From positions 248,001 through 312,000 of the forward strand of contig JASANH010001440.1 in assembly GCA_030248295.1 (NCBI GenBank): a DNA stretch of 64,000 nucleotides. The letters are read 5' to 3'. The translations under genes were made by a program, and so were the position numbers. Below are positions 1-64,000 of this stretch, in pieces. Position 1 is the first letter of the stretch. Every line of letters starts with the position of its first letter. Origin of the DNA: Mesodorylaimus sp. YZB2_4 (taxonomy: Eukaryota > Nematoda > Enoplea > Dorylaimida > Dorylaimidae). The notes beneath the pieces were generated by a model, which saw nothing but the letters and a program-made list of their open reading frames with translations, was not told where the DNA came from and did no database searches.

Positions 1-949
1 CGCAAAACATCCCAGTGTCTGAATTTCGTTGTGCCCCATTGCTGCAAGAATGTCTTACGATGCTGCACATTCATCAAAATTACAGCCTGAGTAGGAGATT
101 GTGCAATGGAAAGGGAGACCTGTCCTGCAAGTGTAATATCATTTTTCACAACACAGTCCCTGAAATACCTACTATACAAGAGCTGCAAATGTGAGCATTT
201 TCTAGCAGCCACCTTCGTCAAGCTGGTGACATAAATGAGGCCAGTTGTTATGGTCTACTTGTCAACCCTAAAACCGCGAGTACATGTGACCAGCCAGAGC
301 TAGGCAGGATCTTTCTCGATCACCTTTTGTCAGCCTGGACTGATCTGCTCTAAAGGCGCATCAGACCACCAGGGGCACTACGTCCCCCGTTTCATTCCAT
401 GAATTATTTTGCTAATTATTAAAAGTTTTCGTCTCGTGGTAGTCTGTGCCGGGTCTTTGTCGGGTGCGGACGTTTGTATCATAAAGTAGTCAATACAGTC
501 TCTCCAAGTAACTACAGTCGGCCGAATCAGATTGATCCGACCAAGTCCAGTATCCAGTTTTAACTAGCTTGTTGCAGGCTTTAAGTTTCAGTTAGCAAGA
601 TATTTTATTCGATGTAAAACTCGACGCGTGAAAAATGCATTGAAAGTTGGTCGCGCTCTTTTCTGAATGCCATAGTTCGAAATTGTTTTCAGCTAACATT
701 TTCCAAATGACTAACTTTGATCAAAAAGTTGTTATCGTCTGTTTTTCGTGCTCTCTGATTCCAATGTATTCAAAGATACTTTGGCCAAACTGATGAGTAG
801 TATGGCTTTGCCTTATCTATCTTTGTCTTGCTTGCATAATAATCGCTCTAAATGCCAAGCTCTCAAACCAAAACCATATTTAATGGCCTGAATTCATGCA
901 AGTGTCAGACCGAGTTGAATTCAACAGTTTTCTCTCGCCGTAATCGATC
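1..949. other. Intergenic left edge, no gene seen
   Basis: No open frame bounded by convincing splice sites and no recognisable family could be found on either strand. The last part should contain the promoter and 5' UTR of the secreted FN3-like gene that begins at 950. Confidence 0.5.
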
Positions 950-1979
950 ATGAAGCTCATTTTGGGTTTGATAGTGCTGAGCACATTCTCGTGTAAGTAT
1001 TGGGAGAGCTGAGCGAGCTCAACCAAGTCGCGAAATCATACTGGTCATGCTCCTAATTACCCTAACTCACAATTTCCCTGAGGAACAAGACCACTATGGT
1101 AGAATGAATTCCTCGTATCCCTTAATTCCCCGTCGACAGTTTTCCTGCCTTGACCGTTTCGTTTCAAAGAAACACCATCTTATTCTGCATAGAGAACATG
1201 AATGTATGAAAGAGGTTCGTCAGGTACAGATCCAGATCACATCCAAGTCTTTGCATCTGGGGTTATCAGGACTTCTCAAGAGCGGGAGAGCGTGGACTGA
1301 TCATGTGACTAAAAACTTCCAGGATAATTCGTTTTCCCCCATCAACTTTCAGTTAATTGCATTCGCCATAATTTTAGATTTCTCCGCTGCTTTGGACAAA
1401 CCAAAGCTTATCAGTCCAGCAAACAATGCCGACTTCCGTGTCAGGGAAGAAGTACAGTTTTCTTGGTGTACTGCCGGAAACGACGCTGTTTCGTACGAGC
1501 TGTACATTTACTTTGGAAAATTTCCAGACGGTGTCAAAGTTACTGTGGCCAATGGCCTTAATGTCAAACAAAGCTTTACCGACGCTGGATTTTACATCTG
1601 GCTCGTAAAAGCGTTTGACAAGAACGGAAACACCGCTGAATCAGATCTGGCCTCGTTTTTTGTGGGTTTCGAAACTCTGAACTCATCAGCAACGACAATT
1701 CAGCCCATTACAGCTGATCCAACCGAGACGTCAGCGACATCAACTAAACTGTCATATTCGACGCCAGAGACGCCAGCGACATCTTCGGACCTGCCATATT
1801 CGACTGCAGAGACACCAGCGACATCAACGAAACTGTCATATTCGACGCGATTGCGAATAGTACACGTCACAGAACGCACTAAGGACCCGACAGTACCCAA
1901 CCCTGGGCTCCCAAATTCTCAAACAGTGTCGGCCACGCTGCTGCCAATGACCACCGCTGAGGAGATCAGCTACGATTAG
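950..1979 (+). CDS. Secreted protein with one FN3-like domain and Thr/Ser-rich tail
   Basis: Two exons, 950..992 and 1378..1979, give 214 aa. Exon 1 encodes a hydrophobic signal peptide starting MKLILGLIVLSTFS and ends at a perfect GTAAGT donor. The acceptor is a TTTTAG, and the phase-1 join restores the frame. Residues about 20-105 look like a fibronectin-III-type beta sandwich: the pattern runs KPKLISPANN, VQFSW, YELYIYF, YIWLVKAFD. A Thr/Ser/Pro-rich tail follows, with three 14-residue repeats that are probably O-glycosylated. The first ATG of the longer open frame (1047) lies in what I read as the intron, so 950 is preferred. The domain resembles that of the gene at 26588, which has the same signal-exon/phase-1 layout. 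The role is unknown; an extracellular or mucosal protein is an inference. Confidence 0.72.
1725..1850 (+). repeat. Three 42-bp coding repeats (14-aa mucin-like unit)
   Basis: Three tandem units encode ETSATSTKLSYSTP, ETPATSSDLPYSTA and ETPATSTKLSYSTR. The units stay in frame and vary mainly at a few positions. This is typical of a Ser/Thr-rich, potentially O-glycosylated stalk, and copy number may vary between individuals. Confidence 0.85.
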
Positions 1980-3925
1980 CGAGCCTGGCAAGAAAGCTTC
2001 CGTGATGACAAGCAGATAATGAGCGATGAGATTATCACGAAAGCGGGCTTGTTGTGTCTTCAGTAAATTTGCAATTTGACTGAGATTGTGCGACCTACAG
2101 AGCCTTTCTTTGTAAGCAGCCCAACAGCTACCATGTGAAAATATGATTTATTCAGTGACCGAATTGTCCCAGTGCGGGCCTTACACATGGTGTTAAGCAG
2201 GACAAGTTTCCCCCTGATTTCAAGCTGAGAGGAAGAGGGACAGAAAATACTTTTCTTTCAAAACTTAATTAAAGCGAGGCTGCTGCGCAATATTGTGGAA
2301 AGCGTTCAAAATAAGACTTCATCCTAGTCTACCCTCTCCACCAGTTTCTACTCGACAAAGTGATCAAGCTGCGTGGCAGTTTCGAGATATCTTGCCGTAC
2401 AGGTTGTACGAGCACTACAGCTTGTAAGCTCTAACAACAGTTTGCACAAAACACTGGAAAAGAATCGTCTGAGAATAATGCGAAAAACAACAGAAAACGA
2501 TGACACATATTTGGAAGTTTCCATGAGTGAATCTAGACTGCCGTCAGGTAAGAGGACGGAAGACGAGCATGATGCAATGTTTGGTCAGCAACTACAGACC
2601 AGGACTGCTTTGTCAGCTACACGATCACCTCATGGGGCCAACTGTATAAACCGCGTCTAAAGTTAAAAACTGAACTGACCCAAAGTTAAAGACTACTTCC
2701 TTCGACTACACTGCAAAAGATGGCAGTGAGAGAGAATGCAAAAAGAATAATCATTCTAATAATCGGACAGCTCACAGTACTGTTCCATGTCCTACTGCAT
2801 CTATCAGTCTTGCATTTAGCAGTGTCGTTCATATATCTTACTGATAACAGGTCCTTTATAGAAACCTACTACAACTACGGGGTGAATTTAGGGCTGGCTT
2901 ATGGCAGCGAGTGAAGTCAGTGAAGTGGAGTCGTGCATCATTGGGGTATGGGATCGGCAATCGAATCAACAAAATATTGTAGTCTGCTTTCACCAGATTT
3001 CAGAAAGTTTGGCATCAGATGCTATTTAGTTGATAATCCCACAGAAACATATCCGCTGGCAACGCTGTCACTAAGCATAACTACAGCCACTGATTTTGAG
3101 ATTGAAATGGAAGACTGTCTGCTGTCCGGCTGTCGGCGCCGACAACTGGAGTTTGACCTATTGTATATCACATTCTCGCATGAGCCCAGTTCTTCGGGCA
3201 ACAATGCAGGGAACTCCAGAGGACGGCCAAACGAGCAGACAGTCTTAGCTATCGAACACCGACTGGGCTCACAGCCCACCCGCCATCGTCAGAGGAAGTC
3301 GATGTCCAGTCCAGGATATCCTCGCGAGGAGATGCTCCCAGTGAAGACTCAAAAGCCGCCGCTGTATGTGCGCAGCCTTACTTTAGAATATTGGACTGTT
3401 ATACAGTAGGCAAAACAGCCTTGGGACTACAGCTTTTAAAAAAGGGACAAACGAATTTATTCTTGTGTTGGAAATTCACCAGATGAAATTAAGATGCCTA
3501 TGCAAAGATGTACATTTTTACTATTCTCAGGTTCGACTTATCAGAAGAAAGTACCGTAGATCAAAAGAAAGTAAGGAAGGCAGATAGTCGAAAAAAAACT
3601 TGCAAACATGGCAGATACTCGCACGCGGTCCCATCAGCCAGCAGTACACAAAAAGCAAAGTCTACCATTATTAGGTAATGATGAGACAACTACAATCTGA
3701 AACTGCATTTTACACACCCCCTTCATAAATGTGGCACTTCCATTTTTTATACGTATGGTTCATAATGCAAGAAGCATGTCAATTTTCCTCTCCAATAAAC
3801 ATGATTTGGCCTTTGACTGGTGTAAGCACTACTTTCATGGAGGGATGTGTAAATACAGAGCCACATTGGGGTTAGCCTCAAGTGATGGATTCGAACTTTG
3901 GGCAAAATGGCAGTTCGAGACCAGA
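1980..3925. other. Intergenic region with weak ORFs and a SINE fragment
   Basis: Nothing here matches a family I know. A 64-codon frame at 2720..2914 (+) encodes a hydrophobic N-terminal half (RIIILIIGQLTVLFHVLLHL) and could be a small membrane protein, but it has no other support. The piece 3226..3385 is the 3' half of the SINE family seen complete at 18966 and 60686. Confidence 0.45.
3226..3385 (+). repeat. 5'-truncated SINE (family A)
   Basis: The stretch CCGCCATCGTC...TCCAGTCCAGGAT...CCTCGCG parallels the 3' body of the complete SINE at 18966..19390. The tRNA-like head with its A and B boxes is missing. The open frames on both strands across this stretch are therefore repeat sequence, not genes. 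Confidence 0.7.
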
Positions 3926-4412
3926 TCACGAGTGATAGGATAATGGAAAATATAGTGCAGCCCACAGGATAAACAAAGCCCCTATACCCAATAAAATATA
4001 CAATTGCAAACGAAAGTCGTGACTTTCCGATTTCTTATGGCACGACAACGTCTTGGACGTCCCGATCGACACATTGGATGATGTGGATCTTTTGATTTGT
4101 TGTTGATCACTGGCCAACGTCTGCTCGATTGGTAACGATAAATGTCCATAATTCCAACCATTAGACGATGATGGCAACGCTGGCAAATTATCGTTTTTCC
4201 GATTTAGATCTGGGTCTGGACACGGGCACTTGCGCTCTTGTGTAATTGTATCATTCTCATCTTCTGATGCAATTGGATTCGAGCCACCACCAACAATATT
4301 TATAGGTGCACTTTGAGAATGGCTGCATGAAATATTTTGTGGTCGACTTGAGTCATTATTCGACAGACCATCCTCTTGTCCATTGATCATTGAAATCATA
4401 TTTTGTTGGAAG
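3926..4412 (-). CDS. Last exon of an unknown protein with a C-terminal membrane anchor
   Basis: On the minus strand an exon opens after a TTTCTACTTTCAG acceptor (first base 4412, phase 2) and runs to a stop at 3926, giving about 161 residues. The body is polar and rich in Asn, Ser, Asp and Gln. It carries a CPCPDPD motif around its middle and ends in one strongly hydrophobic segment (LYILLGIGALFILWAALYF) just before the C-terminus. That is the layout of a tail-anchored or type II membrane protein. The upstream exon or exons were not found, and the family is not recognised. The open frame extends further upstream (to 4471), but the clean acceptor suggests that part is intron. Confidence 0.5.
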
Positions 4413-4606
4413 CTGAAAGTAGAAATAAGACGCGTTAGTTCATGATTTTGTCTGATTAACGACATCCACACTGGTCTAGCCTTGTGCAGTAAACTACAAG
4501 CGAGTTGCCTACAACCCGTTTTGACGCATGCTTGAGGTCGTAGCAGTTAGAATTACGTGTCTGCCGAGTACGAAGGGACAGGATATCCAGTTTTTTAGAC
4601 GTTTAG

Positions 4607-4750
4607 GACAATTTAACTGGCTTGACGCACCTCTTCGCCAAAATTGCGCCTTTTGACAAAGACACTTGTATGAGTGCACAGACGACGGAAATAGGCGATG
4701 TGATCAAACAAATCGCATACAAACCGGAAATTCGCAAAAAAGAGAAATAA
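4607..4750 (+). CDS. Possible terminal exon, unknown protein
   Basis: After an AGACGTTTAG acceptor-like site, 47 codons run open to TAA. The composition is coding-like, with a Lys-rich end KPEIRKKEK. It would be the last exon of a plus-strand gene whose earlier exons I cannot find. It lies opposite the expected upstream part of the minus-strand gene at 3926, so one of the two readings may be wrong. Confidence 0.2.
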   Translation, partial: DNLTGLTHLFAKIAPFDKDTCMSAQTTEIGDVIKQIAYKPEIRKKEK

Positions 4751-4894
4751 GCGGTTTCAAGATCCCATCTTTTCACTCGATTGACCCCCTTTTATGCTTC
4801 ACTGCATCTACAGTCAAAGCGAAAAAGTAAAATGAAGTAAGACTAATCAAAAATTATTTCCATTTTATTGTTCGACTTTTCAAAATTTATGCAG

Positions 4895-5330
4895 GCATCA
4901 AAACTTGGACCCCACTCAGTCCAATGACGAGATGACGCAAATAAAAGAAAACTGGATTTCCATTCTCCGAGCTCAGAGTTCATGCGTGCATTCTAAAAAG
5001 GGCACGGTTGACGCGATAAATTTATCAATGCACAATGAAGGGATTATTTTGTATTTTCTTACGCAAAGGCGTGAGTGCGTACAAAATTTCCAAGGACGAA
5101 AATATAAATCTGCAAGGACACTACCATTCACAGTCAAAGGCACAATTACTATGGACGTCCCTGACAGAAATAAGGTCGTCGCGAATGGCGAATTCTGGCC
5201 ACACCCCAAAAACTACTACGATAAGTTTCCAAAGTAAACTTTTTTTCTTAAGTCAGTTTCGCGAAATGACTGGTCTCCGTTTTCAACATTTGGAATATAA
5301 AAGATGTAACCGTCCACAAAGTACACGACC
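4895..5330 (+). pseudogene. Galectin-like carbohydrate-binding domain, apparently broken
   Basis: An exon-like stretch opens after a TTTATGCAG acceptor at 4895 and runs to a stop at 5237. It contains, in galectin order, INLSMHNEGIILYFLTQRRE, LPFTVKGTITMDV and VVANGEFWPH. Galectins have beta strands ending in a basic HFNPR-type motif, then PF-x-x-G, then a VNG turn before the HR/LP end. The expected last strand (VFNIWNIKDVTVHKVH, cf. the family's GDV strand) lies about 40 nt downstream, in another frame and behind an in-frame TGA. A 23-nt gap bounded by GT..AG separates them, but it is too short for an ordinary intron and does not remove the TGA. I infer a degenerate or frameshifted galectin. 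The canonical HxNPR/WxxE residues are not preserved, so the family call is tentative. Confidence 0.33.
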
Positions 5331-7303
5331 AACACTCGGAGCGTTTTCAACGAAAAGTTGGACCAGTGGGGAACCCCTTTCTTTGTTACCACAAGCGAAC
5401 GTATAGCCAAGCACGAATGCTGGACGTAAGGTGGCTTATATACGAGAAGCCGTTAGAAAATACTATTTTCTTAGATCAGCAGTCAGTCCATATTTATTTT
5501 TGTACAGTGCAGGCAGACGAATGGTCAACATTCGTGTTTTCGCCAATGTCCCTGCTCCGAACTATGCGACTAATACCGGCAGGCCCCTGCATTCGATGAG
5601 TAGCGTAATAGAAAGGCGCACCTTTGCGACGAGCGCCTAGTAGGTGTCTAAATTACTATCTGGTACCAGTAGCCCACCAGCCTAGACTCGGTTTCTATGG
5701 CTATCACGCTCTGTTTCCTTTCAGTCAGAACGAGTACGCCGGGTATAATTTAAGCGATGCGAGTCACATGGAAATTACATCAGCGTAGTCAAATAATCGC
5801 GCACGAGCAGAGACCACGAAATGGGTGTATTTGACATCGTGTAACCATAAAAGGCAGTGTCTGCATTCGGATTTGTGTGCAAACATTTTTGTGCACACTT
5901 AGTTACGCATGGGTGCCAACAGATTTTGCAGATAAACACAGACATGCCAAGACAAATTAGATGTCGCAGAGAATCAAAAAATGTTTATGGGGTTTTGAGA
6001 CAGACATTGTTTGTTGAGTATGGAGGATGCTGAAAAGAATTTTCATGCTTCCATGCAGTGATTTGCTTAGTAGTAGGTAAACATCGCATAAGAAGCTGAT
6101 CATCGTCAGTAGATGACCTTTCATATGAATGTCACTGGCTGATTCTGGACACGCCATTGCAAGCTCTTGGTTTTGTCTGCAGTGACAAGATATAGTGACG
6201 CGTCTTCCAGCTCTGTTACTGTAAACTTTGGGATGCTGGGCTGAAGCTCTGAAGTATCGCCCATTTCCACCCATGAACACATTCTGTGTGCGGCAGATTT
6301 TTTGTGCCCACTCTTTACTTTCGGTCTGGCGGCGTGAGGAAAAAAAATCCGAATCAGCTGATGATACAAATGTTACTAAAAACCAGCAGCTGGGCGGTAA
6401 AAGTTTGGGCGAAAGTGAACGGAACAAAAATGTGAGGAAGTGCGTGTTTGCAATGACATATTTCCTTGGAGATATTGACTTCGCAGCAGATTCGTAAATA
6501 TTGAACGAAAAATCTGTTTGTCGAGGTATCACAAAACGCGAACAAAAAAAAGCACATAAAAAAAGTGAAAAACATGAATTGCTCTGATTGACCGCAAGAC
6601 TCCTGGCCACTGTTGAAAAGTTCATTCAGTTCAGTTCAGTTCAGTTTCACTCCGCTAAAAAGCCCTCCGAGCAGTCTAATTCAACACGTCAGTCTGACTG
6701 GACGGAACTGAGAAATCGTCAGTCAGCAGATGATATTGAGCTCTCGCCTGATCTCTTGTTGACTCACAGGTTTTTGGGTTGGGTTTGGGTCGGACTGTGA
6801 ACCCATTGTCGGGCCTGGCTTAAAAGGTCGGACTGATGGCGGGCGCCACGGGTAAAAAGGGCGTGACACCGCAAAATCTGAAAAGCAAAGGTATAGATCC
6901 CCAGCCACCCACATTTTCCAAAAAGGTACTAAAGACGGCATGTTTTAGAATTTTAAGGTGTTTCTCGGGATTTCTTCTCAGCTTTTTCCGCCAATATATC
7001 TCGGAAAATTTCTACTTTGGGTTTTTTCCGGATTCTCTGACACTGAAAAACCCAGCAAGCAGGCAGAAAGTGTAAAAGAAAACCTTTTGACAAAACCATT
7101 TGATAACTTATTATTCAACCGTTATTTTGTTACCTACCTCACTAAACCCAGCAGATTGGCTCTTTACCCTTGCCATCGATCCATCTGCGAGCATCGCATT
7201 TGAGTTATCCCTCGCAGGGTACGCCGAATGTTGCCATAGAAACAAGCGGAACAAACTCGGCATCACAACAATGCTGTGATCTCTTGCCAAATCCAACATT
7301 TTC
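5331..7303. other. Gap upstream of TMEM138, unknown ORFs only
   Basis: Two overlapping minus-strand frames (5957..6625 and 6121..6369) are the longest here. The shorter contains a globular-looking stretch (FTVTELEDASLYLVT), but no splice model or family supports either. A short GTTCA microrepeat lies near 6625-6645. The final few hundred bases must include the TMEM138 promoter; I see no clear element in it. Confidence 0.4.
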
Positions 7304-8355
7304 ATGATGGCTGCGGTAGATCGTCGTACTCCAATATTGTTTCTTCAAATTTCAATGCTTTTGCTTGATTTATCAATCAATATCGCCGCCACCCTCTTGT
7401 ACTGGCACAACACCGTTCTACTCATGCTTTATGTGTAAGTACAGTACGCGGTGTCCGCAAAACTGTCATGAGTAAGTTATGGGTCCCCAAGTCATCGTGT
7501 TTTTACCTGCCATATCATGGACTGCAAAAGGGTCTATTACTAATAATGCTTAGAAAGAATTTTTGGTAGAGCCGACCAAAAGGCGCGAAAGTGTGACTTT
7601 TAAAGTTTGCCAGAATCGGAAGCTTTAAAATACGACTTTTTTGGCACTGACTATGACGTGAAGCATAATTTTCAGTCAGTTTCTGTGCTCAAAAATTCGA
7701 TATCTCGTAGATAAGACTCCTTTGAAACGACACGCCTTCTAGTTGAACCCTCATAGTCCCTTTATATTTTCACACACCACCTCTGGGTTGGTTTTGTAAG
7801 TCTGTGACCCAATCTAATGTGCCAATAATTCATCGCCAGAAAACAGACTCACCCAGGTCTATTATTATCTGCTAAATTTTAGAATCCAAGACACGTGCAC
7901 GGTGATGGCCCTGATAATTATGTTCCTCACATTCTTCTCGACCTACGTGTTTCAAGCTGGCCTCATCTCCGTCTTGGTCGCTCGCTTTCAAGTAACCTTG
8001 TACGCTTCCGCCATCTACTTGGCCTTTTCCATCGCATATCACGTTTGGAGCTTGGTGAGCTACATTCTACTGTGGATACTTTTCAAAAGATTAAGAGATG
8101 CATTTTTACGTTTAGAAAATACGATGGGGTCGTCCATACGACGATGTTTGGACAGCTGGGCTGGTTGCAATCTATGTCATACAGAGGACAAGTAAGACTT
8201 TAAATAACAAAATAAAGCTTATGAAGCAGTTTTTCCTGGCATTAGGTGCCATCCTGTATTATTATTTCTATAAACGCACAGCACTGATGCTCGGCGACCC
8301 GCGGTATCACCAAGATTCTCCTTGGCTTCGAAAACAAATTGCACAAAAACAATAG
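7304..8355 (+). CDS. TMEM138: TMEM138 ciliary transition-zone membrane protein
   Basis: Four exons (7304..7434, 7883..8054, 8116..8191, 8246..8355) join with matching phases 2, 0 and 1 into 162 aa, the same length as human TMEM138. Diagnostic stretches follow the vertebrate order: FLQISMLLLDL (helix 1), VIQDTCTV, FVFQAGLI-type STYVFQAGLISVL, SIAYHVW, then RW......VWTAGL, and the C-terminus YYYFYKRTAL.LGDP...QDS.WLRK. Four hydrophobic helices are visible. The family localises to the ciliary transition zone and takes part in ciliary gating with TMEM216-type proteins (established for vertebrates). Two ATGs in tandem open the frame; the first is used. Polyadenylation signal at 8478. No TMEM216 gene is seen beside it, unlike the vertebrate arrangement. 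Confidence 0.93.
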
Positions 8356-8477
8356 CTCTGACTTGTGTGACTCTTGTGCCTGTTATATTTGTTCTTTAGC
8401 TTTGTCTGTGCCTGCTGATTTGTATTTTTCTCAGCTCCAATGTTTAAATTGACAATTTTGTTTTCGTGTGACGAGCA

Positions 8478-8483
8478 AATAAA
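8478..8483 (+). terminator. Polyadenylation signal of TMEM138
   Basis: AATAAA about 120 nt after the TMEM138 stop codon at 8355. Confidence 0.6.
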
Positions 8484-8545
8484 TCCGTATTTTTAAAAAT
8501 TCCTCTATCATACTTGACACACAAACTGTGTCCAAAATGGCCTGA

Positions 8546-8595
8546 ACAATTGAGATATCATACAATTTACAAAAACAATTGAGATATCATACAAT
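8546..8595 (+). repeat. 21-bp direct repeat, two copies
   Basis: ACAATTGAGATATCATACAAT occurs at 8546..8566 and identically at 8575..8595, with 8 nt between. The perfect identity points to a recent duplication just past the TMEM138 polyadenylation signal. Confidence 0.85.
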
Positions 8596-9061
8596 CATGC
8601 TGGAAAATCGCTTAAAAATGCAGTAAGCTCATCACAGATCGTGTAGCTGCCAGAGACATGGCTTTGTTCTGAAATTCATGCAGTCGCACTTTAATCCGCG
8701 ATTTCGTTAATGTCAGATTCTTGTTCAAATGCGACAGCGGCAGGTTTTTCGATCATTTCTGATGGACGGCCTGCGTGATGATGCGGTCCATGTTGACGGT
8801 GTTGGTGCACTAGAACCCGATGGTGCCTTATTGCATGCTGAAAAAGTGCAAGATTTCGTTAAAACAACAATCCATTTTGATACGATCCAGATCTCCCCTG
8901 GCCGCTTTGTGCTATAACGTGCATCTGCGCAAACATTTTCTGATGGATCACGCAAGTCAACCTTACGTGTTTTTCTGTTTTTCCATTCTACTCCTATACG
9001 TATATTTTGCACGAACGTACCCCTTCTGCACTGGTTAAAAACAAGAAAAGCTGCCTCCTGT

Positions 9062-9610
9062 TTAATGCAACCTCCGCACAATCTTTTTTCTCAAAGATTT
9101 TTTGGAGGTATTTCTAGAACATGTCCGTACCTGCGACTTGTGTGGACTGAGGACGATAGATTCAAGCAAATTCCATTGTTCATCGCTCTTTGGCGCTCCG
9201 TTTTGGGCGTTGTCATTGGTCAGTTCGTTTGGCAAATCAGTACTCGATGTCAGAACGTTGGTGTGACAAAACGATTTCAACGTGACGTAGCTGCACTGAG
9301 ATATGCAACAACGTTCCAACAGAGTTTGGCCATTTTCCCCAGAAAATGTGGATACTACACAGAAAAGAAAAACAAAAACAAACATGATACATTGCATTCA
9401 CCTCACACTTGGTTTCTTTTTTAGAAATATATGCAAACTAGAAAAATTATTGAACTTACCCGGACCATCATATCCGACTTCATCCCTGCACAAATGAATC
9501 ATCATGGTAATCAACTTCCGACCGCATAATCTTAAAACAGCACTGGACTCCAACGGAGGGGTCAATACCACGAAGAGTATGGCGGCAGATAACATTAGTT
9601 TCCCCCACAT
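9062..9610 (-). CDS. Insulin/IGF-family peptide, IGF-like single-chain form
   Basis: Exon 1 (9610..9460) and exon 2 (9354..9062) join in phase 1, the conserved insulin-gene intron phase, to give 147 aa. Residues 1-24 form a signal peptide. The B-like region has C29 and C41 in LCGRKLITMMIHLC, with exactly 11 residues between them and the family's CG start. The A-like region has CCISQC at 66-71 and C80, giving the insulin CC-x3-C-x8-C pattern. Only 24 residues separate C41 and C66. They contain no dibasic site, so B and A may stay joined as in IGFs. After H81 comes a 66-residue extension ending in a basic stretch (KKSLRKKIVRR), comparable in position to an IGF E-domain. It would be secreted and act on an insulin-type receptor tyrosine kinase (family knowledge). 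The donor is GTAAGT and the acceptor follows a T-rich tract. Confidence 0.85.
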
Positions 9611-12425
9611 CGTAGCTCGAACAGTTTCCTAAAACTTAGATAAAAACAATGGGTTGATCTGTTTATGCCCTAAATAATTTCTCGAGCGCGCTCCAGTTTT
9701 AGACAAGGTATGTAAAAATTGATCTGGTTTACTCAGATAAATACAAGTAAAAATATCTTCGCACTGCATAGACAATTTAGCGCGTCGCAAGTTGGTATGT
9801 TCCAGATGAGTTGGTGAAAGAGGAGTGAGCTTCGAGCGTGCGCATCCGAGTTATATAGGCGATAAATACGGACCCGACGAAAATACAAAGTACATGCTTT
9901 GTCGTCAGTCATCGCAAGTCTCCTTATCGGGCGGACGTCAGCATACTCAAAATACCTTTCTATCTCCATCTGCCACGAGAACAAACCTTCACGTGGAAAG
10001 CATGCCCTCACAAGTCCTAGGATTTTATGCTTGTCGTAAACAGAAAACGACAAAAACACTCTTGTCTTAACAAGGTCATTTTTTATGAGGCTCGTCTCAG
10101 CTTATTGAGGAAGTTTACAAAGAAGGAACTTTGAGCGAAAAACACCTCTTTTCTTCGGTGAACGAAAACAAATTAAATAGATTTGTGAGATAATGACGAA
10201 GAAGGAAGTACAGTGAAGGATTGGCGAGTGCCCAAAAAGGAGTTATTAAGGGACAGAAGCTGTAGAAACCCCTTTTAGAAGCTAGGTGAGGTTTCTCGAC
10301 CGAGCAGTCGATAAACAAAGGCAGGAAGTTGAATCTGGCACCTGCGATTTCGTGCAAGGGAACGTGCAACCTTCGGCCTCAGAATCGAATTTGCCCTCTG
10401 GCAGTTACCTATACCTCAAGCTTATCCTCCATCTCACCTTACTCGTGATGAAAAAATGTTATTAACGAATTCAAGGCAGGGAACAGCTGATGAAACGAGC
10501 TGCCAAGTCAGTCAAGGTTGATAAGTATAAAAAGCCAGCCAAGTTTTCAACTTCCGTTTTGCAAATAGACTTGGCCCGACCCAGCCAAAGTCTGTCTATA
10601 AACGTCATAGAATAGCCAAAATAGGGTCATCACTTTCCACAAAAAATTTGACAATATTCCCAGTCCTTCAACTTAAATAAATCATTCACGAGGGTACCAG
10701 CAGGTCACGATAACAAGCGGACGTCAAACTCGGTCAAGCGACAAAGTAGCAGTGTGTATAGAACAGGAATTCAAACTGTCTGAGCCACCCGCCCTGCGCA
10801 TCCAAAGACTGAACACTACTGAAAGAAATCAGCTCTTGAAATCAACCTTCTGTCTTGTTTCTGACGTCGTCTGATGAGTTGTCTGGGCGTCAAGAATTTA
10901 ACGAACGACGTGTGTGCGGTGCTTTTGTAAGTTAAAAGAACGATGCGTTCTATGTTTCCACTTCAAATCTCAGCGTTGTTTGCGAAATTTCAGTTATTTA
11001 CGAATTTTCTCCATAGTCTACGTGTTTGTGTCTCTGCCGCATTATTCTCATAGTTCAGTAAAGGCTTTGTAGCTGTTAACGCCCACTCTGTGAAGCATCT
11101 ATTTCGGCAACATGGCTACGTGTCGACGCCGAATTATCTTCATGTACTTGACGATGACTGCGTTTACACTTCGCCTTCGTTGGCCTCGATGTTTACCATT
11201 TTTTGATGCCTGAGCCGACAATAAGTGTGAAAACATTTTTGAAAAGGGCAACTAGCCGTACGCTTTTAAAATTTGAACGAAAATATCTGCAAGAATCAGA
11301 ACGAAACATGACTTTCTTCAAAGTTGTTGATCTGCTGGAGAGCGTCCAAAAATAGCTGAATTTGATTTGCAAAAGTGCACCCAGGATTTTGTTAGCAATA
11401 TTTTGAAAGAATGCCTCCATAAAGTCATATAATACTGTATGTTTGCCCTAGTTCCGGGAATCAAGTTAGCCACAGTCCCCGGAAGTATCAATTTTTTTTG
11501 GGAAAACCTATTTTTACTATTATCAAGTTGTCACAGGTTTAGCTTGCATGCAGTACAGAAATCTGGTCATGACAAAATGCATGGCTAATTTAAATTCCTG
11601 TATACTGATACTCATACTGTTGTGACGTTTGATATTCTACATACGCGAAGGTGACGGTGGATCCAAGGTCTCCTATAGTCCAAAGCCAGGTAGAAAGGCT
11701 TATCCGCCAGAGTATCGCTAAGACACTGATTCCTAAGCACCCCTCAGGCGTGTGTTCCGCGCCTCCCTGGTGTGCCTGTGACTGCTCTCTTAAATGATAC
11801 CCACGCTGGCGGGCAGTTCCACTGTCTGATGGAGCAGTAAAGACCCAAGCCAAGACCAGAGGATCCATTTGGAGCGCAGCAGTACACGACCATGTCTCAG
11901 CAGTCCTACCTACTGTAGATCTTACCCACAGACAACAAAGCACGTGTCTTGGAGTCAACTCCTAGACGCTTCCAGAATGAACCAAACAGACGACGACGGC
12001 AGATGCCCCTTGGAAATATGCTGATTGAAGACCCTGCCTGGCGCTTGGCCCACATTGCCTCAGCCAAATGGGCTGGACAAATGTATAAGGGTGGGCCCAC
12101 AAGAGTTTAGAACCAGCTGAAGTCGAATCGAGAGAGCCAGAGCAAGGAAGAGTCCCAATCTCACCCAGGATTCTGCTCTTATACCGCCTTGGCTCCTCCC
12201 CACCGAGCCAACTGCCATAGCCACACCATACGAACTCCAGGTGCCCTCAAGCGGAAAATGTCGCAACAACTTTACTTTTGAAAGTGTGCGTGTGTGTCTG
12301 TGCACTGGCTTGTGAGTGTGTCAAATGACATACGCACTAATAAAAAGATGGAAAACAAAATGTGTCAAATAAAACAGAATTAGTAGTAAGCCAATCAATT
12401 AAAGCTAGAGCACAGTCCAAAAAAG
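9611..12425. other. Gene-poor spacer between insulin-like gene and bestrophin cluster
   Basis: No recognised gene. The longest frames (for example 9733..10059 and 10115..10369, minus) show no domain or splice support. Around 11640-12110 both strands are open. A plus-strand stretch after an ACCCACAG acceptor at about 11932 reads NEPNRRRRQMPLGNMLIEDP in a frame that closes near 12108. It might be an exon or a decayed transposon, but I cannot assign it. Confidence 0.4.
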
Positions 12426-14100
12426 TTAAAAGAAGTTTACGGGTTTATTAATTCTATTCATTCTATCCATCAGGCACTGAGTGTCTTCTTTATCACAAAA
12501 AATTTCCTCTTGCACTTGCTTCTGAACCACTCCTTCCAATTCGATCGCTGATCGCATTCTAGGCGGGTGATTTGGTGCTTTTGTAGCCGCAACACTGTAC
12601 GTCAAATTGTTTAGCATTTTCTGGCCCATTTCTTGTCGCTGGCTCTCATCGACGATAACATCAGGCATTTCTTCTCTTACGCTTGTGGCCAGACTGAAAG
12701 CGACTGCTGCATTTCGATCGAGAATCCAGTTCAGTTCGATATCGTCGTCGTCCTCGCCCCAAGGATGCATCAGATCACGAGCCACAGCGAACCAGCCCAC
12801 GAAGAAAATAAACTGGAGGATTGAAAGCCAGGGCACATAGAGGTCAACTGCCTTGCCAATGTATTGATGACCGAGCAGAGCGAATGCGAAATAGCCGTAC
12901 ACAACGATAGCCACTGTTTGAGTGTAGACCAAGGGTACATTGATCCAGTCATAGCTGAAAGTAGAAAGGTCAGAATTCAGACGACTTTTATCCGCCTACA
13001 TTTTGTTTTTCAGCTTAACGTATAACTCTTTAAATATCCCCAGTCACTGATCGATCCCAAGGGGTTCAAAGACCGAGAAATTCAAATTTACAGACAGGCG
13101 CATTGACCAACGGGAAAAAACCAAACCAAATGAGCTATCTGTGTTATGCTTCTTTGTGAGCTAGACCTTGCCAATATTTTGCCAAAATAAACTAACGATA
13201 AGCCGAGCTAGAGGTAAGACGCAGCACAAAAGAGTCAGTAGTGAAAAATCGTGCGCCCAAATCCCAGCCAAAGTACTTATTATAAGCCTGCTTATGCACC
13301 TTCGGCTCCGTCTACGTAGGAGCCGACGTCCACGAATAACAGGACACACAGGAATGGCGTGAAAGAAATCGATTTACCAGTGTGGAGTATGGGGTAGGGG
13401 GTCCTTCGTCAACAGAGCAGTCTCATTCAGCAAAACGATTTCCCATTGGCAAACAAACTTACGTGAATAAGTGTTGCATTTTCGTTCGAAATGAATTGAC
13501 GCTATTGATGAAAGCAATTTTGAAATTTGGTGGGGCCTGGCAGGGAAGTATGATCTTATTCACGATCCAATCTAAAGGCATTTGCCACTGCACATTTTGG
13601 CACGGTGCACGTTTTACAAGCATAAGCTCTTGTTCAGTGATCAGGCCAGCAGATATAAGGTGATCAAGTTCTGGAAATCGCTTATAAATTCTTGGCGATA
13701 ATTGCCTAAGAACCATACTTTGAGATAGAATTAGCCACCGGGCCACATTTTCACGGATCGCCCTGATATTTTCGCCATCAATCAAGGACGAATTGGCCTG
13801 AACCATGACTTCATCCGGCCACGGCACTGACACGATTTGCTGCCACCATCTCGATACAACTTGACCAACATAAAAACCGAGAATAAAAACCAACGGAAGA
13901 CTACCGCAAAATTTATCAAACAAACTAACTACATGACCAGCATTCTTTTGTTGGTCGGATGTCAACCCGAAGGTGAGCAGAAAATAAATAGCGTACCAAA
14001 GAATAATCCAGATCAGTAAGTGTTTCCATACACATTTCCAAACACTGCCCTTCCAACGGCTCAATAGGAAAAGAGCTTCAGTGGAATAATGGATGGTCAT
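12426..14100 (-). CDS. Bestrophin-family anion channel (paralogue 1)
   Basis: Exon 1 (14100..13463) and exon 2 (12954..12426) join in phase 2 to give 388 aa. The start MTIHYSTEAL matches the invariant bestrophin N-terminus. The channel neck is SLPLVFILGFYV, keeping the F80/F84 equivalents with Leu for human Ile76. RWW, YKRFPELDHLISAG and YDWINVPLVYTQ are present. The acidic calcium clasp reads GEDDDDIELNWILDRN. Bestrophins form pentameric, often calcium-gated chloride channels in the plasma membrane. The long variable C-terminal tail of vertebrate forms is absent; the protein ends in NKPVNFF. Of the three genes this is the most divergent, with a clasp segment (WGEDDDD) closer to the vertebrate one than the other two. 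A paralogue follows upstream on the same strand. Confidence 0.93.
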
Positions 14101-15778
14101 GTACGTAGTACAAATTTTTTGTCGGACAGTTCAGCGTTTATACAAGGCACGGACACTTTCCACGCCGCCTTCTTGCTGTCGTTGCTCCGGCGACAGCTGA
14201 GAGGTGTTGCGAAGGACGCGTTCGAGGTATGTACATGGTTGTCCAGTCGTGGAGGGAAAATCAATACATGCTCCGGTAATGAAAACAAGCTGGCGCTTTT
14301 ACCTTGTGTAGTGATTCATAGTAAACAGTATGAGCCACGCTGTGATGACCACAACCACGCGATCCCTTCGGGGCGACTGTCCAATCGCCAGCACCAATCC
14401 AATATATGAGATGTCAGCCCCACGCACGTGCTGTGCCCCCGTCCGAAACTAAGTGTGACAATAGCGCGCCAGGAGCCCGGGGCTGCACAATAATGCTGTA
14501 CACTGAGGTCGTCGACAGGTTGCAAATTTTCCATAATTAGACATTACTGCTTTTGCTCTTTCTCTACGATGGTCCTTACCGCTCGAGCTATAGGTCCCTG
14601 CTGTGCTCAGGCTTAGGCTTAGGCTGAAGGTAGACTTCGGCTTGGGCTTAGGCTCCCTCTGGGCGGCCTTGTGCGGGTTCGCAAGATTTTGGTTAGTCGT
14701 GGCACTTCGCAACCTCGGATACGAGACATTCGCTGAATCGTGACACAATCGTGTGGTAAACACTTTGCTGATGACCTGCAAGAGGTGCGCCGCCTTTTAA
14801 AACGCGATTTTTTTAGAGTCGTTTTTCCACAATTTCGAAACAGGTCATTGTAATTGACACTAGAGATTGCCTCAGTTGGGAACCTTTTCCTTTGCTTTGT
14901 GTGTTTGTTGTGGGTGCACCGTGCCTTGTTGATTGGTACCCTCGTCAGTGTTGCGCCTGCACGCGTCTAGTGCGGTCGGAGTAAAAGATCTATCTACAAG
15001 ACGTGTGGTCTTATAGCACCCCTTCGAATAATCTTACAATTAGTACTCGTATCTTTAAATAATTCATGATTTGACATGCAATCAGAGCCCGCTAGGATTT
15101 GCCGCAGAGGCTTTCCAGACCCCTTTGCATTTACTAGTGATTATGTTTCCTATTAAAGTTTGTCCACTAAGTTGGCCTATGATTCAGCTTCTGACAAAGG
15201 ACTATGCAAGATGTGGTGCAGAAGCAGAGCTTGCAGTTAAGAAAATTATGCATATACAGCTAAGCCTAAATATATCACAGGTGGCTTAAAACCATTTTCG
15301 TACTGGCCGCCGCCACAACCAGTGCCTGCCGTTAATTGCACCAATTCACCCCACATCGGCTGCACCGATCATTCCATGCATTTGCTGGTATGCTCACCTT
15401 TCGCTGAAACCCATCCATGGAAAGCTGCATGTTTTGTGTCCATGGCAGTAACAACTCGAAACACTATGCTGCATCTCTATATACTCGGACACTCGTATTT
15501 CGCAGCACATGGGCATCGTAGGGGCTGGGCCGAATCATACTCGTAGAGTATATTATCAGTCGAGGCCGAGGTGGCGGGTCTTATTCGAGAGTGATAACAT
15601 TACTATAAATCATAATTACCAAGTGGAAAACAAGCTACAGTACTTTCAACTCGAGGGCACACCAGTCTGCTCTACTCTGACAACAATCATAGCATACAAC
15701 CTGAAAGAGTCGATGCAGTCTGCGTAAAATACAGGTGACGTGCATTTCTAGGTCGTTTTGCGCTTTTGTGAACGTGAT
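14101..15778. other. Spacer between bestrophins 1 and 2
   Basis: This should contain the promoter of bestrophin 1 and the 3' UTR of bestrophin 2. A short stretch with repeated GGCTTAGGCT units lies at about 14608-14655. No further coding region could be supported. Confidence 0.45.
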
Positions 15779-17801
15779 TTAGAACTGATTATATGGTGCA
15801 TAACTTCCGAAAGCTTTCTTCAATCTGATGGTGAGACTGTTCTTCGAGGCCGCCACTCTAGGGATGCATTTCACTTGCACTTGATCACCTTGTTTCATTT
15901 TCGAATATGAACGCATTTTCGGCGGATGATTTCTGAATCTGGTAGATGCAACGCTGTAGGTCAAGTTGCTCATGAGTCTTTGTCTTATTTCTTGGCGCTG
16001 GACTCCGTCGATGACGACGTCGGGAGGATGTTCGCGTACATCCGAGGCCAAAGTGAAGGCGACGGCCGCGTTTCGATCCAGGATCCAGTTGAGTTCGATG
16101 TCGTCGTCATCCTCGTCCCAAGGACGCATCAGGTCGCGAGCAACGTTAAACCATCCAATGAAAAATAGAAATTGCAAGATTGACAGCCAGGGGGCATATA
16201 GATCGATGGATTTGCCTTGATACTGGTGACCGATCAGGGCGAATAAGAAATAACCATAGACCACGATAGCCACGGTTTGAGTGTATACCAAGGGGATGTT
16301 GACCCAATCGTACCTAAAAACCTTTAGTCTTAATATTTCTTCATGTAAATACACAGTATTTGGCAGATCATCCCCCCCCGTACTGTACAGTATATACCAT
16401 CAGACTGATCTCTAAGAAACCAAAGAGTTTTACTACGCCCAAGTAATGATCGTCTCTGACACTGTACGACAATGTTGCTGCTTCAGGTATGGAATTGCGA
16501 TAGAGTAACAGATCGAAGGTCCAATTCAAGCGTCCGAGAGTAAACTTTACTGTCGCTGAGATTAATATTAAGACCAAGGCAGAGCCTATAAGCCCGTTTT
16601 TTTAGTTTTCTCTTTCCCCTTGGACTTTTACAAAAACTGCACGGCCAATGTACTGTCTTCTTTTTCTCTTGTACTCTTCACATTCAAGTATTCTACCCGC
16701 CCCCCCCCCCAACCTTTGTCATCTCCCTGTTGCATTTCATGTCTCCTTGCGAATGTGTTTCCCAAAGTTAAAAATTCTCGTCTTCCTCTTTGAAGGCCAT
16801 CGCACCTCTTCATCACGCCTTCACACCACGCCACAGGCTATCACACCTTTTATGGGCAAGGTTGTCTGTGTCATTTTTTCCATATTTTCTCTAGTATCAG
16901 CCCCTCGAATCTACGCCGCTAATTTCAGTTGTCTCCCCTCTTTGCCCCCCCCCCCCAACATCACGTGCAAGAAGCAAGGAAATTTTGCATCCATCATGAA
17001 AAAGTCTCCCTCAAATGTGTCCCTTCCGGAGGGCAATAAAGCTTTATCTCCTCCAGTATGGTCGTCATTGCTTCTTTTTCATGTTTCCCCTGAACGCATC
17101 GCCTTTTTAATGCAAAATATGGGCATTAGTAGGCGGATATAGGCCAATAAAGATTATACTTACATAAACATTTCTTGAACTTTATGTCTGAATGAATTTA
17201 CACTGTTTATGAAGACTGCTTTCAGAGGCCCTGGCGCCGAAGATGGGTAAATAGCTTTGCTGACTATCCAATCCAAAGGCATTTGCCAATGCACATTTTC
17301 GCACGAAATGGATGTGATCAGTGCAAGTTCTTGGCTGGTCATCAATCCTGCTGTCACCAAGTGATCCAGTTTGGGGAATCTTTTGTAAATCCTGGCCGAC
17401 ATTCGTCTTAGTGCCATGGCCTGCGACAAGACCACCCATCTGGCAACTGACTCACGAATGGGTTTTTCATGATCGCCCTCTGCCAAACATAAATTAGCAT
17501 GTGCAACTACGTCTTCGGGCCAGGGTATGGCCATGACTTGATTCCACCATCTGCTAACAACTTGACCAACGTAAAAACCGAGAATAAAGAAAAGCGGCAA
17601 ATCTTTGCAAAATTTTTCAAATGTTGCAACGATTTCTGTAATCGACTTCTGATAAGCCTCATTTACACCCAATTTAAGAATGAAGTAAATAAAGTACCAA
17701 ATCAGGAGCCATATTAGAAGTTGTTTCCAAACTGTTTTCCATACGCTTCCCCACCACCGACTCATAAGTAGCACGGCCATCGTAGAATAATTGATGGTCA
17801 T
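15779..17801 (-). CDS. Bestrophin-family anion channel (paralogue 2)
   Basis: Exon 1 (17801..17164, 638 nt) and exon 2 (16313..15779, 535 nt) join in phase 2 for 390 aa. Visible landmarks are MTINYSTMAV at the start, the neck L68/F72/F76 in DLPLFFILGFYV, RWWNQ at 84-88, KRFPKLDHLVTAG at 140-152, YDWVNIPLVYTQ just after the splice, and the calcium clasp WDEDDDD at 278-284 followed by ELNWILDRN. Four membrane helices fit the family's fold. It is a short bestrophin lacking a regulatory C-terminal tail. The intron contains two poly-C tracts (near 16696 and 16947). Exon lengths, intron phase and donor are identical to paralogue 3, and flanking DNA is shared too. Confidence 0.95.
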
Positions 17802-20167
17802 CTTGGATTTTCTTGCTTACAAAAGCGGAAATAGCAGATTCAATCGGCTATGCAGCAGATGAAAAAGAATACGATCACTTAAACAGGAGTTTTGTGCTCA
17901 AGTTCGACAGCTCAAGTCACAATCGATGTAATATTTTGAGGTCAAAAAAAATACCCCTGAACTGCTGGCCTATGTAAAAACGAAGATGGTGTTTGGCGGT
18001 CGTTCTGTCGCAAAATTCCGACACTTTTGTGAACAAAATTGAAGGCGCTTACAGTATGTACAAGGCTGGCCAACCAGTCTTCATAATTTCACTGTGCCGG
18101 GCCAAGTTTGGGCAGAAGGTAATTATTTGAGGAACTAGACAGGGAATAAAAGGAATGCTTACTCAATGTTGATCGCATCGATGAATACACGTAGTTCAAT
18201 GCTAGCATTGATCGTCATCTCTAAAAATTTTTATGAAAAAGAAGACGAGCAGACTAGTACGAGTATTTTGCAGAATCTGAGGTTCACAATGCATGGGTGT
18301 GTTGTATTTTGTGCAGCACGTTACAGTCTTCTCTCGACCTGTTTTTTTGAATTATGTTGCGCACTCGATACCCGTCTGCTGATGGTGTTAAAATGGAAAG
18401 ATGGGACAAAGTGAAACTTTCCTGTGACGCCTATTTCGGCAACATTGAACATGATTGTTCTCGTTGCAAAACAAGCCGACGATATTTCCCCGCATGGCAT
18501 TGACAGTTTCCGAATATAGATATCAACTCATTGCTGTCAACACCGCTCGACACCTTACTAGTGGAAATTTCGGCAGGTATTTTGCCACCCGAACTCGTTG
18601 CTTTCGCCACTCTCAACTTAACCTCAGTTTGTATTCATCAAACGGAAATTTCATGTGTGCAGAATAACTAACAATTCGATCTTCTCCGATATTTGAGAAT
18701 GCTCTAGCTTCTCCTGTGCTTATTGTACAATACTCTGGTGACTTCTCTTGTCTGTCACAGCCTAAAAGATGATTTGATTTTCGAGCCCTCAAAACCTTTC
18801 TCTAAATGTTATCACTGGAAAAGAGCTGGACTCACGACCGTATCCATGGTCTTTTCCAGCAGGGGCTAGCCTGCTTATCGAGAGCATATGCTTTACTTGT
18901 ATCCTTTTAAGTAATACTTAAAGGTACATAGCCATGCTGACAGTGAGAGCAAGAACAACACAAACGCGACTGCGGTGGTGCAGCGGCTCGGCATTTGTCT
19001 CTTGCTTGGGAGCGAGTGGCTGGACTCGTCTTGGGTTCGATCCCCGGTGACGGAGGTCGGTTTTCGAAACATAAACCCTCGCTGAAATTGCATGCCAGGC
19101 GTGCAATTTGTGCCTCAGCCACTGCCGTCGAGGCTCTCAGAGTGGAGAGACGGAAGCCAAACGAGTATACAGTCTCGGCTGTCCAACACCGACAGGGTTC
19201 ACGGCCCGCCCGCCATCGTCTGAGAAAGTCGGTGTTCAGTCCAGGATGTCCTCGCGTGAAGGTGCTCCTCGTGGAGACACGCAGAGGGAAGCTGCTCTGT
19301 GTGCGGGGTCCCCGTACAGCCCTGCTCAGAAGGTTTGCATGCATGCTGGCGAGGGGAAAACGGGCTACGACCCAAAAAAATTTTAAAAAAAGAACTACAC
19401 AAACAACAGATTATTTGTAGAGCAAATTCTTAAACAGTGGCCATTGTTTGTAATATTGTTGAGCATGAGCAGCCGCAGGGTTGCCCAGCCTGTAAGCTAG
19501 TCCGCACGGGAATGTCTTGAAAAATGAGGAGATAGATCGTAGTCTGATGTGCAAACTGTTCGGTCAGTCGGCAGGACTGACGGTTGGCGCAAAGCCCCGC
19601 AGTCACACGGGGGCTGTAGGGGCCTGGGGTAAGCGTGTGTTCGCGAAAAAGCGAGTCGGGCGATAAACAGTGCTCATGCATGAACCAACATTCAGTGCAT
19701 TGATCAGCGCAATGGGGTTCGGCCACTGTTCAAGGTCCCAAGAGCCATGGCAATCCCAAAATAAAAAACTGCTTAGCGCGTTCGCACAGGCATTCGTGCT
19801 GCTTCACCAAACCCTCCCTTCCAATAAGTGTCAACAAGCATGGGCTGGTCAGTCGCCTCCCTACCGGCTAGGGTCCAAATCAAACTCTTGTCTTTTCTTT
19901 GCTTTCAAGAAAGGAAAATATCATATCCACTTGCGCTCTTTTAGGATGAGGGCTTTTTTTGATGCGGCGCAATATTACAGCTCTAGAGCGAACTATTCTG
20001 GTTCATTCTGGCATCAATCTATGACATGCAGCCTGATTACACCGTTCTGCCTGCGGTATTTTATGTCACTCAAAGCATTGCATTTGCAGTCTATACAGAA
20101 GATCCTAATAAGGATCGTCAGAGTAATTTTGCGTTCTAGTCCAATCCGTAGCAGAACTGACTCACGA
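17802..20167. other. Duplication flank, SINE and spacer between bestrophins 2 and 3
   Basis: From 17802 to about 18610 the DNA is the upstream part of the duplicated unit. A complete SINE occupies 18966..19390. The rest, to 20167, shows no convincing gene. The plus-strand frame 19670..20293 overlaps the end of bestrophin 3 and is a shadow. Confidence 0.5.
18966..19390 (+). repeat. Complete tRNA-derived SINE (family A)
   Basis: The head carries an RNA polymerase III A-box-like GGTGGTGCAGCGG and a B box GGTTCGATCCCC, followed by a body of about 300 bp and an A-rich end. It is flanked by an imperfect 14-bp target-site duplication, AGAACAACACAAAC at 18952 and AGAACTACACAAAC at 19391. A second complete copy sits at 60686 in the opposite orientation. 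Confidence 0.88.
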
Positions 20168-22443
20168 TCAGAACTGATTATATGGCGCATAACTACCAAA
20201 TGCCTTCTTCAATCTGATGGTAAGACTGCTCTTCGACGGAGTCACTCTATGAGGGCGTTTCACTTGCACTTGATCCCCTTGACTCATTATTGAATATGAA
20301 CGCATTTTCGGCGGATGATTTCTAAAACTGGTAGACGCCACGCTGTAGGTCAAGTTGCTCATGAGTCTTTGCCTGATTTCTAGACGCTGAGCTTCGTCGA
20401 CGACGACGTCTGGGCATTGCTCGTGTACATCTGAGGCCAAGCTGAAGGCGACGGCCGCGTTTCGATCCAGGATCCAGTTGAGTTCGATGTCGTCGTCATC
20501 CTCGTCCCAAGGACGCATCAGGTCGCGAGCGACATTGAACCATCCAACGAAAAACAGGAATTGCAAGATTGACAGCCAGGGGGCATATAGATCGATGGAT
20601 TTGCCTTGATACTGGTGACCGATCAGGGCGAATAAGAAATAACCATAGACCACGATAGCCACAGTCTGGGTGTATACTAAGGGAATGCTGACCCAATCGT
20701 ACCTGAAATACAAATTTTTGAGGTTTTTGTACATTTCCATAAAGATACAAAATGTTAGTTGTACAGTCGACATCTTCTATCTGCACCTCCGGTAACAAAA
20801 ACTGGGATAACTAAGAGCTTTAGGTATCATCCTACCCTTAAATCCCTTTCTTAAAAAGCTAGGCTGCGTGAGGATTCAGCATCATATGAGATACGCCAGC
20901 AGGTCATTCACTTTTTGGTTGGGCACGAGCATCACATTTTTCTAAATTAGCTTGGAACAATCATTGCCTTTTCAGAGTATCGAAGCTAAGAATGCTGTCC
21001 AGACTCTATGCTGCACTGCGTGCCATGTGTGACTGACGATGAGTTAATACACCGGAGAATACACCGACAGAACTTCGCTCAGGCCAAACCAACTTTGTCT
21101 TGGTTTTACCAAATGTCAGAGCGCATAACTAGAAACCGGAAACTCGTCTGACGATGTTCACCGCAGAAACTTTGATTTGGACTGTCACAATTTAACAAAA
21201 ATGTTTTGGCCCGAACGAAAAGCTGTCGGTGCATCTCGACTGGAATGTCAATGACTTTCAGAAATGAGAGAAGGCCAAATTTTCAAATAATTTGATCGTG
21301 TATGGCAATGTCGCGAATACAGTACACTAATGCCAAAAATTTTAATCCCCGAGGTAAAAGTGGGAAATTATGGGCATGTCCTCATCTGGCGAGACAAAAC
21401 ATGTCAGACATTCCAAACTCCGCTTACTACAAAGCCTCTCTAGATGCACTGTTATGCGTTTGAAGTCCATCAAGCCAATTATCCACCAATTCTTTTGCCA
21501 AGGGCTGTTGTCTAATGTTTTCTCTGTATCTCTTCTAGTGTCTTACCTCGAACCTGCCCAACGCCAACTCGAGTTATGCCTCCTCCCAAAGTCATGTGTT
21601 TTCAAAAGGCACAAAACATTTTGTGGCCTGTTTCAAAAATGGTCTCTCTAAAGTAAGCTTCCTTCCGGAAGGAAATAAAATTTTTATCTGACCATAGAAT
21701 ATGCTAATATTGTTTATTTTTATGTTCCCCCTGAACGCATCGTCTTTTGTCACGCAAAGTTCGACATTAGTGGGCAGATATCAGGCCATAAAGATGTATA
21801 CTTACATAAACATTTCTTGAATTTTATGTCTGAATGCATTAACGCTGCCGATAAAGGCACCTTTCAGAGGCCCTGGTGCTGGAGCTGGGTAAATAGCTTT
21901 GCTGACGATCCAATCCAAAGGCATTTGCCAATGCACATTTTCGCAAGGGATAGAAGTAATCAGCGCAAGTTCTTGGCTGGTCATCAATCCTGCTGTCACC
22001 AAGTGATCCAGTTTGGGGAATCTTTTGTAAATCCTGGCCGACATTCGTCTTAGTGCCATGGCCTGCGACAGGACAAGCCATCTGGCTACTGACTCACGAA
22101 CGGGTTTGAGATGATCCCCCTCGAACAAGCATAGATTAGCGTGTTCAACAACGTCTTCGGGCCAGGGTATAGCCATGACTTGGTGCCACCATCTGGTCAC
22201 TACTTGACCGACGTAGAAACCGAGAATGAAGAAAAGAGGCAAATCTTTGCAAAATTTTTCAAACGTAGCCACCATTTCTGCAGCCGCCTTCTGCTGGTTC
22301 TCGCTGACACCAAATTTTAGAACGATGTAAATAAAGTACCAAATTAGGAGCCATATTAGCAGCTGTCTCCACACCGTTTTCCATACGCTCCCTCTCCACC
22401 TGCTCAGAAGCAGTACGGCCATCGTAGAGTAAGTTATAGTCAT
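20168..22443 (-). CDS. Bestrophin-family anion channel (paralogue 3)
   Basis: Exon 1 (22443..21806) and exon 2 (20702..20168) have exactly the lengths of paralogue 2 (638 and 535 nt) and the same phase-2 join, giving 390 aa. The start is the MTITYSTMAV methionine, which matches the family start; the frame extends upstream to 22566, but that extension has no bestrophin character. The neck DLPLFFILGFYV, the segment TRWWHQ, KRFPKLDHLVTAG, YDWVSIPLVYTQ and the clasp WDEDDDDIELNWILDRN are all intact. It should form a chloride-type channel, perhaps co-assembling with paralogue 2 (inference). Nearly all differences from paralogue 2 are conservative, so both copies look functional. Confidence 0.95.
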
Positions 22444-22566
22444 GGCTGGACTTTTTTCTGGTCTCAGAATCAGAACAATTAGTTGGATAGGTAGAGGAGA
22501 AGATGCGCCAAAACACAGTTTTTTTGAATATCTGGTTCTGCGATTGCTGTAATATATCGTGGACAA

Positions 22567-23354
22567 TGGAGGTTTTTAAAAAAAATATAGCTCGTGACCA
22601 GAATCGAAAGCAGTAGTTGACGTTATAGTTTCGTCGCGAAATTTCGATAGTCTGTTAAAATAAAATTGAATGCGTATATAGTGCCAAGCCGCTATCAAAC
22701 CTGTCGCTGCAATCGCACATGGATGGCCCGAAACTCGGGTGAGTAATTATTTCGGGAACTGGAAAAAGAATAATATGATGTTGATCAGGTCCGCGAAAAT
22801 TCGTTCCAATGCAAGCAGAAATCGCTAGCCCTAAAAATTTTATGTGAAGAACAGACCGACATGCCAGTGCGAGTATTATGCAGAATTTGTGGCCATGAAT
22901 GCATGGGTGTGTTGTATTTAGCGAACATGTTTTAGTTCTCTCTCGACCTGTTTTTCGAATTGTGCGCACTCGACACCAGTCTGCTGATGGTGCTAGGATG
23001 GAACGCAGAGAAGTAGTAAACTTTTCTCTGATGGTTACTTACCTAGTTTGGTAACGCGTGAAAATGTTTTGCCTCGTTGTGAAACAAGTCGGCGAGGTTT
23101 ACCGCATAGCGTCAAGAGTTCCCAAGCGCAGAAACATAGTCATTATTAGTAGACACTCATTAGTAAGGAAAGTGTGAAATTGAGATCAGCGAAGGAATGA
23201 CTTTTAATGACACAAGTATTCATGAAATTACTACGACTACAGCAAAGTGTAGGTTACATTCGTGATTTGATGCAAAAGAACAGCAACCTCGTCATATCGC
23301 AGGTTCCGCGTGTCAGTGAGGTTCACTTTCTGAGGTTATGATACACTACTGTAT
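22567..23354. other. Upstream flank of bestrophin 3
   Basis: Non-coding as far as I can see. Up to about 23150 it matches the 5' flank of bestrophin 2 and probably includes the shared promoter. Confidence 0.5.
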
Positions 23355-24560
23355 AGGGCCGTCCACATTGCACCTCGGCTGCCGAGCCAGCCGAGCTTGT
23401 CAGCTGAGGTGTCGTTCACATTGCGACTATCAGCTCAGTCAGCTCAGCCCGAGGGTCGGTTCAGTTTGCGGCTGGCTCGGTTTGTGGCTTGCGGTTGGCT
23501 CAGCCTGGCTGGCTCAGCTGGACTATGCACATTCATCTCGGTTTGCGGCCCACAAGCTTGGCCAGCTCAGCTGGGAAAGTTGGAAATTTTTACTTTTTCC
23601 AGCTGAGCCAGCCGAGCTTGGAACAATTGTTCTGGAGTTATCAACAGGGAAGTAGCCAATTTTGATAAAAATATGGAATATGATGAAATTATTAAGTTAT
23701 TGTGAACTTATGAAACGGTTTATCGATTCTAGCGGCTAGGAATCTCAAGAACTTCAAGGTTTAAGCCAAGGAGTTCAGAAAAAAAGCGGATAAAGTCTGA
23801 TGCGAGTCGCCATCATTTGCGTGCTAGGGAACGGGTGGGACTGAGGTGTGAAATTTGGCATTTTAATCCAAAACAGGATTAGAGAAATGGTCTCGAGGGG
23901 GTCCGCTAGAAATAATGTGATTCAAGATTTACAGAAGGCACGCCAATTGAATTTAGAAGCGAGCAACTACAATAGAGTCGCCCAGCGTGTGCCGATGAGA
24001 GTATTACTTTATATGGCAGCAGTGGAACCGACTCTAGCAAAACTGTTAACTACGTACTTCATTACTGTTCCTCCTCATTCTGCTCATTAGAGATAGAACT
24101 GTCGACCTAATACCTCATGTGTCTACTGAGTAAAAAATATGTTCGTTCCTCAGGCACGTATGCGTGTTTGGTATATTCGTGATGCTTAAGATAAGCTGAT
24201 GCAACACGTTGTGCACACGTCATGTAGTGCTCTCCGCTCAGCAGACCGATTGCAGCCATATTTAAGTTTTATTCCTTTGATTTTGACGATGATAATTCTT
24301 TGCAGTATTGGTGCTTCTGGGGAACTTTCTGTGAGCCGAGCACCGAGTTCCTCAGCCGAGCCAGCAAAAAAGCAGACAGAATGTTTTAATCTACGTCGTG
24401 GCTTTTAATGCAGGCGACACAGCCGAGCTGAGATGACCGCAAGCCGCAAGCTGAGCCAACCGAAGCAAAACGCACCACCACACACCGCAGCCAACCGAGC
24501 AAACCCCAAAAACCAAAGACGAAACCCGCCCGACGACGGAGGCACAAAACCGCCCACCTA
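23355..24560. repeat. GCTGAGC-rich foldback region
   Basis: Two blocks built from CAGCTGAG, CCGAGC and GGCTGGCTC words lie at about 23360-23625 and 24335-24490. The right block reverse-complemented (for example CGGTTGGCTCAGCTTGCGG) resembles the left block (GCGGTTGGCTCAGCCTGG). This makes a long imperfect inverted repeat around about 700 bp of unique DNA. That middle contains an 80-codon plus-strand frame at 23848..24090 of unknown meaning. It fits a foldback transposable element, but boundaries and target duplications are not clear. Confidence 0.5.
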
Positions 24561-24639
24561 TGTGATAGGCTGGCGGAGTATTTGCGAGACGAGAGTGTAA
24601 AGAGGGTGAGAGAACATTCTGGAGACATATGTCCTGTAA

Positions 24640-25022
24640 AGCCGGGTTTATACTTCTGACGCAGGCGTGAACGCCAAGTGGCGGGCAGGTGAGAGCCTAG
24701 ATTCTGGCACGCAGGCGGGCAGCAGGGAGAACCTGGCGTGCAGCGGCCACGTGCAGGATCGCCTGGATAGGCTGGCTGGCACGTGCCCGCAAAACGTACA
24801 GTTCCAGCCATTTTCCATCCCTGTGCGCTCCCGTCCTGTCCTTCCTTGCCGCAAGAAAAATAAAAACTTGTCACTGTTTCCTATTATCAGGCGTCTTTAT
24901 ATTTTTGGCACGTGACCGCCTCCAAGCGGGATCGTGCCCGACTGCTCGCCAGTTCTAAACCACGTAGGTATAAAGCCAGCGTGCGCGTCGGGCACGCGGC
25001 CGCCCGAAGTATAAACCCGGCT
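24640..25022. mobile_element. MITE with about 16-bp terminal inverted repeats and TAA target duplication
   Basis: The left end is AGCCGGGTTTATACTTC and the right end GAAGTATAAACCCGGCT, perfect inverted complements. Each side is flanked by TAA. A 3-bp TAA duplication with short inverted ends is the habit of PIF/Harbinger-type non-autonomous elements. There is no transposase in the 383 bp; open frames inside are incidental. Confidence 0.85.
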
Positions 25023-25028
25023 TAAGAG

Positions 25029-25080
25029 CATGGATACACTAGAATCTAGTTCTAGAATCTAGAATTCTAGTGTATCCATG
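25029..25080. mobile_element. 52-bp palindrome with 8-bp target-site duplication
   Basis: The arms CATGGATACACTAGAAT and ATTCTAGTGTATCCATG enclose an 18-bp centre that is itself nearly palindromic (TCTAGA core). CTTAAGAG occurs directly on both sides (25021..25028 and 25081..25088). It is immediately beside, and slightly overlapping, the right end of the MITE at 24640. The CATGGATACACTA arm occurs again alone at about 45445. Confidence 0.8.
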
Positions 25081-25088
25081 CTTAAGAG

Positions 25089-26587
25089 GGCGACTACAGA
25101 AAAATAAATCAGACGCTTGTTCCACCGAGCCTTCAGCTGTCGTTTGATCTCTTCAGGGCATTATAAGCTTTAAATGATTCGGACTTGATGTGCACGTACA
25201 GGGCGACTGCGAAATGCATAATTGTGAATAGTAAATGTAGTCGCCATAGAAAAGACGGGAAGGAAACTTTTACTGTCTTCATTGTCCTTACCAAATCTTT
25301 GAACGACAAGTCACCCGTGTAACCACCACCACACCTAATTTATAATACTAACACCGCACACGGCGAGAAAGGAATGCAGCTCTGACCCATGGAACACGAA
25401 GACAACACCTTCTATGTGGCGAGATGTAGAGATGAGAGGCGACCAATGTTCCGAGTTTGGTGCTTTACAGTAAGCCAGAGGAAAGGGATTAACAGACAGT
25501 TCAGTTCAACAGAGAATACTCACACTCATTGTCGGCACGATACCAAATCACACATTGCATAGAAGTGTAAACTGGTCCATTCTCGGGCATTGTGCAGTGG
25601 GTGAGACGCCGCTCCCTCCCATCGATCGCGAACTTCGCGACACCCCAGAGCCAGATCGCTTTTCATGGAGCATGCCTGATATCACTTGCCATCACAGATC
25701 AGTTCTAGTTCTTCTCGTTGCAGGATGACTGGACTAGATTCACCGTTATTGATTGCCATCGGATGGTGCTGACGACCAGGAACTGCTTTCGCGTCGGCCA
25801 AGTGTAAGCGCTGCACACCTGACACTCTCACCTCCGTCCATTCGAAGCCATTTCCAGGTTTTCTAAGCTGTCTGTCCATTAACTGATTTTTCTTCAGATT
25901 TCATAAATGGACTCGCGTCATTTGCAGGCTTTACATGCAGATAGTTTGTACGTGGATGAAGGAGAAGATGGATTTCACAGATGCAAGGGTGCATGGTGGA
26001 TCATGTTGTCAACAATCCACTTTTTCTACTTGGCGCACATCCCACAATTTTTGTCCATGCATTGACACGGGGGGCAGGCAAGTTTTCATACCAGAAAATA
26101 GGCGCGAAAACTAAGGCAAGCAGTGGATCTTGACGTTTTATTCAAACTACTTCTTGCCCTGAACCTGACCTGAACATCGAACAAACAAGCGATTCTGACC
26201 AACAGCTCTTTGAAGCAGCGACTTTCTGGGATTTATCTCTGACTATGAAATTACATTCAGGCTTTTGAGTAGATGATAACATTTTTGCTCACAAAAGGCA
26301 ACATAGCTCTTCGAGAGCAATCAGAAAAACTAATTTTTTGGGAAATATCTTACAAATAAGGTATGATTATTATTATGAATTGTATTGGATGTCAACTTGG
26401 TATCACCTGCTCACAATGTGACAAGAGTCCTATCCCAGCTGGAAGCTAGCAATTTCCAAATAGATTACAAAATTACTGGGCTCTATTGTTGCGAAACTTA
26501 TAAATAAGGCGGTAGGTGCTCTCTGGTTCAGCAGTCTGGAAACGAAAAATTCTTTAACGTTTCTCTTGACAAAAATATTCAACGGTC
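25089..26587. other. Spacer before the second FN3-like gene
   Basis: Apart from the small frame at 25907 and a 65-codon minus-strand frame at 25682..25879 (starts MDRQLRKPGNGFEWTEV, unassigned), nothing is supported. The last 150 bp should contain the promoter of the gene at 26588. Confidence 0.4.
25907..26065 (+). CDS. Small ORF, 52 aa, possible membrane peptide
   Basis: The ATG lies 11 nt after a TTTTTCTTCAG acceptor-like site. The frame encodes an acidic N-terminal part (VDEGEDGFHR) and a hydrophobic C-terminal part (WWIMLSTIHFFYLAH). There is no family match and no splice confirmation. It could equally be a chance frame. Confidence 0.22.
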   Translation: MDSRHLQALHADSLYVDEGEDGFHRCKGAWWIMLSTIHFFYLAHIPQFLSMH

Positions 26588-27071
26588 ATGTCGAATTTCC
26601 TAATTGATGCGGTCGTATTTGGAATGCGTAAGTATGCTGGTAATTCTTTTAAGCGCATCTAACAAAGCATCCTACATATGCTTAGTGGCCTCTGCCGCTG
26701 GTGCACCTCTCCAGATAAGTTCGATTCAACTCATTCGTCCAGAAAACGGGACGACTTTGTTCACCAGAACAGAATACTCATTCGAATGGTCGGAAGTAGA
26801 AGATGCTTACAACTACTACTTTCGTATCGTTGGTATAGACGACATCGTGGACGAGCAAATTATTTCTGCAGGCGGGAACCAAGTGAAAGCAGTTTACACT
26901 TTTGATTCTCCTTCCGATGATAAGCCATACCTGTGGGCTGTCGAGGCCTGGGACGAAAATGGTGACGTCATTGCCGCATCCCCGCCCAACTTTATTAAGG
27001 TCACTTGCCTGGTCACCACCAAGGCACCTAAGACGACAACTGAAGAGGAGCCAATTTTCGAATACCTGTGA
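26588..27071 (+). CDS. Secreted FN3-like single-domain protein
   Basis: Exons 26588..26627 and 26686..27071 join in phase 1 (donor GTAAGT, acceptor GCTTAG) to 141 aa. Exon 1 plus the join encode a hydrophobic leader MSNFLIDAVVFGMLASAAG. The rest is one beta-sandwich domain with the pattern IQLIRPENG, YSFEWSEVEDAYNYYFRIVG, PYLWAVEAWDENGDV. This is the same arrangement as in the 950 gene (P-E/A-N-N/G, F-W, Y-x-Y/L-x-I, W-x-V-x-A-x-D-x-N-G). A Thr-rich tail of about 20 residues closes the protein; it is much shorter than the mucin-like tail of the 950 gene. Polyadenylation signal at 27111. The first upstream ATG in the long frame (26604) is inside exon 1 out of frame and is not used. Confidence 0.7.
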
Positions 27072-27110
27072 AACAACTGAGATTGTTCGCTTCAAAAAGA
27101 TGTCTTATCA

Positions 27111-27116
27111 AATAAA
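27111..27116 (+). terminator. Polyadenylation signal of the FN3-like gene
   Basis: AATAAA 40 nt after the stop codon at 27071. Confidence 0.6.
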
Positions 27117-27782
27117 CCAGGCGAGATATACATTGATGTGGAATTAAAGATATCCGTTCTCCTTTCTCGAAGTACCTTTTTTATAAGCATGCAACCGCGT
27201 GCACAGCAACTGCGGTATGTTTACCCGAAAGAATGAGAGCCACAAACCACTTGAATACCGATACGTGAAGGCGTATGTCACATGTATTTTTCAAATCACG
27301 AAGAGCTAGCATACAGTCCAAGCATGGTCATAGCATACAGTTTTTTAGGATACCAGTGCTCTAGACATGTGAGCATGCACCTTACAACCCACGCACGAAA
27401 TGGCCGTTTGTCAAGGTTGTAGGGTCTTATTTATTCTCGTTCCCATGGCGTCCCTGTGACTACTGCATCGATAAAAATGAGCTGAAGAAAGGCATTCATT
27501 TAGGAAACAATTACACTTTTTGAGGGGGTGGCGGGAGGCAGCGTGGTGTAGTAAGGCTCGTGATCGAAGATTCAGTAGTTTTTATAGGCATACCATCGAG
27601 ACATGACAGTTACCTGAGCTAAGTAAGCCAGAGATGTCTAATACCTGGCTGCTTGCTGCGATTCTTGCAAGCATTTTTTGCTCAGCAGGTATGTTTCTGT
27701 GCTTTTTATAGAAGATATCATATCATATATATCTATCTTTCACGTTTACCCCTCCCCTCCTGGCCTTTCACGTTTACCCCTC

Positions 27783-27945
27783 CTGGCCTGAAGGGTTAGG
27801 CGTCTGCCTCTCACGCCAGGTGTGCAGTTACGGGCGAGTGTTCGAATCGCGGGCCGGTAAATCATTTCGTGTAAAATGTGTCCCTTCACTTTCGAATGCG
27901 CGTAAGCGTTTGGTGATGTGGTAAAACATGAACATGAACATGAAC
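27783..27945 (+). repeat. tRNA-derived SINE (family B)
   Basis: An A-box-like TGGCCTGAAGGGTTAGGC and B box GTTCGAATCGC are followed by a short body (AAATGTGTCCCTTCACT) and an ACATGA microrepeat tail. Just upstream, CTTTCACGTTTACCCCTCC is duplicated (27737 and 27766). Related copies lie at 31770, 53240, 56489 and 62273. Confidence 0.8.
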
Positions 27946-28337
27946 GTGTATTATAACGTAAAAGAACTGATTTACATGCTGTGCAGGACTTGGGCTATGA
28001 CTTAAGTCAACAGAAAAACTGCACTGATGCTCCTCACAGCATTTTCACAGCGCAGCACTGCTAGTGGCTGGCAGCGCTTCGCATGTTTTGCATGCAGCAG
28101 GCGGGGAAGTTCCCATACATGCGGGATTTCAAGACAAAATTCGAGCTGTTACCAGAAATCGGCTCTGTTTAAGAATTAGAATTTTATGCTAGTGGCGGCA
28201 TTCTCTGAGCTTTTGACCAGAGAAACCTTTCAGAGATGCCAGACCAGGATCGACAAGTCCAGCTAATCAGCAGCAGAAGCGAAACCAAGAAAAGAGGAAG
28301 CTACATGGTTACCCAAGGTCTAAGATGTCCTTGCGAG

Positions 28338-29421
28338 TAGACACCAGATCGGGTCGTGACCCGACCCGAAAGTCCCTGAATTCGCTATAGCAGCTAAAGT
28401 TGAGATAAAACCTTGTACAAATCCCCAGAACATGCAGTGACTTTGCTGTAAAGGTGACTGTGTGAAAATTGATGGAAGGGTTTTGATTATACGCAACCGA
28501 ATTTTCAGTTATCCCTAGCTTTTTGTTTTGTTATCCGTAGCACACCTTCCATCCTTAATATTTCCGACTATAGTAGTCTAATTATTTGAAAAATACCTTG
28601 GTGGATCTAAAAGCGACAAAAGTCTGTCTGCTAGTCTTTAGCAAGATTTAATCAATCCAAATAATAAAAACTACTTGCATAATTTTTGGAATCAGAGACA
28701 GGCTATACTGGCTAAATATAGAAACACCTAAATAGATATTAACCCACCCAAGAGTATGCATCCAGTGTTTACAAAAGCTACTGCTTACAAAGTCATAACA
28801 TCGTGCTTGAGTCATACAGCTCCAATCAGAGCTTTGCTGCTGATAGAGGAATGTAGGGTGCTTATCACTTTTGAGCACAGCGAACTGTTTCGCCATGGTA
28901 ATATGGATGGTGGTCGAGGGGACTATTATTGGTTCAAATTTTTGATGGTTTGGGCTCAGACTTAATAGCAGGCTTTTCCGGCCAGGTCCCGAGACTTAAC
29001 TTGTCACATTCTGGAACCAAATGTGATTGTAGACAATACAACGACCTGTTATCAAAGATTATCAAGTCCTTCTCAGACTATGGCTAGTCCAACCCATTCA
29101 TCAGAGTTGCTAAGACTGTTAATAGGAACTCTGAAATATGGACCTTTTCTTATGCAGAAATTACTCAGAAAATTCGGTCATTGTTACATCTTGCAATTTG
29201 TCTGACATTCTTAAAAGTTTCGCGGAAGTAAAGCGTTGTAATGCAAGGCTCAATACATGCATGCAGGAGGCAAATTCCGCAAATCCTGGAGTTGAACAGA
29301 TATGAAAATGTTTTTGTACAGTAATTGCTAATAGTAGAAACTAGCAAAATTGCTGTATTTTTGACCCGTTTGACGCGATCTTTCAAAAAATGTGACCCGA
29401 CCCGACCTGATCCGGGGTCTA
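28338..29421. mobile_element. Non-autonomous hAT-like element, 1.08 kb
   Basis: A perfect 8-bp target-site duplication, CTTGCGAG, flanks the element (28330..28337 and 29422..29429). The ends are imperfect inverted repeats: left TAGACACCAGATCGGGTCG, right the complement of TAGACCCCGGATCAGGTCG. An 8-bp duplication and TAG-starting ends fit the hAT superfamily. There is no convincing transposase frame inside, so it is a deletion derivative or MITE. It sits inside intron 1 of the lectin-PAN gene. Confidence 0.82.
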
Positions 29422-30928
29422 CTTGCGAGGTAATCTCCAGCTTGAAGACGAAGTACACTCTATAATCGTTGTTGGAATATTGGAAAAATGTATAATATTC
29501 AGATTCAGCACCCACGTTTCATAGGGGGTAGCCAAAATTTTGGACCACAGTCTCAATTATTTTAGAAGTCGAAATTTTCATTGCACTGTTAGTAGATCTG
29601 ATTGAAAGATAATTACTGTGCACGAGTTGGAATTTGTTTGAGTCAAAACGACAAAGTCTTGCGCCTACCTTCAGAGATTTTAGGTTCTTTCATGTAAATT
29701 CTAATCTCCCCGTCAGCCTTTGCGATGTTTTGAAATTATCTTCTGTCGTGTTTCTATTATAAGATGCAGCGATGCCTGACCGATCAGCTTGTGAGGAAGA
29801 AGATGGTCTCATGCACGGTGGTCGATGCGTCTTTTTTGTAAACAGTACTTTTTCATGGTTTGATGCTTGGGAAATTTGTAAACAGCGCGGAGGAGTCATG
29901 GCTCAAATTAAAAACGCGATCGAACACGATGCTTTGGTCAACTGGATATTGGTAGGGATTCAGTCTTTCTCTGACGACATGCACCTGGTCAATAAAATTT
30001 CTCTTAGCTTCCTTCTAATGGATTAACAACAAGGTTTTGGCTGCCTTTGAAATGTGACAGCAGCTTTGATGGATCGCTGTCATGCAATACACTGAAGGAA
30101 AGCACATATTGGTACGATGATGTCGGAACCAGAAACGATCAGTTACGAGGAAACAATACATGGATCGAGTCTCATATTTGAGATGAGAATGATGGCACGA
30201 AAAACGAGTTTTGCAACTTTTGCTGATGGATAGTAATAATTCAGTGGTAGCTGATGCCAACTGTTTGGGAGGAGATTTACGTTGGCCGTTGTGCCAGTAT
30301 GCAAGTGAGTTAAGAAGTTTCAAAAGGAATACGGACGCTATTAAAAATTACTCATAATAGTCACTAGCATTGGGACGAATTTTTATCCTTGTGAAGTTAA
30401 ACTGCTCAACCTAATTCCTTAAAAATGTCACTGAACGGACTCTTTTAAATAAAACAAAAAACAAATCATTTTAGGCACCAAATTCTGTTGCAAAAGCGTC
30501 AGTGTTTCGGAATCCTCCAGGTCGTCCTAATCCTTCTCCTTCTTTTACTGCTAGCCGTTAAGCTCGCGCTTCGAGCCTGTTTTTCTAATGTTTTATCTAC
30601 ATAAAATGCAATATAGTTCCATTAAAAAGAAGAAAATCGTTATCATAGAGGTCGTAGAGCGGAACACATCTTTGACATGTACCGTATATAAATGTTTACT
30701 TTATTATGTACCTTGTGATCAAATTCCTGCAAGCGAGTCCATTACAGGCTTATTTTCAATTTAAGCGCGTGAACAGCTTGAACAAGTCCTCGATGTGCAC
30801 AACGAGTCCAACAATTCTTACCATCGCGGCAAACCAGCCTCAAGACTGCGCTATGGCGTGCAGTCAGAAGATGTGGTGTCGCAGTTTTAATTTTATGCAG
30901 GGTCTATCAAGATGCTCAAATCGCACCG

Positions 30929-32906
30929 GTAATTTATTTAGCTGGTCTGTAGGGACTCCCGCTCGACCAGCCCTTTAGCTATAGTCGATGGTTGCATGCA
31001 GTATGACTATAATGCGTAGGCTTCAGCTAAAATGTAGTGAGAGCTGTATCCTACCATGGTATGCCAAGGTTCATGCACAGATATGCTAGCTACAGTTCTT
31101 TTTTACCATGCTTCTGGTATTTGTTTGTTCATATTGGTGTTGCTCGGCTCTATGCATGATTTTGATGTGGCGTAATCATGACTGACACCGAATAAATTTC
31201 AGTATTTCATAAGTTTACAATGGATTTGCAGTGTGAAAATCAATCTTCAGATGCCATAAAGCATTCTCACGACTATTGTTTATCAGTTTTTCGTAACAGG
31301 CAGGCTTCAATTTAAGTTATAGTTGTCGCATTAAAAGTGACAGCATCGTCTGGTGCTACAGTGTACTCCAAAGCGCGAGTTAAAAAAAGGAAGCTGTGAG
31401 GATGTAAAGTGGGTCACTTTACAGTCTCCTCATCTCACCAGCTAATCTAAATGATTACCTTTACGCTATTTGCGTTGGTTAGTTCGCCTTCTCTCTCTCA
31501 ACGGGGCGCCACAACTGCTGTTCAAGACAATCTGAACATCGAATAATGGCTTCAACTTCAACTCGAGCACAGCAAACATCGCCATGGTACAGTACAAAAC
31601 TGCTTTATATCAGCCCGGGCCATGCTGATGCGGATCGACAGTTTGGGCCGAAAGCAGCAGAATCGAGGAAGCTACTAATAAGGTTGGTACCAGAACTGGC
31701 TAACTGGGCTGGGTCAGAAGTTGCTTCTAATCGTAAGCTTGGCCAGATGCGGCTACCGGTCCAGTCAACCCGTCACTGGGTTAGGCATCTGTCTCCACGC
31801 TGGGTGCGCAGTCACGGGCGAGTGTTCGACTCGCGGCCTGGTAAATCAATTCTTGAGTAATATGGTTTTTCACCCTCGGCTCGAGTGCGCTGTTAGCGCT
31901 TGAAGGCGGTAAAGCAGGAACAGGGTGCATTCGACCAGCAGCCAGGCTAGTGTATCCTTGCACAGAGCAGTTTGTAGGCACCCCCAGGAAAGGAAGGTAT
32001 AAATTCAGAAAACTAAAAAAAATTGTTCTGATGAGTAATTGAACTTAACAGGCTCAGTTTTACAGCTTAACAGGAATAGCTGGTCGAGTACAGTTGGTAA
32101 GTGAAAACATAGCATAACACATAATGTGTACTCCGTCAACGACGGCAACGGCTTTCGTGGCCCGCGTTTCCCAAACCATAATATCTTGACTAGATCCTAC
32201 CGAAAACTTTGTCGAGTGCATGACACATTGCTTGGCACGTTTAGCCCATCGCATATTGTGCACTCGAGGTCAAGATTGCAAGTGTGTTTCGTGGCGAGCT
32301 TACATTTCCCGCGGACTGGTGTGATGGTGTACAATATATATCATTTTACCGATGTTTGACTACCCACATAGGACGGCCCCCAACAAGCCCCCACCCAGCT
32401 TTAAGAGAACATCGATCATCGGCCAAGTCGAATTTTATATTTGTCCTGTCCTGGTGGTCCACTTTGTCTCAGAGGTTTCTTAGCTCAGCAAAAGGGTTTG
32501 ACACTTTGACTCTTTGTGCTTGTTCAGTCACTTTTCACTGGGAAATTATTCAGCCAATTGAGTCACTCCTTGCGTACAAAAGATGATTTTTCATTTTTAG
32601 ACTGATAAATCTATCCAGCTTTTATGTAACCTGTTCATCTCAGCACATCCATACTGCTTTGCATGCTAAATAATTTGGGACAACTGGCACCCTCACACAT
32701 AATGTAACGAGTAGCCAACATGCGCGTCATCGCCACCAAAGTGGACCACTGGACAACAACAGACAAGATCACTTTCAACGCATATGATATGGCCACACAT
32801 CGCAAATACGAAAAACAAATTTTCCAGGCAGGCGTTTCTAACTTCTAAAAGATCTTTTCGATTATTTACAACATAAAATTCACGCCAGCGAAAAATGGTC
32901 GATGCC
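30929..32906. other. Spacer between lectin pseudogene and GM2 activator 3' end
   Basis: This contains the SINE at 31770 and otherwise unassigned sequence. The arm-like word CTAGTGTATCC of the 25029 palindrome recurs near 31948. No gene is supported. Confidence 0.45.
31770..31908 (+). repeat. tRNA-derived SINE (family B)
   Basis: GTTAGGCATCTGTCTCCACGC and the B-box-like AGTGTTCGACTCGCGG match the head of the copy at 27783. The body ends CACCCTCGGCTCGAGTGCGC. The tail is poor, so this is probably an older copy. Confidence 0.75.
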
Positions 32907-35021
32907 TCAAACGAGCCAATCGTCCACCTCCGCATAGGAAGGAGAGGATAAGACCGATTTATTCTTTAAACTGAAATGAGCTACCAAACAGGCCAATTCC
33001 TTTCGATTGGTTGGATGCCGAGCTCGGACAATTGCCTTATATTCGCCCTGAAACAAGAAAAAAGACCTTATTTGAAAGAAATTCGCAAAACTGGTTTATT
33101 ATTATTTTAATTTGAACTTTTAAACCACTAGTGCACATTCCCTTTGCCTGCTGAATAAGCCAGTAAAGCGTCTCAGCAAAAGATCTTACAGTAACTCTTA
33201 GATGCAAAGCTCCAGTAGATTAAATCTTCAGAAAGGAAAACGGTAGTCTCAAAGTTAATTGGGGAAAAATTGCAGCTGCCCGACCTGCCAGCTCCATAAG
33301 CTCACCTCCAACATCTGAGAATACAAGGCGTTATCCGGATCGGGAATGATAAATTTCTGATCGATATTGTGATACCCGCGTTCCACTGGGCAACCAAACA
33401 CGTCTTGCGTCAATGTGCACGTCTTCAATTTTTTGTATCGGCTGAAACAAATTCTTTTTATTCCATGAAACATCAAGTCAAAGTGGAATCATATTCTTGT
33501 TATTATCACCAACTACACTCGAAATTTGATTTTTTGAGATTCCGTTAGCTGTGGTATAGAAAGTGAATATGATGTCAAGCCTTAAAGAGGGGGCCACAAT
33601 GCGTTGTTGGTACCAACTCTTGAAGTCACTGCTTAAAAATGTCAGTTAGCAGGTGCATGCGGAAATATTTTGGTAAAAAGGAAAACTATAACAGAGGGTT
33701 CCAATCAGTGGGAATAACACCATGATTGACAGAACTTTATAAGCGTAACTCTGCAAGCTGATCATGAGGCAGCTCACGATCAGAACCTATACAGAAAGGT
33801 GTATTCTTAGTGAGGCTAACGTTGCGATCCACTACCAGTCTACATACCAGAAAAACAGACATCTACACTAACAGTATCTCTAGCTCTCTGTCTAAGGTCT
33901 TTTGCGAAAGATGGCCAAGTTTCCTCACTTTTTGATATCTGAACTACACCTTCTAAAATCTAATTTTCAGCATCAGCGATTCCCAGAGAGCTGTTTCGGG
34001 AAGGGGCCATCAACACAAAAAAGGACCCGCCATCTCTGAAAGGACCGAGGTTGAAGATGAAAAGATTTGCTGAAGATTTTGGCATTCTATGTGCAGTATG
34101 TATTGGTTTCATTTAACATTTTTCAGTTGTGACCGATAGTGAAATTTGTTCGTCCTGATATCGTTTACTGAGGGCAAAAAATCTCAAATCACAACTGCAG
34201 CGAATATTTTCTTTCTTTCCCCTCACTTTAGCCTAGACTAAAAGAAATGCAGAGTAACTTTCTGTCTTCAGCAAGGTGAAGACTGTATTGGAGAGGATCA
34301 TAAGTAGCAAGGTCTCCGAATTCGATGGGGCTGGTTGGTCTGACTGACTGATGTAATGGCTAAAACAATTGACGATAGGTGCAATAAGCTTTATCCCGTC
34401 TAATCCATGCAGTATCCGCAAAATGGCAGTCCCCGTAGAACTTGTGCTCAGCGGGAGTCACATCACTAGGACTCTCGCTTATTGCCATTTCCTCTCATTG
34501 GGGGACCCCCCGAGCAACAAACCCCACACCGGCCGCCCTCCCCCCCGGCCCCCCCTGTTTAATGAGACCAGCGCACCCAGGCGGCGGGAGATAGTCAAGA
34601 CCGAAGTCTCTGGGCGCAAGTCTGGCGACTACACCTGCCCTAGAAACATCAACCGGAGAGGTTGGCGTCCCAGCCAGGAAAACGTATCGACTACTCCCAA
34701 CCGCCAGGGCTGCTGGTTACATTAACAACGGATAGGTAAAGCACTTTTTCACACGCCCTACCTCTAGGGTTCTTCTTACATTCCTAGACTCCGTTAGCAG
34801 AGAATAACTCTTCACTCACCACGATCCGTAATCTTTGAAACAGGGCATTTTGATCCATGCTTGATCAAAGTACTTCTTTTTCAAGACCAGCTTCACGTCA
34901 ACCAAAGGCGGTAATTTTCGAGTGATATTGGCCTTGATCCTTAAATCCAATACACCGGGGATCTGGATTGGAATTGGTTTGACTGATAATTGTTCAAATC
35001 GAATCGCACGATTGGCCTTGC
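32907..35021 (-). CDS. GM2 ganglioside activator-like lipid-transfer protein, 5' exon missing
   Basis: Three exons are clear: 35021..34820, 33441..33306 and 33047..32907, with phases 2 and 0 at the joins. They encode about 159 residues. Family landmarks are VKPIPIQIPGVLDLRI (GM2A: LEPDPIIVPGNVTLSV), VDVKLVLKKKYFDQAWIKMP (VDLVLEKEVAGLWIKIP), DYGSC, FGCPVERGYHNIDQKF (CHCPFKEGTYSLPKSEF), IPDPD, GEYKAIVRA and LACLVAHFSL (LGCIKIAASL). Cysteines C in MPC, DYGSC, TC, GCP and ACL are in the expected order. The family binds and lifts glycolipids in lysosomes or extracellularly. The first exon, with signal peptide and a WxNC motif, should lie upstream (phase-1 end), but I could not find it. The open frame running upstream of 35021 has a TTTATGTCAG acceptor and is taken as intron. 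Confidence 0.85.
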
Positions 35022-35223
35022 CTGACATAAAGGAAAGCGATTTATGAAACACTATAGTGGGTTTGGCAAAAAATATTGCATGAAGATTTGAAATTTGGCT
35101 CCAACTCTGTACTAAAATGCATACAGGCTTTAGCATTTTTCAAGCGCGCGACATGGATGGAGGTTCTTCTGACTGAGAGCCCATAACATTACTAAACAAT
35201 GAAACTCTTTAGATTATACAAAA

Positions 35224-35620
35224 TAGCGTTCGTTCGGGATCGGGACTCGCTCAATCCTGGTCGGGATCGGGAACAGGATCGGGATTTTCAGAGAGCGTTT
35301 TTTCACTTTTAATTCGCTGTAGGTAACATACATTCCACCCAAGGTAGCCAGCAAATGTAAAGCCAGAAATTTTTTGCGCAGTATTTATGATTGCATTCAA
35401 AATCATGCAAGCAAAAAAGCATAGACCGTCACCGATTAGCAAGCGAATGCCTTCCTTCCTCTATACCAGTTCAATCATCCGCATAAGTTTCTCCAGCTTA
35501 CCGTTCTAGAACACTCCCTTCTCGATCCCTTCCTCTTCTTCACACATCGCCCCACAACACACAATCCCGACCAATTTTTATCAGGATCGGGATCGGGTTC
35601 GGGATTCCGAACGAACGCTA
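35224..35620. mobile_element. hAT-like MITE, 397 bp
   Basis: The terminal inverted repeats are TAGCGTTCGTTCGG and CCGAACGAACGCTA. They are flanked by an 8-bp duplication with one mismatch (ATACAAAA at 35216, GTACAAAA at 35621). Next to each end the word GGGATCGG is repeated several times. There is no coding capacity. It lies between the GM2 activator exons and the 62-aa gene and may separate the missing first exon of GM2 activator from the rest. Confidence 0.85.
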
Positions 35621-35684
35621 GTACAAAATGACCAAGAATCTTCAGAATTCAAATTTCGCGCCCTTTAACTCTATTTCGATTAAG

Positions 35685-35940
35685 CTAGTCGTTAACACGG
35701 GAAATCTGAATAAGATCATCCGATTCACCACAACTGATTGAAAAATAAGATTCTTCGAGCTCACTCTCGTACCTGCTTTTTCAAAATTTCCAGCTCATGC
35801 TGCTGGTCAACAGTGCAAGTCATATCAATTCTCCGATTCACAAATGTGTGCGCCAGTGGTTTGACCCAGTGTCCTCCCAATTTGCATGATACGGCACATG
35901 TAAGAACGGTTTTACATGCTTTCCGACTCCATCTGGCCAT
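35685..35940 (-). CDS. Small 62-aa protein, two exons, unknown
   Basis: Exon 1 (35940..35773, 56 codons) starts MARWSRKACKTVLTCAVSCK and ends ELEILKKQ at a CAG/GTACGAG donor. Exon 2 (35705..35685) after a TTATTCAG acceptor adds ISRVND and a TAG stop, phase 0. The intron is 67 nt. The protein has a basic, moderately hydrophobic first 30 residues (WSRKACKTVLTCAVSC) followed by a heptad-like charged end. That composition would suit a mitochondrial or membrane-associated micropeptide, but I do not recognise the family. Tight spacing to the neighbours on the same strand suggests a compact gene series. Confidence 0.5.
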
Positions 35941-36618
35941 GATTTAAGTCCAAGCTCCTTTCAATACACAAGGCCCAGTTCCAAATTTCAACCCCAAACA
36001 GGACGGGCGGCGGACCACCCTGGAAGTCAACATGAGTAGACTAAGCTAACGGCTGTTTCCGCATATTTCACTTACGGATAGCTTTTTACTTTCCTCTTCA
36101 AAAAATGTTTAGAAATTGGAGCAGGTGCAAGTAGGCGACATTTACTCGCTCTAAGCAAAAAAGACCTATTTCGAAGGTAATCTAGACGATAGGCCCTCAA
36201 AACTCAATTCTTTTCGTCTAAGATGCAGACAAGACGACTCACGAAAAAAGTGACAAGGTGCAAAACTGACATATGTTTCTAAAAATTCGACTCAAAATCA
36301 GACGTCGGAGGCGGTTGTGTTCAAAAATTATTTTTAAAACTACAATAATCGTATTTCGCCAGATGACATTTCGAAAAATGTCAGGATATAAAATATGAAA
36401 ACAGAATGGCTTTTGAGGAGTCGAGGACCACACGCGTCGAAAAGAGGGACTATATCCCCGCGGCACACGTGTCCCGCACGCGTCATTATATTCGGGCCAA
36501 GAGAACTGGAAATGTGACGATTCTTTCCCTCAAGGTCAACATTGACATGACCCAGTGCGGGTACTGTAAGCAAGATTGGCGCGAAAAGGTGTGAAAGGCA
36601 ATGACGACATTGTGTACC

Positions 36619-37272
36619 TCAATGACACAGCGATGGTGACCAAGATGGAGAAAGGCGATGCGGCCATTTCCGGCAAAAAGGAACAGGAAAACAAAGCCAA
36701 ACGAGGACATTGCAAAATGAGCAGGCCAGTGCGCTATACAGCAGAGCTAGGCCAAGTTCCTTGAGACATGAGGGAAAAAGTTCCGATGGGCAGATGGAAG
36801 CAGGCACGCCAGCACAAAAATGAAACCTGCTAAGCACCTTGGCAGCCACCCAAGCGAATCGACTGAGGTAGACAGGCCAGCTTGCATAGTGCATAGTCCA
36901 TTGCGCACCCTGATCGCACACTTCTCTGTACCCACTCTTCAAACCCAAACATTCATGGCAGCTTGCAATGTATGGCTTACCGCAGTCCTTGTATCGCAAT
37001 CGTGTAACCTCGCGCTTCCTTCGGCCACTCGCCATCGACCTGTTGCCGCCATTTGCTTCCTTCGACTCACCGTCCTGAATGCCCAAAGCCTGAACCCGAT
37101 CAAATATCGATCTGATCAAATCACTTTGCACTTCATCCGAAATCGATGATCCTCGCTGGACGCTCTTAGAGATCGGTGAGGCTCGAACGTTCGTTTTCGA
37201 AATCAGAAGCAGAATAAAAGCAAATATAAAAAACGAGCAACTGATCAATCGATTCATGGCGATCAAATTCAT
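36619..37272 (-). CDS. Secreted Cys-containing precursor with furin-like site
   Basis: The ATG at 37272 overlaps the TAA of an upstream reading frame. A second ATG at 37257 gives a cleaner start. Either way a strong signal peptide follows (SCSFFIFAFILLLIS). About 60 residues of acidic/polar propeptide lead to GRRKR, a furin-type cleavage motif, then a Cys-rich stretch KDCGKPYIASCHECLGL...REVCDQG. This layout is that of a processed secreted peptide, growth factor or neuropeptide precursor. The known-family match is missing. The last third of the open frame (after about residue 135) looks less coding-like, and a splice donor may occur shortly after VCDQ, so the true C-terminus is uncertain. Confidence 0.48.
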   Translation of the reverse strand: MNLIAMNRLISCSFFIFAFILLLISKTNVRASPISKSVQRGSSISDEVQSDLIRSIFDRVQALGIQDGESKEANGGNRSMASGRRKREVTRLRYKDCGKPYIASCHECLGLKSGYREVCDQGAQWTMHYASWPVYLSRFAWVAAKVLSRFHFCAGVPASICPSELFPSCLKELGLALLYSALACSFCNVLVWLCFPVPFCRKWPHRLSPSWSPSLCH

Positions 37273-37359
37273 TATGGCTCAAATTCCTGATAAAAATCGA
37301 TAGGACCCGCAATTTTCGAATTGTCCACGAATGGCCAGTTTTCTTGTCGAATGGTCACT
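37272..37359 (-). CDS. Terminal exon of an unknown gene, stop overlapping the next ATG
   Basis: After an ACTCTTTGCAG-type acceptor (exon begins 37359, phase 2), 28 residues run to a TAA: VTIRQENWPFVDNSKIAGPI then DFYQEFEP. The TAA and the ATG of the secreted precursor share an A (TAATG). The upstream exons must lie beyond 37360, but I could not identify them. The peptide looks coding and not random, but the family is unknown. Confidence 0.35.
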
Positions 37360-40300
37360 CTGCAAAGAGAACAGACTGATGTGAGTCGGACCACACGCGT
37401 CGCCAGGCACGTCAAGAGCGGGCGTATAACGAATGAGCGTGGATGAAGAGCGATATCAATCACCGACCCCAGCCCGACTCAGGTATGCAGTACTTTCGAT
37501 TAGGGACTGCCCAAACGAGGTCGTGCCTAATTGCACTCTTATCGTGGCACTGTCCACGAACACGCACTCGATGCAAAGAAAATGACCGTCCTCGCCGATT
37601 CTCCAGAGACAAGGCTCGACACACATTCGCTGTCCCGGCGGGTGGCGGAGGCGGAGCTTAGCGGAGGGCGGGCCACCAGAGAGACGGACGACGAAAGAAT
37701 GTTTCCCGCTCGGTGCCCCAGTGCAGAGACGATGCCGCCTGGGCTGCATGCCAACGAGGGACCACCCTGTCGCGCCCATTTAGCTCGGCCGGGCGCCGCG
37801 CGAGGCCAGCTGTCCAAACACGCGGGCATAACCTGACCAGAGCACAAGCCATATGCCCACAAGAAAATGTTTTTCTGACATGAGCAAAAACGACCCTTCC
37901 ATGTTTCTGGGTCAAATCCAAATTTTTTCGATACCTTTATTCTTTCCTAAAAATGGTAACATCGAAAAACTTTTCTTTGGTCTGGAAAGAAATCATCGGG
38001 CCTTTTCAGACAGTTTACATTCATCTTATTTTCCGGTGCCATTTAGGCGGGCACCATGCCGGCGCGTAATAAGCCATCTCGCATTGGGCCGGCTTAATGA
38101 CGCCGACAGTGTCGAGCCGCCCCGGGCAGTAAGAAAAGAAAACTATGTACACGGCCCGGGGTGGGAAGGGGCAGAAAAAGAAAACGTTGATGTTTTTGTT
38201 GGGGACCACCATGGACGAGTGGAAAAGTGGGCATAGCGATTAGCTGATTAATCAGTCGGCCCAAAAGTTGGACAATGTAACTGGGAACACCCTAGATCAA
38301 GGTTTTTACTGAGCTGATTGAATGCCTGCTATTCGTTAGGCGTGACGCGTGCCAGGGCGCCGCCTACCTTGCTCAATGGAAACTGGAAACTTAGTGGGAA
38401 CTTGGAAGCCTTGAGGAATGTTCATCGCTAACGTGGAAAAATTTTGTTGTGCCTTTCTTGCTGTGCATTCTGCATCGCAGGGCTGTGAGCGAGCAAAAGT
38501 AGGTTTTTTACGCATTCATGGCATTTTCAGTCAACTAACGCGAGTAGAAACACCAAAGCAGCCATTCTTGAAAAAGTTCTGACAGCCCCAACTGGTCGTG
38601 AGTGTGAAGTGCTCCTACAGTTTCTTTTCCAATCATGCTGTTCAATAAATCTAATCTCAGTCGGGAGGGAGGCCCACTTTTCATTTCCATCCACATTTAT
38701 CGCCAGCATGACGGCAAGGCGAATAAAACAAAAACAAGCACTTGTCATTTTGTTCATCTCTGATTGATCAACAAGACGGCGGGCGGGTGGGCGTCTGGTG
38801 GCCGGGGACCGCCCGCGGGCGGAGCACTCCCCAAGGCAAGCTGCTACAGAAGTCAGTTTCGAATAGCCGTCCAGCCGTCATAAATTGCTTGAAGCCATGG
38901 TCTGATAATCGAAAAGGAGCGTCAGCTGAGCTTTTTCAGACTGAAGGGAAGTGGAAGTGGAAAAAAGATGATTGAGTGGGCGGCCTGAAAGGAGACGGCC
39001 ACCCGCAGAGGTTAGGCCCCAGCCGACAGAAGCTTCGCTACTTTTGTGGGTTGTATTAGCAAAACTGAGGCTGTTGTACGAATATGTGGCCCTAAAGCAA
39101 CGTGCAGACGTCTCCACCCAATTTTCTGATAGTGGGCTAAGGCCTTAAAGGCCTAAACGTCAGAATGATTTATCAAGGTAGTTGCTGCGTAATGGCATTT
39201 TTGAGGATTGAACAGGGTAGATGCCATCAGGGCAATACAGTTTGCCCCTTCAAACAGGACTGATTGTGAGAGCATTATGTCAAAAATAGAAAACTTATTG
39301 AGATCAAGCATACTCAGGCCTCAAATTGGTCCCCGAATAGGTCATCAGCAGGCTGTTAAAATGTCGGCCCAAATTAATCACAACTAATGGAAAGTAATCT
39401 AAGAAACTTTGAGAATTATGATGACGCAACACGTGAGATGTGTGTTGCACATGTACTCGCAGAGCGTGATAGCCGATCGAAAAAGTTTTTCCACTCAAAG
39501 TCGACCTTTCCCTCGACTGCTGTGAAAGGTATGTCGTTCCGTGGTGGTCTTGTACCTCATCAATTGCCCGGGCTCTCACGGTCAGGTGTTAGGTGCCGGA
39601 TCATTAGCGTGTGTGTCAATCAGTGCAAACATGGGGCTGGGGTTTATCGTCAGGGCGGAAACGGCAGGTGTTGTTGACAGAGCAATAGTCAACAATGGAC
39701 AAGGATACTGAGGACGAAGGGAGCCTAATGTTGGAGACAAGATGTTTGAACAAGACATGTTCAGTAGACATGCAGGCGCTGGGCTAAATAATCCACAACT
39801 TTTCGCAGTTCTTAGTTCTTGCCACCGCAAATACTTATTTAGTTTCCCTCAAATAGTCCGCCAGTGGTAGTGTGGAGTATTGATTTATTGCAATTTTGTA
39901 TACTGTAGCTCAATCCGTAGACACCCTGCCGTGACGTTGTCGACAAAGAGGTAGGAAACTGCTCATTGATAGGAGAAAGATCACTCATTTTTTATGCTGG
40001 TACATCAAACACTAAAGCTGTCCGCGAAGATGCGAGACGTCTTCTTAATAAATACTTAACTAATATCCTGGCGGTAACAGTTAGTTCAAATGGGTCTGAA
40101 GAGGGCATATTATTTGAGGGGGTAAATTAGATTAGCAACTTATTTTGGCACATCTAACTTTTTAAAAATCTGATTAGTTTGTCAAAATCAGCCCCCACTC
40201 TGCAGTACATGAAACAGAATTGCAGGTCGAGTCTATGATTTCATGATAGTCCCTCCAAATACAATTTAAACACCTGCTCTTTCACCCGTCTTCCGGCGTT

Positions 40301-41230
40301 GACCAAAATCCGACGAAAGTAGCGTGAACGTCAGGCGTTCAGTACAGCGATTCTAGAGGTACGCGTTCGAACCCCGGTCATGAACGGGTATCTTAACTGA
40401 CAGCTGTGCAACTTTTCATGCGATGCAGATCCAAAACGAGTCGGCGTCAATTCATGAGGGAATCTCCGCTTATAACCTCATCACCCTTATGATGCATGCC
40501 AGAAAAGGTGCAGCGCTGTGTTTGTAACTTTTCCTCCACAAACGTGTAAAGCCACTCTCTATAATCGCAAGTCCGCGAATCCCATGTTTCTGTTTTTGTG
40601 TGTTGGATTTGCTTCGCTTGATTCATGAAAACTTAGGCAAGGCCAGGCAAGGTTCTTATTGCTCCAATGCGAGTGACAAAATGCGCGCAAAGTTTTAAAT
40701 TTTTAGTGAAATCAAAGCGACTTATTTGTTTTAGAACTTTATGCTACAAATTTGCAGATTCGTGAGAACACCTAAATTTTTATCCCATTGCATTGAGAAG
40801 CGTTTCCACCTTTTTCAGATCTCGCGATATAGCAAAGTGTGCCTTGCCTGTTTGGCATGCAAGACGACAAGTTGGGTCGCAGATGCGCATATTTTCTCAT
40901 AAAAACCTTTTCGCTAAATCCGATTCGAGGCTGACCAGCCCAACTCGAGAATATCTTCCACTTCTCAACCCCAACGGAACAAATCTGCTTACTGTACTTG
41001 CTTTTTCCTTCTCCGTTCGGCGGTTATAAGCCTACTCTGTGATTGTGAAGCCCTGCAGTACTGTAAGTAGAAACATGCTCATGCTTTGGTTTGTTATATA
41101 TTATAGCCGTTGCAGCAAAATACATAGAAACCGCACAAAGATAATTTAAAAAGCTGGCCAGGCCACAAAGTAAGCTTAAGAATTAGCGTTCCGATAAACA
41201 TGTTTTTTTTGTAGTTTGCATTGTTTAGAC
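37360..41230. other. Long gene-poor stretch with GC-rich patches
   Basis: At 37600-37830 and 38770-38840 the sequence turns very GC- and CpG-rich (CGGGCGGAGC-type words), opening frames on all six phases; these are composition artefacts. Either patch might be a promoter. At about 40330-40380 GCGTTCGAACCCCGG looks like an isolated tRNA B box, probably a SINE remnant. 40870-41230 is the upstream part of a unit duplicated at 42150 (see the peptide genes). No gene could be supported. Confidence 0.4.
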
Positions 41231-41431
41231 ATGAAGTACTTGGTCTTTTTTATCGCATTCCTCTTTGCCCTGACTAATGTGCGGGATGTGGCTGGCCAAG
41301 GAGCTTCAATTAAAAGGCAGTTCGTAAAGACCCCGCCCTGCTTGGAGTGGAGTGGTGGTATCAAGGCAGCGAGGTGTGTCAAGTACGCAGATAGCTCTGC
41401 GGATCAAAGCTCGGGATCAGGATCAGACTAA
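41231..41431 (+). CDS. Small secreted two-Cys peptide A (66 aa)
   Basis: A single coding exon, MKYLVFFIAFLFALTNVRDV (signal peptide, likely cut after VAG), then a mature part of about 43 residues with CLEW and RC about 11 residues apart. It ends KYADSS..DQSSGSGSD, an acidic Ser/Gly tail. The ATG follows TTTAG by two bases, which suggests a 5'-UTR intron or leader splicing. Polyadenylation signal at 41514. A close paralogue follows at 42594. The function is unknown; the gene family is a local duplication. Confidence 0.7.
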   Translation: MKYLVFFIAFLFALTNVRDVAGQGASIKRQFVKTPPCLEWSGGIKAARCVKYADSSADQSSGSGSD

Positions 41432-42593
41432 GCAAGCATGGAAAGAGACAGTATCTGGGTCATTGTCCTGGGTTTAGGTTCACAGCCGTACTCTAATAAC
41501 TCGCATTTGGAATAATAAAATTTCTGTCAGTGCTATATTTTGTCACAAAAGGCACATCGAGATCCGTAGTAGCTAACCCACAGTGCATACTAGAGAAGTG
41601 TTTTTCATGATCGTCCTGCGCCACACAAGCAGAAAATCTAGCATTTGTCCAATTTTTTCTTCCTTTGTAGAAGAAAAGCAACACCACGACAGAGCCTGAG
41701 ACTTTTCTCGGTTTCTGCCTCTTAGGCGACATGCGGAATGATTGTCTGCGAATGATAGGTTAGCCATACGGCATTTCTGTCAGCAATCTTGCATTGGTTA
41801 GTTGGATTGGGGCACGAGAAGGAGATGTTGGCCTCCTACTCCTGTGCGCGCCCGCTCCTGCCCTGTCTGCCCGCTCCTGTCCTACTCCTGTGTGCTCATG
41901 TCCATACGTCCAATGGAAAGCTCGCGATGTTTTAATTTCTATACTGCCATATCGGATACATAACCAAAAAAAAATATTGCCTAACCTTTTGATCAACAAA
42001 TATACATTATTGCAAGTTTACGAATATGGAGCTGCGCAAGGCCACCTTAATTTTTACTTCTCATGCATCAAAAATTATTTTTCACCCATTCTCTCTGGAT
42101 TATTTTTGCCACAGGGTGTCCGGCCCACCTGACATGGAAAAACAACATGAAAGCTGGTTCGCGGATGCGCATATTTCTGGTGGCTAAGACGTTTTCGCGT
42201 ATTCATCAAAAACACTATTCAGAAAGCGATCAGCACGACACAAGAATATTTTAAAGTCCAGGAAAATCGAGTTATAAAAAAGTGGATCTGTCATTTTAGC
42301 TTTGTTTTTCGTTCTCTGTTCAGCGATCATTAATTAACCTTGTGATAGAATCTTGCTGCATTGAAGTGGCGTAGTGCTGCATAGAATCTTGCTGCAGTAG
42401 GTTCTGTTAAAACTAAAACTGTCTGATATTTCTGAGTAACAACAACTTATTTCAGAAAAGTACCTTGCAACTACACCAAACTTTCTGTCAAATTCGGTCA
42501 GGCCACAAAAAAAAACTTAAAACTAGTGTGCTAGAGTTGCACCTTGCCCCTTCTGCTACATATATTTCATCTTTTAGGTGTAAACGTTTAGAA

Positions 42594-42791
42594 ATGATGT
42601 GCTTGGTCGTTTTCATCGCTCTCACCTTGGTATTGACTCAAGTGCGTGATGTGGCTGGCGAAGGGGAAACAATAAGAAGAAAGCACGTCGGGAAAACATG
42701 CTTGGAGTGGGTGGGTAAGGGCAAGGCGTCGAGATGTACTAAGTACGCAGATAGCTCTGAAGATCAGAGCTCAGGATCAGGATCGGACTGA
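42594..42791 (+). CDS. Small secreted two-Cys peptide B (65 aa)
   Basis: Paralogue of peptide A. The shared residues VRDVAG, CLEW, KA.RC.KYADSS and DQSSGSGSD align along the whole length. The signal peptide is MMCLVVFIALTLVLTQ. There are two ATGs in tandem, the first two bases after a GTTTAG. Polyadenylation signal at 42872. Upstream (GGATGCGCATATTT versus AGATGCGCATATTT near 40881) and downstream DNA are also similar to copy A, so about 0.8 kb was duplicated. Conservation of both cysteines and the tail, with changes between them, suggests selection on the mature peptide. Confidence 0.7.
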   Translation: MMCLVVFIALTLVLTQVRDVAGEGETIRRKHVGKTCLEWVGKGKASRCTKYADSSEDQSSGSGSD

Positions 42792-43971
42792 CAGTGAGCA
42801 AGCAAAAAGCAAAAGTATCTGCGTCGTTCTCTTGGGTTTGGGCACAGCCCATTTCTCTATATATTTGAAACAATAAACTCTGACTTCGCTCTTTTTTGTC
42901 GCAAAGCAAGCACATATCCGCGGCATCACAGAAAATGTTCTTGATGATGGTCCTTAGCCACAAGCAGAAAATACTCTATGCAACAGGAGTTCGTCAGCCC
43001 AATGGGCTTTTTCCTCTGCGGAGATAGGTTCGCAAGGGCCACCTACATACTGTATGGCGAACCGACAAGGGCAACAGGTTTCAGAGGGGATGCAAAATAA
43101 ATAGTAGTCCTGCACTCAAAGGGCAAAAAAGCAAGAGACGCAGGCGAGCCCAAGAGACCTGTTTCGAATTTCCACGCATTTTGTCTGATCCTTCCAGAGT
43201 GCCTAAATACATAAATCACACAAAGAATTCACTCAACGCACCCTTCCCTCAGCATCGCTCTGGCGTACTGTACATGGTCTTTTTTGCACGCAAGAAATCC
43301 CGCCAGTGCTCTCACAATTGATGACATTCTACTGTAGTCGACTCAAAATTATCCTCAATACTAAAGGTGTGCAGCTTTTTTAAAGCGCGGCGCAAAAAAC
43401 AATTGTTGGCTTCTGCGCGTTGCTCTTCACCCTTCGCGGCTTCAGCATATAATTTTTATCAATGAATATGCTGTCTTGTGTTTCTGTTGCCATACCACAC
43501 GCACCAGTTTGGTCACTTTGATTTTGTATGCGTTCAAGCCAAAGATGAATAAAGTCGATCAAATCCAAGGCACTGCCGTAAACCCAACTGAATATCTGAT
43601 GAACTACTGCTGGCATAAGTCTCCCAATCAATGTGGGAGGTTGACTTGACTGGATTCATTTTGAACGTGCATGATCGAAAAGTTGATCTTTTGAATCGAA
43701 AAATTTCACTGATGTGCCTGGTGATTTTACTTTTCCCGTAGACTTCTTACAAATTTAATTTCATGAATAATCTAACCTTTAAACATACGGGTCCGACAGT
43801 TCCAGGCACCTTTTTGTTCTCTCGTCAAATCGCAGCGTCAGCTTGCTCCTAACTTTCGAATTTCTGGAAACTTTTTGTTTCGCAAGAAGAGTAATCGTAA
43901 GGCCAAAGAGCACACTGTAAGTTGTTACTTTTTGAATAGTAATTATATTTGATGCGACGTGGTTTTCTTAG

Positions 43972-44199
43972 ATGCAATTCTTTTGGGTTTTCGCCCTGCT
44001 GCTCTTGCTGACTTCCTCGAGTCTTCAAAAGAAGAGCCGCACTTCTCAACCATGCGTGGACTGTGATCAAGCCTTTGTTCCGGGAGAAGTGCTTGCACCA
44101 GGAGAAGTGGACCCTGGTACAGGAGAGATGGTCCGTGGGTCAGGACCGCGCAAATCGCGTCCCACCAGATATAGAAGAAATATAATGCCTTATAATTAG
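43972..44199 (+). CDS. Small secreted peptide C (75 aa) with CxxC
   Basis: The ATG directly follows TTTTCTTAG. Signal peptide MQFFWVFALLLLLTSSS, then KKSRTSQPCVDCDQAFVPGE, a repeated Pro-Gly-Glu-Val motif (VPGEV, APGEV), and a very basic C-terminus (RKSRPTRYRRN). Only two cysteines, as CxxC. It differs from peptides A and B but shares size, strand, single-exon layout and the AG-ATG start; it resembles peptide D in having CVxC soon after the signal. The role is unknown. Confidence 0.6.
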   Translation: MQFFWVFALLLLLTSSSLQKKSRTSQPCVDCDQAFVPGEVLAPGEVDPGTGEMVRGSGPRKSRPTRYRRNIMPYN

Positions 44200-46261
44200 T
44201 CAGAGATAAAAAAATTAATAGCGGACATAAAAGTTTAGAAGACTTTGTGACAACTAAAATTATTATATAGTGAAGTCGGACACATTTTTTTGTTACCACC
44301 TACTCTTTCATATTAATTTGTGATACTTTTACTCGCCTTCAAGGCGTGATTTAATGATGGGGAAAATGTTTATAAAAGTGATCACCACATACATAACGCT
44401 ACGTACGGTTTTACGCCTCGCCAAAAACCCATGGCGGCTAACTAATCGTAAGTCTTCCGACCTTTTACATGGCTGACGTGTGACGCTCCCTGCTGCCGGC
44501 TCGATCGCCAGTTGAGCCTCTACGGCTGGCTTTGCGAGTGTTGCATAAATGTATATCGGCCTTGGTGATCTACAAGATGCTTGCCTTCAAATGACTGATG
44601 ATGTTATATGCGCATGTCGACAGGTTAAGTCATTCAAATTCCTCGCCTCTTTGCTCTGTGATAAGTAAAAGCGCTGGAAAACCCTGCAGTACACAGGATG
44701 CCCATGATTCACTCTGCTGTCATGATTAGGTACTTCCCTTTTCATTATTCGAAACGTCCAAAGCAGAACTTTTAAAAGATGCTAAATATCTGCGAGGCGT
44801 CACGGGCTGTATCGACTGGCTGGGCTGCTGCGCGGCATCACATGCGTACTGTACGTCGATCGATTTACCAATCAGCCGACCTCAACTCGAAATTTTGATT
44901 GATTGAAAGCTATTTTGTATCCAGGGTGAACCAAAAATGTTGCATTATCGCTCTGTTGCGATGAAAATTTTTAGTGGCTATGGGGTGGATTTTGGAGAGA
45001 TGTGTAGTGGCTAGTAGTGGATATCAGGTGTCCTGCCAGTGAAATTCTTTTTCCGCATCTGGCAACGCTTATTCCGATATCAAACCCGACGTTATTCTGC
45101 TGGAAAAACAGTCAATATTTCAACGAATATTGGACAGTATTTCACAGGCTTCGTACTTCTCACGAATTTTAAAGTCCCACTTCTGATTTCGGACTTTCAA
45201 AACCGGAAGTCCGAAATCAGAAGCGTGAATGCGCGTAGGGGCAACGGTTTTTGTTTTTTAGTAGCTTATTTCATTTCAAAAAATTTTATACGGCTTTTTG
45301 TGAGACGAGTGACACATTCAAGCATGTCGCCTACGTGCAATAGTCAAAATTCACCACTTGGGGACTTGGAAAAGAAAACGAAAAATCGATGTTTAACTAA
45401 GCAAAACCTATGAATAAAGTAATAAATTCTTAACTATTCGAAGCATGGATACACTAAATTCGCCGAAGGCGCTGGATCGACTGCTTACGCCATGGTGCGG
45501 AAAACGGATGTCGCGAATGATATGTATTACCCATTTGTGGCACGGATATACAAGATATTAAAAAAACCACCAACGGCATTGAGGAGGAAATCGGATGAGT
45601 TGGGCCGTTGCCTACGGGCTCCTCGATTTGTTCAATTTTTTAAAAATTTAAATTTCCCGCAGTGTGTGAAAGTTTGCAGGTGGGTAGCGTAGCGTACCAT
45701 AGATGTGTGCGGGAGTACATTATACACAAGACTATTCCTTACGAATGAATATATAAATTAGTCTTTCCAGGGCGGTATTTTCGTCAAACACTCCTTCCAG
45801 CATCACTTCAGTTTTTCTTTGCATCTGTTTAAATGCGAAGTGCGCGCAGCATTGAAAAACTGGGATCTTTCATCTATGTAAACCTGCCATAGGCAGACTA
45901 AGCGGGAAATTTAGAATTTGTATTGTACGAGAGCTGTAAAATAATCTGGGTAAGTCCAGAAATCTATTCATTGTAAAAGTGGCTCGACAGCAGGAAACTT
46001 ATCAGCGTTTATCTTATACGTTCCTGCATTATTCCAACAGTACTCGAAAACTTAAGCATAGGAGGATATAACCTGTTGCATAACCAACCACATATTTGGG
46101 TGAATATAATTATTTATCATGGGAGAGAGAAAGCGTCATTTCGTTGTTTGACCTTCTTAGTATCAGAAATTATTTCAGTCTTCTTCCATAACTCTCTGAG
46201 GTAAAGTTTAGTCTTATCAAATGACTGTTTTTAAATTTAAAATCTTCAAAGCCGTTTCAGA
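44200..46261. other. Spacer between peptide genes C and D
   Basis: This holds the 17-bp hairpin at 45180 and a lone CATGGATACACTA arm at about 45445 (related to the 25029 palindrome). Plus-strand frames 45039..45413 and 45492..45692 cross these and have no family match. They may belong to a decayed transposon. Confidence 0.4.
45180..45223. repeat. Perfect 17-bp inverted repeat, 10-nt loop
   Basis: CTTCTGATTTCGGACTT at 45180 and AAGTCCGAAATCAGAAG at 45207 are exact reverse complements separated by TCAAAACCGG. No target duplication is seen next to it. Confidence 0.9.
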
Positions 46262-46465
46262 ATGCGCGCTATTCTTATTGTCGTCCTTTTGGTCGTATTG
46301 GCGAATGAATCCAGCTTGCAGCCCTTGGACCCGCCAGGTTGTGTTAATTGCGGGCCAGGTGGCGGAGGAAGCCAAGGTGGCCGACGAGGTCGCGGCGGTG
46401 CTAGCGGTCCTCTACAACCATTAAGACCCAGGTCGCGATCAGATGATGAAAATACAGTAGTGTGA
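46262..46465 (+). CDS. Small secreted Gly-rich peptide D (67 aa) with CxxC
   Basis: The ATG comes one base after CCGTTTCAG. Signal peptide MRAILIVVLLVVLANES, then PPGCVNCGPGGGGSQGGRRG and an Arg/Gly/Pro-rich tail ending DDENTVV. The arginine clusters (GRRGRGG) are possible processing sites or part of a cationic peptide. Polyadenylation signal at 46598. Fourth of the small secreted peptides on this strand within 5.3 kb. Confidence 0.6.
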   Translation: MRAILIVVLLVVLANESSLQPLDPPGCVNCGPGGGGSQGGRRGRGGASGPLQPLRPRSRSDDENTVV

Positions 46466-47496
46466 TCTGGCAGTGACTACTTGGTCGAGGCACAAGTCAA
46501 ATGGGGAGGGAAGGGTCTGGGATAGCAGATGCCGGGTGGTAGCCCAGAAATTTATATATTTTGCATATTTAATGTGTACTACTAACGATAAGAGCACAAT
46601 AAAAACTGGAATGGGCTGACGAGACAGTTGGACGCAGCCTAACTGATACCCAGGCATGGAAGAGTTTTTGCACTAATGAACCGTCAGCCAGTGTGCAGTA
46701 ATGGAGTCCTGTGAAGTGCATACTAGTAAATAGCGATAGGACGAAACCAAGAGATGGTACCATCCTTGGTCGCATCGGATACAGTAGAGATTGAACGATT
46801 GTGTCTAGCTAAATCTACCGGTCTAGGTATCTACCGCTACCGTATCCACGGCTAACCAAAATATTGCGACCCCGCACAAGGCCGGTCGGAAACGATGCTT
46901 TGTACGTTGGAGAAGCAGAACAATGCTCGAAATACTAATATACGTAGATTCACAACAGGTAAACCTCGCTAAAACGAAGACAGTCAGCTAACACTATTTT
47001 TTTTAAAGTCTAACATGAGCTGGGCAGTGTGTGAGCAAATTTCAAGTTGAGCTACAATTCAATATAGAAACAGCAAGTACTCGTCGCAATAAGGAGTGAT
47101 CTGTTTTTTTGGTTTTTTTAGACATACGCACATAACAAACGTTTTCGAATTTATCAAATCTTCGAAAATCTGGCCTTTTTGAGCTCGATAAATCCGTCGA
47201 TAATCTTTTTGCGGCGCCTTGCCTGATCGACTGCTAGATGACTTGGATCCCCAACAGCAATTACGATCGCACGGTATTGGTGGCCGATTATCGAACAACT
47301 ATAATTAGATTTTCAGTCCTTTCTGTCCACCAAATCGTATTCTCTTTATCAAAATTTTAGGTTCCTGACCCGTGCACAGTGTGCCCCACTTTGTGAAGCA
47401 ACTAACAAATTGAAATTTGATAATCTTGACGCCTCAATAAATAAATGTAATTGTATTCTAGTCATACCTCCGTCAAGGAGTAGGTTCACCTTAATC
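46466..47496. other. Spacer; one possible minus-strand exon
   Basis: At 47300..47059 (minus), after a CTAATTATAG acceptor-like site, a frame reads FDNRPPIPCDRNCCWGSKSS and continues through a basic stretch. It could be an exon of a Cys-containing secreted protein, but no partner exon was found. Confidence 0.3.
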
Positions 47497-47820
47497 TCAA
47501 GTAATTCTCAATTCTTGCATCGGTCGATCATAGTCAACTGAAATTTTAAATTTTGAAAAATTTGGATATTTTCTAACAATAATGTCCCAATCGTTCATTC
47601 CAGCAAGGCCCTTTGACCGCAACTGGCCTCTTGTATGAGCCCGAACCTTTGTTTGGAAATACCTAAAATTGAAAGCTTTGTTAGCACTCGTTCTCAAAAA
47701 AGGGATATTGGGCAACATTGCCGAGATTTCTTCTGCTCCTTGCAACCCATACAGTACGACAAAAAGGCGAAGGAACCGACAAACTTACCGATGGGAACAC
47801 AAAATTTCTTCAAAATTCAT
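47497..47820 (-). CDS. Small 65-aa protein, two exons, unknown
   Basis: Exon 1 (47820..47789) encodes MNFEEILCSH and ends at a CG/GTAAGT donor. Exon 2 (47662..47497), after AATTTTAG, continues RYFQTKVRAHTRGQLRSKGL and ends YDRPMQELRIT and TGA. The phase-2 join is exact, and an in-frame TGA lies three codons before the ATG, fixing the start. The protein is soluble-looking, basic in the middle, with WDIIVRKYPNF as its most conserved-looking stretch. I do not recognise it. Confidence 0.45.
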
Positions 47821-49745
47821 AACACATCAAATCAAGTCTCGTTGATTAGCCGCCATAACCGAATTTGTTGGCAAAACTGGAGACAAATCCGCAAGGAGGG
47901 ATAACGTGCACAAACGTAACCCTATGCACGCGCACAGCTAGTCACCTCGCAGATATTTCTTTAGCCGTGTACCGGTAGATAGCTGGACAGAACGGATTGG
48001 ATTGAACATTGAAATTTAAAATGTGTCCTGATACTGTGCCAAACATATTCTAGTCTTTCAACAGACACTGAAAGTCATGCCCCATGTCATATTCGTAGCG
48101 CTATACCTATTCGACGAGACATTCGCGGACTAACCGCTGACGATGAGATGCTCCGGCGTATAATTCAATTCCAGGCAGTAGGCTTATCTTGGATCGTCAT
48201 TTTCAAGGCTTGGTGACATTTTTTAAGCTAATGCCATTTTTTTTTATATGCCAATAGCGAGTAGTCGTCTGGATAAAATTTGCCGCTGCACGTAATACAG
48301 CTTAAAATAATTGAATGAAGTATAATTCAGGGGAAACCCAGCTGAAATCACCCACAATCACGAAGACAGTCGCGCGGCGACCTACAATCATCTGAATGAC
48401 AGCGCAGTTACTGGGCACTAATCGAAGACTGTATGCCCAAACGCAGCATACTGCAGCATGTCGTAATGCCCACTGTGTCAAGGTTTTCAGGCTCCTTTCC
48501 CAAGCGTGAACCCTGTTTGCTTAGGTGGCTCTGCAAGCTCCAGGACAATTTCTTGTGATATGAGGCTGTCAAAGCCTAGCGTTGATACAGTAGACCATGA
48601 GAGTATTTTATTTGTGGTGATGTCGTGACTTTTGAGGGCGCCTGATTTTCTGGGGGTCTGGTTGAGGAGTCAGGGCAGTACACACGCAAGAACTGGCCCC
48701 TGGGTAAGATTATTGCTCTCCCTCCCGGGATGCCACCCTTCGTATTTGTACAAAGCCATTTGGCAGACCCAGGATCTCGGCCAAGCGCCATCCAGGGACT
48801 TCAATTAGTTACATAGGGCCGTTCCCAAAAATGGCCTTTTCTAATCTTGACTCGTGTCACATGTTTTGCGGTCAAATTACGCGCTGTGTCAGAGGCGCTT
48901 TAATATCGGGAATGCAGTCAGATGGAACTTGTAGGTGACAGGATTTTGTGTTCCGGGGCCTAACGTTTTACTGTAGGGTTCCAACCGTTGTCAGCCCATA
49001 CAAGCAGTCCAGGGCAGGTTTCACCAAGTTACATACAAGTCCACAAGCGACTCGCGTTTGCCAAAATGAATGGCAGCTCCTGCTTCTAGTCCTACAAAAC
49101 TTGTTGCCACTTTGGTTTACGAACTAACAACAAGCCCTCATAAAAAATGGGCGAAGACTCGTAACTTTAGCAGAATTTTGTGGGAGTCAGAGCGAGACTC
49201 GTAGGACTTGTAACATTGCTGGTTTTTATCCATTTGACCCGTGTTTTGATGGATTCCTTTTTCATGGTATTTTAGCAGGCCTTTGATGATGGCAGCAAAA
49301 CATAATTTGTCTGCCGGGGCCCAACTTATCTAAAAGCACCTTGCGCCTTCACCTTCCGAAGAATCAATGCTGCATAAAAACTGGGCCCAGGTTCTCACAT
49401 AGCAAGCTTCCTGTATTCTCATGCTCAAGTATGTGTCCTGCTTTATCAGTGCACGATTTTCGCTTCGCAGTCAAGGTGATACAATATAATTTCCAACACC
49501 TATTTTTCTCTTTCTGTCCTTCTATTTTGCTCTTTCTCCGGCAGCAGCTAGCCATCACTTCATACTTCATACTTTATTTATACTCACACAACACTGGCGC
49601 ACTCAGAGAGTATAAAACACAAAAATATGCAATTCAGAGAGAGCACATTACTGTGCTTATAAAACCAGCCGAGATAAGCCTTGTCGAAAAAGCTTCCAAT
49701 CAGATAGCGCCGCTTCCTCAGGCAGCGGATTCCATAAAGAAAGCG

Positions 49746-50176
49746 TCAGAAAAAATAAAACCTTTGCTTAAAAACCTTGTAAAAGTGCCTTGGGATAATC
49801 GAATGATGGGCTGCACATGTCCAACCACTCAAACGCAACTCAGATGGATGCAAAAAACATGAGGTTCCGGAGTCATGATAGCCATGAGAGAATTTGAAAA
49901 AAAATGACACAGCTTTAAAGTTACGCCTATCTAGAATTGAGTACCATCCGGCCCTGCGCATACCGTCTGCATGAGACATGGTAAAATCGTTTAAACGCAG
50001 CCTGGGCATGCAAATTTAGCACGTTCAAGATTAGATATGTCATCTTTCAAAATGGGAGCCCACGCGACACAGTCATATTCAAGAATAGAACGAATAAAAG
50101 CAGCGTAAACATCACCAAAAACTCTTCGAGATGCAGTCAATGGTTCCCAAATTTTGCGCCCAAGTGCCGCAATCAT
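49746..50176 (-). mobile_element. Degenerate non-LTR retrotransposon, C-terminal RT region
   Basis: On the minus strand, VYAAFIRSILEYDCVAWAPI then LKDDISNLERA matches the end of LINE reverse transcriptases (R..LEYa..vW.P....i..lE). Downstream in another frame, MRRAGWYSILDRRNFKA matches the next conserved block (LGL.SLE.RR). The frames are broken relative to each other, so this is a dead fragment of a Jockey/CR1-type element. Confidence 0.75.
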
Positions 50177-53100
50177 TGGCTTCCATTTTTTACAACGCTA
50201 GATGAGAATTGTGATCTGAGAATTTCAAATCAGAACTCACAGATTTTATGCACAGAATGTGTGCGGATATATGACAAATGGGATCGCTCGTACATGTTAC
50301 TGCATGGTACACTAACATTTTGGGTGCTCAGTCGAGCCACACATCTACCGTAGCACTGAAAAGAATGCACGTCGAAAGGACTTGCTCGATTATCACGGGC
50401 AGGCTTTCTCTCAGAGCCGTCTCGGGCTTTTCAATTCAAAATTTTAACCCTTAGGACTTCGTTCAAGCTGACCCTTAGTTCAATGAGGATGTTGCAAAAA
50501 AAATTGATAGCGGTGAAAGCGATGCATATCAATACATTCGTGGGGTCTCCTACAACCTGGCAAGTCCCATGTCTTTCTAGTCTGCTCTGCATCGCCTAAT
50601 ATAGTGCCTGGTTAAGAGGAATGTGGACTGCGTCATTGACAGAATCAGCCGGACGTAAGATCGTGCAGTGATGGACGGATGCGGGTCCACGTGACTTACG
50701 CCTGACTCTAGGGACTAACGAGCTCGTCATTTCATCAGCGAGTTGGGTAAAGTACAGTTTTACACTACATAGAGCTGGCAGCTCGAATCATTTTGTGGAT
50801 AGACTGTATTCACACACTTTCCAGTAGTACTCCTATCTGAGAAAAAAAAATTGTTCAAGCCACCCCAAATGATTTTTCATATTTTAGTGTTGTTAAATGC
50901 CGCTGGCCAGTACTTACGTGAAAGTTTTGTTTTAGTAAGCTATGGAGAAAATCGGATTTCTAGTAAAAATGTTATAAGCTCTTGCCGCGCGACTGATTAG
51001 TTTCATCCGTTCTGCATCATCAGCGTGATCTAGATATGATGCTGATACCTAGTTGCCTAGTATGATGTAGATACCTGTTTTTCATTTAACGCCAAGCAAT
51101 TACACCGGATAATGACGAAGGGAGGAGTTGCGCTGCCGGATGTACCGATTGTACCCCAGTTAATTGTGGACAGAGGTCGCCAGAATAATCAAATGAGCCG
51201 CACCTCTAGAAGCGAACTGGCGCATGATCAGCTAGGGCTGCCGATAGTCACACAATATCTATTTAAAATTGGCCAGATCGGATTGAATTTTTATCTGACG
51301 CGTGCAGAGAAAAAGCCGAAGGGTACGAACCTCATAACTGAACTTCGCACCAGACAAAGCGACGTCCGCGACACCTTGTACCTACGGCGCCTTACATACA
51401 CGAGTCAGTCATGACCAAGTGGTGGGCCAACAGAACCGCCGCAGAAGAACTGCACTATCACTAAGTCGCAAATGAGTAGGCTCGTTAATTTTTGATCCTT
51501 GGCCAAGAATAACTCAAAATCTGTTGTCGCAAGTAAGCGTGACTGCGAGCCACTCATGGGCGGGCGAATCGCTTGCGTTTCAACTGACCAACCATTGATG
51601 GACCCCTTTAGCCCGTACTGCCCGCGCAACATCTCTGGGCGTGCCAGCAATGAGGAAAGTGGACACGGACGGATCCAATGTCTCATTCGTGAAAACGTGC
51701 TCAAAGAAGTGGCTGGACAGCGTTCACATTTGGTAGGTCCCTGCATGCTTTTCGTTCGATGGAGTCATCACCGACGTGTTCAATGCCAACCGCATTGGGG
51801 GCACTAGCGTGTAGGGAGAAGGTGCCCAATGAAGACTTTCAGCGGCATATGATAAGACGAGTGATCATTCTATCCTAACACACAGTCTTATTTCAATCGG
51901 CACGTGCCTATTTAAAATTTATAAGTCCCCTTTTTTGCATTCTGGTCATTTTTATCTTATCCCAATAACATTTGACAGCATAGCTGCTCTTGCTTTAAAA
52001 ATTACTCTCGCGCAACCACCACGACGATTACTGTCCAACTAGCTACTGTCATTTGCATCTATGCCAAGGTCTGTTAGGCGCTTTCAAAACGCAAGCCTGC
52101 AGCTGGTCGCCTAGCTGTGATCGCGCCCCACAGTATCTGTCTTATTACGAATTGAGGTCTTTTTTGTTTAAAACCTAACGTTTTGCTACATGCAAAAGCA
52201 TTGTGTCATTTAGGATGACTTTCCTACCTCCAATGTTTTTCAAGCATTAAAAAGATTGCACTTATCGTTAATAGCTGCGGCTTCTAAATCCATGCACATA
52301 GAGTTAACTATGGCAGTCGGTTATCGATTTCTGTAGATACGTCTGTTCCAGTCGCTCTAGGATAAGACGGATATTCCCGATAAAAGCGACGGCACATCAT
52401 GTATGACGCATGTGACTGGCTTGAAAATCCATGGCCAAGTCACATTGGTATATATCGACTACACACAGCTTGGAAAGGGCGCCAACCTGTGTTGTTTTAT
52501 CTTTTTGGACGTTCTGTCGCGTGCTCTGTCTACTCGTACGACTGATTGTGAGAAGTCCTCTGTTTGCGGGGAAGTGCTGCTACCGCAACTTACTGTAAAT
52601 GCAGGCAAAAGGGTTCTTTGTATGCTTTCAGTTCGATAATGCCTTAGAGAACAAGAACTGGTTTTTGCTTGGTGTTTCCTTCTTTTTGATCAATGTGAGA
52701 GTCTTAAAAAAATGAAAAATTCATGAATGAGACAGAGCAGGACTGGTGGCGCACTTCATGAACGTCAGTCAAAAACTTTTATTATTCGAGTAGTAATTTG
52801 AAACAATGTCTGTGGCTCTGACTTCAGAAAACCAACGATTCCAGCGTCACTGGTGGTGTTTTGACTGCCTACGACCTCGCACAGTCGGTTGTGACATAAT
52901 GCCTTATTTCTTGATATTCATGTCAGCGTGGTATTAATTTGGTTCGTGGAAAGAGCGATGGACTTCGTGCATTCGAGGCAGCAATATTTCAGAACATTGT
53001 AGCAGGTTCAAACCCACCCCGCCCGCGTATGTGCATCATTTCCCTCGTTCATGCAGGAAGCAGCTAGGCCACTGATTCAGCCGGCGGCACTTTGAGAGAA

Positions 53101-53239
53101 TGCGGCTTACAGCTGCAAGCCACTGACCAGGAAATGTGAGGGTGCACGACGTGATTTCCGCTTTCACGGACCATATATTTCACGTCGGTGGCCGACCACC
53201 ACCCAGTGGCCGCTTTGAAGGCAAACAGCGGCAAACCAG

Positions 53240-53353
53240 GCAATCTTACGGGCGAGTGTTCGACTCGCGGGCCGGTGAATCATTGCGTGTAAAATGTGTC
53301 TCTTCACCCTCAAGTACGCATAAGCGTTTAGTGATGTGGTAAAACATGAACAT
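53240..53353 (+). repeat. 5'-truncated SINE (family B)
   Basis: GGGCGAGTGTTCGACTCGCG, AAAATGTGTCTCTTCACCCT and GTGATGTGGTAAAACATGAA repeat the copy at 27783 almost word for word. The A-box half is missing. Confidence 0.8.
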
Positions 53354-54312
53354 ATCTGAGAGAGATGTTACCCTGGAGCGTTTTACTAGCAGGAACCCGA
53401 ACTGTTAGCACCGCGAATTCAAGCCCAAAGGCACGTGGCTCTTTAACTGAGTTTTTGCTCCAACGGGGCTAGGTGAACCAGCAGGGTCACACGACAGCGA
53501 AACATAAAAAAACTCGGACTCGGAAAAGGACAGGTATCGATCTGGTCACTGGTACCTGAGCATCGCGCGCATGGAGGTGGCGATGGCCTCGTGCGTCCAG
53601 CATTACTTCTGGGGCACTTCTCGGTCAACAAAACGGTTTTTACATGCACTTTATATACATGGCAGACCTCAGCCACTGACTGCTGTTTTGTCCGGCTGTT
53701 TTCGAGTTAGAACACTTATTAAATCCTAACCTCACACGTCTGTGTAAAACGTGTTCCGTATTTGCACGCACTGTTTTTGAACTTCCCTCTTGCACAATGT
53801 ACAGTACCTGAACATCTTCGCTGCCCACTCTTCCGCGCTCGAGTTCACTTCGACTGATTCTCCTGTTACTCAGAATAATACCACGAAAAGACACTTCTGG
53901 AAGGAATTATATTGTCTGGTTCCGAATACGCAATAGGGCATTCGTGGTAGTCGACTCTAACCATATTTGGAAGGACCGCTTGAGCAGTATCACTTTTTCT
54001 GTCCGATCTTTTCCCGCTCACTCCTAATCGTAAGTAACTGTTGCAAATGACTAATCCTGACTGTTGCATCGTCAGTAGCCGAACGTCTCATACCTGACAC
54101 ACAATTGGTGATTTTGGGTACATAAAGTGCAAAAGCAGACCTCAGAGCACAGACGTGTCATTTCCTACCAAATGCACAATCATATTATCACGATTGCAGT
54201 ACACGACTTTGACTACGTCTAAACCTAATATTAATTTTAGATGACCAAACCAAAAAAATAGTGCATGTAATATAATATACGAGTATAAATTTGTTTTGTT
54301 TGTCAGTGCAAT

Positions 54313-57300
54313 TCATATTCTCCCACTCTTGATTAGCTGTTCGACACCGATGCGCAAAATGTTAGCTTGGGCGCACAGTTGGTCAATGGGACCTTGAAAT
54401 TGCCCAATCCGATCAAGCTTGATGATAGATTGCGTGAACGGGTCGTAGGAGACCGCATATGGTCTTTTCATGGTTTTTGTAAATTGCCTGAAGAAACGAG
54501 GTAAATTTCTTTTAATCCACGCCAAATATGGCTACAACCTCCCAAAGAACACAAACCTACAGGATAATAAGTTCCCTGCCCTGGGTCATTGGAACTGTCT
54601 ACAATTAAAATGCAGCAGGTTCTTCCAGTTGGAAATGGACATACCAGAATTTGTGAGATCTCGATTTGTGCCAAGACCTTCATTGCGCGATAACTCAAGA
54701 TTTATTATAGGTTTTACCTCAGCTTAGCCATGGCATCCTCGATCGACTCGGACACAAAATACAAGGACTGATAATTTTCGTCCTGATAAGTCGTCATGGC
54801 TGTCTTCTCCGGATCGAATGGCTCTCGCTGGGGCACATCGGACAGAGAGTGCTAAAAGATAATATTCTAGAAATTAGGGACCCAAATTGATCAAAATAAA
54901 AAATGATCAGTCCTCTAGTCACGCGTATAAGCGCCAGAAACTGTGCCAATTTTATAAGTAACGCCATTATCATAAAATGCACGATTTTTTTAACCGGTGG
55001 TTTACTCATAGATCTGATTTTAGGACTAGTTGCAGACTTTGCCAGCCACATCATCATGTTTTACTGAGACATTTTTTCGAGCTGTACAAATAAAGTTTTA
55101 TATTCTCAGCTACTTCTTTATGGAATGATAATGCGTCTTATGAAGCTTTATTTTCATCACTAACTCGTTTTAAACATGCCGTGTCTGCAAGGAAAGTTCG
55201 GTGACTTGTGAGTTTTATCTGTATTGATTGGTGTTCGTGTCTCATCTTTAGAGTTCGCATTCGCGTTTAGATACGAGTAAAGTATGTGAGTACAAACAGA
55301 CCTCACTGGAAGTATGCCTCATCATAACTCTGACTTACCTGCAGTTCGCCAAAAGCTGACAGCAAACCGGCCCCATATGCTCTTATCTGACCGTTTTCTT
55401 TGCACAATCCAAACTCAACTGTAAACCAGTACAGCTGCAACATAAACTTAAAGTAACCTAGCAGTATTTCAAAATTCATAGCATACTAACAGTAGCTAAT
55501 TTTTCGATTTCTTCATCGGTCGCCGCCAGTGAAGCCAGGCCTAATTCTTGGCTGAATTGGGCGAATAAAGGATCAGCTAACATGGGAATGTGACCCAACA
55601 GCTCATGGACGCAGTCTCTGAAAAGCTCCAGATCAAAGCCAATAAATATTGACTTTATCAGGACAGTTTTTTACTCACGGTTCTGGTGTGTGGTGTGGTC
55701 TCGATGGATGACGAACGTATTGCGTGCATTGGAACACTCTAAATGCCAAACTAGCCAGAAAATCGCGTGCCGTCAATAAGCCTGCTGCTGGACGCAGTTG
55801 AAACCCAGTTTTACCTGAAACAAAGCATTTTGGGTGTTTCAGCTGCTTACTGTAGATTGGTTTCTGGTGTAATGGATAGTTATCAATCACAAGTTTTTAA
55901 ATGAGGCGTTTCCGCCTTTACACAGTGAAGTAAAAAGTATGAGAACACACCAGGGACCAGTGAAATGTTTGAAGTCAAAGGGGGCGACCTGTATGTACAC
56001 ACTAGACCACGTCAACCTGCAGATACTCTCTAAAACAATTTTGCAGCTGCTCCTATATGTGCACTCTGCTAACTATATGCAATGGAGAGCCGGAAGTGCC
56101 ATGCACCCGCAAGCCTGCGTAAAAGTTAGTCTTAGATAAGGATTATGACAGCAAGGGTCTGCTGATTCTGGTCTTGAAGTAGCTAACCAGCTGTTACTAG
56201 CTGAGTCCTTAGAGACTGTCATATCGGGTCATATCGGGTGCGCCATTAAGAATGACCCTCACACCAAATGACTAGTTTTCTTCGCAAGCAGTCGCGTTGT
56301 GAGCTTTACACTAATACAGGCAGATACAGCATTTAATTCTGCATTGGGCAGTCTGGTTGTTGTCCATCACATTGTATAGCTGCTTGTACGAAGAAATGAA
56401 AAGTCAAGACCTAAAAAACTCGGTTGTTTCTAAGCGCAAGTAGAACAGGTCAAGCTGACTCAGAATTCAATGCCGAACACAATGGTACAATGTCATGTCA
56501 TGTAATGTCATACTTTATCCATAGCCAAGCACCATGAGGCGCACTCGAGGGCTAAGGAACACATAATTGACAATCATTTTGTACCGAGGCGGGAGTCGAA
56601 CCCTCCCCTGTAAGTGCGCACCCAGCGTGAGAGGCAGACGCTTACACGACTCACTGCGATAACTTGTATAGTAAGGCTGGTCAAAGACGAAGCATTATAG
56701 GGTCATTCTTTATGGCACACCCGATAAAAAGCCAGGGCAGTACATATGAGCCATGGTGCTCTGTGCTGCAAGTCTTCTAAAAGTTGGATGGACGAGCATA
56801 CTGCGGATTGAACACCAGTGAGACTGTACTTGGGGGCCACCCACGCATTGGACAAGCCAATAATGTTCCCTGTCCTGTGCTTGGTTGCCAGTCAAGGAGA
56901 CCTGACATAGTAGGGTCCTTATCTACAGTATATAGGCCACACACACGTATTGCAGTTAGCATGCCAAACTTCACTGTTAGAATACACGCTGACCTCTGGA
57001 GTGCCTTGCCTGCGCAGATCGCCCCTTCAGTCATACATCTTTGCCAGTCCAGGCAGGCAATAACACTTACTTTTCAAAAATTGAGACAGATCCTCCAGTT
57101 GGGGAATAGTATGCGGTCCAAAATCGCATTCTCTCTCCAACACTGCCAATACAGCCAAGTACTGTTTGCACGCGTGTGTAGGATACAGGTGACGCAGCTC
57201 GTTGTAGACAGTCGCCCTGAAAATAGAAGATGGCATGTGAGCGGTGTATTCACCGCTACTGGGCCACTCACCAAGTGCCCAATTCGTCAGCATTGTATTG

Positions 57301-59456
57301 AACGCGTGGGATTGGCTGGCCGCTGAAAAGACTCTGTTCAGAAGCAAAGAATTTTTTAACTGCATTACTGTATATTACTGCCGATGTTGAAATGCAATTT
57401 CAGCGACTTCTTTTCTTCTTAATTGATACGCTTTGTCGTTGAATCCCTGAAAGACAGGCTGATGTGGGTCCAAAACTCCCAAAGGGCCGCATTCTGGGGA
57501 GGAACCACACAAAAGCCCAGGGCAACTAACCAAGTCGTCCAACCTGGGCTAGTTCGCAGCCGATCATCACCTGGATGGTCGAGTTTTCAAATGGCTCAGG
57601 CTCACTTTGTCACCTGGGTGATGATCGGCTGCTGGATCGCCAGAAGGGCCTCTAGAAAATGATTATTCAACCCATCGTCCTTACTGGATGTCGGCTATCC
57701 AACTCGGGTTCGTATCTGGTGATGATGTGGCTGCATTTGTCCAAATCGTACACAGAACTGGGGAACCACACCGATTTCTCTTGCTCTTCCTCATCTTGAC
57801 CAGCATAGACACTAATGCGCCTCAGTGCGTTCTTGGACGACAGAACTCTGGTCGCCTTGATAAAATCTTGCTTCGTGCTCTTACATTTAATTAGAATATC
57901 GAAGTGTTGACTAGCAGATTTGTTAGAGTGCGACGGTGCTGGTGGTCGAGTTTCCAAATGGCTAAGGCTCACTTTGTTAGCCTGCATAAAGAAAAGGATG
58001 GAAGTGAGACTGACAATGAGAGGGAATAGTGTGTTCATCAAAACCATGCCCCCTGTGTGTAACACAGGCAACAGGGCCAGCAGTGCTTCTCTCGGTGACC
58101 ATGACTCTCAAGGACAGCACGTCAGCCAGTCAGGTTGATGTTTCACTGGTCCTTGATTGCCGCTGCCCTGTGTTTGCGGAATGCCCAAGATCTACTCCGT
58201 GGGCCCCACCATCAGTCAATCTCTGACCCACGCCAGGGAGACACCCCTAGAGGGGGGCTAGCGTGTCCGAGAAGCACACCCTGATTTGTCCACAGTATCT
58301 CTAAAGAAGAAGCAAGCTGCTCGGCTTACCATCAGACTTTCAACCAATTCCGAAATCAATGCCATGTTTCCTTGGCATTCCAAAACTGCAGAAAAGCTGG
58401 CGCCATGTTCAGCGGTGGTCTTGTCATTAGCCTCGACCGTTTCGAAAGCAGAATCCAAATCAGCTTCGATGTCGTCTAGCGAGTCCATCCGTGGCATATC
58501 TTGCTCGCGATGGAGCATTGATTCGAAACGAGCATCTTCGATCAAGCTCCGACGCCGACCACGATATCCATTCTGGGGTAAAAGTTACCCTTAGAGCTGA
58601 CCATGCACGACGAAACTGAACAGTGTTTGAATATACTGTAGGTTTATGAAAGCGGGTGTTGATATTTCAAGCACTGCTACTGCTGTGATCACAAGGTCAT
58701 TCAAAAAAAATCATTTACTTGTCCCAAATGGCAATGCTTTCAGTACTTTAACTTGTTTTAAGACACTGAAAAGTTTTTGTCAGACTCGCAATCAGTGCGT
58801 TTTATCACAACAGTGGCATCACTAGAAGGGGCTGTGGTCTGTTGTAGTGTAAAGTGGGTCATATTCATGTCACCATCAAGTCTGACAAGAGAAACTTTGC
58901 GTACACTGTGGAGACACAAGGTCAGACTTTCCTTGTGAGGTCTGACAAAGGCAGAGACTGCGAGGACAGGCTGAACAAGATCATCCTCGCTGGCTTTGGA
59001 CGCTTGACATTAGGTACACTTCATATGTGTCCAAATCACCACATTTTTAAACACACAAACACACCATTTTTAATTGTATGGATGCATGGTGCTAATCTTA
59101 TGCCTGTTTTCGTTTTCGTTTGCAAGTACCGAGTGTTGATGCCATCAAAAAGCACCAGACCCACATCATCCCGCCATACCTTACATCAGGTCTGCACACC
59201 ACCAGGGTGCTCCTGGCCACACACAGAGTCGGCTAGTAGGGGTGGGTGGCCCAAGGTCGAATACATCATTTATACCCAGCACGCTCCGCACTCAAATCGC
59301 TGAAAAGCCTAACCTAACATGGCCGATCAGTCAGACTCATATGCCCGAGAAACATTACTGTTAGATTCACGCAAGCCATACTGTAGCCACGATCCTTACT
59401 TCGATACTGTAGGCCTTCTGGACGGAAAATTGTTTTCGTTTTACTCCCGATTCCAT
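54313..59456 (-). CDS. TH: Tyrosine 3-hydroxylase
   Basis: Eleven exons: 59456..59400, 58572..58330, 57981..57685, 57446..57379, 57322..57272, 57216..57071, 55814..55679, 55617..55491, 55434..55339, 54851..54718, 54487..54313. They sum to 509 aa, every phase matches, and the length equals known THs. The N-terminus [19 protein letters not shown] then [17 protein letters not shown] is the TH regulatory segment, with S28 in RRRS like the PKA site Ser40. LSHLETRP starts the ACT-like domain. The catalytic domain has [29 protein letters not shown] and [10 protein letters not shown]; iron ligands H337, H342 and E382 are intact. The C-terminal part is the tetramerisation region. It converts tyrosine to L-DOPA with tetrahydrobiopterin and oxygen in dopamine-type neurons and cuticle or melanin synthesis. 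RRRSLIED and [14 protein letters not shown] separate it from phenylalanine and tryptophan hydroxylases. Confidence 0.95.
56489..56652 (-). repeat. tRNA-derived SINE (family B, variant) in TH intron 6
   Basis: Read on the minus strand: GCGTCTGCCTCTCACGCTGG, B box GGTTCGACTCCC, body GCCCTCGAGTGCGC, and a GACAT microrepeat tail. It shares its body with the copy at 62273. Confidence 0.8.
57556..57632. repeat. Inverted repeat enclosing a copy of TH exon-3 sequence
   Basis: GCAGCCGATCATCACC (57556) and GGTGATGATCGGCTGC (57617) are perfect 16-bp arms. The 45 bp between them, read on the minus strand, encode [13 protein letters not shown]. This nearly repeats the start of TH exon 3 ([14 protein letters not shown], 57981 downward). 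It is bounded by an AG and a GT, so it looks like a miniature exon inside TH intron 3. Confidence 0.85.
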
Positions 59457-60189
59457 CTCGAAACTTGGTTTATTCCCCAGCGAGGCCTCCGAGCAAGCTT
59501 CTTTGACGACGACCACCAGTTTTCTTGAGCCCTCATTGAAGTCGCTAATCACTCACCAGTCCTCGCATTGACGTCTTGGTCGTCAAGCATTTACTACGCT
59601 TCACCAACAATCACCCTCCTAAGAGCTCATTGAACAACAGTTTATGTCGAGCAAAATCCGAGTAAATCTTCCATTTGCCAAGTGCTTAATGGTTAAATCC
59701 ATGAGCAGACTGCGCAAAAAGCACTTTCAAACGGGAGAAAATCGCCGGAAACGGAGATTGCGGACTATAATCGTCTTTGAATGCGCCACGGACACGTTTG
59801 ATAGACAAGCGTGATGCGAGGGGTTCATATTCGAACATTCCAACTGGAAATCAAGACACTTTTTTAGCGTCGCCTACGTGTCTGATTGGCCGCAGCTCAG
59901 ACTCGCAGAATTAGAAATAGCGGTTAGTCAGAGTATGATGACCAACAATGGGGACCTGAAGTTTTGAGCTTTCATACATGGACGCTGCACAGCCGAGCAC
60001 TTGCAGCTCCACTGCGGACGGGTTCACCTGACACGATAGGTTATGCCCAATATTGAGCTGAAATGATACCCTTGCAATCCTGAAGCATGCCTGGTCATCC
60101 TCTACCAAATCACTCCAAACTCTTAAATTTCCAAGCACAATTCTTCAAAACGACTTTCAAAATATTCAAAATTCCTGGTATCTAGATTT
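59457..60189. other. Intergenic region between UTP3 and TH
   Basis: The TH promoter and the UTP3 3' UTR should both lie here, since both genes read on the minus strand. Plus-strand frames 58854..59303 and 59319..59528 overlap TH exon 1 and its neighbours and are shadows. No clear TATA or CRE element could be singled out by eye. Confidence 0.5.
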
Positions 60190-63100
60190 TCAATGCAGCT
60201 TGACACTGCGAACAACATTGGCTTTGATTCCTCGTATTTCTCCTCCATATCTCTGAAGTTCTTTGCGGGCGTCGGGAAGCTGCAACAAAAGGCACACGTT
60301 AGAAAGCCTAGCGATCTCACGACCCCAAGTGCGAATCGGGATCACATCTTCCTGGGCCAGTGGGCTGTAATTCATACATAACAACAGGCTATGCCTCAGA
60401 AGGACCAGGAGCCACTTTCACAGTCAGCTAGAGCGTGTCCAAATTCATGGGGACGCCCTACATCATCAAGCTATGACAGTAAATTTGGGACATGTACAAG
60501 ATGCCTGTGAAAGTGGCCCCACGTGGAAAATTACTTCAAAGACCCTAGATACCGGCCATATCATCCCCTACGCCCTAATCTTATCCGACTCCATATCACC
60601 CACATATTGCACAAAAAAACTATTATTTCGTGAAAGACCATGAATTAATCGGCTAGGCCTAAACAACCAAATGCGACTCGAGCTCTTTTTTTTTAATTTT
60701 TGTGGGCTGAAGCCCGTTTTGCCTAGCCGGCCAGCAGTCAAACCTTCTAAGCAGGGTGGGGTCCGGCACACACACCAGCATCCCTGTGCGTGTCTCCACG
60801 AGGAGCACCTCCACGAGAGGGCATCCTGGACCACACCGACTTCCTCGGACGATGGCGGGGGGCTGTGAACCCTGCCGGTGTTGGACAGCCGAGACTGTCT
60901 ACTCGTTTGGCTTCAGTCCCTCCACTCGGAGCACCTCTGGTGAGTCCCCCACGGCCTGGCGTGCAAGGTCAGCGAGGGTTTATGGTTCGCAAACCGACCT
61001 CCATGACCGGGGATCGAACCCGGGACGAGTCCAGCCACTCGCTCCCGAGCGATACGGAGAGACAAATGCCGAGCCGCTGCACCACCGCGGCTCGAGCTCA
61101 TGATTCCTCTTGGAAGAACATCCACTCGGAAGACAATCGAAACCCAACGCAGGGATTTGGGGCCCACTGAAATCCAGGGTTGTATATTTGTCAAACTTTC
61201 AATATTTGCCCGTCGAAAAATCTCATAAATCAGCTGCAAAAGGCCTCCAACTAAACTTATTTTAGGCGGCCGCCTGGGGTCCACAAAATTATAGAGTAGA
61301 TCGCCAGCAGCCACAAAACGGTTCTCAGTAATCAACGACTCGAGCTATTATCCATCAATCGGCCATTTTTCAAAAACATTCGCACTCACCTGACTCTTCT
61401 TCTTATGAACCGCTTTCTTGAATCTCATGCGATTTTTGACACGTGGATTTCTCTGTTCTTTCTTTCGACTCGGCGTCAAACCCTTATTCCTCTCAATCTG
61501 CAATAAGTAACATGCTCTTTGTAACATTATCACAAACCCAGCACCCTAATCCTCTCCCTTCCCCTTCGGTTCATTCTCGTCATCCCATCTATTAGGGAGG
61601 ATAACAGAAATTGAGCAACTAGCTCACATATCAGGCGGCAATATGCACAAACCTCAGTTGGGTGATCAGCCATGGGTCAGGTAGCAGAACTTGGTGACCA
61701 GCTGGCAGTTTTTGCAAAGTTGGATGAGGACAAGGTTCATAAGCATAGCACTCTCGAGAAATATTATAAAGCTTGAACCACGAACAGAATATCGAGCAAG
61801 GAACACCACTGGCTTTCCCCCAAATACTACAGTCCCTGGTCACCACCCATTCAGTAGTACAAAAGCCTTGATCTCCTTTAGATTCATACTTCGATAGACT
61901 GGTCCACTCACCTCATAAGTGACTCCTCGCTTTCCAACCTCTTCCTCTCCCACTTCTCGTTCCTTCATTTCGTTATCTCCTTCCTCGCCTTCGTCAATTT
62001 TCCACTGAACTCGTTTCTTGGCATCTTTTGCTTGTTTTCTTTTCTTTTTTATTGAACTTTGTTCTTTCTTTTTTTCCACTGTACTGATCAAATGAATAAC
62101 ATCACCAATCGATGATCCACCTTCTAAAATCCTGGCCAAACGTTTGATATTCTCATCAAAATGACTGTATTGCTCGTCAATTTCATTCACGAGCTAAAAC
62201 AGAAACTTGTTCGACCACGCACGTTGCACCACATAAGGTAAGCAGTCGGATGGGCCCTTGCCACCTGTGAAACAATGTCATGTCATTCCTTATCCATACC
62301 CGAGCACTATACAGCACACTCGAGGGCTAGGGAAAACATAAATCTACAATAAATTTTTACCGAGGTGGGAGTAGAACCCTCCCCTCTAAGTGCGCACCCG
62401 GCGTATAGACAGATGTCTTAACCGCTAGGCCACGACCCGGAAGTTTCAGTCTGAAACAGCCGGGTCGTGGTCGTGACCTTCAGTTCATGACTGACTGGCC
62501 ACATCACTGATTTTGTACTATTTTTTGATGGCTTAGGGGTAGGGGTCAAAGATATTAGCCCCCCTTTGCCCTCATACCTCACTATTACTTCGCCTGACAG
62601 GGGCCACTTACCTTTTTGAAACTCATGATCCGATCAATAACTGGATGATTATCGATCGGTTGCCGCATAGCTTTCAAGACAAAATAGAATTGTAAATTGA
62701 GAAGATAACTGAAAAAACAATCATTCCTTCCTTTTCTTCCTCTTTCAGCTTTCACCACTCACTTCATATACAATTCGTATTTTTTTGATACCCAGTCAAA
62801 CATCGAAACGGCATTTGTATCCGCACTATTTTCGCTGCTATATTCCAATAAAGCATTCGAAACTGGTTCGAGATATTTCTGAACCAGTTCTGACTAAAAA
62901 TTGACGCAATTCAAATTTATAACACAGAATCAAAAAATCACTTTATAAATGAGAAAATTACTTTTGTTTGATATTCTTCGATAAGAGAGAGCAATTCAGG
63001 TGACTGCTGTTGAAGAAGCTGAAAAGCAGTGGAGTCTAAGAATCGTTTTCCAGACGTGAGGTAAGGAGGACGTATAGATCACTGATGTCAAGGATACCTA

Positions 63101-63887
63101 AGTTATCAGTATGGGGTACTCAGCCTTACCCAGTTAGTGGTCTCCTTTCCCTTTCGACTATCGACCCCTCCGGTTGGGAGAACCCCTCTGGTTGATGCTA
63201 CGGTCACAGGTGCACTTCAGTTATAAGACCTCCATTGCTCCAGTCGGAGTTTTAGGCACACAAAAAATTGGAATTACATCCTCTTCCTCTCCCTCGCCAG
63301 CGGAAAGGAGGTGGAGAGAACGCTTCACCCCATTCTCTGACGGCTAGGAAGCAAACCCAGGTCGATCAGCCCGCACAAGCCCTGCCAATTAAGCCATGCC
63401 AGACGCCTTTCACCGTTATCCATCACCGGGGCAGATTACAGGACCAACTTTGCCCCTAGCCTTCATTATCACCTCCAGGGGCACATAGTGCACAACGTGG
63501 CTGGCCAGGCCGAGTCAAACACTGGCCCATGAGTCCACTTGATTGATCACCTTAGTGAAGTTTTTAGACATGCCGACAGCCGACCGTCTGCGCTCACCTC
63601 CAACTTTTCTTCCTCCGTCAAAACTGACAAATCCGCTCGCACGATTTCCTTCTCCAATTGTGGCCCCATTCCTGCCATCGTCTTCGTCCCTGTCTCGACA
63701 CTGTCCAACTTGAAGTCATCCTCAGTCATTTGCTGCACGAGGCGTTTCTGCAGGCTAATCGCCTCTTGTTCCTCCAACTCCGCAGCCTCCACATCCGAGC
63801 CACTGAGACCCGCCCGGTCATCACCAGCGAAATCAGTCGAGTAATAGGCCTTCTTCCTTTTGCCCCATGCGTCGGCGCTCGGTAAAT
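60190..63887 (-). CDS. UTP3: UTP3/SAS10 small-subunit processome protein, 5' partial
   Basis: Seven exons are in the window: 63887..63598, 63018..62962, 62893..62763, 62708..62612, 62193..61912, 61497..61390, 60279..60190. All phases agree and give about 351 residues. Landmarks match the family: AWGKRKKAYYSTDF, GLSGSD, AISLQKRLVQQ, LTEEEKLE joined to LLQQQSPELLSLIE, NYLLNLQFYFVLKA (the Sas10/Utp3/C1D domain), QPIDNHPVIDRIM, KRGVTYE, the C-terminal KGLTPSRKKEQRNPRVKNRM, and the end QRYGGEIRGIKANVVRSVKL. The family acts in the nucleolus in 18S rRNA maturation. The acidic N-terminus must lie beyond 64000. Introns carry SINEs at 60686, 62273 and 63280. Confidence 0.94.
60686..61090 (-). repeat. 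Complete tRNA-derived SINE (family A) in the last UTP3 intron
   Basis: On the minus strand: GCGGTGGTGCAGCGGCTCGG (A box), GGGTTCGATCCCCGG (B box), then the same body as the copy at 18966, ending in an A tract. A perfect 9-bp target duplication CTCGAGCTC flanks it (60677..60685 and 61091..61099). Confidence 0.9.
62273..62440 (-). repeat. tRNA-derived SINE (family B, variant) in a UTP3 intron
   Basis: Minus-strand head CGTGGCCTAGCGGTTAAGAC (A box) and GGTTCTACTCCCACC (B box, one base off), body CCCTCGAGTGTGC, and GACAT tail. It pairs with the copy at 56489. A hairpin abuts its head (62430..62470). Confidence 0.82.
63280..63410 (-). repeat. Possible tRNA-derived SINE (third type)
   Basis: On the minus strand TGGCTTAATTGGCAGGGC resembles an A box and GGGTTTGCTTCC a degenerate B box at the usual distance. 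Only one copy is seen in the window and no target duplication was found. Confidence 0.4.
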
Positions 63888-64000
63888 CTGAAATGACAAA
63901 ACCTACTTCGGTTTCTTTGTTTTTACAGGCCACAGGTGTAACAAACTACACTACTTTGGGGAAGACCCAACGGGATGAGGGTATCAAAACTATTTTAACA

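Follow-up and report, generated by a model that had tools for sequence, protein, structure and literature searches.

In C. elegans, the alpha group of insulin-like peptides (ILPs; INS-1 and INS-18) is described as carrying basic sites at both ends of the C region and as being cut as B-C-A, whereas the beta group (INS-2 to INS-9 and DAF-28) sheds an F peptide, B and A staying joined as one integral chain in the mature peptide, and another 30 ILPs are classed in the same integral B-A form and as unlikely to need processing (PMC3978837). Insulin genes are reported to hold a phase-1 intron in the C domain (PMC8286064). In arthropods, insulin-like growth factors (IGFs) are reported with tails that come from extra exons, with a donor that is easily overlooked and with alternative ends, and relaxin and gonadulin genes adjoin IGF in some genomes, an arrangement not required in all species (PMC7357564). 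A 2016 paper on nematode dauer pathways urges a genome-wide survey of ILPs outside Caenorhabditis (PMC4924289).

By analyzing a stretch of 64,000 nt from the dorylaimid Mesodorylaimus sp. YZB2_4 (hereafter the window, whose numbering is used throughout), we found that positions 9062 to 9610 of the minus strand are a genuine insulin-family hormone gene of a nematode, with the following layout.

9852 to 9857, minus strand: TATA-like box upstream of the gene (pattern only, given no weight)
9460 to 9610, minus strand: coding exon 1, with signal peptide, B chain and start of the C link, ending in phase 1
9539 to 9610, minus strand: signal peptide, judged by eye
9488 to 9526, minus strand: B-chain cysteine block CGRKLITMMIHLC, CG-x10-C
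9355 to 9459, minus strand: intron 1 of the best splice model, 105 nt, phase 1, GTAAGT..TGTGTAG
9062 to 9354, minus strand: coding exon 2 read through to TAA (9064-9062), with the end of the C link, the A chain and an extension
9266 to 9310, minus strand: A-chain cysteine block CCISQCSYVTLKSFC, CC-x3-C-x8-C

The ATG of exon 1 has an in-frame stop 21 nt upstream, and the exon is translated as MWGKLMLSAAILFVVLTPPLESSA up to the signal-peptide end, read by eye, and as VLRLCGRKLITMMIHLCRDEVGYDGP beyond it. Intron 1 interrupts a Val codon, and exon 2 gives STFSGENGQTLLERCCISQCSYVTLKSFC and then a tail of 67 residues. Both marks of the insulin superfamily are present, that is six cysteines spaced CG-x10-C and CC-x3-C-x8-C behind the by-eye signal peptide, and a phase-1 intron with strong sites in the C region; the cysteine spacing and the intron phase are as the initial annotation had proposed. 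The same annotation counted six cysteines in all; the spacing holds, but the total does not, since the read-through product has seven.

Reading the window in six frames, we found one A block and nine B blocks, with one ordered pair within 600 nt. In 15 simulated windows with the dinucleotide frequencies of the real one there was no B/A pair, with averages of 0.13 A blocks and 4.73 B blocks. The sites of intron 1, scored with a generic consensus against the GT and AG sites of the plus strand of the window, are exceeded by only 0.06% of the GT (donor) and 0.08% of the AG (acceptor) background. On the protein side, the Pfam Insulin profile (PF00049) matched the gene with E=2e-4 and 22.7 bits, 0.3 short of its cut-off of 23, and the nematode profile Ins_beta (PF03488) with E=4.6e-4 and 20.6 bits against a cut-off of 21, covering both B and A (profile positions 2-46 of 48). 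A genome-wide scan with PF00049, run exon by exon, gave three other genes and missed the window gene. Because the Insulin score lies under its cut-off, membership of the superfamily was based on the cysteines, the intron and the paralogues. With phmmer against solved structures, IGF-II chains ranked first (E=5.5e-4).

Then, we searched the whole assembly (145 Mb, 1067 contigs) for insulin genes with PF00049, PF03488 and two protein queries. At E up to 0.001, the nematode cuticle-collagen N domain was matched 133 times in the assembly, which identifies a nematode and speaks against a tardigrade. A eukaryotic 18S gene is also present, nematode-like and perhaps of clade I/Enoplea; the best COX1 copy is translated with the invertebrate mitochondrial code, and the canonical SL1 sequence was absent with up to 1 mismatch allowed. 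Nine insulin genes could be read: the window gene, one each on contigs 7, 76 and 56, two on contig 128 and three on contig 1. This number is a lower bound, since contig 755 carries a further weak candidate (E=0.18) and PF03488 gave weak matches on contigs 573, 34 and 9 (E 0.77-6.8). On contig 15, which carries the window, the profile and protein-query matches listed include no second insulin gene. In all seven paralogues whose B exon is in view, the intron of the best splice model is in phase 1, a count that includes contig 76 with its weak donor and leaves out the contig-128 gene at 98.7 kb. The two genes of contig 128, both of the basic-site type, form a local tandem about 9 kb apart (89.5 and 98.7 kb).

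A basic motif stands ahead of the A chain in all eight paralogues (RQKR, RNKR, TRRS twice, RVRR, RFRR, RQPR without a K/R pair on contig 7, and, at a distance of 10 residues from the A block, RRPR on contig 56), leaving the window gene as the only one of the nine without it. Six paralogues have an extra cysteine on both the B and A sides (contigs 76 and 56, contig 128 at 89.5 kb, and the three of contig 1) and the second contig-128 gene shows the A-side one, its B exon being outside the view, whereas the window and contig-7 genes show just the core six. These two also share a short gap between B and A (24 residues in the window gene and 29 on contig 7, against 73, 74 and 96 in the three other genes for which the gap was measured) and long read-through tails (67 and 47 residues, against 4-17 in the other seven genes). 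The contig-7 gene (272.5 kb) is thereby a sister case, with six core cysteines, a 29-residue link carrying RQPR and a 47-residue tail. Over a core of 36 positions, the window gene is identical to four paralogues at 17-19 of 36 and to IGF-II at 11 of 34.

Under the best splice model, the B and A cysteines are separated by 24 residues with neither a K/R pair nor R-x-x-R, which bears out the connecting region without KR or RR described initially. This depends on the choice of intron 1. We tested all in-frame, stop-free GT..AG joins of at least 30 nt between both cysteine blocks (n=4). The top join, 9459/9354, has a total score of 13.23 and brings in no basic pair. In the second join, 9408/9354, GKFNNFSSLHIFLKKKPI replaces one V, which places KKK between the chains:

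9355 to 9408, minus strand: alternative intron 1, 54 nt, from donor 9408, total score 9.55 (main model 13.23)

A dibasic site added between the chains had been named at the outset as fatal to the single-chain proposal; the best join adds none, and the second adds one in principle. Of the 16 introns modelled in the kinase genes (two of them poorly), 11 are 54-75 nt long, and of the seven in the insulin paralogues five are 52-61 nt long. Short introns thus being usual in this genome, 54 nt fits better than 105 nt. On the whole we hold with high confidence that 9459/9354 is the true intron 1.

The tail was the other point in need of revision. It had been described as a basic extension of 66 residues; an extension of 67 residues is indeed obtained by read-through, but only its end is basic. 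Residues 1-45 are acidic (two K+R and six D+E) and the last 22 are basic (nine K+R and no D+E) and include the seventh cysteine of the precursor (RTCSRN). The basic end lies beyond a strong phase-0 donor at 9130, so that it cannot be taken as a fixed part of the product. The features of this region are as follows.

9131 to 9265, minus strand: extension part 1, an acidic D/E-like domain of 45 residues without cysteine, ahead of the donor at 9130
9065 to 9130, minus strand: extension part 2, the 22 basic residues VRTCSRNTSKKSLRKKIVRRLH obtained by read-through, which include the seventh cysteine and start exactly at the donor
9031 to 9130, minus strand: candidate intron 2a, 100 nt, phase 0, CAG/GTACGG..TTAACCAG, donor in the top 1.0% and acceptor in the top 0.5% of the plus-strand background
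8725 to 9030, minus strand: candidate exon 3a, CRRGTFV...RKTCRCRI, 101 residues, open in phase 0, stop at 8727-8725
8838 to 9130, minus strand: candidate intron 2b, 293 nt, phase 0, acceptor TGCACTTTTTCAG
8691 to 8837, minus strand: candidate exon 3b, HAIRHHR...ESDINEIAD, 48 residues, open in phase 0, stop at 8693-8691
9061 to 9066, minus strand: ATTAAA on the read-through stop codon, possible poly-A signal (pattern, given no weight)
8690 to 8695, minus strand: ATTAAA at the end of candidate exons 3a and 3b, possible poly-A signal (pattern, given no weight)

The donor at 9130 (CAG/GTACGG, score 5.54) sits at the boundary between the acidic and the basic part, 66 nt from the stop, and is followed by two good acceptors whose exons, from 9030 and from 8837, are open in phase 0. 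Because a strong phase-0 donor precedes it, the basic end of the tail may be intron. Donors scoring at least 5.5 between the A chain and the stop occur in two of the nine insulin genes, which are exactly the two long-tailed ones, both in phase 0, although the length of this stretch (246 nt in the window gene, 186 nt on contig 7 and 57-96 nt in the other seven) itself favours the contrast. The contig-7 donor (CAG/GTGTGT, score 6.77) lies 60 nt from its stop, and in both genes the single cysteine of the tail comes just after the donor. Across 14,037 nt of homology-defined coding sequence we counted six donors of at least 5.53, none of them in phase 0, and no donor of at least 6.76. Window-wide, on both strands, such donors occur at 0.65 per kb and strand, which gives about 0.16 expected in 246 nt. 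Judging from these sequence features, donor 9130 is probably used.

Other analyses of the tail gave less. By codon use, exon 3a is not coding-like, exon 3b is ambiguous and the 22 basic codons are not coding-like, but the test is weak and counts as a mild minus only for exon 3a and the basic end, because the A chain, which is certain, also scores as non-coding. Pfam gave no family at E up to 1 for either candidate tail, and a DNA search of 8690-9130 against the genome returned itself as sole match. A tail behind the contig-7 gene that had looked homologous by eye ranked 190th of 8315 frames (score 31), and the best-scoring frame (48), also at the contig-7 locus, was rejected as a tail homologue given that an unrelated frame reaches 46; the tail of the window gene had no significant similarity to the frames downstream of the contig-7 paralogue. 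Downstream of the insulin gene and convergent with it lies a TMEM138-like gene on the plus strand (7818-8355; Pfam E=1.3e-17 on 7818-8192, with one more exon, read by eye, reaching about 8355). Its AATAAA at 8478 suggests a bound for the 3' end of the insulin gene.

We consider it likely that this is a functional nematode gene encoding a secreted hormone of the insulin/IGF family, made as one B-C-A chain with an extension, the 3' end of its message probably being spliced at 9130. Two other products can be read from the same locus. Were donor 9408 the real one, intron 1 would be of the 54 nt usual in this genome, FLKKKPI would stand between B and A, and the link would be cut fully or partly, making the hormone a convertase-processed insulin. 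This join is in-frame and stop-free and its donor (3.78) falls within the range of the modelled donors here, but it totals less than the 9459 join and would leave a consensus GTAAGT (7.45) idle 51 nt upstream, which counts strongly against it. Moreover, a K/R motif followed by proline is a poor cleavage site for convertases, as KKK and then P would be here, and the product would have no second basic site adjoining the A chain; we regard it as quite improbable. The second possibility is that the frame simply reads through the donor, so that a two-exon gene gives the 67-residue tail ending in ...KKSLRKKIVRRLH with a free seventh cysteine. By analogy with the basic ends of growth factors, such a tail could bind glycosaminoglycans, or could pair two molecules. 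The frame is open to TAA with ATTAAA on the stop, and odd cysteine counts do exist, decapod relaxin being reported with seven (PMC7357564). Against this, the strong phase-0 donor lies exactly where the composition of the tail shifts, the contig-7 paralogue is alike, an overlooked donor of this sort is described as a known trap in arthropod IGFs (PMC7357564), and the codon use of the 22 basic codons, by that weak test, is not coding-like. A two-exon product is therefore possible but doubtful. The B-C-A chain with a 3' end spliced at 9130 is the reading that we keep below.

How this gene relates to described families was considered next to its layout. Like the C. elegans ILPs of the beta and integral B-A classes, it is a nematode gene with B and A on one chain; unlike them, it is limited to six core cysteines, lacks an F-peptide site, and has a link of 24 residues and a C-terminal extension of at least 45 residues. 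It shares with INS-1 and INS-18 the conventional B-C-A order, and its paralogues in this genome are similar in layout, but the basic sites reported to flank C in those two peptides (PMC3978837) are absent from its best model. Vertebrate IGF-II has 24 residues between the same cysteines (by hand count), a single chain and an extension behind A; it differs by an RR within the link, by the sequence of its tail and by the low core identity given above. Finally, arthropod IGFs (aIGF, the group of DILP6 and BIGFLP) are likewise described with a C-terminal extension and an easily missed donor behind the A chain (PMC7357564), whereas in the window gene neither a GTVxPx(F/Y) end nor an Arg-rich block carrying two cysteines is evident. 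The resemblance in layout to arthropod IGFs is real; membership of the IGF branch would be a further claim. The IGF-type architecture put forward initially thus stands for the uncut link of IGF length and the extension, but not for IGF orthology, the core being nearer to the paralogues.

Two placements other than a local single-chain member of the superfamily were weighed on this basis. In one, the gene would belong, as a genuine orthologue, to the bilaterian IGF branch (arthropod and ambulacrarian IGF), having been kept here and lost or gone unrecognised in C. elegans. A C-terminal extension, which here measures 67 residues when read through and 45 up to the donor, is a trait of that orthologue group, and IGF-II gives the top matches among PDB structures. 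However, the core is nearer to the four compared local paralogues than to IGF-II, the aIGF end and Arg-rich block are not evident, as said, and loss plus read-through can yield a six-cysteine core with a tail. The window also has no second A block, so that no relaxin or gonadulin gene with this pattern lies next to the insulin gene there. We hold orthology to be unlikely. The other placement makes the gene a nematode beta-type, INS-6-like single-chain peptide that is not an IGF. In its favour, the Ins_beta match spans B and A, and a single chain is reported as the usual layout of the beta group (PMC3978837); against it, that match is under the cut-off and the window gene has a long tail. An additional cysteine pair is a trait of nematode beta-type ILPs, and the window gene has none. 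Its precursor also shows no K/R pair before position 31 and no RxxR throughout; with no K/R pair ahead of the B chain, there is no F-peptide site of that kind. This placement, too, has a low probability in our estimation. An IGF-like single chain, read from the sequence of the precursor, is plausible, but it is not rare.

A candidate receptor for such a hormone is encoded in the same genome. The kinase exons of contig 68, joined by eye, have IGF1R as best match (E=5.5e-59), and insulin-receptor-like L-domain exons are present on contigs 68 and 63. With a kinase match also on contig 63, these two contigs are at least two insulin-receptor-like loci, where C. elegans is described with one such receptor, DAF-2 (PMC4741068). 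L-domain receptors on contigs 3 and 119 are EGFR-like by eye. In the mode of action that we propose, the signal peptide would take the precursor into the secretory path, where it would fold with the three standard insulin disulfides. Because the best splice model puts no convertase site between B and A, one uncut B-C-A chain with a C-terminal D/E-like extension would leave the cell and would signal through the insulin/IGF-type receptor tyrosine kinase (DAF-2 type) of the same animal. The 3' end would probably be joined from phase-0 donor 9130 to a further exon, at least in some transcripts; if so, the basic end with its unpaired seventh cysteine would be an alternative (retained) end or would never be made.

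Other observations concern the remainder of the window and of the assembly. Three tandem bestrophin-type chloride channel genes, each of at least two exons, occupy 12429-22575 of the minus strand (Pfam confirms both exons of one copy, the others being read by eye). A frame at 36622-37278 (minus strand) has a signal-like start and a GRRKR cleavage motif followed by YKDCGKPYIASCHECLGLKSGYREVC; it looks like a cysteine-bearing peptide precursor and had no Pfam match. Two secreted-looking proteins with Ig/Fn3-like stretches by eye are encoded on the plus strand at 981-1976 and 26604-27068, neither with a Pfam family above the cut-off, and the former gene includes a 42-nt tandem repeat at 1725-1848. 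COX1 gave 15 matches, copies and fragments, on contigs 73, 273, 741, 47 and 56, several of them in long contigs and on both strands of contig 73; they are either nuclear copies of mitochondrial DNA or misassembly.

The initial annotation held the IGF-type architecture to be uncommon among described protostome insulin-like peptides, which, for the single chain, does not agree with the classification of most C. elegans ILPs as integral B-A chains (PMC3978837). According to that classification the single chain is the usual form in C. elegans, and it is the tail that is the less usual feature of the window gene; in titles and abstract openings of the open-licence literature, we recognised no description of a nematode ILP with an IGF-like tail. 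The balance in Mesodorylaimus differs from that of C. elegans, the A chain being preceded by a basic motif in eight of the nine insulin genes read but not in the ninth. Should the tail intron prove real, an IGF-like gene structure akin to that reported in arthropods and ambulacrarians would exist in nematodes too, and this would bear on whether the single-chain peptides of C. elegans are a derived loss or an old state. There is also a slim prospect that an IGF branch, with single-chain core, tail and phase-0 tail intron as in the window and contig-7 genes, survives beside the eight-cysteine insulins with a product set by splicing. Were this true, the choice between 9459 and 9408 would switch the link between an uncuttable and a KKK-bearing form, 9130 would switch the tail, and the bilaterian split between IGF and insulin would be readable inside nematodes.
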